Source: Pedosphaera sp. (GTDB lineage: Bacteria > Verrucomicrobiota > Verrucomicrobiia > Limisphaerales > JADLHS01). From it: a stretch of 49,707 bases of DNA. Where the stretch lies: the NCBI GenBank assembly GCA_009695195.1, contig SIBJ01000022.1, positions 1-49,707 of the forward strand. Direction: 5' to 3'. Numbering within the stretch: the first letter of the stretch is position 1; every line of letters starts with the position of its first letter. This document shows positions 1 through 49,707 of this stretch, one piece after another. The notes under the pieces are model-generated. The model worked only from the letters and a program-made list of their open reading frames with translations. It searched no databases and was not told the origin of the DNA. Made by a program: the position numbers and the translations under genes.

Positions 1-142
1 TGTCGGACAGCATTCCAATGTGCCCCAAAAACTGTCCGACCTCAGCCCGGAACACTGTCCGATATGAATCGGAACGGTGTCCGGCAGAAATTGGAACGCT
101 GTCCGACAGAAATCGGAATCACTGTCCGACAGCCCCCGGAAT
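1..142. repeat. Degenerate 22-23 bp tandem repeat array
   Basis: Five head-to-tail units lie at 31-53, 54-75, 76-97, 98-120 and 121-142. Each begins with a variant of ACTGTCCGAC and ends with CGGAAC or CGGAAT. Bases 1-20 are an inverted copy: their reverse complement reads TTGGAAT followed by GCTGTCCGACA. There are no unique spacers, so this is not a CRISPR array. The array runs off the left edge of the window and its full size is unknown. No gene is visible in these bases. Confidence 0.8.
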
Positions 143-188
143 ACGCAAGTGAGTGAGGAACGGTGACCGCACCGGAACCGCCGAGAAT

Positions 189-971
189 TCAGGGCGGCGG
201 AATCGCCACATTCCGGACCGCAGGCATAACGGCCCAGAGGTTGATCGGATCGAACGCCTTGCCGAACTTCACGAACCGCGTGCTCCCGTCCACGAACGCG
301 TAGTTGGAACCGCCGCCGCCGTTGCCGTGCGAATCCTTCCGGGCCGTGACGTGCTTGCTCTGGTCGAGTTGCAGCAGATCGTCGTAAAAATCGAAGTCCA
401 TGTAATAATGCGGCGAGGTGTAATCCTTTTCCCCGAACAAAATCGTCTGGGTCGGCTCCGGAATGGAGGTTTCCTTGAGCGTCACGAGCGAGTTGCCGTT
501 CTTGTACTCCGCCCAGACGGCGGCGTCGGCCTCGAAATAATCATTCCAGCCGTTGATGATGTAACTGCGCGGCGAGGCGTCGGCGGGATAAAGGTTGGTG
601 GAAGTCGTGCCCGTCGCCGGCTGCGGGCCATCGCTCGGGCAGCGGAGCACGGCCAGGTCGTGGTAACTCCCGCGCAGCAACGTCGGCCACCGATTCGCGC
701 GGACGCGCGGCGGATAGCGCCCGTCGGCTTCGTCCACATACATCCGCGACGAGAGGCCGAGCTGGTGAAGATTGTTGACGCAGGAAATTTTTTTCGCCGT
801 CTCCTTGGCGCGGCCGAGCGCGGGCAACAACATCGCGGCGAGAATCGCGATGATGGCGATGACCACGAGCAGTTCGATCAGCGTGAACGCCCGTTGAGAA
901 ACGGGCGCGCGGCCATCGGCGGATGGTTGAGGATTTGCCATTGCAGGAGGGCAGACGGTTTTTTCGGCCAT
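189..971 (-). CDS. Prepilin-like protein with N-terminal cleavage/methylation domain (H-X9-DG type)
   Basis: The N-terminus carries a type IV prepilin/pseudopilin signal: a short basic leader, then [20 protein letters not shown], where cleavage is expected before the Phe with Ala rather than Gly at -1. The hydrophobic helix is followed by the usual [20 protein letters not shown] segment. The C-terminus has [13 protein letters not shown], the DG part of the H-X9-DG motif, with the His-to-DG spacing lengthened by about three residues. Such proteins are numerous in Verrucomicrobiota and Planctomycetota. They are thought to be exported pilin-like proteins, but the role of most is unknown. The frame is open to 1055. 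ATG at 971 or 941 gives a leader of normal length. No Shine-Dalgarno sequence is obvious at either. The gene stands alone. Confidence 0.85.
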
Positions 972-1130
972 AAAGTTACACCCGATAATCTGGACGAACC
1001 CGCGCGCCGTAAATTCAATACCACCGGATCGCGGTGCGATTTTGCCGTTGGGCACGACGTCAGGAGTGCTTCACCGAACGACTCGTTACCTCGTCGCCTA
1101 CAATTCCTGAAAACGTACTACTGCCCGCCG

Positions 1131-2564
1131 CTAACGTCCGAACGCGTAAAGATGATCGGCGGTGCGAACGTAAGTGACGCCGTCAACGATCGCCGGCGTC
1201 GCGGAGATGGGGGCGGTAAATTTGTTTCGGGCCAGCACCTCAAAAGTTTCCCCCGCTTTCAGCACCAGCACGGTGCCGCTGAGCGAAGCGACGTAGATTT
1301 TTCCATCCGTGGCGACGGGCGATGAATAGTAGTCGCCACCCACATCCAGCCGCTCTTGCAGGTAAAAAGCTTTTCCCGTCTGCGCGTCGAAGCACGACGC
1401 CAGCCCGCCATCCTTCACCACAAAAAGTTTCCCGCGATACAACAACGGCGAGGGCACGTACGGCACACCCTTGCTTTGCGACCACTGGACGTGCGTCTCG
1501 GTGATGTCGCCGCGCCCGCCGGAACGGATGGCCATGATGACGTTTTTCCCGACGCGCATAGCTTTGACGCGACCGTCGTATTCCTCCGGGGTGATGAAGC
1601 CATCGTGGCCCGTGTCCACCCAATCAAAAAAATCCTTGAGCCGGCCCGCCGGGATTTCGTCGCGGGAAAGCTTGCCGTCCTTGTTGGCGTCCAAACCGGC
1701 CACCGAGTCGGCGTAAAATGCCATCGGCTCATTGCCGCTGCCGCTGGACCACGCCGCGAGGTAAAGCATCCCGTCCCCGACGACGGGTGTGGTGCAGACC
1801 GCCGACGGCAGACCGCGCGCCAGCCAGCGCTCGGAGCCGTCTTTGAGATCGTAAGCCTTCACGCGAAGTTGCCCGGCGAGGACCACTTCGGTGACGCCCA
1901 CGTGCCGCCAGATCGCTGGCGTGGACCAGCTCATGCGAAAATCTGGCCGCGCCACCCGCCACGCGACTTTGCCCGCGCGCGCGTCGAGCGCGAGCAATTC
2001 CGAATCCTTGTCCGCATCGCGATTGAGCAACACTTTGCCGTCGCACACGACCGGCGAACCGCCCGAGCCGAAGCCATATTCCTGAAACGGCAGCGGCAGC
2101 GGGTGCCGCCAGACTTCGCGGCCATCGAAATCGTACGCGAGCACGCCGAACGAGGAGAAGTAAACGTAAACCTGTTTGCCGTCCGTGGCGGGCGTGGCCG
2201 AGGCGGGACTACCACAGCCTTTTTGAACTTCTTCCACCTTGTCCGGCGTGATGCTTTTGCGCCAACGGACGTGACCATCGGCGCGATTCAAACAGATCGT
2301 CTCCAGCTTTCCGCCCGTGAACGCGGTGAGAAAAATCCGCTCGCCCGCGATGCACGGCGAGGAAGCGCCGTCCGGCACGGCCACGTTCCAGCGCTCATTC
2401 TTGCCCGGCCCGAACTCGACGAGCGCTGGCTGGTCGCCCGCGGCGACTCCGGACGCATCCGGCCCGCGGAATTGCGGCCAAGCGGAGATTGGCGCCGCCG
2501 CGCCCGCGATCAGGTTCAACGAGCCGCCGAGCAACAGGGCGAAGGCAATGATGGCTGGGTTCAT
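1131..2564 (-). CDS. Exported PQQ-like beta-propeller protein with EF-hand insert
   Basis: The protein has 477 residues from ATG 2564 (MNPAIIAF...), with an N-terminal hydrophobic signal peptide followed by WPQFRGPDASG, the typical start of verrucomicrobial and planctomycetal outer-membrane-type propellers. Repeated blades such as LALDARAGKVAWRV and SCFDAQTGKAFYL match PQQ-binding-like repeats. An EF-hand pair is inserted at about residues 285-335, with loops DANKDGKLSRDE and DTGHDGFITPEE that should bind calcium. No dehydrogenase active site is evident, so it is probably a structural or binding propeller in the periplasm or outside the cell. The frame is open to 2606, but the internal Met places the signal peptide correctly. 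Confidence 0.85.
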   Translation of the reverse strand: MNPAIIAFALLLGGSLNLIAGAAAPISAWPQFRGPDASGVAAGDQPALVEFGPGKNERWNVAVPDGASSPCIAGERIFLTAFTGGKLETICLNRADGHVRWRKSITPDKVEEVQKGCGSPASATPATDGKQVYVYFSSFGVLAYDFDGREVWRHPLPLPFQEYGFGSGGSPVVCDGKVLLNRDADKDSELLALDARAGKVAWRVARPDFRMSWSTPAIWRHVGVTEVVLAGQLRVKAYDLKDGSERWLARGLPSAVCTTPVVGDGMLYLAAWSSGSGNEPMAFYADSVAGLDANKDGKLSRDEIPAGRLKDFFDWVDTGHDGFITPEEYDGRVKAMRVGKNVIMAIRSGGRGDITETHVQWSQSKGVPYVPSPLLYRGKLFVVKDGGLASCFDAQTGKAFYLQERLDVGGDYYSSPVATDGKIYVASLSGTVLVLKAGETFEVLARNKFTAPISATPAIVDGVTYVRTADHLYAFGR

Positions 2565-2660
2565 GGATAAATTTTGAGGATGGCCAAACGCTGTGGGAAG
2601 GCGCATCGGGACGCAAGATTTTTTCCGCGCCGGTCCGGGCCGAGACCGGTGCGAATGATT

Positions 2661-3632
2661 TTACCCGGCGAGATGACACGCCGTCCAGTGGCCGGGATTC
2701 AACTCTCGCAGCGGCGGCGTTTCAATTTTACAACGCGCTTCCGCAATCGGACAACGCGGATGAAACGGGCAACCGGTCGGCGGATGAATCGGTGACGGCA
2801 CATCGCCGGGCAGGACGATGCGCTTCCGTTTTGTGTCCGGATCCATTTCAGGAATCGCCGAGATGAGCGCTTGCGTGTACGGATGTTTCGGCGCGCGGAT
2901 GACTTCCTTCGCCTCGGCCAGTTCCACGATTTTTCCGAGATACATCACCATCACGCGACGGCTGATGTGTTCCACCACGGCGAGATCGTGCGCGATGAAC
3001 AGGTAGGCGAGACCGTGTTGCTGCTGCAAATCCTGGAGCAGATTGATGATCTGCGCCTGCACGGAAACATCCAGCGCGCTCACCGGTTCGTCGCACACGA
3101 TGAGTTTCGGCTCAACGGCCAGCGCTCGCGCGATGCCAATGCGCTGCCGCTGCCCGCCGCTGAACTCGTGCGGATACCGCTGCGCGCAAGCCGCGTCCAA
3201 CCCCACCGCGCCGAGCAATTCGTTGATCCGCGCCCGCCGCGCCGGTTTGCCATCCGCCAGCTCGTGAATGTCCAGCGCCTCGCCGATGACATCTTCAATC
3301 GTCATCCGCGGGTTGAGCGAGCCGAACGGGTCCTGAAAAATCATCTGAAATTTCCGCCGCCGCGCGCGCAGTTGACCGCCGTTCATCGCCGTGAGGTCCT
3401 CGCCCTCGAACAAAATCTTTCCCGCCGTCGGCTCGACCAGCCGCACGATGGCGCGGCCCAACGTCGTCTTGCCGCAACCGCTCTCGCCCACCAGCCCGAG
3501 CGTATCGCCCGGCGCGATGGTGAAACTAACGTCGTCCACCGCCTTCACGAATTCTCCCGACCAGTCGGGACTGAACAGCCCGTGCTTCACGGGGAAGTGG
3601 ACTTTCAGATTTTGGACTTCGAGCAGGTTCAA
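2661..3632 (-). CDS. oppF: Oligopeptide/dipeptide ABC transporter ATP-binding protein (OppF/DppF type)
   Basis: The 323-residue cytoplasmic ATPase has Walker [10 protein letters not shown] (49-57), a Q-loop near [10 protein letters not shown], signature FSGGQ (158-162), Walker B LIVCDEP (178-184) and the H-loop His at 216. The C-terminal oligo_HPY region ([12 protein letters not shown]) is specific to peptide importers. The start is TTG at 3632. A GGAG eight bases upstream lies inside the last codons of the toxin gene, which supports this start and implies co-transcription. No OppD, permease or binding protein is in the window, so this is an orphan subunit. It could also energise another peptide or nickel-type importer. 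Confidence 0.88.
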
Positions 3633-3636
3633 GCGA

Positions 3637-3903
3637 TTACTCCAATCGCTTCAAGAGTTGGTCATACTCGGCGTGCGTGCCGATCCAAAACCAGACGACC
3701 AGGTTGTTTCTTTTCCGGCCCAAGGCGCGATAATTTTGGTTGATCCTCACCGACCAGACGTTTCCGAAAAGGGGTTTGAATTGGAGAGCGGAATGGAACG
3801 TGTCTGACTGCCAGAGACGGTATTTGTCCCGCGCCTGTTCCTGGATTTCTGCGGGCAGCGCGTTGAAGCACGACCAGAAATCGCCGTGGGTTTGGGAGAT
3901 CAC
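3637..3903 (-). CDS. RelE/ParE-superfamily toxin
   Basis: The 88-residue protein starts at GTG 3903, which overlaps the antitoxin stop by 4 bp (GTGA). The frame is open further upstream to 4005, but those residues are antisense-like composition. The sequence [20 protein letters not shown], then [14 protein letters not shown] and [16 protein letters not shown], is typical of RelE/HigB-like mRNA interferases or ParE gyrase inhibitors; it cannot be assigned to either. It should be neutralised by the upstream antitoxin. Its stop lies only 4 bp from the oppF start, so the module is embedded in a three-gene transcription unit. Confidence 0.75.
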
Positions 3904-4103
3904 GGCAGATCGCGAAGATTTCCTTTGGCGATGTCCGCGTCCACCTTGGAAAGCAGCTTGTCGAACTTGCCGGCGGCCAGATCGCGTTTCATTTGCTCGT
4001 CCCAAGCGTCGTCATCCCAGCCATGGAGCGCCCGGGCGACCTCCGCGCGTTCTTCGAGCGTGAGTTTCGGAATGGCAGCTTTGATTTCGGCGACCGTGCT
4101 CAT
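3900..4103 (-). CDS. Antitoxin of RelE-like module
   Basis: The protein is 67 residues, acidic and helical (MSTVAEIKAAIPKLTLEERA..., then WDDDAWDEQMKRDLAAGKFD). It precedes the toxin and overlaps it by 4 bp, the usual antitoxin-first order. The N-terminal part about residues 5-30 resembles small addiction-module antitoxins, and the C-terminal half would be the toxin-wrapping segment. Such modules usually repress their own promoter, but no operator is recognisable in the 50 bp upstream. Family assignment beyond addiction-module antitoxin is uncertain. Confidence 0.7.
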   Translation of the reverse strand: MSTVAEIKAAIPKLTLEERAEVARALHGWDDDAWDEQMKRDLAAGKFDKLLSKVDADIAKGNLRDLP

Positions 4104-4154
4104 GGTGGGAAACTAAGCGCATTGCCCACACTCGTAAAGTCGGGAAATCCCCCG

Positions 4155-5129
4155 CTATCGTCGCAAGCGGTGAAACGTGAACTGCGCCGGGCGCTGCGCG
4201 TCGCCGTCCAGTTCCACCGTGAAATAGCCGCCGTCCTTCAATAATTCAATGCCCGCGAGCGAGGGACAAAGGCGGACGTTGAACGGCCGCCAGTAACGCG
4301 CCTCGTTCAGCGCCCCGCTCATCCGCTGCGCGGTGTGACCGAGAAATCTGATCACCGGCATTCCCGCCAGCAGTTTGCTTTTCCAGAAATACAAATTTGA
4401 ATGCAGATGGCCGATGATGGTCTGCTCGATCTGCGGCAGCTTCGCGCGCACCGCGTCCTCGCGCCACAGGAACGGCAGCGCCGTCGGGTCGTGACAAAAC
4501 AAAATAACGCGCCGGTCGGACGCGAGGGCGGCGAAGGCGGCGCGGATTTCAGCGAGATGTTGCGCGCGCAGTTTTTCCCACGCAGCCCGTTCCTCCGGCA
4601 GCATGTCCGCGCCAAACACCGGCAGCGCGACGAGCGTCGAGACGACGCCCAGCAAAACGTAACGGCCCAGTTCCAATCGCCAGAACGGTTGGATGCTGAG
4701 TTGGTCCACCGAGCGGTGCCAGCCGGCGAGCCGCATCCCGCCGCGGGCACCGAAGAGACTGAGCTTGCCGAGTTCGTGATCGCCGAAGTTGAGGCGCAGC
4801 CGGTCGCCAAATTTCGCGCGCAGTTTGCCGATACCTTCCTGCGCGCTCGCGAACGCCGCGTCGTCGCTCAGGCCCACGAATCCCGTGCTGCACGAGTAAT
4901 CACCGTTGGCCACGGCGAAATCAACGTCACCAACCTCGGCAAGAAACCGGTCGAGTTGCGCGCTTTGCCGGAGCGGATGGCGCATCCAGATGAAATGGCG
5001 ATACGCGCGCACCGCCAGCCGGAGCAGGGGATTGGTGAGGTCGCGATATTCGTAGTCCTCGCCGCACGCCTGCTCGGTCGCGCCGGCGTAATGGATGTCG
5101 CTGAGAATGGCGATGGTGAACGACTGCAC
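4155..5129 (-). CDS. Metallophosphoesterase family protein
   Basis: The 324-residue protein has the calcineurin-like metal-binding motifs in order: SDIH at the N-terminus (D11, H13), NGDYS, GDHE in place of the usual GNHE, CHDPT and GHLHSN near the C-terminal third. This pattern supports a two-metal phosphoesterase. The Asn-to-Asp change in the GNHE box removes a residue that normally ligates metal and stabilises the transition state, so activity may be altered. No signal peptide is seen. Substrate cannot be predicted. The start at 5129 places the first metal motif eleven residues in, normal for the family. Confidence 0.82.
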   Translation of the reverse strand: MQSFTIAILSDIHYAGATEQACGEDYEYRDLTNPLLRLAVRAYRHFIWMRHPLRQSAQLDRFLAEVGDVDFAVANGDYSCSTGFVGLSDDAAFASAQEGIGKLRAKFGDRLRLNFGDHELGKLSLFGARGGMRLAGWHRSVDQLSIQPFWRLELGRYVLLGVVSTLVALPVFGADMLPEERAAWEKLRAQHLAEIRAAFAALASDRRVILFCHDPTALPFLWREDAVRAKLPQIEQTIIGHLHSNLYFWKSKLLAGMPVIRFLGHTAQRMSGALNEARYWRPFNVRLCPSLAGIELLKDGGYFTVELDGDAQRPAQFTFHRLRR

Positions 5130-5205
5130 GGGGACAGTCTAAAGTCTAACGCCTGAAGTCTAAAGTCTCCGTTTTGGCAGCGGGTGGGAGAACGACGAAG
5201 CGACT

Positions 5206-6330
5206 TTAGGCTTTAGGCATTGGACTTTGGACTTCAGCCGTTCGGATGATGGCAGGCAGGAGAATTTGAACTTTCGTTCCCTTGCTCGGTTCACTGTGGA
5301 CGGTGATGTCGCCGTGGTGGTCGCGCACGATGCGCTGGACGATGGCGAGGCCGAGGCCGGTGCCATGTTGCTTGGTGGTGAAGAACGGCTCGTAAAGCCG
5401 CGGCATATTTCCAGGCTCGATGCCGATGCCGTTGTCCGCGACGGTCACGCGCACGAGCCGGGCGTGCCCGGCACGCGCGGTGAGCGGCGTGCCTTCGGAG
5501 ACGACCTCGGTGGTGACGCTGAGCGCGCCGTTCGGCCCCATGGCTTCGAGGGCGTTGAGGAAAAGATTCACGAAAGCCTGTTCGAGCTGGTAGTCGTCGC
5601 CCTGGACCGCATCGTCGGCGGCGTTGAACGCGCGGTTGAGCGAGATCAACTTTCCTTCGAACTGATGCTGCAACAGGCGGAGTGAATGATCGAGCACTGC
5701 GTGAACGCGCACCGCCGCGAAGCTCGGGCGGGCGGGCGTGCCGAAGCGCAGCATCTGGCTCAGGATGGAATCAATGCGCCGCATTTCGCGCCGGACGACG
5801 TCGGCGAGTTCGGCGTCGCGGTTCTGATCCAGCAGGAGGTCCACGAACGTTTTGACGGCGACGAAGGCGTTTTTGATTTCGTGCGCCAGGCCGGCGGAAA
5901 GCGTGCCCACCGTGGCCAGCCGGTCGAGGCGGTGGATGTTTTGTTCGATGTGGCGGACGACTGCGACGTCGTTCAGCGTCAGGACGACGTGCAGTTTCGC
6001 CTCGCCGCCGGAAAAAGGAAAGGCGGCGACGCGCAACGCGGGAGCATCTTTGCCGGCGGCGAGCGGGATCACGCGCGGCGGCACCGGGCCGCGGATGGCG
6101 GCGGCTTCGCGGGCGATTTTCTGAATGGGAAGGGGCAGGGCTGTGAAGTGGCAGCCGGCGGTCTGGTCCGGCGGGAGGTGGAGCAGGCGTCCGGCTTCGG
6201 GCGTGCAGCAACGGATTTGTTCCCGTTCGTCCACGATGATAACGCCGGAGCCGAGGCAATCGTGGAGCACGGTGGCGAGGCTCGTGGCTTCGCCGCTTTC
6301 GTTTTTGTGATTGGGACCGCGCTGCGACAT
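5206..6330 (-). CDS. PAS-containing sensor histidine kinase (NtrB/AtoS-like)
   Basis: The protein has 374 residues from ATG 6330; the frame is open upstream to 6618 without convincing coding character. A PAS-like domain covers about 18-128 (SGVIIVDEREQI). The DHp helix has the phospho-acceptor H150 in GLAHEIKNAFVAVKTFVDLL. The catalytic domain has N-box FVNLFLNALEA, G1 VADNGIGI, F-box YEPFFTTK and G2 GTGLGLAIV, all intact. There is no transmembrane segment, so it is soluble. It is divergent from the methyltransferase-kinase-regulator operon and shares an unusually similar H-box with the third gene of that operon, which suggests it may feed the same pathway. No dedicated response regulator lies beside it. 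Confidence 0.88.
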   Translation of the reverse strand: MSQRGPNHKNESGEATSLATVLHDCLGSGVIIVDEREQIRCCTPEAGRLLHLPPDQTAGCHFTALPLPIQKIAREAAAIRGPVPPRVIPLAAGKDAPALRVAAFPFSGGEAKLHVVLTLNDVAVVRHIEQNIHRLDRLATVGTLSAGLAHEIKNAFVAVKTFVDLLLDQNRDAELADVVRREMRRIDSILSQMLRFGTPARPSFAAVRVHAVLDHSLRLLQHQFEGKLISLNRAFNAADDAVQGDDYQLEQAFVNLFLNALEAMGPNGALSVTTEVVSEGTPLTARAGHARLVRVTVADNGIGIEPGNMPRLYEPFFTTKQHGTGLGLAIVQRIVRDHHGDITVHSEPSKGTKVQILLPAIIRTAEVQSPMPKA

Positions 6331-6760
6331 GGGCTCCGAAAATCCGGGTTGTGCGCGCCGGGTCGCGGATTTTCCGCCGCGCGACCCGGTGAACGCCTGA
6401 GACAACCGCGCCCGGCCATGTGACGCAACAAAATTCTCCCAAAATTTTTGACCGTTAAAAAATATCCGACGACGCTGGCCTGATTTTTCAGCGATGTCGT
6501 TGTGTCCTGCGTTCGGGGGTGACCGGGACACGAGTGTCAACCGGCGGGACAGCCATGGTGGGACGGGATTCGCGGGTGACGGTCGGGCGGTGAGCAAGAA
6601 ATCGTCGCCGGCTGGCATCGTGTCCGCTATGGAACGACGGAATTATGACCTCCGCACGTACCACCGTGTGCCCGCGCACGGGGTCAGGTGAATTTGGGGG
6701 ACTCGATTGCGAGTCCTGGTTCGGTTAAGGTGAAACGCGATCGAAAGCCAGCGGGCGATC
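6331..6760. other. Divergent intergenic region between kinase and phc-like operon
   Basis: These 430 bp separate two divergently transcribed signalling genes and should contain both promoters. Short reading frames here lack coding character. A weak sigma-54-like pattern (TGGCA, then GC ten bases after GG) is at 6613-6628 on the plus strand, matching about 9 of 12 informative positions; I do not call it a promoter. An A/T-rich tract lies at about 6425-6470, upstream of the kinase gene. No RNA gene is recognised. Confidence 0.5.
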
Positions 6761-8179
6761 ATGGAAAACGCAGCCATCAAAGAAAATCTGGTCTCGTTCC
6801 AGAACAGCCACGGTGCCGACGGGCGCGGCAGCGTGTTGCGCATGAGCCGGCACGCCGCCGCCTTCGAGATTTACAGCGCCGACGCCGTGTTGCTCACGTC
6901 GGAAGTCCTGCGCGAATTCAAAATCATCTGGCAGGACCGCACGCTTTATTCCGGCCGCGCCGTCGTGCGCAACCTGCTGCACACCGGCCTCGTCACCGTC
7001 TGCGAAGTCACGCTCGACGACGGCTGGTCGGACGTGGACGTCTCCGCCGCGGCGAGTCCGGCGGGACTGGCCGGACAATTCAACGGGTTCCTCCACGAGT
7101 GGCAGAAACTTTACCGCGTTCTGCCCGAGTACAAAGTCGTGCTCGCGGACCTGCAAACGTTTTTCACCGACCTTCGCCTGTGGCTTGAACAAGTGGAACT
7201 CGGCCTCCGCGCGGCGCCGGCGGGCGATCGGCTCCGGCTCGAACAGGAGGTCATCTCGCATTTGTCGCCCCCGGTGGTGTCCGCCATCGCCAGTCTGTTT
7301 GGCAACTACGAACACGTCGCGGCGCGCATCGAGCCGGACCTCGTGCCCGCGCACCGCGCGTTCGCCAAACGCCAGTTGCACCCGCTGCTGCTGACGTCGC
7401 CCTTCGTGCACCGCTCCTACGCCAAGCCGCTGGGTTACGCGGGCGATTACGAGATGGTGAATATGATGTTCCGCGATCTGGCGGAGGGCGGCTCGCTGTT
7501 CAGCAAGTTGATCAACGTCTATGCGCTGCAATTGCCGCCCATCTGCGCGCATCGCAATCGCATCGGCTATCTCACCAGTCACCTCGCCACCGAAGCGATG
7601 CGCCTCGCCGCGGCGGGCCGCGCGCTGCGGGTGTTCAATCTCGGTTGCGGCCCCGCGCTGGAAGTTCAAAGGTTCCTCGCAGGAAACGAACTGTCCAGCC
7701 GCGCCGCCTTCACCCTGCTGGATTTCAACGACGAGACGCTTGCTTACAGCAACACCCGGCTCAACGAAATCAAGCGCCGCCATAATCGCGCCACGCAATT
7801 GCACCTGGCCAAAAAACCGGTGCATCAACTGCTCAAACAAGCCGAGCGCGGGGTGGCCACCCCGGCGGCGGAACAGTTTGACGTGGTTTACTGCGCGGGG
7901 CTGTTCGATTACCTCTCCGACAAAGTCTGCCGGAAGTTGATGGATATTTTTTATCAACAGTTGGCGCCGGGCGATTTGTTGATCGCCACCAACGTCACCA
8001 CGAATCCGGCGCGCCACGAGATGGAATGTTTTCTCGAGTGGCACGTCATCCACCGCACGGCGGAGCAGATGCACGCGTTGACGCCGGGCCGCGCCGCCGC
8101 CGAAAACGCGACCTTGAAACACGACCCGACCAGCGTCAACCTGTTCCTCGAAATCCGCAAGCCAACCAGTGAAAGCTGA
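6761..8179 (+). CDS. PhcB-like SAM-dependent methyltransferase with N-terminal PilZ-like domain
   Basis: The 472-residue protein has two parts. Residues about 20-110 (SVLRMSRHAAAFEIYSAD, then YSGRAVVRNLLHTGLVTVCE) resemble a PilZ-like beta-barrel. The C-terminal half is a class I methyltransferase with motif I VFNLGCGPALE (291-301), the acidic-strand motif FTLLDFNDETL and DVVYCAGLFDYL. This half resembles PhcB of Ralstonia, which methylates 3-hydroxy fatty acids to make the quorum-sensing ester 3-OH PAME or 3-OH MAME. The next genes are a membrane kinase and a response regulator-kinase, the phcB-phcS-phcR order. It overlaps the kinase gene by 11 bp. Product and substrate here are inferred, not shown; it could methylate another acid. 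Confidence 0.8.
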   Translation: MENAAIKENLVSFQNSHGADGRGSVLRMSRHAAAFEIYSADAVLLTSEVLREFKIIWQDRTLYSGRAVVRNLLHTGLVTVCEVTLDDGWSDVDVSAAASPAGLAGQFNGFLHEWQKLYRVLPEYKVVLADLQTFFTDLRLWLEQVELGLRAAPAGDRLRLEQEVISHLSPPVVSAIASLFGNYEHVAARIEPDLVPAHRAFAKRQLHPLLLTSPFVHRSYAKPLGYAGDYEMVNMMFRDLAEGGSLFSKLINVYALQLPPICAHRNRIGYLTSHLATEAMRLAAAGRALRVFNLGCGPALEVQRFLAGNELSSRAAFTLLDFNDETLAYSNTRLNEIKRRHNRATQLHLAKKPVHQLLKQAERGVATPAAEQFDVVYCAGLFDYLSDKVCRKLMDIFYQQLAPGDLLIATNVTTNPARHEMECFLEWHVIHRTAEQMHALTPGRAAAENATLKHDPTSVNLFLEIRKPTSES

Positions 8180-9569
8180 GCCCCAAAACAAATCGCAGGC
8201 GCTGGACGCCTACGCCGAATACGAAAGCCAGATCACCCGGCGTCATCTGGAAATCGGTTGTTATCTGGTCATGGTCTTGATGCCCGTCGGCGTCGTGCTC
8301 GATCATTTTGTTTACCCCGACAAGCTCTGGCTGTTCTTCAAAGCCCGGTTGCTCTGCGCGCTGCTCGGGGGCGCGGTGCTGCTTTCCTTGCGGGCGCCCT
8401 TCACGCAACGGTTTCATCGCGCGCTGGGATTGCTCGTGGCGATGCTGCCGGTGGGGTTCATCTGCTGGATGATCTATGCGACCGACGGTCCGCGCTCGCC
8501 CTACTACGCCGGCATCAATCTCATCCTGCTGGCCATCGCGTTCATCATGCGCTGGTCGGTGGACTTGAGCGTGCTGGCCTCCGGCCTGGTGCTGGCTTTT
8601 TATCTCAGCGCCTGCCTCATGCGCGGGCCCGTGCCCGCGGAGGAACACGGCATCTTCGTCAACAACATCTATTTCCTCGCGCTCACCAGCGTCATCGTCG
8701 TCGTCGGTTCGCAATTGCATCGCGCGTTGCGCGTGCGCGAGTTCGCGTTGCGGTACGAGCTCGACCAGAACAAAGTCCAGCTTGAGGCGAGCAACTCGAA
8801 GCTGGACACGCAAAACAAAGCGTTGGCGGACACGATCAAGAAACTGACCGAGGCCGAGTTGCAACTCGTGCAACAGGAAAAAATGGCGTCCCTCGGCGTG
8901 ATGAGCGCCGGCATCATTCACGAAATCAACAACCCGCTCAATTACGCCACGACCGGTCTGTATTCCTTGCGCCAGAAGGGCAAGCACATCGCGGCGGAAC
9001 ACCAGGCGGATTACGAGGACATTCTCAAAGACGTCGAAGAGGGGGTTTCCCGCGTGAAGACCATCGTCTCCGATCTGCGCACGTTCTCGCATCCCGAGAC
9101 GGAAAGTCGCGATGAGATCGAGGTCGCCGGGGTGGTCGAGTCCGCGTTGCGCTTCTTGAGCGGGGAGTGGAAGAACAAGGTCAAGATCGAACAGAACCTC
9201 ACAAAGGAGCAGACCATCTTTGCCAACCAGAACAAAATTGTTCACGTCGTCCTGAACCTGATCCAGAATTCGATTGACGCCTTGAACGGAAAACAATTTC
9301 AAAACGAATCCCCGACCATCTGGATCGAAGGCCGGATTGAAAACGGCCTCAGCCGCCTGATCATCCGCGACAACGGCCCGGGCATCGCCGCCAAGGACCT
9401 CGACAAAATCTTCGATCCGTTCTTCACCACCAAGGACGTGGGCGAGGGCATGGGCCTGGGCTTGAGCATTTGCTATCGCATCGTCCGGGACTACGACGGC
9501 CAGATCGTGGTCCGCACCGAACCGGGGAAATTCTGCGAGTTTGCGCTGGAGTTCCCCGTCAAAGAATGA
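8169..9569 (+). CDS. PhcS-like membrane sensor histidine kinase
   Basis: The start is GTG 8169 inside the 3' end of the methyltransferase gene (11 bp overlap, translational coupling likely). The 466-residue protein has about six membrane helices between residues 29 and 181 and a coiled coil at about 185-238. The DHp domain has H251 in [14 protein letters not shown], and the catalytic domain has N-box [14 protein letters not shown]1 IRDNGPGI and G2 [10 protein letters not shown]. All catalytic boxes are intact. A kinase with a multi-helix membrane sensor and no large periplasmic loop suits a hydrophobic ligand, as proposed for PhcS sensing fatty-acid methyl esters. It probably phosphorylates the product of the next gene. 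Confidence 0.88.
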
Positions 9570-9595
9570 GATGAAACCCCAGCGCTAAATCAGCC

Positions 9596-10858
9596 ATGCA
9601 ACCACTCTACGACCATAAACGCTACGCCGTTCTTTACGTGGACGACGAGGAGAAGTCCCTGAAGAACTTTACGCGCGCGTTCAGCGAGGAATTTCGCATC
9701 CTCACCGCCCCGAACGCGCAGGAAGGGCTCAAGCTGCTCGAAGCGCACAAGGACGAGATCGGCCTGTTGATGACCGACCAGCGGATGCCCGGCGAGAAAG
9801 GCGTCTGGCTGCTCGAACGCGCCCGCCAGCTTAATCCCCACATCATCCGCATCCTCGCCACCGCGTACTCCGACATGGACGCCGCCATCGCCGCCGTGAA
9901 CACCGGCGCGATCTACAAATACGTCACCAAACCGTGGGACCCGCCGCAACTCGAACAAACCCTGAAGCGCGGCCTCGAGTTTTTCCTCGTCCAGCGCGAG
10001 CGTGACGAGTTGCTCCGCGAAAAAATGTCCGTGCTCCACAACATGATGATCGCCGACCGCATCGTGAGCCTCGGTTTGCTCGCCGCCGGCCTGAGCCATC
10101 ACATCCGCAACGCGCTCGTGGCCGTCAAAACGTTTCTCGACCTCGCGCCCGCCAAGATGCAGGAGGAGAAAACGGAGCTGCAGGGCCTGCGCAATCCCGA
10201 TTTCTGGAAGGAGTATCACCAGAACGTCCAGTGGCAGATTGAACGCATCAACAATCTGCTCAAGGACCTCTGGACCGCGTCGGAAAGCCCGTCCTTTCAC
10301 TTTGCCGACACGGTGGTCCTGCGCGACGTGGTAAACACCGCCGTGGCCGCGCTGAATCCCAGTCTCACGGAAAAAAAGATCGCGGTCCTGAATCAAATTC
10401 CGGATTCGTTGCCGCCGCTCAACGTGGATCACCCGAAATTTTCGCGACTCTTCGAACTGCTGCTCAAGGACGAGATCGCCAGCCTGCCCGCCGGTTGCTC
10501 GGTCACGATCAAAGCCGAATTGCTCAACAGCACCGCGAAGCCGGAAATCCAGGTCGAAGTCAGCGACAACGGCCCCGGCCTGACGCAGGAAGCCTTGGGC
10601 GTCATCTTCGATCCCTTCGTCGTCCGCAGCGACACGCCTTCCGAATACGGCATCCATCTCATGGCGTGTTTTTTCATCGTCTATCATCACGGCGGCAAGA
10701 TCGAAGCCCGCAGCGAGAAAGGCCGCGGCACCACCTTCACCCTCCGCCTCCCGCTGAATCCGGAACAAGCCCCCGCGCCGATGAACGAAAATGATTTTCT
10801 CCAGAAACTTTTGGTCAACGAATCGCTTTGGAAAAAGCTGATTTCCTCGCCGGAGTGA
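9596..10858 (+). CDS. PhcR/PhcQ-like response regulator fused to a degenerate histidine-kinase domain
   Basis: The 420-residue protein starts with a receiver domain (about 10-128): acidic pair VDDEE, phospho-acceptor D61 in LMTDQRMPG, T89 in ATAY and K112 in VTKPW. It is followed by a DHp-like helix pair with H168 in AAGLSHHIRNALVAVKTF and an HATPase-like region. The ATP site is degenerate: the N-box Asn is replaced (LFELLLKDEIA) and the G2 glycines are lost (SEYGIHLMA), though G1 VSDNGPGL remains. A regulator with a kinase-type output is the hallmark of PhcR. It lies 26 bp after the kinase gene, in the same operon. It probably acts by phosphotransfer or protein binding, since no DNA-binding domain exists. 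Confidence 0.85.
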   Translation: MQPLYDHKRYAVLYVDDEEKSLKNFTRAFSEEFRILTAPNAQEGLKLLEAHKDEIGLLMTDQRMPGEKGVWLLERARQLNPHIIRILATAYSDMDAAIAAVNTGAIYKYVTKPWDPPQLEQTLKRGLEFFLVQRERDELLREKMSVLHNMMIADRIVSLGLLAAGLSHHIRNALVAVKTFLDLAPAKMQEEKTELQGLRNPDFWKEYHQNVQWQIERINNLLKDLWTASESPSFHFADTVVLRDVVNTAVAALNPSLTEKKIAVLNQIPDSLPPLNVDHPKFSRLFELLLKDEIASLPAGCSVTIKAELLNSTAKPEIQVEVSDNGPGLTQEALGVIFDPFVVRSDTPSEYGIHLMACFFIVYHHGGKIEARSEKGRGTTFTLRLPLNPEQAPAPMNENDFLQKLLVNESLWKKLISSPE

Positions 10859-10926
10859 CGGATCGCTCCCGGGTCTTGACGCAATAATCCTTCACACCCC
10901 GCCGGCGGTCATGGTTCAATGCGGCC

Positions 10927-12168
10927 ATGAACCTGACCCTTCGCCGATTGCTGGTTTCACTGAGCCTCGCGTTTCTCTTCTTCACCGCGCGCGCCGCAAC
11001 CGCGCCGTCCGTCGCGCCCCGCGACCGCATTTTGATCCTCATCTCGCTCGACGCATTCCGCTGGGACTATCTGCAAAAATTCCCGACGCCAAATCTTAAG
11101 CGCCTCGCCACCGGCGGCGTCCACGCCGAGCGGCTCATCCCGATGTTCCCCACGATGACGTTTCCGAACCACCACACGATCATGACCGGCTGGCGGCCCG
11201 CGCATCACGGCGTCATCCACAACAACATTTACGATCCAGTGACCAAGGGAACTTTCGCGTTCAACAAACCGGAACTGCAAGGCCCGGAGTGGTGGGGCGG
11301 CGAACCGATCTGGGCCACGGCCATCAAACAAGGCCGCCGCGCGGACGTTTTGTTTTGGCCCGGCACCGGCACGCCGATGGCGGGAATCTTGCCGACCGAG
11401 TGGAAACGCTACGACGGCAAACCCGAACCCAACGAAATCGTGGACCTGGGACTGGCCTGGCTCGATCAACCCGCGGAAAAGCGGCCCAGCTTTGTGACGT
11501 TGTATTTTCATCACGTGGATTCCGTCGGCCACAAGCACGGCCCCGATTCGCCCGAGACCGCCGCCTCCGTCGCCTCTGTGGACGAGGCAATGGGTCGGCT
11601 CGTCGCGGGCATCCATCGCCTCAAACTCGATGACATTGCCAACATCGTCATCGTCTCCGATCACGGCATGGCGAACATCAGTCCCGACCGCACCATCGCG
11701 CTCGGTGATTTCGTGGACTTGAAAACCGTGCAGGTGGATTTCTCCGGCGCCCTCGTCGGCCTGCGCCCGCTCGACGGAAACGTGGACGCGCTGTTCAAAG
11801 CCTTCAAAGGGAAGGAAAAACATTTTAAGACCTACCGCGCCGGGAACATGCCGAAGCGATACAACTTCAAGGGAAACCCACGCATCCCGCCCGTCATCGT
11901 GGTCGCCGACGACACCTGGTATCTCAGCAAACGCGCCGCGAACGAGCCGTCCACCCGTGAAATGAACAAAGCCACGCACGGCTTCGATCCGGAGCTTTCC
12001 TCGATGGGCGCGACGCTCATCGCGAACGGTCCTGCCTTCAAACGCGGCGTGACCATCGCGCCGGTGGAAAACGTCCACCTCTACAACCTCCTCTGCGCCA
12101 CGCTCGGCCTCAAACCCGCTCCGAACGACGGCGACAATCGGCTGGTGAAGAAAGTTCTGGCGAAGTAG
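10927..12168 (+). CDS. Ectonucleotide pyrophosphatase/phosphodiesterase (NPP, alkaline phosphatase superfamily)
   Basis: The 413-residue exported protein has an N-terminal signal peptide (MNLTLRRLLVSLSLAFLFFT). The metal and nucleophile motifs of the NPP family are present: ISLDAFRWDY (D42), nucleophile T78 in PTMTFPNHH, HHVDSVGHKHGP, VSDHGM and the late His in KATHGFDPE. Family members hydrolyse nucleotide or phospholipid phosphodiester bonds with two zinc ions in the periplasm or outside the cell; the substrate here is unknown. The start ATG 10927 directly precedes the signal peptide. A decayed copy of the last 25 codons lies downstream at 12461-12535. Confidence 0.9.
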   Translation: MNLTLRRLLVSLSLAFLFFTARAATAPSVAPRDRILILISLDAFRWDYLQKFPTPNLKRLATGGVHAERLIPMFPTMTFPNHHTIMTGWRPAHHGVIHNNIYDPVTKGTFAFNKPELQGPEWWGGEPIWATAIKQGRRADVLFWPGTGTPMAGILPTEWKRYDGKPEPNEIVDLGLAWLDQPAEKRPSFVTLYFHHVDSVGHKHGPDSPETAASVASVDEAMGRLVAGIHRLKLDDIANIVIVSDHGMANISPDRTIALGDFVDLKTVQVDFSGALVGLRPLDGNVDALFKAFKGKEKHFKTYRAGNMPKRYNFKGNPRIPPVIVVADDTWYLSKRAANEPSTREMNKATHGFDPELSSMGATLIANGPAFKRGVTIAPVENVHLYNLLCATLGLKPAPNDGDNRLVKKVLAK

Positions 12169-12170
12169 GC

Positions 12171-12416
12171 TCAGGCCCTGCGTTTGCGGACCCGGTGACG
12201 CGCGTGCCCGTTGAGCGGCGACACGCGCTCAATCAAAATCGCGCTCAGGTGGTGGGGGCGCTCGTGCTTGTCAATGATGATGACAAACGAGCCGCGCGGC
12301 GCGATGGAGATGAAATCCGGATGCGGCACCGCGTAAGTTTCGCCGCCGTTCGTGCGTACTTCGTAAGGCACGAACGGGACCGTGCGGTTAAACTCGCGAA
12401 TGGACTCAATGACCAT
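12171..12416 (-). CDS. Small conserved hypothetical protein
   Basis: The 81-residue product (MVIESIREFNRTVPFVPYEV, then NGGETYAVPHPDFISIAPRG and VIIIDKHERPHHLSAILIER) belongs to a type of short all-beta protein I have seen in Planctomycetota and Verrucomicrobiota, in which a PHPDF core is followed by a regularly spaced strand. No function is known to me. It is convergent with the phosphodiesterase gene, and the two stops are 2 bp apart. It sits between that gene and a decayed copy of its 3' end, so it may have arrived with a duplication. Confidence 0.65.
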   Translation of the reverse strand: MVIESIREFNRTVPFVPYEVRTNGGETYAVPHPDFISIAPRGSFVIIIDKHERPHHLSAILIERVSPLNGHARHRVRKRRA

Positions 12417-12765
12417 GTTGCACCAATAAGGACGTTGGCCCTGGTTATCAAGACCGACCCTGCGCCACCCTCGACCTCAAGCCCGCGCCGAACGCCGGCG
12501 ACCATTGGCTCGTGAAAACGGGGACGGCGAAGTGAGCCAACCGCGAACCACTCGCCGGCCAAGCTAAAGCTTGGACTCCAACGGGCCCGGCTGCACCGGC
12601 ACGCTGAGGGTAAGCCGACGCCAGTCCCTATGTGGGGAACGACTCTGCCTTTGACAGTTACGGCGACCGTTTCTATCGCGCCTTTCTGCCCGGAGCGGTG
12701 CCGTGCGGTGTGGCTCCGTGCGGGGTTGACTCGCAGAATCCCTCCGACTACAACAGCATCAAAGT
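12417..12765. other. Intergenic region with gene remnants
   Basis: This stretch contains the phosphodiesterase 3'-end remnant (12461-12535) and a short repeat around 12560-12600. It also holds an open frame from about 12614 to a stop at 12788-12790 that has amino-acid-like composition (for example GNDSAFDSYGDRFYRAFLPG) but no start codon after its upstream stop at 12611. That frame overlaps the first 25 bp of the next gene and is probably the tail of a lost gene. A longer ATG-initiated frame from 12630 runs into the TIR protein but lacks coding character before about 13060. Confidence 0.5.
12461..12535 (+). pseudogene. Remnant of phosphodiesterase 3' end
   Basis: Twenty-five codons including the stop translate to CATLDLKPAPNAGDHWLVK then TGTAK. 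This closely matches the last residues of the upstream phosphodiesterase (CATLGLKPAPNDGDNRLVK then KVLAK). No similarity is visible further upstream, where the small antisense gene lies. It is either a partial duplication or the surviving tail of a second paralogue. Confidence 0.75.
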
Positions 12766-13068
12766 ATGGACATCACGACTGCCACCCTGATCGGCCTCGC
12801 CATTCTCGCCTTGGTCATCATTGCGTTCTTCGCCGTGTTTCGCGGTCGAGGGAATTTCAGTATCAAGACCAAGTTGGGCGAAGCGAAGGCCGAAGGCGAG
12901 AACCCGCCGCCACCCACGGCCGTGCCCGTTGGCGTGAAGGTCAAAGGCGTGGCCGGACGCGACATTCATGCCCACAGCACCGGGGTGGGTGGCGTGGATG
13001 TGGATGCCAAAGCCAAAGGCGACATCAAGGCTACGCACACACCCGGAGCAGCGCCCCCAAAATCCTAG
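12766..13068 (+). CDS. Single-TM small protein preceding the TIR-STAND gene
   Basis: The 100-residue ORF has an N-terminal membrane helix (TATLIGLAILALVIIAFFAV) and a Pro/Gly/Lys-rich tail with AGRDIHAHSTG. High GC at third positions supports coding. The tail motif GRDI-H recurs just downstream in the frame of the TIR protein (AGRDIIHKHVAQEIHYH). The last codons contain C CCA AAA (13056-13062), an X XXY YYZ pattern one codon before the TAG. A -1 slip there would enter the TIR frame and give a membrane-anchored fusion. So this is either a separate partner protein or the N-terminus of the next gene. No Shine-Dalgarno sequence is clear. Confidence 0.65.
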   Translation: MDITTATLIGLAILALVIIAFFAVFRGRGNFSIKTKLGEAKAEGENPPPPTAVPVGVKVKGVAGRDIHAHSTGVGGVDVDAKAKGDIKATHTPGAAPPKS

Positions 13069-13184
13069 CCTCCGATTCCACCGCAGCATCGGAGGCATTT
13101 TCCGTTGAACACGGGCGGGCCGGGCGCGACATCATTCACAAGCACGTTGCGCAGGAAATCCATTACCATCTTCCGCAGTCACAT

Positions 13185-16100
13185 GTGTCCGGACTTGAAG
13201 TCCCCACAAGCCATTCAGAAGAGCGACCGCGCCGAATCGATGCGGCTGTCCCAAGTCGAGTCAAGTTAGGCGACACGTTTGACCTTTTGCTTCAGGTTAA
13301 AATGCCAGAATCGCCTCCGCTTGGATTGTCGGACTGGCCCTCCAAACTAACGGAACCGGAACGAGTCGAACAGGTTTCTGAGGTAGTACCGCTTTCCTTT
13401 CCCACGTCGCTGGTTGTTGATAGTTTAGATGAGTTTGGCAAGCCGAAGCACCGGCTGCTCCCAACAAAACTCCGCGCAAGCGTTGTCGCGCCAGAGTTCG
13501 ACATCCAAGGTAGTCACGAGAAGCTGCTTGAGGTTCCACCCGAAGGAAACTCGAAAGTCATCTCCTTCTTGCTCACGGCAAAAAAGAGAGGCAACCGCCG
13601 CTTAAACGTGGAGATCTATCGAACGGACGGCGAGTTGGTGGGCACAATTCCAGTCGCGACCAATGTCAACGGAGAAACAACGTTCCACGAGGCGTCGGTT
13701 GCCAGTTTGGTACTGGTGGTCATTGTGGGCGGTGAAAGCCCGACCAAAACTGCGGAAACGATACGCGCTCCTTCTTCGGTGCATGCGGATGAAGGCCGTC
13801 TTTTGGGCGCGCAGTCCTCTCCTTCAGTGACGGATCGTGCGCCAAGATTGCCTGCCTTGAGAAGGAAGCATGTCTTTCTCTCTTACTGTCGCGACAATGC
13901 TGGCGAAGCTGCTGAACTACGTGAAGCGCTCATTGCTGCCGGAGAAGAAGTTTGGTGGGATCAAGACATCCTCCCGGGCCAGGATTTCCGATTTGCCATC
14001 CGCCAAGCCATGAAGGCGAGCTACGCAGTTGTTTTGTGCCTCTCAAGAGAAACCGAGAGACGTATCACGACTGGAATCTATCCAGAAGCTCTCGAGGCGA
14101 TCGGTGCCTATCGTGAATACGCTCCCGGAGCCAACTACCTCATTCCAGTCCGGTTTTCCGAGTGCGAGGTCCCGCCAATTGAGATTGACGCTACCCGCAC
14201 CCTGGATCGTCTTCAGTATCTGGACTTGTTTCCGCCTGAAGTTCTGAAAGCACAAGTCCAGCGGCTGGTGCGAGCTATTAAAGCGACTCCCTTTCACCCG
14301 CAAAGAGAAAGCGGCACCAAAGTCCCTATCGAAATTAAGAGTCACGATTCAGGGCTGGGAGCCGTGGTTGGCGGGGTGCCCAGTCTGAAACAGACCGTCA
14401 GTCCGGGGGCGGTCGTCGCCAAGGAGCTTTCTGCGGGACACGACAACATCATCATTGGAACTTTGATTCAGCAAGCCGCGTCAGCCGTTCACGCTTCTCC
14501 CCTCCACCAGCTTCCCCCGCCGCCCGCCGCCTTCACGGGACGCGACGAAGAACTCGCCGATCTCGAAAAGAAACTCACCACTGACCACGCCGCCGGCGCG
14601 ACCATCTCAGGCAAACAACACGCCGGATTGCAGGGCCTGGGCGGTGTGGGCAAAACCGCGCTGGCCACGGTGCTCGCCCACCGGCTCCAGGACCGTTACC
14701 CGGACGCGCAACTTTACCTGAACCTGCGCGGGGCCGACCCCGACCATCGCCCGCCCGTCACATCCGTCGAGGCGATGCAGACCCTCATCCACGTTTTTCG
14801 GCCCGAAGCCCGGTTGCCGGACTCGCTCGACCAGCTCACTCCCTGGTATCATTCGGTGCTCAACGACGCCGGGCGCGTTTTGCTGTTGCTCGACAACGCC
14901 GCCGATGCCGACCAGGTGCGCCCGCTCCTGCCGCCAGCCAATTGTCTATTGATCGTCACCTCCCGCGCGCAGTTTCAACTGCCGGGCCTGGCTACGCGGA
15001 ACATTGATTGCCTCGCGCCTGCCAAATCCCAGGAACTCCTGCTCAAGCTCTCGGCGCGCTTCTACGGTGTCGCCAAAGAAGCGGCAGAACTTTGCGGCCA
15101 TCTGCCGCTGGCGCTGGAAGTTTTCGCCGGCGCGGTGAATGGCAGGAATCTTTCTTCGGTGCGCGAACTCCTCGACCGCCTGCGCGCGGGGAAGGACAAA
15201 CTCAGCGCCGTGGATGCCACGTTTCAACTCAGCTACGAACTGCTCGCAGATGACCTGCGCGGGTACTGGGTCCGGCTGGCCGTATTTTCCGCCAGTTTCG
15301 ATCTCCCTGCCGCCGCAGCGGTGTGGAGTGTAGGGCTAGACGATGTCGCCCGCGACGTCCTACAAGTATTCGTGAACGCGAGCCTGGTGGAATACAACCA
15401 AAGCAATGGCCGGTTTCGCCTGCACGACTTGGTGCGCCAGTTCTGCGACGGCAAACTCAATGAAGCCCAACGCATCGCCGCCCGGTTGCGTCATGCCCGC
15501 CATTATTGCTCCGTGGGTGCGACGACGGATAAACTCTACCAGCAAGGCGGGGAAAATGTGCGGCTCGGGGTGGAATTATTTGACCGCGAACGAACGCACC
15601 TGGAAGCCGCCTTCGATTGGCTGCAAACCCGGCGCGATCAGGAAACCGCCGCCCTGCTCGTCGAGTTGGTGGACGCAGTAGCTTACACCGGCGGTCTGCG
15701 ATTTCACCCGCGCCAGCGCATCCGGTGGCTGGAAGGCCAACTCGCCGCCGCCAGGATCACCAAGAATCGTGGAGCGGAAGGCGCCGCCCTCGGCAATCTC
15801 GGCAACGCCTACGCCGCCTTGGGCGACGCGCGCAAGGCCATCGAGTTCCACGAGCAGGCGCTGGTCATTGCCCGCGAGATCGGCGACCGGCGCGGGGAAG
15901 GCGCCGCCCTCGGCAATCTCGGCCACGCCTACGCCGCCTTGGGCGACGCGCGCAAGGCCATCGAGTTCCACGAGCAGGCGCTGGTCATTGCCCGCGAGAT
16001 CGGCGACCGGCGCGGGGAAGGCCAAGACCTCGGCAATCTCGGCAGCGCCTACTTCGCCTTGGGCGACGCGCGCAAGGCCATCGAGTTCTACGAGCAGCAG

Positions 16101-16538
16101 TTGGTGATTGGCCGCGAGATCGGCGACCGGCGCGGGGAAGGCACTGCCCTCGGCAATCTCGGCATCGCTTACAGGAACTTGGGCGACACGCGCAAGGCCA
16201 TCGAGTTCTACGAGCAGGCGCTGGTCGTCTTCCGCGAGATCGGCGACCGGCGCGGGGAAGGCAACGCCCTCGGCAATCTCGGCAACGCCTACGCCGCCTT
16301 GGGCGACGCGCGCAAGGCCATCGAGTTCTACGAGCAGCATCGGGACATCGCTCGCGAGATCGGCGACCGGCGCGGGGCAGGCAACGCCTTGTGGAACTCC
16401 GCTCTGGCGTTGGATCAATTGGGCGACCGGGCGCAGGCCATGGTACGCGCCGAGGAGGCACTGCGGATTCGCGAAGCCATCGAAGACCCCAACGCCGCCC
16501 AAGTCCGCGCGCAGTTGGCCAAGTGGCGCGGCCAGTAG
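13185..16538 (+). CDS. TIR / NB-ARC (STAND) / TPR protein, NLR-like
   Basis: Domains in order by position: a beta-rich region of unknown type (about 13260-13740); a TIR domain (13867-14275) with KHVFLSYCRDN, WWDQDILPGQDF and a candidate catalytic Glu in GIYPEALEAI; an NB-ARC NTPase (14520-15230) with P-loop GLGGVGKTALA, kinase-2 RVLLLLDNA and CGHLPLALEVF; a winged-helix segment; and C-terminal TPRs. TIR domains of this type often cleave NAD+ after the STAND module oligomerises, so a role in antiphage or conflict signalling is plausible. The start is uncertain: GTG 13185 is the first ordinary start codon in frame after the preceding ORF, yet coding similarity extends back to about 13062. GC content is lower than the neighbours before 14350, suggesting transfer. 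Confidence 0.82.
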   Translation: MSGLEVPTSHSEERPRRIDAAVPSRVKLGDTFDLLLQVKMPESPPLGLSDWPSKLTEPERVEQVSEVVPLSFPTSLVVDSLDEFGKPKHRLLPTKLRASVVAPEFDIQGSHEKLLEVPPEGNSKVISFLLTAKKRGNRRLNVEIYRTDGELVGTIPVATNVNGETTFHEASVASLVLVVIVGGESPTKTAETIRAPSSVHADEGRLLGAQSSPSVTDRAPRLPALRRKHVFLSYCRDNAGEAAELREALIAAGEEVWWDQDILPGQDFRFAIRQAMKASYAVVLCLSRETERRITTGIYPEALEAIGAYREYAPGANYLIPVRFSECEVPPIEIDATRTLDRLQYLDLFPPEVLKAQVQRLVRAIKATPFHPQRESGTKVPIEIKSHDSGLGAVVGGVPSLKQTVSPGAVVAKELSAGHDNIIIGTLIQQAASAVHASPLHQLPPPPAAFTGRDEELADLEKKLTTDHAAGATISGKQHAGLQGLGGVGKTALATVLAHRLQDRYPDAQLYLNLRGADPDHRPPVTSVEAMQTLIHVFRPEARLPDSLDQLTPWYHSVLNDAGRVLLLLDNAADADQVRPLLPPANCLLIVTSRAQFQLPGLATRNIDCLAPAKSQELLLKLSARFYGVAKEAAELCGHLPLALEVFAGAVNGRNLSSVRELLDRLRAGKDKLSAVDATFQLSYELLADDLRGYWVRLAVFSASFDLPAAAAVWSVGLDDVARDVLQVFVNASLVEYNQSNGRFRLHDLVRQFCDGKLNEAQRIAARLRHARHYCSVGATTDKLYQQGGENVRLGVELFDRERTHLEAAFDWLQTRRDQETAALLVELVDAVAYTGGLRFHPRQRIRWLEGQLAAARITKNRGAEGAALGNLGNAYAALGDARKAIEFHEQALVIAREIGDRRGEGAALGNLGHAYAALGDARKAIEFHEQALVIAREIGDRRGEGQDLGNLGSAYFALGDARKAIEFYEQQLVIGREIGDRRGEGTALGNLGIAYRNLGDTRKAIEFYEQALVVFREIGDRRGEGNALGNLGNAYAALGDARKAIEFYEQHRDIAREIGDRRGAGNALWNSALALDQLGDRAQAMVRAEEALRIREAIEDPNAAQVRAQLAKWRGQ
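15781..16500 (+). repeat. Tandem 120-bp TPR-coding repeats
   Basis: Five near-identical 120-bp units (15781, 15901, 16021, 16141 and 16261) each encode a 40-residue TPR of the form LGNLGNAYAALGDARKAIEF, followed by HEQALVIAREIGDRRGE. A sixth, degenerate unit begins at 16381. Units 1 and 2 differ at only a handful of bases, so the array expanded recently or is kept uniform by conversion. It forms the ligand-sensing end of the STAND protein. Copy number is likely variable between strains. Confidence 0.92.
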
Positions 16539-16666
16539 TTTTCGCAAAAAGACTCTCCAGTTTTGGCTGCGCCTTCCGCCGTCCGCCGCCGGCATCAGAT
16601 TTCGGCGGGCCAGGTCGGGTTTCGGGGTGACAAGTCGGCGAGACCGGTGGCGTTGAAAAATGTTTC

Positions 16667-16908
16667 ACGCTCGCCCTCACCCCGCCCAAGCGGGTTCCCT
16701 CACCCGGCCTGCGGCCACCCTCTCCCATCCGCTGGGCGAGGGAGAGCGGGGGAGCAGCCTTCGTCCATCCTCTGATTGCTCGTTGACTCTCCTGCCAACG
16801 CCAGCGCCCAACCGTTCAAACCACCGGCGAACGATTCCCCCTCTCCCCGGCTTGTCGCGCCGCAGCGCAGCGAAGGCGGAGGGAGAGGGCCGGGGTGAGG
16901 GCGAGCGT
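16667..16908. mobile_element. MITE-like element with 18-bp terminal inverted repeats
   Basis: ACGCTCGCCCTCACCCCG at 16667-16684 is exactly inverted at 16891-16908. The inside is rich in CTCTCCC/GGGAGAG blocks that pair with each other, so the whole 242 bp can fold as a long hairpin. There is no transposase inside. This looks like a non-autonomous, intergenic palindromic element. I cannot identify a target-site duplication with confidence. Confidence 0.65.
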
Positions 16909-16951
16909 TCCCACAAACTCCATCGCCCGCTTTCGAGTTGCCTTTTCGAAG

Positions 16952-17083
16952 TCACTTCGCAGTCACGACGACGTAATTCTTCTTCCCCTTCCGCAGCAGG
17001 ACGTGTTTGCCGAACAGACAATCGCTCACCGTCACGGCGCGCGTGGCGCTGGGTTCGCGGACGTTGTTGAGGTTCACGCCGCC
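16952..17083 (-). repeat. tyrS 3'-end copy A
   Basis: About 132 bp encode GGVNLNNVREPSATRAVT, then LFGKHVLLRKGKKNYVVVTAK and a TGA stop. This is the same sequence as the C-terminus of the real TyrRS at 19569. The reading frame is intact but has no gene in front: upstream of GGVN the sequence switches to the REP palindrome. It is the copy farthest from tyrS and may be the ancestral gene end displaced by insertions. Confidence 0.88.
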
Positions 17084-17088
17084 AAATC

Positions 17089-17172
17089 GTAGCAGCCGAC
17101 GTGAGGAGGCTCTAACTTCCCTCGCGCGAACGCCGTCCACGAAAGTTTGAGCCTCCTTGCGTCGCCTGCTAC
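17089..17172. repeat. Left REP palindrome flanking the transposase
   Basis: GTAGCAGCCGACGTGAGGAG at 17089 onward pairs with CTCCTTGCGTCGCCTGCTAC ending at 17172, an imperfect palindrome. A similar, better-matched palindrome lies on the other side of the transposase gene (17765-17847). REP-associated transposases recognise such stem-loops. Confidence 0.8.
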
Positions 17173-17180
17173 AAATAGGC

Positions 17181-17762
17181 ATGGACGAACCGGACTGCAA
17201 TCGGGCGTTTTGTCTTCCACGTCTGCCACGCGAGTTTTACCAAGGCGATGCCGTGGTGCATTGGTCGCTTCCGATTTCGCAACGTCGGCGCGGCTGGCTG
17301 GAGGAGCGGTTTCACGCGGCGTTCCGCGAACTGATCCTGCATGCCGCCGCGCGCGAGGGCTTGTTCTGCCCGGCGTATTGCCTGATGCCGGACCATTTGC
17401 ATCTGGTTTGGATGGGGCTGCGTTTGGATTCCGATCAACTCAACGGCATGGCTTTTCTGCGGACGTATCTGGAACCGAAGCTTGCGACGCAGAGATTTCA
17501 GCATCAAGCGCACGATCACGTGCTCAAGGAAGAGGAGCGCCGTCGGAATGCGTTTGCCCGGGTGTGCAATTACATCCTGGAAAACCCGTTGCGGGCGGAG
17601 TTGGTGAAAGCCCCGGTCGAGTGGGCGTTCAGCGGCGCGGTGGTGCCGGGCTATCCGACGTTGCATCCGTTGCAGGACGATTTCTGGCCGAAGTTTTGGA
17701 AGCTTTACGCCAAGGCAAAGGCGCGAGACGCTGGGAATATCAAGCGGCCGCCCATCCGCTGA
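17181..17762 (+). mobile_element. REP-associated tyrosine transposase (RAYT, IS200/IS605-like Y1)
   Basis: The 193-residue protein from ATG 17181 has the HUH motif in YCLMPDHLHLVWMG and the catalytic Tyr in CNYILENPLRAELVK, both in the expected order. Y1 transposases of this family cut single-stranded REP hairpins. Here the gene is bracketed by two such palindromes (17089-17172 and 17765-17847), the arrangement expected of a RAYT with its cognate REPs. It lies between tyrS 3'-end copies A and B and is the only plus-strand gene in that array. The N-terminal eight residues upstream of Met 17181 are in the palindrome and unlikely to be coding. Confidence 0.9.
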
Positions 17763-17764
17763 CC

Positions 17765-17847
17765 GTAGCAGCCGACGTAAGGAGGCTCTAACTTTTCGGA
17801 CGGCTTTTCCGTAAAGAATTTTAGAGCCTCCTCACGTCGGCTGCTAC
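17765..17847. repeat. Right REP palindrome flanking the transposase
   Basis: GTAGCAGCCGACGTAAGGAG at the left end is inverted as CTCCTCACGTCGGCTGCTAC at 17828-17847, with a small inner hairpin between the arms. Its right end abuts tyrS copy B so closely that it supplies the stop codon of that copy's reading frame. Confidence 0.82.
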
Positions 17848-17978
17848 GAAGCGGTGACGACGACGTAATTCTTCTTCCCCTTCCGCAGCAGGACGTGTTT
17901 GCCGAACAGACAATCGTTCACCGTCACGGCGCGGGTGGCGCTGGGTTCGCGGACGTTGTTGAGGTTCACGCCGCCGCC
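17848..17978 (-). repeat. tyrS 3'-end copy B
   Basis: This encodes GGGVNLNNVREPSATRAVT and LFGKHVLLRKGKKNYVVVTA in an intact frame. The last Lys is replaced by Ser, and a TAG from the adjacent REP ends it. It is closest in sequence to copy A: both read CTTCTTCCCCTTCCGCAGCA on the plus strand where native tyrS differs. It separates the transposase from the RelE-like module. Confidence 0.88.
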
Positions 17979-17989
17979 TTGAACCTTGT

Positions 17990-18265
17990 TCACCTTTTGT
18001 AAATGTCGTGCGTGCCGATGGACACCGACCAAACCGTTTCTCCCTCCAGATAAAAGGCCGCTCGCAAATCTCCGGGAATTTCCACCGCGTAGATGGTGTG
18101 GCCGAAATGAGCGGAGAGACGGTGGATTTTGTGCGCCCGGAGGCGCGGATCGAAAGGGTTCTGCTTGAAAATCGAAAAGGCCCGGCGGGCCGTCTGCTGC
18201 TGCTCCCGCGAGAGCTTGCTCCAACTGCGCCAGAAGGATCTGGCCGCGCGGAAGCGATAGCTCAT
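17990..18265 (-). CDS. RelE/HigB-like mRNA interferase toxin
   Basis: The 91-residue basic protein (MSYRFRAARSFWRSWSKLSR, then QNPFDPRLRAHKIHRLSAH, IYAVEIPGDLRAAFYLEGET and SIGTHDIYKR) has the ParE/RelE fold signature, including the final GTHDIY segment typical of YoeB/RelE toxins. It overlaps the antitoxin gene by 4 bp. It should act on ribosome-bound mRNA when the antitoxin is lost. It lies in the tyrS array between copies B and C. Confidence 0.8.
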   Translation of the reverse strand: MSYRFRAARSFWRSWSKLSREQQQTARRAFSIFKQNPFDPRLRAHKIHRLSAHFGHTIYAVEIPGDLRAAFYLEGETVWSVSIGTHDIYKR

Positions 18266-18456
18266 TTGTCACCGGGATACGGCTCGTTCAGGGCCGTGTC
18301 CAAATCCACCACGCGCCCGGCGGCGATGTCCGCCATGCCTTGCTTGAATTCCTCGGGTATCCACGAGTCGTCGTTTTCCACGACGAACTTGGCGACTTTT
18401 GCGCGTTCGGTCGGCGACAGTTCTTTGAATTCTTCGATGACTTGCTGTGCGCTCAT
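18262..18456 (-). CDS. Antitoxin of RelE-like module
   Basis: The 64-residue acidic protein (MSAQQVIEEFKELSPTERAK, then WIPEEFKQGMADIAAGRVVD) starts at ATG 18456 and overlaps the toxin by 4 bp. The last part is the expected toxin-binding tail. Order, size and overlap match the pair at 3637-4103, but the sequences are different enough to be separate families. Confidence 0.75.
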   Translation of the reverse strand: MSAQQVIEEFKELSPTERAKVAKFVVENDDSWIPEEFKQGMADIAAGRVVDLDTALNEPYPGDK

Positions 18457-18495
18457 GGAGTTAATTATGCACTCAAGATTGTTTCGGGCAAGCGG

Positions 18496-18629
18496 TCACT
18501 TCGCCGTCACGACGACGTAATTCTTTTTCCCTTTGCGCAATAAAACGTGTTCACCGGCAGCAAATCGTTCGTCGTCACCGCGCGCGTGGCGCTGGGTTCG
18601 CGGACGTTGTTGAGGTTCACGCCGCCGCC
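18496..18629 (-). repeat. tyrS 3'-end copy C (degenerate)
   Basis: GGGVNLNNVREPSATRAVT is intact, but the following part carries a short deletion. The frame therefore breaks after NDLL, and the KHVLLRKGKKNYVVVTAK part is only recognisable at the nucleotide level. It is the most decayed of the three extra copies, although it is the nearest to tyrS. Confidence 0.85.
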
Positions 18630-18681
18630 AGCCGATTTGGAGTTTTGGTTCCGTCGAATTCCCGCTTGCTTCGCGCGTCGT

Positions 18682-19272
18682 TCAAGCCAGGCCCGCTTCC
18701 TGTCGGGCGCGGAGCAGCAAGTCCTTCACGCCCAGTTCTCCGGCCCAATGTTCCAGATAGTCCCGGTCCAAGGCGCCGGCCTGCACTTTGAGCACACCGA
18801 GCAGATCGCGCCACTGTCGGTCGGAGATTTCTCCACCCTTGCGGTACCAGTCGAGTTTGGCCAGCACCGTGTCCTCGGCGGTTGCGAAATACAACTCCGC
18901 GGGCGTGACCGCGCCGAGGGATTTCTTTTGGCGACGGGAAAACTGCGTCTCCCCGAAGGGACTACGCCAGTTCACAAACACGTCCACCTTGCTCATGGTT
19001 TCGAGGTGGATCAGGTTGAACGAACCTTGATTCTGGATCGCGGCGATGATGGCGGGCGGGTCCGCGTAGAATTCCCCGGCGAGGTTCTTCGCCAACGGTT
19101 CGGCGTGCCGGCTCAACAGACGCGCCACCAGATCGGCATCCACCGTCAGGCGCGGTTCGCCGAACAGGCTGCTGGCCACCGAACCACCGATGAGATAATC
19201 CACCCCCAGCGCGTCGAACGCCCGCACCACGCGGACAATGGCGGCCAGCAATTCCGTCTCGCCCTCATTCAT
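18682..19272 (-). CDS. Nucleotidyltransferase, AbiEii/MenT-type toxin-like
   Basis: The 196-residue protein from ATG 19272 has a nucleotidyltransferase core: GVDYLIGGSVASSLFGEPRL then TVDADLV (the GGS and DxD elements), KVDVFV and the helical EDTVLAKLDWYRKGGE and DRQWRDLLGVLKVQ. This resembles nucleotidyltransferases paired with a small upstream gene in putative type IV-like toxin-antitoxin modules. It overlaps its partner by 8 bp. The frame is open upstream to 19524, but the upstream portion is the partner gene in another frame. Confidence 0.8.
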   Translation of the reverse strand: MNEGETELLAAIVRVVRAFDALGVDYLIGGSVASSLFGEPRLTVDADLVARLLSRHAEPLAKNLAGEFYADPPAIIAAIQNQGSFNLIHLETMSKVDVFVNWRSPFGETQFSRRQKKSLGAVTPAELYFATAEDTVLAKLDWYRKGGEISDRQWRDLLGVLKVQAGALDRDYLEHWAGELGVKDLLLRARQEAGLA

Positions 19273-19519
19273 GATCGGGCAACGGGCCGTAGGCCCTGGC
19301 AGCCAGTTCGGGGCCGAGCCACAAGTCGGCCAGGCGACGCTTGAGACGCGCCGCCGACTCGTTGGGATGGCGTTCCCGCAAGCCGGCGAACGCAAGGAGG
19401 CGACCCGTGCGGTTGGCACTGAGCACCATCCCGAGTTTTCGCGCGGGTGAAGCGTCGCGGAGCAGTTCCAGCAGCACGCGTTCGGCCTCGGGGTGCGTAT
19501 CTTCAGCCAACGTTCGCAT
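19265..19519 (-). CDS. Small partner protein of the nucleotidyltransferase module
   Basis: The 84-residue protein (ERVLLELLRDASPARKLGMV, then RTGRLLAFAGLRERHP and RLKRRLADLWLGPELAARAY) belongs to a helical family commonly found directly upstream of such nucleotidyltransferases. It probably serves as the antitoxin or accessory subunit, which is inference from gene order. It starts 50 bp downstream of the tyrS stop and overlaps the next gene by 8 bp. Confidence 0.72.
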   Translation of the reverse strand: MRTLAEDTHPEAERVLLELLRDASPARKLGMVLSANRTGRLLAFAGLRERHPNESAARLKRRLADLWLGPELAARAYGPLPDHE

Positions 19520-19568
19520 GGCAATAGTTTACCCCGATTGGGTGGCTTTTCATTCCAAAAGTCTGCCG

Positions 19569-20846
19569 TTACTTCGCCGTCACGACGACGTAATTCTTTT
19601 TGCCTTTGCGGAGCAGGACGTGTTTGCCGAAAAGCAAATCGTTCATCGTCACGGCGCGGGTGGCGCTGGGTTCGCGGACGTTGTTGAGGTTCACGCCGCC
19701 GCCTTCGATGTCTTTTCGGGCCTGGCCTTTGGAGGGGCAGAGGCCGGAGTGGACGAGCAATTCCACGAGCGGAATTCCCGCGCCTTCGAGCTTCGCCTTC
19801 CCGATTTCCTTTGTCGGCACTTCGCCAACGACTTCGTTGAAGGTGCTTTCTGAAACACTCTCGAAATTGCTGCTGAACAGGATCAAACTGGCGCTCATCG
19901 CCTCCTGCGTGGCTGCTTCGCCGTGGATCAAGTTAGTCACTTCTCTCGCCAATGCTGTGTGCGCCTCGCGGGCGGCGGGATTTGCGACGTGCTTCGATTC
20001 CAGCGCCGTGACTGCTTCCTGCGAGAGGAATGTGAAGAATTTCAGGTAGCGGATCACGTCGCGGTCGTCGGTGTTGATCCAGAACTGGTAGAAGCGGTAG
20101 ACGCTGGTGCGTTTCGGGTCGAGCCAGATGGCGCCGGCTTCGGTCTTGCCGAACTTCGTGCCGTCGGCGTTGGTGATGAGCGGGAGGGTGAGGCCGAAAA
20201 CGCGTTTACCGAGTTTCTTGCGCGTGAGTTCGATGCCGGCGGTGATGTTACCCCATTGGTCGCTGCCGCCGATTTGCAGTTCGCAGTGGTGGTCGCGCGC
20301 CAGCACGTAAAAGTCGAAAGCTTGTAGCAGCATGTAGCTGAATTCGGTGTAGCTGATGCCGGCTTCGCGGTCTTCCATGCGCGCGCGGACGCTTTCCTTG
20401 GCGACCATCTGGTTGACGGAAAAATGTTTCCCGATGTCGCGCAGGAAATCGAGATACGAAACGTCCGCCGTCCACGAGGCGTTGTCCACGAGCCGCGCCG
20501 GATTTTGTTTCGTGTCGAAATCGAGGAGGCGCGCGAGTTGTTGCCGCACGCTGGCGATATTGCGGTCGAGGACTTCCTTCGTGAGAAGCTGGCGTTCGGC
20601 CGATTTGCCGCTGGGATCGCCGATGCTGCCGGTCGCGCCACCCGCCAGCGCGATGGGGTGGTGGCCGAGCAATTGAAATCGCCGCAGTCCGAGCAGCGGA
20701 ACGAGATTGCCGACGTGCAGGCTGTCCGCAGTGGGATCGAAGCCGCAGTAGAGCGTCGTGGGCGCGGCGAGGCGTTTGGTCAGTTCCACCGTGTCCGTGC
20801 AATCCGCCACCAGGCCGCGCCAGTTCAATTCATCCAGAATGCTCAC
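19569..20846 (-). CDS. tyrS: Tyrosyl-tRNA synthetase
   Basis: The 425-residue enzyme from GTG 20846 (SILDELNWRGLVADCTD...) charges tRNA-Tyr. The class I signature is PTADSLHVGN (HIGH-like), followed by DFYVLARDHHCELQIGGSDQ, and the KMSKS-equivalent is TKFGKTEAG. The C-terminus is an S4-like RNA-binding domain ending in KHVLLRKGKKNYVVVTAK. The frame is open upstream to 21119, but those residues lack family similarity. The last ~130 bp recur three times downstream (18496, 17848 and 16952), each bounded by an inserted gene module. Confidence 0.95.
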   Translation of the reverse strand: MSILDELNWRGLVADCTDTVELTKRLAAPTTLYCGFDPTADSLHVGNLVPLLGLRRFQLLGHHPIALAGGATGSIGDPSGKSAERQLLTKEVLDRNIASVRQQLARLLDFDTKQNPARLVDNASWTADVSYLDFLRDIGKHFSVNQMVAKESVRARMEDREAGISYTEFSYMLLQAFDFYVLARDHHCELQIGGSDQWGNITAGIELTRKKLGKRVFGLTLPLITNADGTKFGKTEAGAIWLDPKRTSVYRFYQFWINTDDRDVIRYLKFFTFLSQEAVTALESKHVANPAAREAHTALAREVTNLIHGEAATQEAMSASLILFSSNFESVSESTFNEVVGEVPTKEIGKAKLEGAGIPLVELLVHSGLCPSKGQARKDIEGGGVNLNNVREPSATRAVTMNDLLFGKHVLLRKGKKNYVVVTAK

Positions 20847-20897
20847 GCGCGAAAGGTAGTTAGCCGATGGCTGATAGCCAATAGCAGATTGCGCTTT

Positions 20898-21390
20898 GCG
20901 CGCGAACGCCCGTTCGTACCTACGGGAATTTTCGCGCTCGGTTATCTCGTCGTGTGGACAGGATTCAGCGCCGTGGTGGCGGGCGCGCAATGGTTGCTCC
21001 ACGGCGCCGCGTTGTTCTCGCCACTGATGACGAGCAAGAGTCCACTGCTCGCCGGCGCGCTGCTTATCGCCGCGGGAATTTTCCAATGGACACCGCTGAA
21101 AAATTCCTGCCTGACGCATTGCCGTTCACCGCTGAGTTTCCTGATGACCGACTGGCGCGAGGGCAACGGCGGCGCGTTCGTGATGGGCGTGAAGCACGGC
21201 GCGTTTTGCGCGGGCTGCTGCTGGTTTCTCATGGCGCTGCTGTTCGTGGCGGGCGTGATGAACGTGTGGTGGATCGCGGCCATCACCATTTTGGTGTTGC
21301 TCGAGAAGGTGGTGTCGCGCGGATTGTGGGTCGGCCGTATCGCGGGTGTGGTGTTTCTCGGTTGGGGAATCTGGGTTTTGGCGGCGGGTC
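20898..21390 (+). pseudogene. 5'-truncated DUF2182 membrane protein
   Basis: The frame reads VPTGIFALGYLVVWTGFSAV, then LTHCRSPLSFLMTDW, GGAFVMGVKHGAFCAGCCW and ALLFVAGVMNVWWIAAITIL. This is the membrane-spanning core of the DUF2182 family, whose full members start about 80-100 residues earlier. Sequence before about 20898 is the tyrS leader, so the 5' end is missing, and no start codon lies before the conserved part. The 3' end runs without its own stop into the MITE-like element at 21391. It appears to be a remnant cut on both sides. Confidence 0.75.
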
Positions 21391-21588
21391 GGGTGCGATT
21401 AAAGGCGGGTGAGGGTGAGCGGGTGCTGGCGGTATTTTTGGACTGCGGTGGCAAGTCGGACGCGACACCGCTTTCGAGCGCACGGGGCGGGTGGCTCATT
21501 GCCATGGCCGTCGTCGGTGCCAAAGCGGTGTCGCGTCCGACTTGCCACCGCAGTCCATAATGCCCTCACCCGTTCTTAATCACACCCC
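21391..21588. mobile_element. MITE-like element, copy 1
   Basis: This 198-bp palindromic element begins GGGTGCGATTAAAGGCGGGT and ends AATCACACCCC, with internal arms containing CTGCGGTGGCAAGTCGGACG and its inverse. An inverted copy is at 23562-23759, and a fragment of the same end is at 49559-49584. It has no coding capacity of its own, although the upstream DUF2182 frame reads through it. Confidence 0.8.
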
Positions 21589-21713
21589 GGCGGGTCGGTG
21601 AGCGGGGAAAAACCTTGCGCGGCCCGCGCCGGCAGACTAATTTCCGCACCGCTTCGCCTCGGTGCTTCGCCGGATTGAATCCACGGGAGAGGATCGAATC
21701 GTCGGCGATTTGT

Positions 21714-21788
21714 GGGTTGGTAGCTCAGTTGGTAGAGCAGCCCCGATCCGATCGGGGTTGGTCCGGGGTTCGAGTCCCCGCAATGGCA
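21714..21788 (+). pseudogene. Chimeric tRNA-like sequence (anticodon arm CCG)
   Basis: The D-arm GCTCAGTTGGTAGAGC, the anticodon stem CCCCG/CGGGG with loop ATCCGAT (anticodon CCG, would be Arg) and the T-arm CCGGGGTTCGAGTCCCCG are all tRNA-like. However, the 5' acceptor strand GGGTTGG is that of the tRNA-Lys 80 bp downstream and does not pair with the 3' strand CAATGGC. That 3' strand would pair perfectly with GCCATTG. No CCA follows. It looks like a recombinant between two tRNA genes and is probably not functional. Confidence 0.65.
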
Positions 21789-21799
21789 GTTATGATTTT

Positions 21800-21875
21800 G
21801 GGTTGGTAGCTCAGTTGGTAGAGCAGTGCCCTTTTAAGGCATTGGTCCGGGGTTCGAGTCCCCGCCAACCCACCA
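21800..21875 (+). tRNA. tRNA-Lys (anticodon TTT)
   Basis: A complete 76-nt cloverleaf: acceptor GGGTTGG/CCAACCC, D-arm GCTC...GAGC, anticodon stem GTGCC/GGCAT with loop CTTTTAA (TTT), T-arm CCGGG..., discriminator A and an encoded CCA. All stems pair. It shares its 5' half with the chimeric sequence just upstream. Confidence 0.95.
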
Positions 21876-21890
21876 TTTTCGCGGAGCCAG

Positions 21891-22148
21891 ATGCCGTTCG
21901 TTTACATCCTGCGCGGGGCCTCGGGCCGGCATTACATCGGCTCGACGAACGATCTGGCCCGACGCTTGGAGGAACACCGGCGCGGTGGAACGCACACGAC
22001 CAGCCGGCTGGGAGGTGATCTGTCACTCGTTGCGTCGCGGGAATTACCATCGCTGGCGGAAGCTCGTGAAATAGAAAGAAGTTTGAAACGGAAAAAGAAT
22101 CCGAAACTTGCGATCGCGTTATTGAAAAGCCCGACCGTGTCATCCTGA
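21891..22148 (+). CDS. GIY-YIG nuclease family protein
   Basis: The 85-residue protein has FVYILRGASGRHYIGSTND (VYIL ... HYIGST, the GIY-YIG pair), ARRLEEHRRGG with the conserved Arg, and the catalytic Glu region EAREIERSLKR. This is the stand-alone, UPF0213/YhbQ-like form, implicated in DNA processing, with no extra DNA-binding domain. It begins 16 bp after the tRNA-Lys gene and is probably co-transcribed with it or uses the same upstream region. Such genes are frequent among tRNA-linked accessory elements. Confidence 0.85.
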   Translation: MPFVYILRGASGRHYIGSTNDLARRLEEHRRGGTHTTSRLGGDLSLVASRELPSLAEAREIERSLKRKKNPKLAIALLKSPTVSS

Positions 22149-22150
22149 TT

Positions 22151-22675
22151 GTGCATACACTCGCAGACATCGCCACCGCGCTGAATCGCTCGCCGCAATT
22201 CCTCCGCGGCGTGCAGGCGCGCTTCGAGCTGCCGGCCTTCGAAGGCGCGGGCTATTCCTCCGCTTACTTCGCATTGCTGCGCACCATCGTTTATCTCCGC
22301 GCGTTGAACATCACCGACGAATCCCTTCGCGAGTTGTGGCACATCGAGAAAAAACTTCTCCAACTCCTCCACGCGGACTCGACCGGTTCGCCGACGTGGT
22401 TTCTGGATTCGTGCGGCGCGACGGCGCATCCGAAACGCCGGCTGCTGCTCACGCATTACGATCTCGGTGTGGAAGTGCCGGCGAAGGCATTGCAGCTTGG
22501 CTTGAACTTCGCGGAGGATTCGCTCCCGGAATTGTTCGCCGGCGCGGACATGGGCGCGGATGCGTTGCGCGTGCTGGGCGATTACCTGAAACTTTACAGC
22601 CGCATCCGCGCCGATCTCAGCGCGCAAGACCCGTTGCTGCGTGAAGCGATGCAGTGGGCGACGCATCTGCCGTGA
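22151..22675 (+). CDS. MerR-like helix-turn-helix protein
   Basis: The 174-residue protein starts at GTG 22151, 2 bp after the GIY-YIG stop. The N-terminal ~70 residues (TLADIATALNRSPQFLRGVQ, then LRTIVYLRALNITDESLREL) look like a MerR-type winged helix, but the DNA-recognition helix is modified. The C-terminal ~100 residues, including DLGVEVPAKALQLGLNF, match nothing I recognise. Function is unknown; a regulatory or tRNA-linked accessory role is possible. It is convergent with the M48 protease gene. Confidence 0.65.
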   Translation: MHTLADIATALNRSPQFLRGVQARFELPAFEGAGYSSAYFALLRTIVYLRALNITDESLRELWHIEKKLLQLLHADSTGSPTWFLDSCGATAHPKRRLLLTHYDLGVEVPAKALQLGLNFAEDSLPELFAGADMGADALRVLGDYLKLYSRIRADLSAQDPLLREAMQWATHLP

Positions 22676-22690
22676 AGCGCGGCGGGAAAT

Positions 22691-23494
22691 TTATTTCGCC
22701 GGTCGGAATTCTGCCTTCGCCCGCGGCAGCAATTCCTGCAAATGTTTCACGCGCGCCGCATCGGTGGGATGCGTGCGCAGGAACGCCGGCTGTGCCGCGC
22801 CCTGCTGCTGGTTGAACGCGCCGAACCGCTGCCAGAATTGCACCGCCGCCTCCGGCTCGTAACCCGCGCGCGCCATGTAGATCAGCCCGATCTCGTCCGC
22901 CTCGGCCTCCTGCTTTCGGCTGTGTGGCAACTCGACGCCGACTTGCGAGGTCACGCCGTAAGCCACCGAGGCGACCGCGCGCCAGCGCGGGTCCGAATTC
23001 GCCAGCGAAGAATCGAGCAGTTGCCCGCCGGCCTGCATCAACATCACCTCGCTCATCCGCTCGCCGCCGTGCCGCGCGACGGCGTGGGCGATCTCGTGTC
23101 CGAGCACGGTGGCGAGGCCCGCTTCGTCCTTAGAGATTGGCAGCAGGCCGGTGTAAACGCCCACCTTGCCACCGGGCAGACAGAACGCATTCGCCTCCTT
23201 GCTCTCGAACACGACGAATTCCCATTTTGCGTCCGGCATATCGGCGCCGGCCACCGCCGCGATGCGCTGGCCGACTTTCTGCACGAGCGCGTTCGCGTTC
23301 ACGTCCTTGCTGATGGCCGCCTGCTTTTTCAATTCCGTGAAACTCGTCAGTCCGAGCTGCATTTCCTGGCCGGTGGACATCAGGTTGAACTGCGAGCGAC
23401 CCGTGACGGGAACGGTGTTGCAACCGGCCAACCCGACCGCCGCCACCACCGTGACCGCGAACAACCAAAACCTGCGAAGCAATTTCATTTTCAT
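22691..23494 (-). CDS. M48-family metalloprotease lipoprotein (LoiP/BepA-like)
   Basis: The 267-residue protein from ATG 23494 has a lipoprotein signal peptide with lipobox LAGC (22-25). A good Shine-Dalgarno sequence (AAGGAA, eight bases upstream) marks the start, and a TTG further upstream at 23608 is unlikely. The zinc motif is HEIAH (133-137), with the third ligand in EAEADEIGL. Family members such as LoiP and BepA are envelope quality-control proteases. The ending LLPRAKAEFRPAK has no TPR domain, so it is the short form. The 5' region is followed by the inverted MITE-like copy 2. Confidence 0.9.
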   Translation of the reverse strand: MKMKLLRRFWLFAVTVVAAVGLAGCNTVPVTGRSQFNLMSTGQEMQLGLTSFTELKKQAAISKDVNANALVQKVGQRIAAVAGADMPDAKWEFVVFESKEANAFCLPGGKVGVYTGLLPISKDEAGLATVLGHEIAHAVARHGGERMSEVMLMQAGGQLLDSSLANSDPRWRAVASVAYGVTSQVGVELPHSRKQEAEADEIGLIYMARAGYEPEAAVQFWQRFGAFNQQQGAAQPAFLRTHPTDAARVKHLQELLPRAKAEFRPAK

Positions 23495-23837
23495 AACTCG
23501 ATTCCTTTCCGGCTCACAGCCAAGCAAATTTTCGCGACATTGCAACCCCAGTCTTGCACCCGGGGTGTGATTAAAAACGGGTGAGGGCATTATGGACTGC
23601 GGTGGCAAGTCGGACGCGACACCGCTTTGGCCCCGACGACGGCGAGGGCAATGAGCAACCCGCCCCGTTCGCTCGAAAGCGGTGTCGCGTCCGACTTGCC
23701 ACCGCAGTCCAAAAATACCGCCAGCACCCTCTCACCCGCACCCGCCTTTAATCGCACCCTTGCACCCGTCCGAAGCGGAGTTTTGCTTGTGCCCGTTCGC
23801 CGTTCGTCTATAACGCCGCAAAGCCAGTCCATACGTT
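23495..23837. other. Divergent intergenic region containing MITE copy 2
   Basis: These 343 bp lie between the M48 protease and the dicarboxylate symporter. Apart from the MITE-like element (23562-23759) I see no gene or RNA. Either promoter would have to sit in the ~75 bp on each side of the element. Confidence 0.6.
23562..23759. mobile_element. MITE-like element, copy 2 (inverted)
   Basis: It begins GGGGTGTGATTAAAAACGGG and ends CCTTTAATCGCACCC, the inverse of copy 1. Internal arms carry the same CTGCGGTGGCAAGTCGGACG block twice in opposite orientation. The two copies bracket the tRNA-Lys, GIY-YIG, MerR-like and M48 genes and could recombine to invert them. Confidence 0.8.
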
Positions 23838-25178
23838 ATGCGCAAAAGTATCTTTCGCCATCTCTACACCTGGGTCGTGCTGGCGATCATCCTCGGCGCG
23901 GTGTTCGGTTATTGTTTTCCCGCCGCGGGCGCGAACCTCAAGCCCCTCGGCGACGGCTTCATCAAACTCATCCGCATGGTGGTCACGCCCATCATCTTCA
24001 CCACCGTCGTCGTCGGCATCGCGGGCATGGGTAGCTTCAAACGCATCGGGCGCGTCGGCCTCAAAGCCATCGTGTACTTCGAGGTCGTCACCACGCTCGC
24101 GCTCGTCATCGGCTGGGCGGTGGTGAAATGGATTCAACCCGGCGCGGGCGTGAACGCCGATCCCGCCACGCTCGACACCAAGTCCATCCAGAATTACGTC
24201 ACGCACTCCCAGAGCCACGGCCTGGTCGAATTTTTCCTGAACATCATCCCGAGCAGCATCGTGGACGCCTTCGCGCGCGGCGACATCGTGCAGGTGTTGT
24301 TTTTTTCCGTGCTGTTCGGCTTCGCGCTTTCGGCAATGGGCGAGCGCGGGCGGCCGCTGGTCCAAACCCTCGAACAACTGGCCGAGGCGTTCATGAAACT
24401 CATCGGGTTCATCGTGAAGCTCGCGCCCGTGGCGGCGTTCGGCGCGATTGCCTACACGACCGCGAGCCTCGGCTTCGAGGCGTTGAAAGCCCAGCTTCAT
24501 CTCATGCTCTGCGTCTATCTCACGTGCATCGTCTTCATCGTGGCGCTGCTCGGCGGGTTGCTCGCGTTGAACGGCGTGAGCCTTTGGCGCTATTTGAAAT
24601 TCATCCGCGAAGAAATTTTCATCGTCCTCGGTACCGCCTCCTCGGAATCGGTGTTGCCGCGCATGATGACGCGGCTCGAACAGCTCGGTTGCTCGCAACC
24701 CATCGTGCGCCTCGTCCTGCCCGCCGGTTACTCGTTCAACATGGACGGCTCGTGCATCTATCTCACGATGGCCGCCATCTTCATCGCGCAGGCCACCAAC
24801 ACGCACCTGACGATCTGGCAGGAGCTGAGCGTCATCATCATCTGCCTCGTCACTTCCAAAGGCGCGGCGGGCGTGGTTGGCAGCGCGTTCATCGTGCTCG
24901 CGGCCACGCTGGCGTCGCTCAAGACGATTCCGGTCGAGGGTATGGTGTTGATCCTGGGCGTGGACCGGTTGATGGCCGAGGCCCGCGCCGTGACCAACCT
25001 CATCGGCAACGGTGCCGCCACCATCCTCATCTCGAAGTGGGAAAATGAATTCGACGCCGTGAAAGCCGAGGCCATGTTGCGCGCCGGCCCGCCCGCCGTC
25101 CCCGAAACCCCGCTCGTCCACGCGCCCGATGCGCTCGCGGCCAACGCCGCCGAAGAATTGCGCGAGCGAGGCAAGTGA
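23838..25178 (+). CDS. dctA: Dicarboxylate/amino-acid:cation symporter (DctA/GltP family)
   Basis: The 446-residue inner-membrane protein has the full DAACS pattern: GDGFIKLIRMVVTPIIF in the N-terminal half, the re-entrant hairpin TASSESVLP, the TM7 motif FNMDGSCIY (NMDGT-like) and MAEARAVTNLIGNG in TM8. It should import C4-dicarboxylates or acidic amino acids with protons or sodium. The C-terminus has a variable Ala/Pro-rich tail. ATG at 23838 directly precedes the first helix. It is not in an obvious operon. Substrate cannot be decided from the sequence alone. Confidence 0.88.
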   Translation: MRKSIFRHLYTWVVLAIILGAVFGYCFPAAGANLKPLGDGFIKLIRMVVTPIIFTTVVVGIAGMGSFKRIGRVGLKAIVYFEVVTTLALVIGWAVVKWIQPGAGVNADPATLDTKSIQNYVTHSQSHGLVEFFLNIIPSSIVDAFARGDIVQVLFFSVLFGFALSAMGERGRPLVQTLEQLAEAFMKLIGFIVKLAPVAAFGAIAYTTASLGFEALKAQLHLMLCVYLTCIVFIVALLGGLLALNGVSLWRYLKFIREEIFIVLGTASSESVLPRMMTRLEQLGCSQPIVRLVLPAGYSFNMDGSCIYLTMAAIFIAQATNTHLTIWQELSVIIICLVTSKGAAGVVGSAFIVLAATLASLKTIPVEGMVLILGVDRLMAEARAVTNLIGNGAATILISKWENEFDAVKAEAMLRAGPPAVPETPLVHAPDALAANAAEELRERGK

Positions 25179-25288
25179 GCCGGCAGCGCGGAACTCAAAC
25201 TTGATAAGACCACCCGGCGCATCCATCCTGCCCGCAATTCACGTTGCAACGATGCAACATTTTAACGATTCAACCGCTTAACGAATTT

Positions 25289-26059
25289 ATGTCATCACTC
25301 TCCGGCAAACTCGGCATCGTCTTCGGCGTCGCAAACAAACGCTCCATCGCCTGGGCCATCGCGCAGGCGTGGCATCGCGAGGGCGCGAAGCTCGCGTTCA
25401 CGTATCAGGGCGAACGGCTCAAGGAAAACGTAGAGGAACTCGCCGGCACGTTCGGCCCGGACACGCTCATCATGCCGTGCGACGTGACGAAGGATGAGGA
25501 CATCGCGCGCGTGTTCACCGATGTCGGCGCGAAGTTTGGCAAACTGCATCTGCTGCTCCACTCCGTCGCGTTCGCGCCGAAGGAAGCGCTCGAAGGCGAT
25601 TTCCTTAACACGAGCCGCGAGGCCTATCGCATCGCGCATGACATCAGCGCGTATTCGCTCGTGGCGCTCGCGCGCGGCGCGGCGCCGCTGATGACCGACG
25701 GCGGCAGCATCGTGGCGATGAGCTATTACGGCGCGGAGAAAGTCGTGCCGCATTACAACGTCATGGGCGTCGCCAAAGCCTCGCTCGAAGCCAGCACGCG
25801 CTATCTCGCCTACGATCTCGGCCCGAAAAAAATCCGCGTGAACTGCATCAGCGCCGGCCCGATGAACACGCTCGCCGCCCGCGGCATCGCCGGTTTCACC
25901 GACATGCTCAAGCATTACGAAGCCCACGCGCCGCTCAAACGCAACGTCCTGCCCGAAGAACTCGGCGCCACCGGCGCCTTCCTCGCCAGCGACGGCGCCG
26001 CGGCGATCACGGGACAGGTGATCTACGTGGACAGCGGTTACCAAATCATGGGGATGTGA
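25289..26059 (+). CDS. fabI: Enoyl-[acyl-carrier-protein] reductase (NADH), FabI type
   Basis: The 256-residue SDR enzyme reduces enoyl-ACP in the last step of each fatty-acid elongation cycle. Residues GVANKRSIAWAIAQAW bind the cofactor, the catalytic Tyr-X6-Lys is in HYNVMGVAKAS, and YLAYDLGPKKIRVNCISAGP and YVDSGYQIMGM are typical of FabI. The start is ATG 25289; the frame is open upstream to 25244, but the conserved N-terminus begins at MSSLSGKLGIVFG. Other fatty-acid genes are 8-12 kb downstream. FabI sequence variants matter for triclosan sensitivity, but no prediction is made here. Confidence 0.93.
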   Translation: MSSLSGKLGIVFGVANKRSIAWAIAQAWHREGAKLAFTYQGERLKENVEELAGTFGPDTLIMPCDVTKDEDIARVFTDVGAKFGKLHLLLHSVAFAPKEALEGDFLNTSREAYRIAHDISAYSLVALARGAAPLMTDGGSIVAMSYYGAEKVVPHYNVMGVAKASLEASTRYLAYDLGPKKIRVNCISAGPMNTLAARGIAGFTDMLKHYEAHAPLKRNVLPEELGATGAFLASDGAAAITGQVIYVDSGYQIMGM

Positions 26060-26075
26060 CTTCTCCGATCAGGTC

Positions 26076-26566
26076 ATGTCAAAACCACTTACAGTTTCCA
26101 TTCTCCTGAAAGCGGCGGCTGCTTTCGCCAGGGAAGAATCAAAACACGCCGAGCCGGCATTGTTTGGCGTGACGGACGGCAAGGCGGTTGGCACGTATCT
26201 CGAACATAAATTTCAGACCGCGCTACAAAAACGATTTCAATACGAGCGAGGCAGTTTAGCCAAGGGTATTGATTTCCCCGGACTCGAAGTGGACATCAAA
26301 GTCACGAGTGTCCGGCAACCGCAGTCGTCCTGCCCTTTCAAAAGCGCGCGGCAGAAGATTTATGGCTTGGGCTATTCTCTGCTCGTTTTTGTTTATGACA
26401 GGCACGACGACCAAGCGGCGCGCACCGGGCGGCTCGACATCCTGCACGCCATCTTTGTCAAAAAGGAGCGGACAGCGGATTTTCAAACGCCTTGCAATGG
26501 CGGTTGCAATACAGCCGTGTCATCGAAAAAGCCGGGGCGATTGGCGGCATCCTTCGCCTGAAATGA
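26076..26566 (+). pseudogene. Type II restriction endonuclease gene with internal deletion
   Basis: Residues 1-135 read as a normal nuclease: FGVTDGKAVGTYLEHKF, then GIDFPGLEVDIKVTSVRQPQ, with D and K of a PD-(D/E)XK site, and YSLLVFVYDR. After ERTADFQT the frame loses its meaning and ends at 26561. In another frame the true C-terminus appears from about 26493 (ALQWRLQYSRVIEKAGAIGG then ILRLK), stopping at 26566 with an ATGA overlap to the methylase start. From memory of related proteins, several dozen residues between these parts are missing. So an internal deletion of non-multiple-of-three length has disabled the enzyme, unless assembly is at fault. Confidence 0.75.
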
Positions 26567-28170
26567 AATCCCGCGCCAAAATCGAGTTTGGCGATTTCCA
26601 GACTCCCGCAATTCTCGCCCGACAGGTTTCTGAACTGTTGCGGCAAAAAGGAATCGCGCCCAAACATGTGATTGAGCCGACCTGCGGTGTCGGGGCTTTT
26701 CTCGTGGCGTCCGCGGCGTTTTTTCCACACGCGACTTTGCGCGGCTGGGACGTGAACCCTGTTTACGTCCAGCAGACGGTGGACGAACTGCGTCGGGCGG
26801 GCGTGGCTTTACGCGCAACCGTGGAACATCAGGATTTCTTCACGCACGATTGGGAGCACCAGTTTGGTAAGCTGCACGGCGAGCTTTTGATTCTCGGCAA
26901 TCTTCCCTGGGTCACCAACTCGACCGTTTCCGCCATGAACGGAAACAATTTGCCGACGAAAGAAAACTTTCTTGGCTTGCGGGGGCTGGCGGCCCGAACC
27001 GGCAAAGCCAACTTTGACATTTCCGAGTGGATGCTGATCCAGCTAGTCCGCGCGTTGCGCGGGCGCGCCGCCACCATCGCCATGCTTTGCAAAACAGCAA
27101 CCGCGAGAAAACTTCTGCGCTATGCCTGGCAGAATGACGGTCGCATCCACGAAGCTTCGCTCTACCGGATTGACGCCGCTGAACATTTCGAGGCGTCGGT
27201 AGGCGCTTGTCTGCTGCTCGCGCAAACCGGCGTCGCCGGGCCGGCAGAAGCGGACGTTTACGAATCACTCACGGCTACGAAACCCGCCAGTCGAATCGGT
27301 TTGGCCGGCCAGGATTTGGTCGCTGATCTCCGCACCTATCGAAAACTCCAACATCTCGAAGGACTCTGCTCTTTTCAGTGGCGCTCCGGCGTCAAGCACG
27401 ACTGCGCCCCGGTGATGGAACTGAAACCCGCCGCCAACGGCGCGATGGAAAATAAACTTGGCGAACTCGTCATGCTTGAACCCGACTGCCTTTATCCGTT
27501 GCTCAAATGCAGCGACCTCGCCAATGGGCGGACAACGCCGGAGCGTCTCGTGTTGGTGACCCAGCAAAATATCGGCGGGGACACCGCCGGCCTCGCCCGC
27601 TCCGCGCCGCAAACCTGGAATTATCTCCAAACCCACCGCGACAAACTGGACGCCCGCAAAAGTTCCATCTACAAAGGCAGCGCGCCGTTCGCGTTGTTTG
27701 GCATCGGCGATTACGCATTCGCACCGTGGAAAGTTGCGGTCTCCGGGTTGCATCGCACCGCGCGGTTTCAAGTCGTCGGCCCGTTTCAGCACAAGCCGGT
27801 TTTTCTGGACGACACCTGCTATTTTTTGCCGTTTGAAAGCCGGGCGCAGGCACAACTCATCGCCGACATTTTGAATTCTCCGCCCTGCCAGCGATTCATC
27901 CGTGCGCTGCTGTTCGCCGACACAAAACGTCCCATCACCGTCGAGTTGCTCCAGCGTTTGAACCTCAATGTCATCGCGCAGGAAGCTGGTTGCGAACAAC
28001 GCTGGCGGGCCATGCAAAACACCAACTTCCGTTTCGCTCCGGCGGTGCCGCAATACGAATTGGTGATGGAGACAGCAAAGTCTGGCGTTCGCAGCCGGAA
28101 GCGTTCGGCCAAAATTGTTTCCACGAGCTACAACAATCCGCACCATCGGCGAAGGGCGGCCGGCCGTTGA
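26563..28170 (+). CDS. DNA adenine methyltransferase of the restriction-modification locus
   Basis: The 535-residue protein from ATG 26563 has SAM motif I VIEPTCGVGAFLVA and catalytic motif IV LGNLPWVTN (an NPPW-type box, here NLPW), giving an N6-adenine methylase. A long C-terminal target-recognition region follows (for example LVLVTQQNIGGDTAGLA and SIYKGSAPFALFGIGDYAF). It overlaps the endonuclease by 4 bp (ATGA) and would protect the same site. With the endonuclease damaged it is now an orphan methylase. The recognition sequence is unknown. Confidence 0.85.
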   Translation: MKSRAKIEFGDFQTPAILARQVSELLRQKGIAPKHVIEPTCGVGAFLVASAAFFPHATLRGWDVNPVYVQQTVDELRRAGVALRATVEHQDFFTHDWEHQFGKLHGELLILGNLPWVTNSTVSAMNGNNLPTKENFLGLRGLAARTGKANFDISEWMLIQLVRALRGRAATIAMLCKTATARKLLRYAWQNDGRIHEASLYRIDAAEHFEASVGACLLLAQTGVAGPAEADVYESLTATKPASRIGLAGQDLVADLRTYRKLQHLEGLCSFQWRSGVKHDCAPVMELKPAANGAMENKLGELVMLEPDCLYPLLKCSDLANGRTTPERLVLVTQQNIGGDTAGLARSAPQTWNYLQTHRDKLDARKSSIYKGSAPFALFGIGDYAFAPWKVAVSGLHRTARFQVVGPFQHKPVFLDDTCYFLPFESRAQAQLIADILNSPPCQRFIRALLFADTKRPITVELLQRLNLNVIAQEAGCEQRWRAMQNTNFRFAPAVPQYELVMETAKSGVRSRKRSAKIVSTSYNNPHHRRRAAGR

Positions 28171-28183
28171 GTTAATTTCTCCC

Positions 28184-29413
28184 GTGAGCGCTCGCAAACC
28201 CGCCCTCGGCTTCATCTTCGTCACGCTGTTTCTCGACATCCTCGGGATCGGGTTGATCATTCCCATCCTGCCGAAACTCATCGAGCAGCTTTCCGGCGGG
28301 AATGTTTCCGCCGCGTCGCACACCTTCGGCTGGCTCGCGGCGGTGGCGGCGTTGATGCAATTTCTTTGCGCGCCGGCGCTCGGAAGTTTGTCGGATCGGT
28401 TTGGGCGGCGCGCGGTGATTCTCACTTCACTGCTGGGGTCGTGGCTGGATTATCTGCTGCTCGCGTTCGCGCCGAGTTTGCCGTGGTTTTTTCTCGGACG
28501 CGTCATCACCGGCATCACGAGCGCGAACATCACGGCGGCCAACGCGTATATCGCGGACGTAAGTCCGCCGGAAAAGCGCGCGGCTAATTTCGGACTGGTC
28601 GGCGCGGCGTTCGGCTTGGGCTTCATCGCCGGGCCGGCACTCGGTGGATTGCTCGGACAATACAGCCTGCGCCTGCCGTTTCTCGTGGCGGCGGGAATGA
28701 CAATGCTCAACTGGCTCTACGGAATGTTCGTCCTGCCGGAATCGCTCCCGCGCGAACAGCGGCGCGCGTTCGATTGGAAGCGCGCGAATCCCATCGGCTC
28801 GTTCGTGGCGTTGCGGCGGCACCCCGAATTGCTCGGGCTGACGGAAACTTATTTTCTCATCAACATCGCGCACCAGGTTTTTCCAGCGACGTTGGTGCTC
28901 TACACGAGTTTTCGTTACGATTGGACGCCAAAACAAGTCGGCCTGTCGCTGGCGTTGGTAGGCATGATGGCAGCCATTGTGCAAGGGGGGCTGGCGCGGA
29001 AGATCATTCCCAAGCTCGGCGAACGGCGGTCCATTGTCGTCGGATTGACGAATGGGGCGGTGTTTCTGGCCTTGTATGGCCTGGCTTCGCGGGGGTGGAT
29101 GATTTACGTGCTGCTCGTGATCGGTTCGTTCGGGGGCATCGCCATGCCCGCACTGCAAGGAATGGTTTCGCGCTGCGTGCCGCTCAATGAACAAGGCGCC
29201 GTTCAGGGCGCGCTGGCAAGCCTCGCGAGCCTCGCAGGAATTCTTGGGCCGGTGCTGGCGACGGGACTGTTCGGCTACTTCGTCAGCGAGCGGGCGCCGG
29301 TGCTTGTGCCGGGCGCGGCGTTCTTCGCGTCGTCGCTGCTGGTGTTCACCGCGCTGTTGCTGGCGTTGCGGGCGTTCGGAAAAGTCCCAACTACTGCCGC
29401 CGCAAACGCGTGA
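28184..29413 (+). CDS. MFS transporter, TetA/multidrug efflux-like (TCR family)
   Basis: The 409-residue membrane protein with about 12 helices starts at GTG 28184 ([20 protein letters not shown]). It carries the motif A loop [10 protein letters not shown] between TM2 and TM3 and the drug/H+ antiporter motif [20 protein letters not shown] in TM4/TM5, followed by [19 protein letters not shown] (motif C). This pattern is that of TetA-type 12-TM efflux pumps. The real substrate is unknown; similarity does not imply tetracycline resistance. Its start lies 14 bp after the methylase stop, so it may be co-transcribed with that gene. Confidence 0.88.
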
Positions 29414-30695
29414 CGAACGCGCCGTCCACGCCGTCGGCAAACGGCGTCAGGGCGCGCTCGCGCTCCAGTTTGAATTCAGGGTGCGCGGCGAGGAATGTTT
29501 TCACCAGCTCGCCATTCTCCGCGGGTTCAAGACTGCACGTGCTGTAAACCAAAACGCCGGCGGGCTTGAGTTGGCGCGCGGCCTGATCGAGCAGTTCAAG
29601 CTGGTCGGCGCGCAGCCGCTCGATTTCCTCCGGCGTGATGCGCCAGCGCAAATCCACGCGGCGGCGCATGACGCCGGTGTTGGAGCAGGGAGCGTCCACA
29701 AGGACTTTGTTGAAAGTTGAAAGTTGAAAGCTGAAAGCTGAAACCGTTTCCACGCACGTCACGCCGAGGCGCGCGCAGTTTTCTTCGACGAGTTTCAGCC
29801 GGTCGGCAAAGATGTCGTGTGCGACGAGGCGGCTTTGATTCTGCGTGAGCTGCGCGATGAAGGTGGTCTTGCCGCCGGGCGCGGCGCAAAGATCGAGGAT
29901 CGCCTCGCCGGGTTGCGGATCGAGTTCGCGCACGGCCAGCAACGTGCTCGGGTCCTGGACGTAAAACCAACCTTGCCGAAAACTTTCGAGCGAGGTCAGC
30001 GGCGGATGGGATTTCAACTCGAACACCAAGTTCTCCCCGGTCCAATCGCGCGCGAAGAAATCGTAATCCACATTTTCCGCGCGCCACTTGGCGATGAGTT
30101 GCGCGGCGTCGGTGCGGAGCGTGTTCACGCGCGCGAAGGTTTTGGCCGGGGTGTTGTTCCATTCGAGGAGTTGCGCCGTCTTTTCCGCGCCAAAGTTTTT
30201 TTGCCAGCGGGCGACGAGCCATTCAGGGTGCGACCAACCGATCGCCGGCTGCGAGGTTTTCAGTTCGCCCAAAAGTTTTTTGGTTTCGTCCAGTTCACGC
30301 AGGTAACCGCGCAGGACGGCGTTGATGAAGCCCGCTTGCGGACCGAAGCCGGCCTGCTTCGCCTGCTCGACCGTCTCATGGACAGCGGCGTGCGCGGGAA
30401 TGCGGTCGAGCCAGAAACTTTGATACAGGCCGAGCCGCAGCAAATCCTGGAGCGCGGCTTTTTGCGTGCGGCCCGGTGTTTTGCGGGCGATGAGCCAGTC
30501 GAGCGCGGCCTGCCAGCGGACGACGCCGAGGACGAGTTCGTGACAAAGCCCGCGGTCGGGCGGGGAAAGTTCGGCGCGTTCCAGCGCGCGTTCGAGCAAG
30601 GCTTCGGTGAAGTCGCCGCCGGGCCGGCGCTGCCCCAGCACACGGGCCGCAATTTGTCTTGGTTTTTCTCCGCTCAATGAGTTTAATGATGGCAA
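29391..30695 (-). CDS. rsmB: 16S rRNA (cytosine-967-C5)-methyltransferase RsmB
   Basis: The 434-residue protein has an N-terminal NusB-like helical domain (about 10-145; ALLERALERAELSPPDRGLC) and a C-terminal class I methyltransferase with motif I LDLCAAPGGKT, catalytic-site motif IV DAPCSNTG and motif VI STCSL (two catalytic Cys). It methylates C967 of 16S rRNA. Between motifs III and IV the DNA has five exact 7-bp repeats (29709-29743), coding an odd SAFSFQLSTFN segment in place of the usual D-rich stretch. The gene overlaps the convergent MFS gene by 23 bp. Confidence 0.9.
   Translation of the reverse strand: MPSLNSLSGEKPRQIAARVLGQRRPGGDFTEALLERALERAELSPPDRGLCHELVLGVVRWQAALDWLIARKTPGRTQKAALQDLLRLGLYQSFWLDRIPAHAAVHETVEQAKQAGFGPQAGFINAVLRGYLRELDETKKLLGELKTSQPAIGWSHPEWLVARWQKNFGAEKTAQLLEWNNTPAKTFARVNTLRTDAAQLIAKWRAENVDYDFFARDWTGENLVFELKSHPPLTSLESFRQGWFYVQDPSTLLAVRELDPQPGEAILDLCAAPGGKTTFIAQLTQNQSRLVAHDIFADRLKLVEENCARLGVTCVETVSAFSFQLSTFNKVLVDAPCSNTGVMRRRVDLRWRITPEEIERLRADQLELLDQAARQLKPAGVLVYSTCSLEPAENGELVKTFLAAHPEFKLERERALTPFADGVDGAFVTRLRRQ
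29709..29743. repeat. Heptamer microsatellite inside rsmB
   Basis: Plus strand reads GTTGAAA three times followed by GCTGAAA twice: five 7-bp units without interruption. Because 7 is not a multiple of 3, gain or loss of one unit would shift the rsmB frame. The similar string is also seen as an intergenic repeat type in related genomes from memory. Confidence 0.9.
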
Positions 30696-30731
30696 TCTTG
30701 ATTTGATGGGGCGAGGACGAAACGATCTTTT

Positions 30732-32564
30732 ATGAAAGAAGAATTAGAGAAGATGGCGGCGAGCGGCAAAATCGAAGGCCGCCACGTCGAAACGCTGTTG
30801 CACCTGACGAACAGCGGTTTTTGTTCACACCGGAGCTGGGGCTTCGGCCGCATCAAAACCGTGGACACCGTTTTCGCCCGCTTCACCATTGATTTCCCCA
30901 ACAAACCCGGCCACACGATGGACCTCGCGTTCGCGGCGGAATCGTTGAAGGCCATCCCGAAGGATCACATTCTCGCGCGCAAAGCCGCGGACCTCGACGG
31001 CTTGCGGCAGATGGCGGCGCTGCACCATCTCGATCTCATCAAGGTCGTGCTCGGCAGCTACGGCGGGCGGGCGACCGTGGACCAGATTCAAGCGGCGCTC
31101 GTCCCGGACGTGATCCGCGACGATTGGAAGAAATGGCTCGAAGCCGCCAAGCGCGAAATGAAGAAGGACGGCCACTTCGTCGTCCCGGTCAAGAAAACCG
31201 ATCCGATCGTCTATCAAGCGCAGGAAGTCTCCTTGCAACACCGGTTGCTGGTGGAATTGCGCGCGGCCAAGGGACTGAAGGCCCGCGTCATCGTGGCCAC
31301 GGAGATCGCCCGGAGCATTGAGGACCTGAACGACAAAGCCGCCGCGGCCAATGAAGTCATCGGCGCGCTCAACAGCGAGGTCGCCACCTACACCCGCACC
31401 CAGCCGGCCGTGGCGCTCGAGGGAATTTTCGCCCGCGATGATCTGCGCCAACTGGCCGGCCTGGCCCTGATCGAAGGCGAAGTGACCGCCAATTACATCT
31501 GGACGACGGACCTGAAGTTCGGCGCGTTGATGGAAGCGCTGCCCGCCGCGAAGCATCGGCGCGCGCTGGAATCATTTTGCGCAGCGAACCCCGAACGCTG
31601 GCCCGACGTCGTGCGCGGCGCGCTGAATTCGGTTTCCGCCAAGTTGTGCAAGGAATTCGCCACCCTGCTCACGCAGAGCGGCAAGCTGCCGGAATTGAAA
31701 GAAGCCCTGTCCCGGCTCGTCAGCCAGCACACGGCCAGCAGCGAACTGCTCCTGTGGCTGGGCAAGGAACGCAGCGACACCTTCGCCGAGATTCTCGGCC
31801 CGGAAGTCTTCCGCGCGATGCTTACGGCGATGGAGCGCGATCAATTCAACGAGCGGCGCTCGAACCGCCTGCGCGAATTCATCGTCAGCGACCAGGATCT
31901 GATCGTGGACCTGACGGCCTCGGCGGACATTGAATTGATCAAGGACCTCACGCGCGCGCTGCAACTCTCCGCCGTGTTCGACGACATGGACAAGCGCTCC
32001 CTGCTCGCGCGCCTGGTGAAGAGTCATCCCGCCGTGCAATCGCTCGTCACCGGCGACCAGACCAAACAAGACTCCCTGTTGCACGTCTCGTGGGACAGTC
32101 TCGCGCGCCGCAAAGAGGAGTACGACGAACTGGTGCAGAAAAAAATCCCCGCCAACTCGTCGGAGATCGCCATCGCCCGCAGCTACGGTGACCTCAGCGA
32201 GAATCACGAGTTCAAGGCCGCGAAGGAAATGCAGGGCATCCTCAAACGCCGCAAAGCCGAACTGGAAGTGGCCCTCTCTCGCGCGCGCGGGACGGATTTC
32301 ACCGGCGCGCGCACGGAAGTCGTCAGCATCGGCACCGTGGTGCAGGCGACGGATCTCGATTCCAACAAGCTCGAGACGTTCACCGTGCTCGGCGCGTGGG
32401 ATTTTGACGCCGACAAGAATATCATCAGCTATCTCACGCCTGTCGGTCAGGCATTGCTTAACCGCAAGGCCGGCGACGTGGTGGAAGCGGAAGTGGGTGG
32501 CGAGCGCCATCGTCACCGCATCGAGAAGATCACGACCTATCAAGCGCCGGTGGCGGCGGAGTAG
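30732..32564 (+). CDS. GreA/GreB-family transcription elongation factor with large N-terminal extension
   Basis: The 610-residue protein ends with a recognisable GreA unit: an N-terminal coiled coil with SYGDLSENHEFKAAKEMQGI and the FKBP-like C-domain (VSIGTVVQATDLDS, then ISYLTPVGQALLNRKAGDVV). Ordinary GreA is ~158 residues. Here about 440 residues precede it, mostly helical, starting with a short beta-rich part (SHRSWGFGRIKTVDTVFAR). The acidic tip DLSEN is present, which suggests retained RNA-cleavage stimulation of stalled RNA polymerase. The extension is of unknown function and may tether the factor to another complex. A strong terminator follows at 32593. Confidence 0.88.
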   Translation: MKEELEKMAASGKIEGRHVETLLHLTNSGFCSHRSWGFGRIKTVDTVFARFTIDFPNKPGHTMDLAFAAESLKAIPKDHILARKAADLDGLRQMAALHHLDLIKVVLGSYGGRATVDQIQAALVPDVIRDDWKKWLEAAKREMKKDGHFVVPVKKTDPIVYQAQEVSLQHRLLVELRAAKGLKARVIVATEIARSIEDLNDKAAAANEVIGALNSEVATYTRTQPAVALEGIFARDDLRQLAGLALIEGEVTANYIWTTDLKFGALMEALPAAKHRRALESFCAANPERWPDVVRGALNSVSAKLCKEFATLLTQSGKLPELKEALSRLVSQHTASSELLLWLGKERSDTFAEILGPEVFRAMLTAMERDQFNERRSNRLREFIVSDQDLIVDLTASADIELIKDLTRALQLSAVFDDMDKRSLLARLVKSHPAVQSLVTGDQTKQDSLLHVSWDSLARRKEEYDELVQKKIPANSSEIAIARSYGDLSENHEFKAAKEMQGILKRRKAELEVALSRARGTDFTGARTEVVSIGTVVQATDLDSNKLETFTVLGAWDFDADKNIISYLTPVGQALLNRKAGDVVEAEVGGERHRHRIEKITTYQAPVAAE

Positions 32565-32592
32565 GAATTTTTGGGCCCCGCCTCCAAAATGC

Positions 32593-32629
32593 AAAGCCCC
32601 AAGTTTGAAACTTGGGGCTTTGTGCTTTT
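32593..32629 (+). terminator. Rho-independent terminator of the GreA-like gene
   Basis: AAAGCCCCAAGTTT (32593-32606) pairs with AAACTTGGGGCTTT (32608-32621) to give a perfect 14-bp stem, followed by GTGCTTTT. The stem starts 29 bp after the GreA-like stop codon at 32564. The arms also give an A/T-flanked hairpin on the other strand, where it could serve the DUF5069 gene. Confidence 0.9.
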
Positions 32630-32652
32630 GGATCCCGCGGCGTTCGACCCCG

Positions 32653-33101
32653 TCAAGCTTTCCCGCCAAAGCTCACGTAATCGTCCACGTCCAGCAGTTC
32701 GAACCAGGACGCAATATCCGTCCGCTTGGGTCCACACTGCTTGTGCAGGTTGTTGAAGTAGTCGCGTGAATCCGGATTGCCAGGCGCGCGACGTTCCTCG
32801 CGCGCGGACCATGCGTCAATTTCGGCGTCCGCCCGCGGATGTTTCGCCTTGGCGTTGATCCACTGGAGGATTTCACCGTCGCCTTTGCCGCTGGCGAGTT
32901 GTTTCTTCAGCGCCGCGGCGTCAATGCCGGCAAAGTCCAGGAATTCCTCGTCGAGCGGGCAGGCGTATTTGTATTCGCCGTTCTTGCCGGCGAGAAGGCC
33001 CGGCCTTTGTCCAACATGCGCGGCAAAATTGCGTAACCGCCCAAGCGCACGCGCGGACTGCGCGGCGGTTGCTTCGTCAAATCAGGTGCGTTCGTGGCCA
33101 T
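32653..33101 (-). pseudogene. DUF5069 protein, single-base frameshift
   Basis: The 5' part reads MATNAPDLTKQPPRSPRVRL, then GGYAILPRMLDKGRA. The 3' part in another frame reads LAGKNGEYKYACPLDEEFLD, then AKAKHPRADAEIDAW, RDYFNNLHKQCG and VDDYVSFGGKA with a stop at 32653. Together they make an otherwise complete DUF5069 protein of about 149 residues. The switch is at about 33005, where GGCCTTCTCGCC lacks one T. The length, 449 bp, is one base short of a whole number of codons. This is either a real frameshift mutation or a sequencing error. Confidence 0.85.
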
Positions 33102-33299
33102 AATTATTTTCCAATTGCGAACCGGCGGTATGCCGGTTGATTGTGGGCGACATGTTGTACCGGAATTCGTGAAACGCAAGCCTGCGGGCGCGCGGGTTTC
33201 AGCCCGCTGCTTCGCCCGAGTATTGCAGACTGGAGAATTTCACGGCGTTTTCCCGGTCGTCAGCAAAGCGGCGTGAACGCCGCGCGCCCCGCGCAGCGC

Positions 33300-34436
33300 T
33301 CACTCGCTGCCGTAGGCGATTCCCTTGCGCGCCGCCTGCTCGCGGATGGCGCTGGAAACTTTTTCGTCGAATGAATCCGCCTTGCCGGACGTCGCCAGTT
33401 TTTTCCGCTCGGTGGCGATGTAGTCGTCGCGTGCCTGGTTCAACTTCAGGATCTGCGCCTGAAGTTCGGTGCGTTCCTTTTGTTTTTTCTCGATCTCGGC
33501 CTTGAGCTGCGGTTCGTCGAGCTTCTGCCACTCGGCCGGCAACTGATCTTTCTTGATGTCCTTTAGTGCGATCTTCCCCCCCGCGAGCGTGTCGAGCAGT
33601 TCACCGTCGCCCTGCACGGTCTTGCCGGATTTGAAATTGTAGGACAGGCGATCTGCCGTCGCGGCGGCCGGCGCCGTCTCGGACGCGACCTGCTTGGCGA
33701 ACACTTCGCGCCGCACCCGCTCGCCGCCGTAGCCCACGAGCGTCGCGCCGACTTTGCGATTCAACTCGCCCAGTTCCTTGTCCATCGGCGTCGCCACGGC
33801 GACCATGCCACCGGATTGCGCGATGGCCGCGAAGCTGCCCTCGCTCAACTTCGCGATCTCGGTCCAGATGGGCGTGGTCGCGACGATGTTGCCGCACTGA
33901 ACGGTGTTGACGATCAAATCTTTTTTCATCGCGGCCTGGCAGATCTCGGGATACTTCGGCGCGTTCGGATAATCCATGTGCGGCGGCGCATCGCCGACGA
34001 GGAAAATGATCTTCAGCACGCTACGGTCGCTGCTCCATGACATTTTGGTGACGGCTTCGTTGAGCGCCTCGTTCACGGACTCCGGCTCGTCGCCGCCGCC
34101 GCCGGCGGAAAACCCGCGCAGGTTAGCGTAAACGGCGTCAATGTCGTTGGTGAGATCGAAGGATTTCACCACGTATTGGTCGCCGCGGTCGCGGTAGCCG
34201 ATCACACCGAGGCGCAATTCGGGCGTGGGTCTGGCGCTGATCATCTCGTTGGCGATGGACCAGATTTTTTGTTTCGCGCCCTCGATGAGGCCGGACATCG
34301 AGCCGGTGGTGTCGAGCACGAAGCAGACTTCCATGCGCGGTTTGGCGGGTTTGGTTTCGGATTTGTCGAGGGCGAGGGCGGACACCGCAAGCACGGCGGT
34401 CGCACAAAAGGTCAGGAATCGGGCGGTTGTTTTCAT
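33300..34436 (-). CDS. Secreted VWA-domain protein
   Basis: The 378-residue protein from ATG 34436 has a signal peptide (MKTTARFLTFCATAVLAVSA). A von Willebrand A domain begins VCFVLDTTGSMSG, giving the MIDAS Asp-X-Thr/Ser-X-Ser. It also has RLGVIGYRDRGDQYVVKSFD, GGGGDEPESVNEALNEAV and IIFLVGDAPPHMDYP. The C-terminal ~100 residues form a coiled coil (EIEKKQKERTELQAQI). It likely binds protein partners in the periplasm or outside the cell; no specific role is known. The frame is open upstream to 34526, but the Met at 34436 fits the signal peptide. Confidence 0.85.
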   Translation of the reverse strand: MKTTARFLTFCATAVLAVSALALDKSETKPAKPRMEVCFVLDTTGSMSGLIEGAKQKIWSIANEMISARPTPELRLGVIGYRDRGDQYVVKSFDLTNDIDAVYANLRGFSAGGGGDEPESVNEALNEAVTKMSWSSDRSVLKIIFLVGDAPPHMDYPNAPKYPEICQAAMKKDLIVNTVQCGNIVATTPIWTEIAKLSEGSFAAIAQSGGMVAVATPMDKELGELNRKVGATLVGYGGERVRREVFAKQVASETAPAAATADRLSYNFKSGKTVQGDGELLDTLAGGKIALKDIKKDQLPAEWQKLDEPQLKAEIEKKQKERTELQAQILKLNQARDDYIATERKKLATSGKADSFDEKVSSAIREQAARKGIAYGSE

Positions 34437-34547
34437 AATTCGGTAAATAGTTTTCAGCTCACGGAAGAGTTGGACGGTGCGCGCCGGAAAAGACTCCCGA
34501 AATTTTTCGTGTCCATTCGCGGCCATTCGTGGTTAAACATTCGCCGC

Positions 34548-35291
34548 ATGAAACAACTCGAGAACCAGATCGCGGTCGTCACCGGCGCGGGACGCGGCAT
34601 CGGGCGCGCCATCGCGTTGAAATTCGCCGCCGAGGGCGCGGATGTGGTTTGCGTCTCGCGCACGGCGGAGAATTCGGAAAAGGTCGCCGGCGAAATCCGC
34701 GCGCTGGGCCGCAAATCGTGGGCGCACGCCGTGGACGTGGCCGACGCCACAGCGGTGGAGGCCGCGGCAGAAAAAATCCTGGCCGAATGCGGGAAGGTGG
34801 ACGTGCTCGTCAACAACGCCGGCGTGACGCGCGACGGTCTGCTGATGCGGATGAGCGACGCGGATTGGGACACGGTACTCGATACGAATTTGAAGGGCGC
34901 GTTCCTGGTCACGAAGGCGTTCAGCCGCGCGATGCTGCGGGCGCGCAGCGGGCGCATCATCAACATTTCGTCCGTCATCGGCCTCATGGGCAACGCGGGC
35001 CAGTGCAATTACGCGGCGAGCAAGGCGGGCTTGATCGGCTTCACGAAATCCTGCGCGCGGGAGATGGCGTCGCGCAGCATCACGGTGAACGCCATCGCGC
35101 CGGGTTTCATCGAGACGGACATGACGGCGGAATTGAAACCCGAGTTGCGCGAAGGGGTGTTGAAACAGATTCCGCTCGGCCGGATCGGCCAGGCGGAAGA
35201 CATCGCGAACGCCGCGCTTTACCTCGCGGCCGCGTCGGGCCGTTACGTGACGGGCCAGGTGTTGACGGTGGATGGCGGGATGGTGATGTAG
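34548..35291 (+). CDS. fabG: 3-oxoacyl-[acyl-carrier-protein] reductase
   Basis: The 247-residue SDR enzyme has the cofactor motif TGAGRGIG, NNAG at the expected spacing (VLVNNAGVTRDGLLMRM), the catalytic Ser in NISSVIG, and the Tyr-X3-Lys in NYAASKAG. The ending YVTGQVLTVDGGMVM is typical of FabG. It reduces 3-oxoacyl-ACP with NADPH in fatty-acid elongation. The gene is followed within 500 bp by acpP and fabF on the same strand, a normal fab cluster order. The start is ATG 34548; the long open frame upstream (from 34176) is antisense to the VWA gene. Confidence 0.92.
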   Translation: MKQLENQIAVVTGAGRGIGRAIALKFAAEGADVVCVSRTAENSEKVAGEIRALGRKSWAHAVDVADATAVEAAAEKILAECGKVDVLVNNAGVTRDGLLMRMSDADWDTVLDTNLKGAFLVTKAFSRAMLRARSGRIINISSVIGLMGNAGQCNYAASKAGLIGFTKSCAREMASRSITVNAIAPGFIETDMTAELKPELREGVLKQIPLGRIGQAEDIANAALYLAAASGRYVTGQVLTVDGGMVM

Positions 35292-35300
35292 CCACGCGGG

Positions 35301-35383
35301 GTTCTTAATCTTAATCGTCATCTTGCTCTTAATCACCGGCCGGCCGGGAGATTAAGATTAAGATGACGATTAAGATTAAGAAC
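35301..35383. repeat. Perfect 23-bp inverted repeat between fabG and acpP
   Basis: The arm at 35301-35323 (GTTCTTAATCTTAATCGTCA, then TCT) is exactly inverted at 35361-35383. Each arm contains ATTAAGATTAAG-type repetition. The loop of 37 bases holds CCGGCCGGCCGG. There is no T-tract, so it is not a classical terminator, though it may attenuate transcription between fabG and acpP. Confidence 0.85.
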
Positions 35384-35471
35384 GAAATTAAGAAAAAGTT
35401 TGAATCGGGGCTTGACGCTCCCGTGCGCGGTGGTTAGACACACAGCCACAAACCGAACCCGGAGAATTAAC

Positions 35472-35717
35472 ATGGCCGACAAAAGCATTGAACAGCGCGT
35501 AAAGGACATCATCGTCGAACAACTCGGCGTGAATGCGGATCAGGTGACCCCCGACGCCAAGTTCATCGAAGACCTCGGCGCCGACTCGCTCGACATCGTC
35601 GAACTCGTCATGGCGCTGGAAGAGGAATTCGGCAGCGAAATCCCCGACGAACAGGCCGAGAAACTCCTGACCGTGGGCGATGTCACCAAATACATCGAAG
35701 ACACGCAGCAGAAGTAA
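35472..35717 (+). CDS. acpP: Acyl carrier protein
   Basis: The 81-residue acidic protein ([20 protein letters not shown], then [20 protein letters not shown]) has the phosphopantetheine attachment Ser39 in the DSL motif. It shuttles acyl chains for FabG, FabF and FabI. The start ATG 35472 has GGAG at 35461-35464, a slightly long spacing of 7 bases to the ATG. The frame is open upstream to 35400, without similarity. A 180-bp gap containing the 23-bp inverted repeat separates it from fabG. Confidence 0.96.
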
Positions 35718-35784
35718 TTGCGGCCGGAAAAATTTCGGGGCGGTTTTGTCCCCTGCGCGGGATTGAACCGCCTCGTTTCGTTTT

Positions 35785-37044
<1,260 letters not shown>

Positions 37045-37074
37045 TAATGATCATCGAGACTGCGGATCCGGCGC

Positions 37075-39279
37075 TCAGTTCCCGATAAGCTGATACGGCC
37101 GCACCGTGTCGTCACCGACCTTGTAGCGCGGCGAGGCCTTGAGCGAGAAGGTGAAGGCGAGCGTAAAATCGTCGCGACCATTGCCATCGTCCCGCACGCG
37201 CAGCGTGAGCGCGCCCACCCAACTGCGAAAGTCGCGATACACGGTGTAGAATTGTTCCTGCAACCGGCTTTCGCGCGCCTCGTAATGGTGGCGGAGACGG
37301 AGGGAATAATTTTCATTCAGCCGATAGAAGAACGAACTGGTGATGAGATTGTTGCCGGCGCCAAGTGACGTCGGTGTGCCGCTGAGATCGTCGCGCAAAT
37401 ACCAGTTACCGATGGTCCAGCTCCAGACATCGTTCGGCTGGAGCGTGAGGTTGACGAACGACGAGCGAAGTTTTTTCTGCTCCACGTCGTAACGCGTCTG
37501 GGCTTCCAGCGTGAGCCAGGAGCGCGGACGGAACAGGAGGTCGGACCAGAGATCGGCGAACGTCGCCTGGCCCGCGTGCGGGTGCAGCCGCCAGTCGGTG
37601 TAGAGATCCCAACGCAACAGGTCTTCGAGCTGGCCGTCGCGCTTCGTTTGCAATTTGTTCCCGAGACCGAGGCGGAGAACGTTCTGGCTGTCCACGGAAT
37701 CAATCGCGTTGTAGTCGGGATACTCGATCGGCAACCGGCGCAGGCTCGGCGATTCGTAACTGAACTGCGGCAGAACGCCCGGCTGCTTGCTGGGCTTCGG
37801 AACGTAAACGTAATTCACCGACGGCTGAACGATGTGGCGCAGTCCGTTCACATCGAGCACGCGGTTCGTGGCGCCGGGCCAGAGGCGCGAGGCTTTGAAA
37901 GAAACTTCCGCGCCGGTGTTGAACACGGTGCGATACTGCTCGTCGGTCGCCGCGCCCGGCCCGTCGGCGCGGCTGTAATATGTGAACCGACCACCCGCGC
38001 GCGGTGTAACGTTGAGCCAGCCGAAGTACGTCCGTGGCAAAACAATCTGATGATACGTGTCGGCGCGCGCGGCCTCGAAGTCCAGGCCGGTGGAAATGCT
38101 GTTCGTCTGCGCAAACTTGTGCCGATACCAGCCCGCGGAACTTTCGCTCTCGTAGAAAACCGGCGACGCGCCAACCTGCTGACGAAAACTCGTGAGCCTG
38201 ACTTCGGGCAGGCTCTCGACGGTTTCGAGGAAGTCGTTGACGCGCGGCTGGGTGAAAACATCGAGGCTGAAATTGTTCCAGAGCTTGTTCACCTCGACGA
38301 AGGTGCGGGGCTGGGGATTCGCGCGATATTCACTTTCAAAGAAATCGTGCAGCAGCAGCGCGTCGCTCTCGAAATTCACTTGCGCCTTCACGTTCAGGTT
38401 CGTCCACGGCATGGCATCGTAGTTGAACGCGAACCGATGGCGGTTGGCGGGAATGTTCAGCCCGTTCGCGTCGGTCAGCGGCGCATCGTCGTGGAGGTAA
38501 TAGTATTTGAACCCGGCGTCACCCCAGCGCCCGAGGTGGGTGTTCAAGTCGGTGCCCGCCGCCACGCCGCGCTTGACGCGATAGTCCGTGTGGAACGCGC
38601 CGTCAATCTTCTCGCTGAGAAACCACGAGTAGGTGTTCAGCAGATACGGTCCGAACCGGCTGCGGTAGCCGGGCGTGAAGGTGAACTGGTTCGCGTGCGC
38701 GTCGAACCGCCGCGAATAATACGGGAAATAAAACACCGGCACGCCCCCGAGATACAACGTGGCATGGCGCGCGATGATGCGGTCGTTGGGGATGACCGTG
38801 ATGGAATCGGCGCGCAATTTCGTGGCCGGTTCGCTGATGTCATCGGTGGTGATGTAGCCCTGCTCGGCTGAATAGGCGGAAACGCCGTTGGTGCTTCCGC
38901 CGGAGAGCGCGCGGCCCTGCGCGAACACGGGCGCTTTGCCGGTGCGGAATTGCTCGGCGAGCATCGCGTGCGTGTGCAGGTTGTAACGGATGCTGTCGCC
39001 GGCCCAGACCTGATCCTCGCGCTGGATGCGGACCCGGCCTTCGGCGAGCGCCTCACCGGAGCGCGAGTCCAGCGTCACGCGCTCCGCCGTAAGGACGACG
39101 TTTTCGTAAGTGACAATGACGCCGTTCGTCGCGGTGTAGATACCGGTGGCGATTTCGTATTCGAGCCAGCTATCCGGACCTCTTTTCTCCACGACCAGTT
39201 TCTGCGGCTGGGCCGTTGCGGAAGCGACGGGCAACAGCCACAGCAACGCGAGCAAAAGAAAACGGCGCAGTTTGGTCAT
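37075..39279 (-). CDS. lptD: LPS-assembly outer-membrane protein LptD (OstA-like)
   Basis: The 734-residue protein from ATG 39279 has a signal peptide (MTKLRRFLLLALLWLLPVAS). An OstA/LptA-like beta-jellyroll at about 30-180 contains LTAERVTLDSRSGEALAEGR and GDSIRYNLHTHAML. A C-terminal beta-barrel with many aromatic strands follows, for example VPVFYFPYYSRRFDAHANQF and TDYRVKRGVAAGTDLN. It inserts lipopolysaccharide into the outer leaflet, working with LptE. The four disulphide-forming Cys of the E. coli protein are not seen, so folding probably differs. It supports a Gram-negative, LPS-containing envelope. Frame open to 39351. Confidence 0.85.
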   Translation of the reverse strand: MTKLRRFLLLALLWLLPVASATAQPQKLVVEKRGPDSWLEYEIATGIYTATNGVIVTYENVVLTAERVTLDSRSGEALAEGRVRIQREDQVWAGDSIRYNLHTHAMLAEQFRTGKAPVFAQGRALSGGSTNGVSAYSAEQGYITTDDISEPATKLRADSITVIPNDRIIARHATLYLGGVPVFYFPYYSRRFDAHANQFTFTPGYRSRFGPYLLNTYSWFLSEKIDGAFHTDYRVKRGVAAGTDLNTHLGRWGDAGFKYYYLHDDAPLTDANGLNIPANRHRFAFNYDAMPWTNLNVKAQVNFESDALLLHDFFESEYRANPQPRTFVEVNKLWNNFSLDVFTQPRVNDFLETVESLPEVRLTSFRQQVGASPVFYESESSAGWYRHKFAQTNSISTGLDFEAARADTYHQIVLPRTYFGWLNVTPRAGGRFTYYSRADGPGAATDEQYRTVFNTGAEVSFKASRLWPGATNRVLDVNGLRHIVQPSVNYVYVPKPSKQPGVLPQFSYESPSLRRLPIEYPDYNAIDSVDSQNVLRLGLGNKLQTKRDGQLEDLLRWDLYTDWRLHPHAGQATFADLWSDLLFRPRSWLTLEAQTRYDVEQKKLRSSFVNLTLQPNDVWSWTIGNWYLRDDLSGTPTSLGAGNNLITSSFFYRLNENYSLRLRHHYEARESRLQEQFYTVYRDFRSWVGALTLRVRDDGNGRDDFTLAFTFSLKASPRYKVGDDTVRPYQLIGN

Positions 39280-39381
39280 CGGGCGCGGGCAGCTAACCAG
39301 AACGACTCCAATGTGCCAAGCGGATTTGCCCCCGCATTGCGACTGGCACATGTCCTGCGATAAGCGGCGCAGGAAGGCAAT

Positions 39382-39633
39382 ATGGCGAACAAACTTTTAC
39401 TCATGAAGATGATCGAGGAAATTCGCGGGCACGCGCAGATCACCAATCGGCGTCCGACGCCGCGGCCGCCCGTCCTTTACCTCATGCAGTTGCGCGAGCA
39501 CCAGCATCCGCACTCGCCCAAGCAGCGCGTCGCCATCACCGCCGACTGGCAAAACGGCGCGGACGTTTCCCATCCCATCAAAATCAAACACGTCAAGGCC
39601 GGCCACTGCGAATTCCCCGTGGTCATTGTCTGA
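39382..39633 (+). CDS. Small conserved hypothetical protein
   Basis: The 83-residue protein (MANKLLLMKMIEEIRGHAQI, then RPTPRPPVLYLMQLREHQHP and VAITADWQNGADVSHPIKIK) has a strong Shine-Dalgarno sequence (AGGAAGG) just upstream of ATG 39382, which supports real translation. It is rich in basic residues and His. I recognise similar short proteins in Verrucomicrobiota genomes but no function. It is divergent from lptD, with about 100 bp between the two starts. Confidence 0.7.
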   Translation: MANKLLLMKMIEEIRGHAQITNRRPTPRPPVLYLMQLREHQHPHSPKQRVAITADWQNGADVSHPIKIKHVKAGHCEFPVVIV

Positions 39634-39786
39634 ACGTTCGAGGTTCCTTCGTTCCCTTCCCGCTCCGTCCGCTTTCCGCCTACATTTCGACTGGCTAAAA
39701 TCAAGGCACTGTCCCGCGGGTTTGCACCGGCATCACACACGAAATCATCCGTGGGAACACAATCGACGGGTGCGCGCGGCTTTCCG

Positions 39787-40377
39787 TCAGTTCGACAAAA
39801 ACTCCACCTGCTCGAAGCCCATCTGGAGGAAAAGGATTTTCACCTGACCGCGCGCGCGATCCTCGGCGTCCTTGAGAATTCCCGTCGTGCGCGCCGCGCG
39901 GCGGATGTCGTCCACGGCCGTTTGCCGAGCGGTTTGCTCGAAGTCTTTGTCGAAGAGACGTAGCACACCCGTGGTGCGCTCGATCACGCGGGTCTGCTTC
40001 TCGTCCAGAAACGCGTCGGTGATCTGCGCTGGCGGCAGGCGGATGGAAATTTTCTTGCCGGAAATCCGCACGTCCTCGGACTTCATCTGCTTCAAATCCA
40101 TCCCCGCCTTCACCACGCCGTGCGCCACGAGCAGCACGCGGCTGTCGCCGCCGGGATACCACTTCACATCTTCGAGAATGACGACCTTTTCCATCACGTA
40201 CTTCACCGTGACGAATTCGGAAAGCGTTTGCACTTGTTGCAGCACCGTGGCGGTGCCGTAAATCCGCGGCGACGAACCGAACCCCAGCCAGCGCGGTCCG
40301 ATGAAGCCAAGCCACAGCCCGATGACGAAAATCATGACCAGAACCACGAGCGCGATGAGCGGCCGGAGCTTTTGCAT
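39787..40377 (-). CDS. DUF4230 membrane-anchored protein
   Basis: The 196-residue protein has one N-terminal membrane helix (PLIALVVLVMIFVIGLWLGF) and a soluble part with TLSEFVTVKYVMEKVVIL, GDSRVLLVAHGVVKAGMDL and the conserved ISIRLPPAQITDAFLDEKQT, which is the DUF4230 core. The topology places it on the periplasmic side. The function is unknown. It is divergent from hemB, with 82 bp between starts. Confidence 0.8.
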   Translation of the reverse strand: MQKLRPLIALVVLVMIFVIGLWLGFIGPRWLGFGSSPRIYGTATVLQQVQTLSEFVTVKYVMEKVVILEDVKWYPGGDSRVLLVAHGVVKAGMDLKQMKSEDVRISGKKISIRLPPAQITDAFLDEKQTRVIERTTGVLRLFDKDFEQTARQTAVDDIRRAARTTGILKDAEDRARGQVKILFLQMGFEQVEFLSN

Positions 40378-40459
40378 GGCGCGAGTGTAACCCCGGCGGC
40401 GGGGAACGGGTAGAAACTTTTGCGCTTTGCACCACCCGCCGGCAGCCTAAAATGCGCCC

Positions 40460-41467
40460 ATGAGTTTGCAACCTGTCGGCCAGTTCCCGGCGTATCGGCC
40501 CCGCCGTCTCCGCCAAAACGCCGCGCTCCGCCGGCTCGTGAGCGAAACCCAACTGAACGTCTCGCAACTCGTGTTGCCGCTCTTCGTCCGGAGCGGGCGC
40601 AAAGTGCGCAAGCCCATCAACGCCATGCCCGGCGTCTTCCAGCTTTCTCCCGACGAGTTGGTGCGCGAAGCGGCCCGCGCCCACGCGCTCGGCGTGCCGA
40701 CGGTGTTGCTGTTCGGAATCCCCGACGTGAAGGATGCGAAAGCCAGCGGCGCCTACGCGCGCAACGGCATCGTGCAACAAGCCGTTCGCCGGCTGAAAAA
40801 GGAACTGCCCGAACTGCTCGTCATCACCGACGTCTGTCTTTGTGAATACATGTCGCACGGACACTGCGGCATTGTTCACGCCGACCAGCACGGCGGAAAA
40901 ATCCTCAACGACCCGTCGCTCAAACTCCTCGCCCGCACCGCCGTCAGCCATGCCGAAGCCGGCGCCGACCTCGTCGCGCCCAGCGACATGATGGACGGTC
41001 GCGTGCGCGCGATCCGGGCGGAACTGGATCGCATCGGTTTCACCGACACGCCGATCATGTCTTACGCGGCGAAGTTCGCCTCCGCCTTTTACGGTCCGTT
41101 CCGCGAGGCCGCCGAGTCCACACCCAAGTTCGGTGACCGCCGCAGTTATCAAATGGATGCCGCGAACGCGAACGAAGCCCTGCGCGAGGTGGCGCTCGAC
41201 ATCGCGGAAGGCGCGGACATCGTCATGGTCAAACCCGCGCTCGCGTATCTCGACATCATCCACCGCGTGAAAACTGAGTTTGGCTACCCGACGGCGGCCT
41301 ACGCCGTGAGCGCCGAGTATTCGATGGTGAAAGCGGCGGCGGCGAATGGCTGGATTGACGAGCGCGCCGTGACGTTGGAAAGCCTGCTCGCAATGCGCCG
41401 GGCGGGCGCGGACATTCTCATCACCTACGCCGCGGCGGACGTTGCGAAGTGGTTGCGCGAAAAATAA
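40460..41467 (+). CDS. hemB: Porphobilinogen synthase (delta-aminolevulinic acid dehydratase)
   Basis: The 335-residue cytosolic enzyme joins two aminolevulinate molecules to form porphobilinogen. It has the zinc-binding Cys cluster DVCLCEYMSHGHCG and two catalytic Lys, in MSYAAKFASAFYGPFR and IVMVKPALAYLD. The ATG 40460 start leads directly into the conserved RRLRQNAALRRLV. It is the only heme gene in the window. A hairpin 41471-41492 beyond its stop belongs to the convergent FHA gene. Confidence 0.95.
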   Translation: MSLQPVGQFPAYRPRRLRQNAALRRLVSETQLNVSQLVLPLFVRSGRKVRKPINAMPGVFQLSPDELVREAARAHALGVPTVLLFGIPDVKDAKASGAYARNGIVQQAVRRLKKELPELLVITDVCLCEYMSHGHCGIVHADQHGGKILNDPSLKLLARTAVSHAEAGADLVAPSDMMDGRVRAIRAELDRIGFTDTPIMSYAAKFASAFYGPFREAAESTPKFGDRRSYQMDAANANEALREVALDIAEGADIVMVKPALAYLDIIHRVKTEFGYPTAAYAVSAEYSMVKAAAANGWIDERAVTLESLLAMRRAGADILITYAAADVAKWLREK

Positions 41468-41497
41468 AAAACGGCGGAAATAATTCCGCCGTCGGAG
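41468..41497 (-). terminator. Terminator of the FHA gene (minus strand)
   Basis: ACGGCGGAA (41471-41479) and TTCCGCCGT (41484-41492) form a 9-bp stem with a 4-base loop. On the minus strand it is followed by a run of T (TTTTTTATTTT), a good Rho-independent terminator for the FHA gene ending at 41523. The run lies on the far side of hemB's stop codon, so it does not serve hemB. Confidence 0.75.
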
Positions 41498-41522
41498 AGG
41501 AAATTTTCAATCGCGCGCCGGT

Positions 41523-42050
41523 TCAGGGCGCCGTCGGCTTGCTCGCGGACAGCAGCGCAATGAGCACCAGGGCCACGATCACCACGCCGATGACGATCGC
41601 CGCGATCAGGAACATCCGGTTGCCCTTGTTCGTTTTTTTGGAGAACCCGGTGCCGGAAGTGTCGAAGCCGCCGCGCGCGCCGGCTTCCAGATCGGTGAGA
41701 CTGACGCCGCGTTGAATGACCATCGTGCTGTCCACCGGCTTCTTCGATGCCGGCATCGGCGCGTCGGTTTCCAGCCGCAGCTCGATCCGGCCCAGGCGCA
41801 GAATCTGCCCCGGCTTCAACGGCGCTTCGCCCGTGACCTTCTCGCCGTTGATGAACGTGCCGTTGGTGGAGTTGAGGTCTTTCACCACCACGTCGGTGCC
41901 GCGCAAAAGAACTTCGCAATGATGGCTGGAGACGGAAGGCTCGGTGATGGGCAGCGTGTTGTCGTCCACCCGGCCGATGGTGGTTTTGTCCACCTTCAAC
42001 TCGTGTGTCTTGCCCGTAAGACCCTGACTGAGGATGACAAGTTTGGCCAT
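41523..42050 (-). CDS. FHA-domain protein with C-terminal membrane anchor
   Basis: The 175-residue protein has an FHA domain at about 3-95: GR in TIGRVDDNTL, SSHHCEV and LNSTNGTFING (the S-X2-H and N-G motifs for phosphothreonine binding). A linker follows, then one C-terminal helix (MFLIAAIVIGVVIVALVLIA), so it is a tail-anchored cytoplasmic reader of phosphothreonine. A Ser/Thr kinase partner would be expected but none is in the window. It is divergent from infA. Confidence 0.9.
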   Translation of the reverse strand: MAKLVILSQGLTGKTHELKVDKTTIGRVDDNTLPITEPSVSSHHCEVLLRGTDVVVKDLNSTNGTFINGEKVTGEAPLKPGQILRLGRIELRLETDAPMPASKKPVDSTMVIQRGVSLTDLEAGARGGFDTSGTGFSKKTNKGNRMFLIAAIVIGVVIVALVLIALLSASKPTAP

Positions 42051-42227
42051 AGTGCGTTAGTCCCGGCGATTATGTTCGAGGGCGAATTCAAGTCAAACGC
42101 AAAGGTGGGAAGATAAAAATGAAAACCCTCGGCGTGGCTGGATTTTGAACCGGCGCGCCGCGACCGCCGCTGCAAAAAGCATTGATCCGCCGCCGCGACC
42201 GCCCGTAATGTCCCCCCGACAATTCGC

Positions 42228-42446
42228 GTGGCAAAAGAAGAACCCATTGAATTGACCGGCTCGGTGACGCAGGTGTTGCCGGGCACCATGTTTCGCGTCG
42301 CGCTCCCCAACGGTCACGAAGTCCTCGCCCACATTTCCGGCAAGCTGCGCAAAAACTTCATCCGCATCAGCGTCGGCGACAAGGTCAGGGTCGAGATGTC
42401 CCCATACGATCTCGGCAAGGCCCGAATTACTTACCGGGATCAGTAA
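42228..42446 (+). CDS. infA: Translation initiation factor IF-1
   Basis: The 72-residue OB-fold protein has GTG start 42228 ([20 protein letters not shown], then [20 protein letters not shown] and [18 protein letters not shown]). It matches the normal IF-1 length, including the [11 protein letters not shown] helix and the SPYDLGKGRI signature with Ala at one position. It binds the ribosomal A site with IF2 and IF3. Confidence 0.97.
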
Positions 42447-42457
42447 CCCGCCGCGGC

Positions 42458-42766
42458 CTACCGCAGCTCAATTGTTCCCGCCACGAACCGTTCGTGCTCA
42501 ACGTGGCCGTTCACCCGCGCGCGACGGATGGCGTTGCAAAAGCCGTTCGTCCCGTGCGCATCGCCGAATTGGTCTATGTGGAAGCCGGTGACAAAATAAG
42601 CGCGACCCGCGATGCGCACCGCGAGATCGCAGTTCGTGCCGGTCATGCCAAACTGACATTGACCACAGGCCACTTCCGCATCCATCGGTGCGGGTGACGG
42701 ACGGTGAAGGCAGCCAAAAGAAATCGCCGCCACACAAAGTCCCGCAAGCCAGGCGAAGGTTTTCAT
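42458..42766 (-). CDS. DUF6370-like small secreted protein
   Basis: The 102-residue protein from ATG 42766 has a signal peptide (MKTFAWLAGLCVAAISFGC), possibly a lipoprotein at FGC. The mature part is AEVACGQCQFGMTGTNCDLA, VRIAGRAYFVTGFHIDQFGD and AHGTNGFCNAIRRARVNGHV, four conserved Cys with a CGQCQFG core. I recognise this as a DUF6370-type family, unknown in function; the Cys may bind metal or form disulphides. The gene is convergent with infA, with stops 11 bp apart. Confidence 0.65.
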   Translation of the reverse strand: MKTFAWLAGLCVAAISFGCLHRPSPAPMDAEVACGQCQFGMTGTNCDLAVRIAGRAYFVTGFHIDQFGDAHGTNGFCNAIRRARVNGHVEHERFVAGTIELR

Positions 42767-42822
42767 CGGTGGCGAATGAAACAGGTCACCGCAGCGAATG
42801 CAAGCCGCGCCGGTCTCACCTT

Positions 42823-43494
42823 TCAAGAGTTCCCCCCGTCACCAACCGCGCTGATGTTCGCGAAGAACCGCTTTACTTTTTCCTCGTCGAGATTTCCGTT
42901 CGTCCGCAAGCCGCTGCAAACATCCAGCCCGAACGGGCGCACCTCACGAACCGCCGCTGCCACGTTGTCCGGCGTCAACCCGCCCGCAAGAAATACCGGC
43001 ACACGGACGGCCTCGACGATTTGCCGGCTGAGTCGCCAATCGTGCGTGCGCCATGTGCCGCCGAGTTCCTTCACGGCGAGCTTTTGATTTCCGGAGTCGA
43101 GCAGCAACGCATCCACCTCGCCCGCGACCGCGATAGCTTCGTCCACCGATTCCGGTCCGGTGACGTGAATGACTTGAACCAGCGCGATACCCGGCAGGTT
43201 CGCGCGCAATTTGGCGTGGCAGCCGGGCTCGACGGAATCGCAAAGCTGGAGCGTGTTCACGCCGCTGCGACGCTGTTGCGCGATGATGGACTCCGCATCG
43301 CGCCGGCTCGTCAGCAGAAACGTCGCGACGCCCGACGGCACGGTGGCGGCGATCTCCGCGATGGTTTCCTCCGCAATCACGCCCGGCCCGCTGGGCATGG
43401 CGGAAACCAGTCCCACCGCCGCCGCGCCGTGGCGAATCGCCAGCGCCGCTTCCGCCACGCTGCCGATGCAACAGATTTTGACGCGGGGTTTCAA
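42823..43494 (-). CDS. trpF: Phosphoribosylanthranilate isomerase-like protein
   Basis: The 223-residue (beta/alpha)8 protein begins KPRVKICCIGSVAEAALAIR. The second Cys sits where the usual KICG-T motif has Gly and may not affect the general-base Cys at the first position. It has LVQVIHVTGPESVDEAIAVA, DALLLDSGNQKLAVKELGGT, and the phosphate-binding LAGGLTPDNVAAAV and DVCSGLRTNG in place of DVSSGVE. Tryptophan-pathway neighbours are absent, so it may isomerise another phosphoribosyl compound. The divergence makes the enzymatic assignment provisional. It lies 19 bp after the end of the RCC1 gene on the same strand. Confidence 0.72.
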   Translation of the reverse strand: MKPRVKICCIGSVAEAALAIRHGAAAVGLVSAMPSGPGVIAEETIAEIAATVPSGVATFLLTSRRDAESIIAQQRRSGVNTLQLCDSVEPGCHAKLRANLPGIALVQVIHVTGPESVDEAIAVAGEVDALLLDSGNQKLAVKELGGTWRTHDWRLSRQIVEAVRVPVFLAGGLTPDNVAAAVREVRPFGLDVCSGLRTNGNLDEEKVKRFFANISAVGDGGNS

Positions 43495-43513
43495 GGTGGA
43501 TCGAAACAGAATG

Positions 43514-46069
43514 CTACTGCGGCACTGCCCGATAAAGCCGGACAGTCTGGTTTGAACTTGCTGTGTCTGCGAAATAAAAACGCGCGCTTGGCAAAGTCAC
43601 GGAAGTGAGCAACGACCAATTCGGGAGAAAAATGTTTGACGCTGTTTCGAGCCGGTATTGCGTCCCGATTGCGCCGTCGAGGATGAGCAATGGTAACGGC
43701 TGTCCGCCGCTGGGGATGAATTGCATCCCGAAAATTGCCACTGATGCAGGTGTGCTCGTGACCGCGCCGCCGGGACCAGTCACGACGATGTTGTAAAGAC
43801 CGGCCTGCGCCGCCGTGACGCCGTTTAGCGAGAGAGTTGGATTGGTTGCGCCGCTTAACGGGGAGCCACTGAAACGCCACTGGTATGAGAACGGCCCATC
43901 GCCCGTGAGAGCAAAAGACAGGAGCGTATTCGCGCCTGCGCTCAAAGTCCGGCTCAATGGCGGCTGCGTGATCACCGGCGGATTCGTCGGCAAACCGGGG
44001 GCGAAGTTGGCTGTGATGAGTTTGCTCGTCGTGAGCGCGAGCACGAGCGGATTCAGATTGCCCGAAGCGTCCCCGCTCCAACCGGTGAAAGTCTGGTTCG
44101 CAGCGGGCACAGCCGTCAACGTCACCGTCTCGCCGTTCGTATAAACATTCTTCGATGGGTTGACGGATACTGTGCCGTTGCCGTTGGGCAATACCACCAG
44201 CGAAACTTGGTTGCCTGTCAACGCGCCAAACAAAGCCGTGATGCCGGCTCCGTTCGTGGCCGTGATGTACAACGGATTGTTGAACCCGCCCGCCGCGCCC
44301 GCCCAGCCGAAGAAGTACGCGCCGGGCGCGGGCAAAGCCGTGAGTTGGACGGTCGAGCCGAAAGCGTAAGGCCCGCCGGCCGGATTCAACACCAACTGGC
44401 CGTTCCCGTTCGTGAACAGGTTCAACGAAGTGCCGAACACCGCTTCCACCGTGCGCGAGCGATCCATCAAAACCGTCGTGACGTTGGTGGTCGCGGTGCT
44501 GTCGCCCGTCCAGTGCAAGAATGACCAACCGTTGGATGGCGTGGCCGTGAGCGTGACGACCGTGTTGCTGACGTAACGATTGCCGCCGCTGTAAGCCGCC
44601 GGAGAAACACCGATACTCCCGCCGCCGGGTGTGCTGGCCGTGAGCGGATACGTTGGCGAAATCTGCAAGTTGATCGGCGCGGCTTCCGCCGAATCCGTGA
44701 AAGCGGCGTTGTAAGCGATGGCGCGAATCGTGGCGCTGTTCGTGAGCGTGAACGGCCCGGTGTAAGGAATGTCGGTGAAATCAGGAGCGCTCCCGTCGAG
44801 CGTGAAATAAATCGTCGCGCCTGAGCCCGTATTGGTCATGGTGATTTGGGTGGAATCAACTCGCGCGACAGAACCGCCGCCTACGTCATCGCCGTCAACC
44901 AAAACGACCGGACTGTTTGTAAGATGCGCAGCAATTTTTACCGTGGTAATTCCAAAAACATTGGAGATTTCAACCGAATAGATCCCTGCCTTAGCGAATT
45001 CAAAAGGGCCGATTGGCAAGTTGGTCGAAGTACTTCCGACCAACGGCAAGCCATTGAAAAGCCATTGGCAAGTGAAGTTCATCGGCGTCTTAACTGAAAA
45101 AGATAGAGTTGCCGCCACTCCCTGTGGAAACAACATTATAGAGGCGGGTTGCGGCCAGATGACGGGGCCTTTGGCAACAAGCGCGAGAGCGTGACCTGAT
45201 CCTACCTGAACGTCAGCGATGTTCGTGACGCCTGTGGGAATAATGCTGAGTTCTGGCGTTCCCCATGCGACTGCAGTTCCATCGGCACGCAACGCCAAAC
45301 TGAGATATTCGCCTCCTGCAATCGCAACAACGTTCGAGGCAGTTGGCGGAATATCGATTCGTCCGTCGTAATTGGAACCCCAAGCCAATACTGTTCCGTC
45401 GGACTTAAGGGCGAGACTATGAAAATATCCCGCTGCAACTGCCACGATATTGGTGACGTCGGTTGGAACACTTGATTCGCCGTGATAGTTATTGCCCCAA
45501 GCGACTACGGAACCATCGCCTCGCAGAGCCAAATTGTGCGCGTCGCCAGCCGAAATGGCCACGATGTTGGTAGCAGTCGGCGGGACGTTGGTTTGCCCGC
45601 TGGAGTTCCAGCCCCAAGCGACCACCGTACCGTCCGTCTTTAGAGCAAGTGCGTGGTTTCCGCCGCCCGCCACAGACGCGACATTCGTCAAACCTGACGG
45701 CGCAGTCATCGTTACCCATGTCGTCCCGTTGTAATACTTTCCCCAAGCAACAATGGTTCTGTCAGACTTGAGCGCTAAACTGTGATAAGCTCCCGCCTCA
45801 ATTGCCAGCACATCAGCCAAACCTACGGGCACATTGGTTTGCCCTTCGTAGTTCCGGCCCCACGCTACCACCGTACCATCGTTTCTAAGTGCGACACTGT
45901 GATACGAACCACCCGCAATCGCCACAATGTTCGTTGCGCTGGGCGGGATATTGGTCTGGCCGTCCGAGTTATTTCCCCAGGCCACGATCGTAGCGGCAAA
46001 CACACGGGGTGCTCCAAGCAAACAAGAGGACGCGGCTAGCATTGTCGCGATTCCAAGCGTCGCCTTCAT
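43514..46069 (-). CDS. Large secreted RCC1-repeat protein with Ig-like and InlB-type domains
   Basis: The 851-residue protein from ATG 46069 has a signal peptide (MKATLGIATMLAASSCLLGA) and about seven RCC1 repeats of the form IVAWGNNSDGQTNIPPSATN, each with AIAGGSYHSVALRNDGT-like endings. These are followed by Ig-like (FSVKTPMNFTCQWLFNG), chitobiase-type (ATIYFTLDGSAPDFTDIPYT) and two B-repeat-like domains (TLTAVPAANQTFTGWSGDAS), ending in another Ig domain. It is likely a cell-surface or extracellular adhesin-like protein; the RCC1 propeller binds proteins. The low-GC stretch 44900-45600 differs from its surroundings. Overlapping frames upstream to 46282 are not used. Confidence 0.82.
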   Translation of the reverse strand: MKATLGIATMLAASSCLLGAPRVFAATIVAWGNNSDGQTNIPPSATNIVAIAGGSYHSVALRNDGTVVAWGRNYEGQTNVPVGLADVLAIEAGAYHSLALKSDRTIVAWGKYYNGTTWVTMTAPSGLTNVASVAGGGNHALALKTDGTVVAWGWNSSGQTNVPPTATNIVAISAGDAHNLALRGDGSVVAWGNNYHGESSVPTDVTNIVAVAAGYFHSLALKSDGTVLAWGSNYDGRIDIPPTASNVVAIAGGEYLSLALRADGTAVAWGTPELSIIPTGVTNIADVQVGSGHALALVAKGPVIWPQPASIMLFPQGVAATLSFSVKTPMNFTCQWLFNGLPLVGSTSTNLPIGPFEFAKAGIYSVEISNVFGITTVKIAAHLTNSPVVLVDGDDVGGGSVARVDSTQITMTNTGSGATIYFTLDGSAPDFTDIPYTGPFTLTNSATIRAIAYNAAFTDSAEAAPINLQISPTYPLTASTPGGGSIGVSPAAYSGGNRYVSNTVVTLTATPSNGWSFLHWTGDSTATTNVTTVLMDRSRTVEAVFGTSLNLFTNGNGQLVLNPAGGPYAFGSTVQLTALPAPGAYFFGWAGAAGGFNNPLYITATNGAGITALFGALTGNQVSLVVLPNGNGTVSVNPSKNVYTNGETVTLTAVPAANQTFTGWSGDASGNLNPLVLALTTSKLITANFAPGLPTNPPVITQPPLSRTLSAGANTLLSFALTGDGPFSYQWRFSGSPLSGATNPTLSLNGVTAAQAGLYNIVVTGPGGAVTSTPASVAIFGMQFIPSGGQPLPLLILDGAIGTQYRLETASNIFLPNWSLLTSVTLPSARFYFADTASSNQTVRLYRAVPQ

Positions 46070-46176
46070 GGCATTCAACTTGGGCCGAAGAGTGGCTAAC
46101 GCAATTCCAAAATCATCGGGCGTCGTCCACCGGGGCAACTTCGCGCTCGCGCCAATAGTTGGTACCGCTGCCGTGG

Positions 46177-46737
46177 TCATTCGTATTTGTTGTTGAGAGG
46201 GCACTGGTCTCGATAGTAGCCCACAATTTCTGCCAAGTCCCCGCCCGCAGACCCGGAGAAAGCATGTTCTCCCGTGTGACACAGTTCGACCAATACTTGC
46301 TTAAAGGGGATTAAGTTTACATTGCGTGAGTGAATCAGCTCCAATTCCTTTTCCTCTTTGACAACTCCGTGGACAAAAGAGAACCGCCAGCCCAGCCCGG
46401 GCCAGATGTTTTCTCGCGCCGCAGCCTTCTTCTTAGCGAGGAATTTTTTCTCGACCCAAGCGGTAGCGCATAGGGCGAGTTCCTCTTCTGTGCGTCGTTT
46501 GGCCGATGTTTTCTTGAGATTGCTTCGCTCCGCAAGGTCGTCGGTGAGCTGACAGATGTACCCAATCGGACGGAAACTGACTTGCACCTCGAAATGCACC
46601 CCGATCACTTTTCCGTCAGGTTGCCGACCGATCGCAAGAATATCCATTTCGCTGACACCGTGCTTTGCGCCTCGTATCGTGAAGAATCGATCCCGATTCA
46701 GCCACTCTTCAACCAAGCTCTCGGCCAGAATTGCCAT
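46177..46737 (-). CDS. Hypothetical protein with possible PD-(D/E)XK-like core
   Basis: The 186-residue protein (AILAESLVEEWLNRDRFFTI, then GAKHGVSEMDILAIGRQPDG and VIGVHFEVQVSFRPIGYI) has D in MDILAI and E-V-Q in HFEVQVS at the spacing of a nuclease-fold D...(D/E)XK site. Lys is replaced by Gln, so catalysis is doubtful. The C-terminal half is basic and helical. I do not recognise a family. The region is lower in GC than the flanking genes. It stops 108 bp before the start of the RCC1-repeat protein on the same strand. Confidence 0.55.
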   Translation of the reverse strand: MAILAESLVEEWLNRDRFFTIRGAKHGVSEMDILAIGRQPDGKVIGVHFEVQVSFRPIGYICQLTDDLAERSNLKKTSAKRRTEEELALCATAWVEKKFLAKKKAAARENIWPGLGWRFSFVHGVVKEEKELELIHSRNVNLIPFKQVLVELCHTGEHAFSGSAGGDLAEIVGYYRDQCPLNNKYE

Positions 46738-46936
46738 ACATTATTCGACGCATTTGCAGTTGTCCGTCACGGGCGTGAGGCAGTCACGGCTTGGAGCATG
46801 TCCCGTTCAGTGAACGGCCAAAGAGTTTGCATTCCGGCACTGATTACAGCAGAAGCAAGGCACGTTTGCAAAACCCTGTTTTCCGCATCTCTGCTTTGAA
46901 ATTGTGCGGGCCTTTCAATCCGTTTAGGCTGTTGCG

Positions 46937-48280
46937 ATGTTCGATTCGTTAAGCGGCAAACTCCAGAACGCCTTCCGCAACCTGCGCGGACTTGGGAAAA
47001 TTTCCGAGTCCAACGTCGCCGACGCCTTGCGCGACGTGCGCATGGCGTTGCTGGAAGCCGACGTGAATTTCAAGGTCGCGCGCGACTTCATCGAGCGCGT
47101 CAGAATCAAATCCATCGGCGCGGAAGTCATTCAAAGCGTCCAACCCGGCCAGCAGATCGTCAAGATCATCGCCGACGAACTCACCGATTTGCTTGGCTCG
47201 CAAAACGCCGGCCTTGATTTCAGCGGCAGCCCGACTTGCATCCTGATGGTTGGCTTGCACGGCTCGGGCAAAACCACTTCGTCCGGCAAACTCGCGCGGC
47301 TCATCCAGAAACAAGGCCGCCAGCCGTTGCTCGTCGCGGCGGACGTGTATCGTCCCGCCGCGATGGACCAGCTCGAAACGCTCGGGAAGCAGCTCGAGAT
47401 TCCCGTGTTCGTGAAACGCGGCGAAACCGATGTGCAGAAAATCGCCCGCGAGGCGCTCGACTTCGCGAAGGCGAACAATCGTAACACGATCATCTTCGAC
47501 ACCGCGGGCCGTTTGCAGATTGACGAGCCGCTCGTGCAGGAACTCGTCCGCCTGCGCGACCTCGTGAAGCCGCAGGAAATTCTCCTCGTCCTCGACGCCG
47601 CCACCGGCCAAGAGGCCGTCAACGTCGCCACGCATTTCGACCAGGCGTTGAACATCACCGGCTCGATCCTCACCAAGCTCGACGGCGATGCGCGCGGCGG
47701 CGCGGCCTTGAGCATGAAGGCGGTGACCGGCAAGCCCATCAAGTTCGCGGGCACGGGCGAAAAGCTCGACGAGTTCGAACCGTTTCATCCGGAGCGCATG
47801 GCCTCGCGCATCCTCGGCATGGGCGACGTCGTCAGTCTCGTCGAAAAAGCCGCCGAAGCCGTGGACATGGAAGACGTCAAGCGCATGGAAGAAAAGATGC
47901 GCAAGGGCGAGTTCACGCTGGAAGATTTCCTCGATCAACTGCGCCAGATGAAAAAGCTCGGCCCGTTGGAAAATGTGATGAAGATGCTGCCCGGCGGCGC
48001 GGAGGCGTTGAAGTCGGTGGACATGAACAAGCAGGAGCGGGAATTCAAACACATGGAAGCGATGATCTGCGGCATGACGCCGAAGGAACGGAAGACGCCG
48101 CAAATCCTGAACGCCAAGCGCCGCATCCGCGTGGCCAAGGGCAGCGGCGTGACCGTGACCGAGATCAACACGATGCTGAACAAGTTCGGCCAGATGCAGC
48201 AGATGATGAAAAAGATGGGCAAGTTCCAGAAGATGATGGGCCGCATGGGCGGCGGGATGCCGGGGATGTTCGGTCGGTGA
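46937..48280 (+). CDS. ffh: Signal recognition particle protein Ffh (SRP54)
   Basis: The 447-residue GTPase targets nascent inner-membrane proteins to the Sec machinery with 4.5S RNA and FtsY. The N domain (FDSLSGKLQNAFRNLRGLG) is followed by the G domain with G1 GLHGSGKTT, AADVYRPAAMDQL, DTAGR and TKLDGDARGGAALS. The C-terminal M domain is Met-rich (FGQMQQMMKKMGKFQKMMGR, then MGGGMPGMFGR), which binds SRP RNA and signal peptides. The length and order are normal. No SRP RNA gene is seen in the window. Confidence 0.96.
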   Translation: MFDSLSGKLQNAFRNLRGLGKISESNVADALRDVRMALLEADVNFKVARDFIERVRIKSIGAEVIQSVQPGQQIVKIIADELTDLLGSQNAGLDFSGSPTCILMVGLHGSGKTTSSGKLARLIQKQGRQPLLVAADVYRPAAMDQLETLGKQLEIPVFVKRGETDVQKIAREALDFAKANNRNTIIFDTAGRLQIDEPLVQELVRLRDLVKPQEILLVLDAATGQEAVNVATHFDQALNITGSILTKLDGDARGGAALSMKAVTGKPIKFAGTGEKLDEFEPFHPERMASRILGMGDVVSLVEKAAEAVDMEDVKRMEEKMRKGEFTLEDFLDQLRQMKKLGPLENVMKMLPGGAEALKSVDMNKQEREFKHMEAMICGMTPKERKTPQILNAKRRIRVAKGSGVTVTEINTMLNKFGQMQQMMKKMGKFQKMMGRMGGGMPGMFGR

Positions 48281-48338
48281 GGAGAAGTGGCCGGTTGCCA
48301 AACTTGCGGTCAACAACCTGCCGTCGTAGCATCCTCCC

Positions 48339-48557
48339 ATGCGCGAAATCATCTTCGAGGTTTGTGAAGACGAGGTGGATGGCGGTTACGTGGCTACGGC
48401 GCTCGGCCATGCCATCGCCACGCAGGGCGAGACGATGGAGGAGTTGCGTCAAATGGTGCGCGACGCGGTGCGCTGTCATTTCGGTGATGGTGTTCCCGGA
48501 GAAATGCCGTCCCTCATCCGGCTGCACTTCGTGCGCGACGAAGTTCTGGCCCCGTGA
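48339..48557 (+). CDS. HicB-like antitoxin
   Basis: The 72-residue acidic protein (MREIIFEVCEDEVDGGYVAT, then GETMEELRQMVRDAVRCHF) has the HicB fold: a strand, GGY, then the helix TMEEL...M..AV. It lacks the C-terminal DNA-binding part of longer HicBs, so regulation may be by another means. It overlaps the toxin gene by 4 bp. Confidence 0.78.
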   Translation: MREIIFEVCEDEVDGGYVATALGHAIATQGETMEELRQMVRDAVRCHFGDGVPGEMPSLIRLHFVRDEVLAP

Positions 48558-48799
48558 AAATTCCCCGGGACGTTCACGGCGTTGACCTGGTCAAAGCTTT
48601 GCGCGTGCTGGGATACGGATTCGTCCGACGGGACGGTTCACATATCCGCATCACCACTCAACTGAATGGAGAACATCACGTGACCGTGCCGGATCACAAG
48701 CCGCTCAAGACGGGCACGCTGGTCAAAGGCGTTCTGAAACCTGTGGCGGCCCACCACAATCTGACGATGGAAGCATTGCTCGAGAAACTTGACCTGTAA
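48554..48799 (+). CDS. HicA-like mRNA interferase toxin
   Basis: The 81-residue double-stranded-RNA-binding-like protein starts at GTG 48554. It has LVKALRVLGYGFVRRDGSHI (the G-[FY]-X-R-DGSH motif with the catalytic His) and HHVTVPDHKPLKTGTLVKGV. HicA family toxins cleave mRNA and are blocked by HicB. Order here is antitoxin first, toxin second, the reverse of the classical hicA-hicB order. Confidence 0.8.
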   Translation: MKIPRDVHGVDLVKALRVLGYGFVRRDGSHIRITTQLNGEHHVTVPDHKPLKTGTLVKGVLKPVAAHHNLTMEALLEKLDL

Positions 48800-48820
48800 T
48801 TGCGGTTGACGAGGTTCATC

Positions 48821-49495
48821 ATGAAAAGAATTCCAGTCTTGCTCGCGTTCCTGCTCGCGCTGGCGCTTCGCGTCTCCGCCGCCGAAACCCAAACCGCCGC
48901 GTGGCGCACACTCTTCGACGGAAAGGACACCAGCGCGTGGCGGGCTTACGACGGGAAGGAGTTTTCCAAAACCGGCTGGGTCGTCGAGGACGGTTGCCTG
49001 CACCTGAAGCGCGGTGGCAAGGGCGACGAACTGGTGACGGTCGAGGCGTTCGACAATTTCGAGTTCGAGTGGGAATGGAAGCTCGCGACCCGCGCCAACA
49101 ACGGCATCAAGTATCTCGTCTCCGATACCCACACCACCACGCCCGGCCCCGAATATCAAATGGTGGACGACGCGACGATGGCGGATCCGAAACACCAGAC
49201 CGCGTCGTTCTACGACGTGCTCCCGCCGCAGGTGCCGACGAAAGTGAAACCGCCGGGCGAATGGAATCAATCGCGCCTCGTCATCCAGGGCCGGCACGTC
49301 GAGCACTGGCTCAACGGGGTGAAGGTCCTCGCCTTCGAACTTGGCGGCGCCGAGGTCAAAGCCGCGCTGGCCAAAAGCAAATTCAAAGACTCGCCGGGTT
49401 ACGGGGACAAGATCAAGGGCCACCTCCTGCTCACCGATCACCACAGCGAAGCGTGGTTCCGCAACGTCCGCATCCGCGATCTGCCGGCGAAGTAG
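48821..49495 (+). CDS. Secreted DUF1080 (3-keto-disaccharide hydrolase-like) protein
   Basis: The 224-residue protein from ATG 48821 has a signal peptide (MKRIPVLLAFLLALALRVSA). The DUF1080 beta-jelly roll carries FDGKDTSAWRAYDGKEFSKT, the conserved GWVVEDGCLHL, GIKYLVSDTHTTTPGPEYQM and EHWLNGVKVLAFE. Members include 3-keto-glucoside hydrolases and are abundant in Verrucomicrobiota. Substrate cannot be predicted. The frame is open 21 bp upstream (48800), but the signal peptide begins at 48821. It begins 21 bp after the HicA-like stop. Confidence 0.88.
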   Translation: MKRIPVLLAFLLALALRVSAAETQTAAWRTLFDGKDTSAWRAYDGKEFSKTGWVVEDGCLHLKRGGKGDELVTVEAFDNFEFEWEWKLATRANNGIKYLVSDTHTTTPGPEYQMVDDATMADPKHQTASFYDVLPPQVPTKVKPPGEWNQSRLVIQGRHVEHWLNGVKVLAFELGGAEVKAALAKSKFKDSPGYGDKIKGHLLLTDHHSEAWFRNVRIRDLPAK

Positions 49496-49707
49496 GAACG
49501 CCGATCTCCTGATCGGCCCGTAGGAGTTCTCGCCGCGGCATCGAGCCGCCGGGAGGCTGGGGTGTGATTAAAAACGGGTGAGGGGAATGGCGCTTAGTTA
49601 AGGGCATGTGTCGTTGATTTTTTCTGGGTGGCTTCGGCAATGATTTCCTGCCGGGGGCGCATCAACAAGGGAAAGTTTTTCGGCCTCCGTTTCCTCATGC
49701 GCGGTTC
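49496..49707. other. 3' intergenic end with partial MITE-like sequence
   Basis: GGGGTGTGATTAAAAACGGG at 49559 onward is the same end sequence as the MITE-like copies at 21391-21588 and 23562-23759. The element's other end is not seen here: the sequence diverges after about 49584. The last ~120 bases (GCGCTTAGTTAAGGGCATGT...) show no frame I can support. The window stops before the next gene. Confidence 0.55.

Follow-up and report, generated by a model that had tools for sequence, protein, structure and literature searches.

Results

An array of tyrS ends separates small gene modules

The window is the whole stretch of DNA that was analysed, 49,707 nucleotides of contig SIBJ01000022.1 from Pedosphaera sp., and all coordinates below are window positions. 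The source genome, referred to as G000, is a draft assembly in 162 contigs and probably belongs to an uncultured member of the Verrucomicrobiota order Limisphaerales. The intact tyrosyl-tRNA synthetase gene is followed by three further copies of its last ~135 bp in the same orientation, and the array described in a sequence-only reading of this DNA is thus present. Moving away from tyrS, the first interval between copies holds a pair that reads as nucleotidyltransferase-like, the second a YafQ/RelE-like toxin-antitoxin (TA) pair and the third a REP-associated transposase. The features are as follows.

19569..20846, minus strand: tyrS, intact tyrosyl-tRNA synthetase gene (TIGR00234, E 8.8e-123)
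19569..19705, minus strand: C1, the present 3' end of tyrS, likely acquired (nearest sequences from other genera)
19265..19519, minus strand: 84-aa ORF of the first module, without a convincing family match
18682..19272, minus strand: 196-aa ORF, nucleotidyltransferase-like by eye, without a convincing family match
18496..18635, minus strand: C2, displaced tyrS end nearest to tyrS, frameshifted (sequence match)
18262..18456, minus strand: 64-aa ORF, predicted antitoxin from its position (it overlaps the toxin gene), without a family match
17990..18265, minus strand: 91-aa YafQ/RelE-like toxin (names of homologues)
17844..17981, minus strand: C3, displaced tyrS end of native type (nearest to same-genus G001)
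17798..17849, no strand: REP-type inverted-repeat arm overlapping the end of C3 (arms 83% complementary)
17157..17762, plus strand: REP-associated tyrosine transposase, RAYT (NF047646, E 2.1e-13; Y1_Tnp, 0.0094)
17087..17138, no strand: REP-type inverted-repeat arm abutting C4, partner of the arm at C3
16952..17086, minus strand: C4, distal displaced tyrS end (groups with C3 and G001)

The repeats that separate the modules are coding gene ends. Two of the displaced copies match the tyrS end with E-values of 1.0e-20 and 1.9e-19, and the frameshifted C2 is matched in two pieces (5.6e-8 and 5.9e-4). Pairwise identity of the four copies over the whole tail is 85-91%, and 41 bp from GGCGGCGTG onward are identical in all four. 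The upstream border of C2, C3 and C4 is sharp at GGCGGC(GGC)GTG and agrees within 3 bp, and the homology stops at or near the stop codon.

The RAYT gene sits inside the 52-bp inverted REP arms, and its product scores 50 bits against NF047646, under the model cut-off of 80. The 91-aa and 64-aa proteins have no Pfam or NCBIfam match at E 0.01; the 91-aa protein has 328 homologues, several of which, among the 120 listed, are named YafQ or RelE by JGI, and of 313 genomes of the order, 35 encode it. The 196-aa and 84-aa pair reads, by eye, as nucleotidyltransferase-like. A PADLOC search with seven module proteins returned no match.

Seven gene-end arrays in 813 kb of the genome

A second array lies in the same window.

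10927..12168, plus strand: type I phosphodiesterase gene whose 3' end is duplicated (PF01663, E 3.2e-92)
12171..12416, minus strand: 81-aa ORF between this gene and the displaced end, without a family match
12461..12535, plus strand: displaced repeat of the gene's final 24 codons (71% identical; E 1.8e-7 and 2.1e-7)

A scan of 813 kb of G000 reveals seven gene-end arrays with ten modules. Four of these modules are TA pairs or putative ones, two are transposases and four are of other kinds. Their families include VapC (TIGR00028, 5.1e-42), a Y1 transposase (7.2e-19), a ParE (PF05016, 7.2e-7) paired with an antitoxin (PF09720, 4.1e-17) and a DUF433 (1.9e-17) paired with a DUF5615 (9.4e-15). The duplicated ends, or arms, are 26-228 bp long in the cases seen, and besides further 3' ends they include 5' ends, namely those of the DUF58 gene, the C-terminal half of carB and pdxH. 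A phenomenon confined to tyrS is rejected, since other genes of G000 have the same layout. Run over 979 kb of loci that belong to other phyla, the same script flags 0 of 750 ORFs, versus 11 of 598 in G000, four of which look doubtful on inspection. Scans of the relatives G005 and G083, 400 kb from each, give only weak matches (2 of 307 ORFs and 2 of 281, respectively) and no clear array, which indicates that array density differs between genomes.

In the stretches fetched from G001, a member of the same genus, the deaminase, carB, pdxH and DUF58 sites carry single copies. The flanks of the G000 arrays cannot be aligned with these stretches, and what is seen at the gene ends of G000 is duplication rather than a loss of recipient DNA.

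The intact tyrS carries a foreign-type end

The four tyrS ends differ in their affinities. C1 is most identical to the ends of other genera (G252, 0.912; G004, 0.906; G244, 0.905), and its identity to same-genus G001 is 0.855. C3 is nearest to G001 (0.906), and in the tree C3 joins G001 (support 71) and then C4 (93); G001 and C3 also have a common REP-like sequence at the stop codon. From these comparisons, the end on the intact gene looks foreign, and the displaced C3 and C4 look native.

A related pattern is observed in other genomes. The TyrRS of G216, G062, G007 and G010b is chimeric: identity to the closest relative in the set is 86.7-94.0% for the body but only 43.8-69.5% for the last ~100 residues, and the break falls within the conserved core, near residue 320. 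In G216 and G062, a native-type tail or tail remnant lies 1.3-1.5 kb downstream of the foreign C-terminus. Together with the types of C1, C3 and C4, this supports the proposal of the sequence-only reading that the modules brought a replacement tyrS end and that the old end moved downstream. The foreign stretch in G216 starts ~65 residues ahead of the start of the displaced tail, and a simple single crossover is therefore insufficient in that genome.

A search with the tyrS tail matches 288 of 320 genomes of the order, and nine, G000 included, have more than one match, several of them only on separate contigs. On this basis, an ancient tandem duplication that carries identical modules in every genome is rejected. 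Module content at the tyrS site varies between genomes, as the earlier model expected. That model also had every copy start at the GGGVN codon, which holds for the window array but not across genomes, where tyrS borders differ. Border variation, named by the earlier reading as grounds for refutation, is thus seen in part, but the module exchange that it was meant to exclude is supported all the same.

The same gene ends recur across the order

Across Limisphaerales, the heads of DUF58 genes and the tails of moxR genes form hotspots, and the contents at the same tyrS, DUF58 and moxR sites differ between genomes. A displaced DUF58 head is fused to a ParE gene at one and the same point in G000 (family f1), G209 and G222 (f43); these arms are 91.5-96.3% identical over 82 nt, and the ParE proteins only 31-47%. 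For the cassette at the moxR tail in G004 and G011, identity is 96% for the arm, 87% for the moxR body and 68% for the module. Displaced DUF58 heads stop at recurrent places in several genomes, and those of G007, G008 (two), G011 and G085 lead into a common REP-like palindrome. In addition, one TA family adjoins duplicated ends of tyrS, moxR (G252), dapL (G211), an unnamed gene (G087) and tRNA-Arg (G310), and has no flanking repeat at 24 of 30 loci. A tblastx comparison of family flanks gives only noise.

Searches for a recombinase, a motif and vectors

The presence of an integrase gene at the array was a check suggested by the earlier reading. No PF00589 tyrosine integrase is found on the six array contigs, which include the window contig; six are found on other contigs of G000. 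Comparison of nine arms reveals no clear common motif, as the best 8-mer occurs in seven of the nine and is equalled by one of 20 shuffled sets. The resemblance to tRNA-type islands as a design peculiar to tyrS is thus not upheld, given the use of 5' ends and of other genes' 3' ends, the variable borders, the lack of PF00589 on the array contigs and the lack of a clear arm motif. In searches that detect exact or near matches only, the tyrS tail has no match in 72,556 plasmid records, and the tyrS core and DUF58-head patterns have none in viral contigs. Genes for ComEC and DprA are present, and are also present in E. coli.

Discussion

The tyrS array is probably a stack of acquired modules, each of which would have arrived on incoming DNA with a copy of the tyrS end, entered by RecA-type recombination and left the old end as a remnant. 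The incoming arm of 26-228 bp may pair with the resident gene end by RecA-type homologous recombination, and the second junction could come from a small circular donor, in which a single crossover duplicates the arm, or from an illegitimate join. Each module is flanked on both sides by a direct repeat of the homology, as single-crossover (Campbell) integration requires. The old end would remain downstream as a displaced remnant and the host gene would be whole after each step, so that the process is repeatable and arrays could build up; no dedicated integrase would be needed, and the two arms around a module could recombine and release it again. TA pairs, being hard to lose after acquisition, would be over-represented. 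Since other genes and related genomes show this layout too, small modules such as TA pairs likely spread between genomes carrying a copy of a host gene end. Some observations sit less easily with free recombination by a RecA-type route: the common start, within 3 bp, of three tyrS ends in the window is not predicted by it, and the REP-like palindromes abutting several junctions are not explained by it. The recurrent ends of DUF58 heads, the offset between foreign stretch and displaced tail in G216, the 24 of 30 TA-family loci that lack a flanking repeat and the weak matches in G005 and G083 also count against this account.

Agreement of the three tyrS borders is what would be expected from a site-specific recombinase, encoded elsewhere, that inserts cassettes at the termini of genes in the manner of tyrosine integrases at tRNA 3' ends. 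The recurrent ends of DUF58 heads in several genomes point in the same direction, as does the relative of the TA family beside a duplicated tRNA-Arg 3' end, which is the usual integrase layout. Such an enzyme is nevertheless an unlikely cause, because PF00589 is absent from the array contigs, the arms are 5' heads and 3' tails of unrelated genes without a clear motif, and tyrS borders change from genome to genome. The palindromes, in turn, would fit single-strand transposition near gene ends driven by RAYTs or REP sequences: RAYT modules are present at tyrS, DUF58 and moxR arrays, REP inverted repeats adjoin C3 and C4, and a common palindrome follows the displaced DUF58 heads of four genomes. 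However, no RAYT is recognised in the other eight of the ten G000 modules, and the foreign gene ends are left unexplained. Nor is IS200/IS605-type transposition known to produce target duplications of 60-200 bp, and we regard a RAYT-driven origin as very unlikely.

Copying of the gene end at module insertion, by template switching or a staggered break and with no end imported, would fit three arrays of G000 (kinase, DUF58 and pdxH), in which the two copies are 94-98% alike. The tyrS ends of one array come, by contrast, from different lineages, and G216 and G062 have foreign C-termini beside native tails; such local duplication is highly improbable as a general account, and the tyrS comparison already disfavours it. 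The draft state of G000, and the fact that some relatives' contigs end inside such repeats, would be compatible with an assembly artefact of a metagenome bin. This is scarcely credible, as the copies differ by up to 15% and sit inside long contigs with distinct modules, and the layout appears in independently assembled genomes, for example in a 148.8-kb contig (L103) and, in G225, on a 698-kb contig with a moxR array.

Acquisition of modules with gene ends resembles several known systems in part. In integrase islands at the 3' ends of genes or tRNAs, such as SCC at rlmH, an imported end restores the target, the old end lies at the far border and arrays occur. In the tyrS array, likewise, the incoming end would restore the gene and the old end is displaced, but no PF00589 integrase is on the array contigs, the arms are only 26-228 bp and belong to many genes, at the 5' or 3' end, and the modules hold one or two genes. 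The dif modules of Acinetobacter are also small and often TA pairs between recombination sites, but these are short XerC/XerD sites, whereas the flanking repeats seen in G000 are gene ends. Minimal mobile elements of Neisseria are small variable gene sets between conserved genes, swapped by homologous recombination without a recombinase gene. The G000 modules share with them the lack of a recombinase gene (PF00589, array contigs) and a content that differs between genomes at the same site. Minimal mobile elements are flanked by whole conserved genes and their content is swapped, whereas the G000 modules stack, divided by duplicated gene ends; exchange through whole flanking genes by transformation fits the chimeric TyrRS, but the array flanks are gene-end duplications. 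The term is used in PMC1538595.

An experimental precedent comes from E. coli. In PMC3240628, small plasmids with homology to the lacZ end duplicated that end in 56 of 60 Lac- clones; the 14 sequenced duplications are 109-950 bp and are attributed to a single crossover of circles. That process is RecA-dependent and places foreign DNA at a gene end with the end duplicated, but it is a laboratory by-product, without natural arrays, a TA link or gene ends that recur throughout an order. Homology-facilitated illegitimate recombination, as described there, similarly combines one homologous and one illegitimate junction and no integrase, but in its classical form it usually removes roughly as much DNA as it adds, whereas the G000 ends are duplicated (PMC3240628).

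No description of gene-end duplications flanking TA modules was found in open-licence papers. More tentatively than for tyrS, Limisphaerales may carry an undescribed kind of integrase-free, TA-rich cassette, whose address would be a portable gene terminus (a 3' tail or 5' head) that recombines with the same end in another genome without disrupting the gene and builds up arrays at preferred targets, which are essential or conserved genes (tyrS, moxR, DUF58). How chromosomal TA pairs move without transposons or integrases is, to our knowledge, an open question. Gene-end arms, if real, would provide an answer that leaves a searchable trace, a displaced gene terminus beside the module, which can be counted in any genome by a simple script. 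They would also account for hotspots by essential genes without gene loss, for chimeric tRNA-synthetase ends and for the accumulation of small defence-like genes at fixed places.

The tyrS array

The window, contig C61 of a draft genome (G000; 4.46 Mb, 162 contigs, 90.8% complete), carries three extra copies of the last ~135 bp of tyrS downstream of the intact gene, in the same orientation as tyrS. All four copies share 41 identical bp starting at GGCGGCGTG, and their overall likeness is 85-91%. The three intervals between these ends contain a nucleotidyltransferase-like gene pair (our own reading of the first interval), a pair formed by a YafQ/RelE-like toxin and its predicted antitoxin, and a REP-associated tyrosine transposase (RAYT) that is enclosed by REP inverted repeats.

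A comparison of the copies reveals that the end now on the intact tyrS (C1) has its nearest relatives in other genera, that the nearest relative of the displaced copy C3 is in G001, of the same genus, and that C2 forms a separate branch of its own. The sequence-only reading held that every copy begins at one fixed point of tyrS. This stands inside the window, where the three displaced copies have upstream borders within 3 bp of one another, and fails across genomes, where the borders spread over ~100 bp.

A palindromic, REP-like repeat with inverted arms of 39 bp is also seen (21436-21560 and 23590-23741); its short ORF translations recur almost unchanged 2.1 kb onward. A tRNA at 21705-21788 (+), to which ARAGORN assigns no clear anticodon, adjoins tRNA-Lys, and long repeats are common to both.

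tyrS loci of relatives

Within the order, the tyrS tail matches 288 of 320 genomes, nine of them more than once; in several of these nine the matches lie on separate contigs. Among 112 tyrS loci searched locally (window excluded, some genomes represented twice), a displaced tail is present downstream of tyrS in G062, G028, G208 and G216 (each E 1e-9 or better), and weak remnants are found in G217 (E 0.002) and locus L117 (E 0.003). The interposed modules differ among these four genomes: G208 has a CDI immunity gene immediately 3' of tyrS (PF07262, E 1.4e-31), G062 a 284-aa ORF, G216 a decayed repeat protein, and G028 several ORFs over 3.2 kb. Displaced tails also occur 20 kb from tyrS on the opposite strand (L083:4484-4591, G208) and on a contig other than that of tyrS (L037:5477-5581, G018).

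The last ~100 residues of TyrRS are foreign in the chimeric proteins of G216, G062, G007 and G010b. In G010a the linker is foreign and the last 40 residues are native-type, as expected if recombination between tails removed a module, whose scar this could be. The two tyrS genes of G010 (L043, L044) lie within one draft genome, possibly a mixed bin.

Gene-end arrays beyond tyrS

A script comparing the first and last 60 residues of each ORF with 3 kb upstream and downstream, respectively, detected end-only duplications in 11 of 598 ORFs of G000 (813 kb), in 6 of 427 ORFs in tyrS loci of the order (three weak), and in none of 750 ORFs in 50 loci (979 kb) of other phyla, mostly Bacillota and Enterobacterales. 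On inspection, four of the 11 look doubtful (those in L245, L246, L254 and L256), and two belong to arrays that contain other hits as well. Together with a DNA repeat scan, seven arrays with ten modules were accepted: four toxin-antitoxin (TA) or putative TA pairs, two RAYTs and four others.

Gene-end arrays of G000
tyrS (20846-19569, minus strand, intact): 3' end; three modules
Phosphodiesterase gene, inside the window: 81-aa ORF
PfkB kinase gene: overlapping gene pair
TadA-like deaminase gene: VapBC
DUF58 gene: 5' head; two modules, a ParE/antitoxin pair and a RAYT
carB C-terminal half: 5' head; DUF433/DUF5615, putative TA pair
pdxH: 5' head; 437-aa ORF

In the stretches of G001 covered, the deaminase, carB, pdxH and DUF58 sites are each single-copy. 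In G002, where no displaced kinase tail is present, a homologue of the kinase module lies directly 3' of the kinase gene. The same scan yielded two weak hits each in the relatives G005 and G083 (400 kb per genome), so the array density of G000 is not general.

A TIR-NB-ARC-TPR gene at 12630-16538 (+; TIR_2 E 3.7e-16, TPR_12 E 1.5e-38) separates the displaced end of the phosphodiesterase gene from the distal tyrS copy and may itself have been acquired as one more module. In G001, a paralogue or remnant at the edge of a contig (G001:C1019:4-141) matches the kinase tail at 57%. Identical 54-bp copies, 832 bp apart (L238:14386-14439 and 15271-15324; ...ALEALKKSLLHQAFTGEL), resemble, by our reading, the terminus of a type I restriction specificity gene; no intact gene was seen in the part of L238 inspected.

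The moxR-DUF58 hotspot and the TA family of the window

Truncated DUF58 heads occupy the moxR-DUF58 gap in G000 (two), G003, G005, G007 and G008 (two, besides a paralogous gene elsewhere). Displaced moxR tails accompany a MazE-type antitoxin and PIN toxin in G004, a RAYT in G005 and DUF433/DUF5615 in G010. The moxR tail matches 299 of 313 genomes; within 1.5 kb downstream at the best 30 loci of the order, a truncated DUF58 head is present in nine (two weak), an extra moxR tail in three, and one or the other in 11. The end points of the heads recur at the same places, and those in G007, G008 (two), G011 and G085 lead into a REP-like palindrome common to them. In G000, G209 and G222 the head joins a ParE gene at an identical point, with arms 91.5-96.3% identical and ParE proteins only 31-47%. 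KilA-N modules adjoin head copies of two DUF58 paralogues.

The TA family of the window is present in 35 of 313 genomes, and repeats flank both sides at 6 of 30 loci, the window's own included.

Repeats at the other five TA-family loci
G252: moxR tails
G211: 26-bp dapL tail
G087: tail of an unnamed gene
G310: tRNA-Arg 3' end
Remaining locus: 18-bp repeat

In G310, the relative of the TA pair lies between the tRNA-Arg gene and its 3'-end copy (L360:739-785 and 2563-2609).

Origin of the arrays

The presence of foreign ends on intact genes and the displacement of native ends indicate that the incoming DNA carried its own gene end. The simplest process is RecA-type recombination, by which such DNA would enter through that end. 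No tyrosine integrase is encoded on the six array contigs of G000, and the arms compared share no clear common motif. Genes for ComEC and DprA, which occur in many bacteria, are found in G000. In E. coli, small plasmids with gene-end homology generate the same kind of duplications by single crossover of circles, whereas the usual outcome of homology-facilitated illegitimate recombination is a loss of DNA from the recipient (PMC3240628). Under RecA-type recombination, TA modules would probably be enriched because they are retained. This process does not explain why the tyrS borders coincide, why the DUF58 borders recur, or why REP palindromes lie at some of the junctions.

Minimal mobile elements, integrase islands at gene ends, dif modules and crossover duplications each resemble the gene-end arrays in part. 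No description of gene-end duplication arrays around TA modules was found in the open-licence papers searched, and these arrays possibly represent a new class of cassette.
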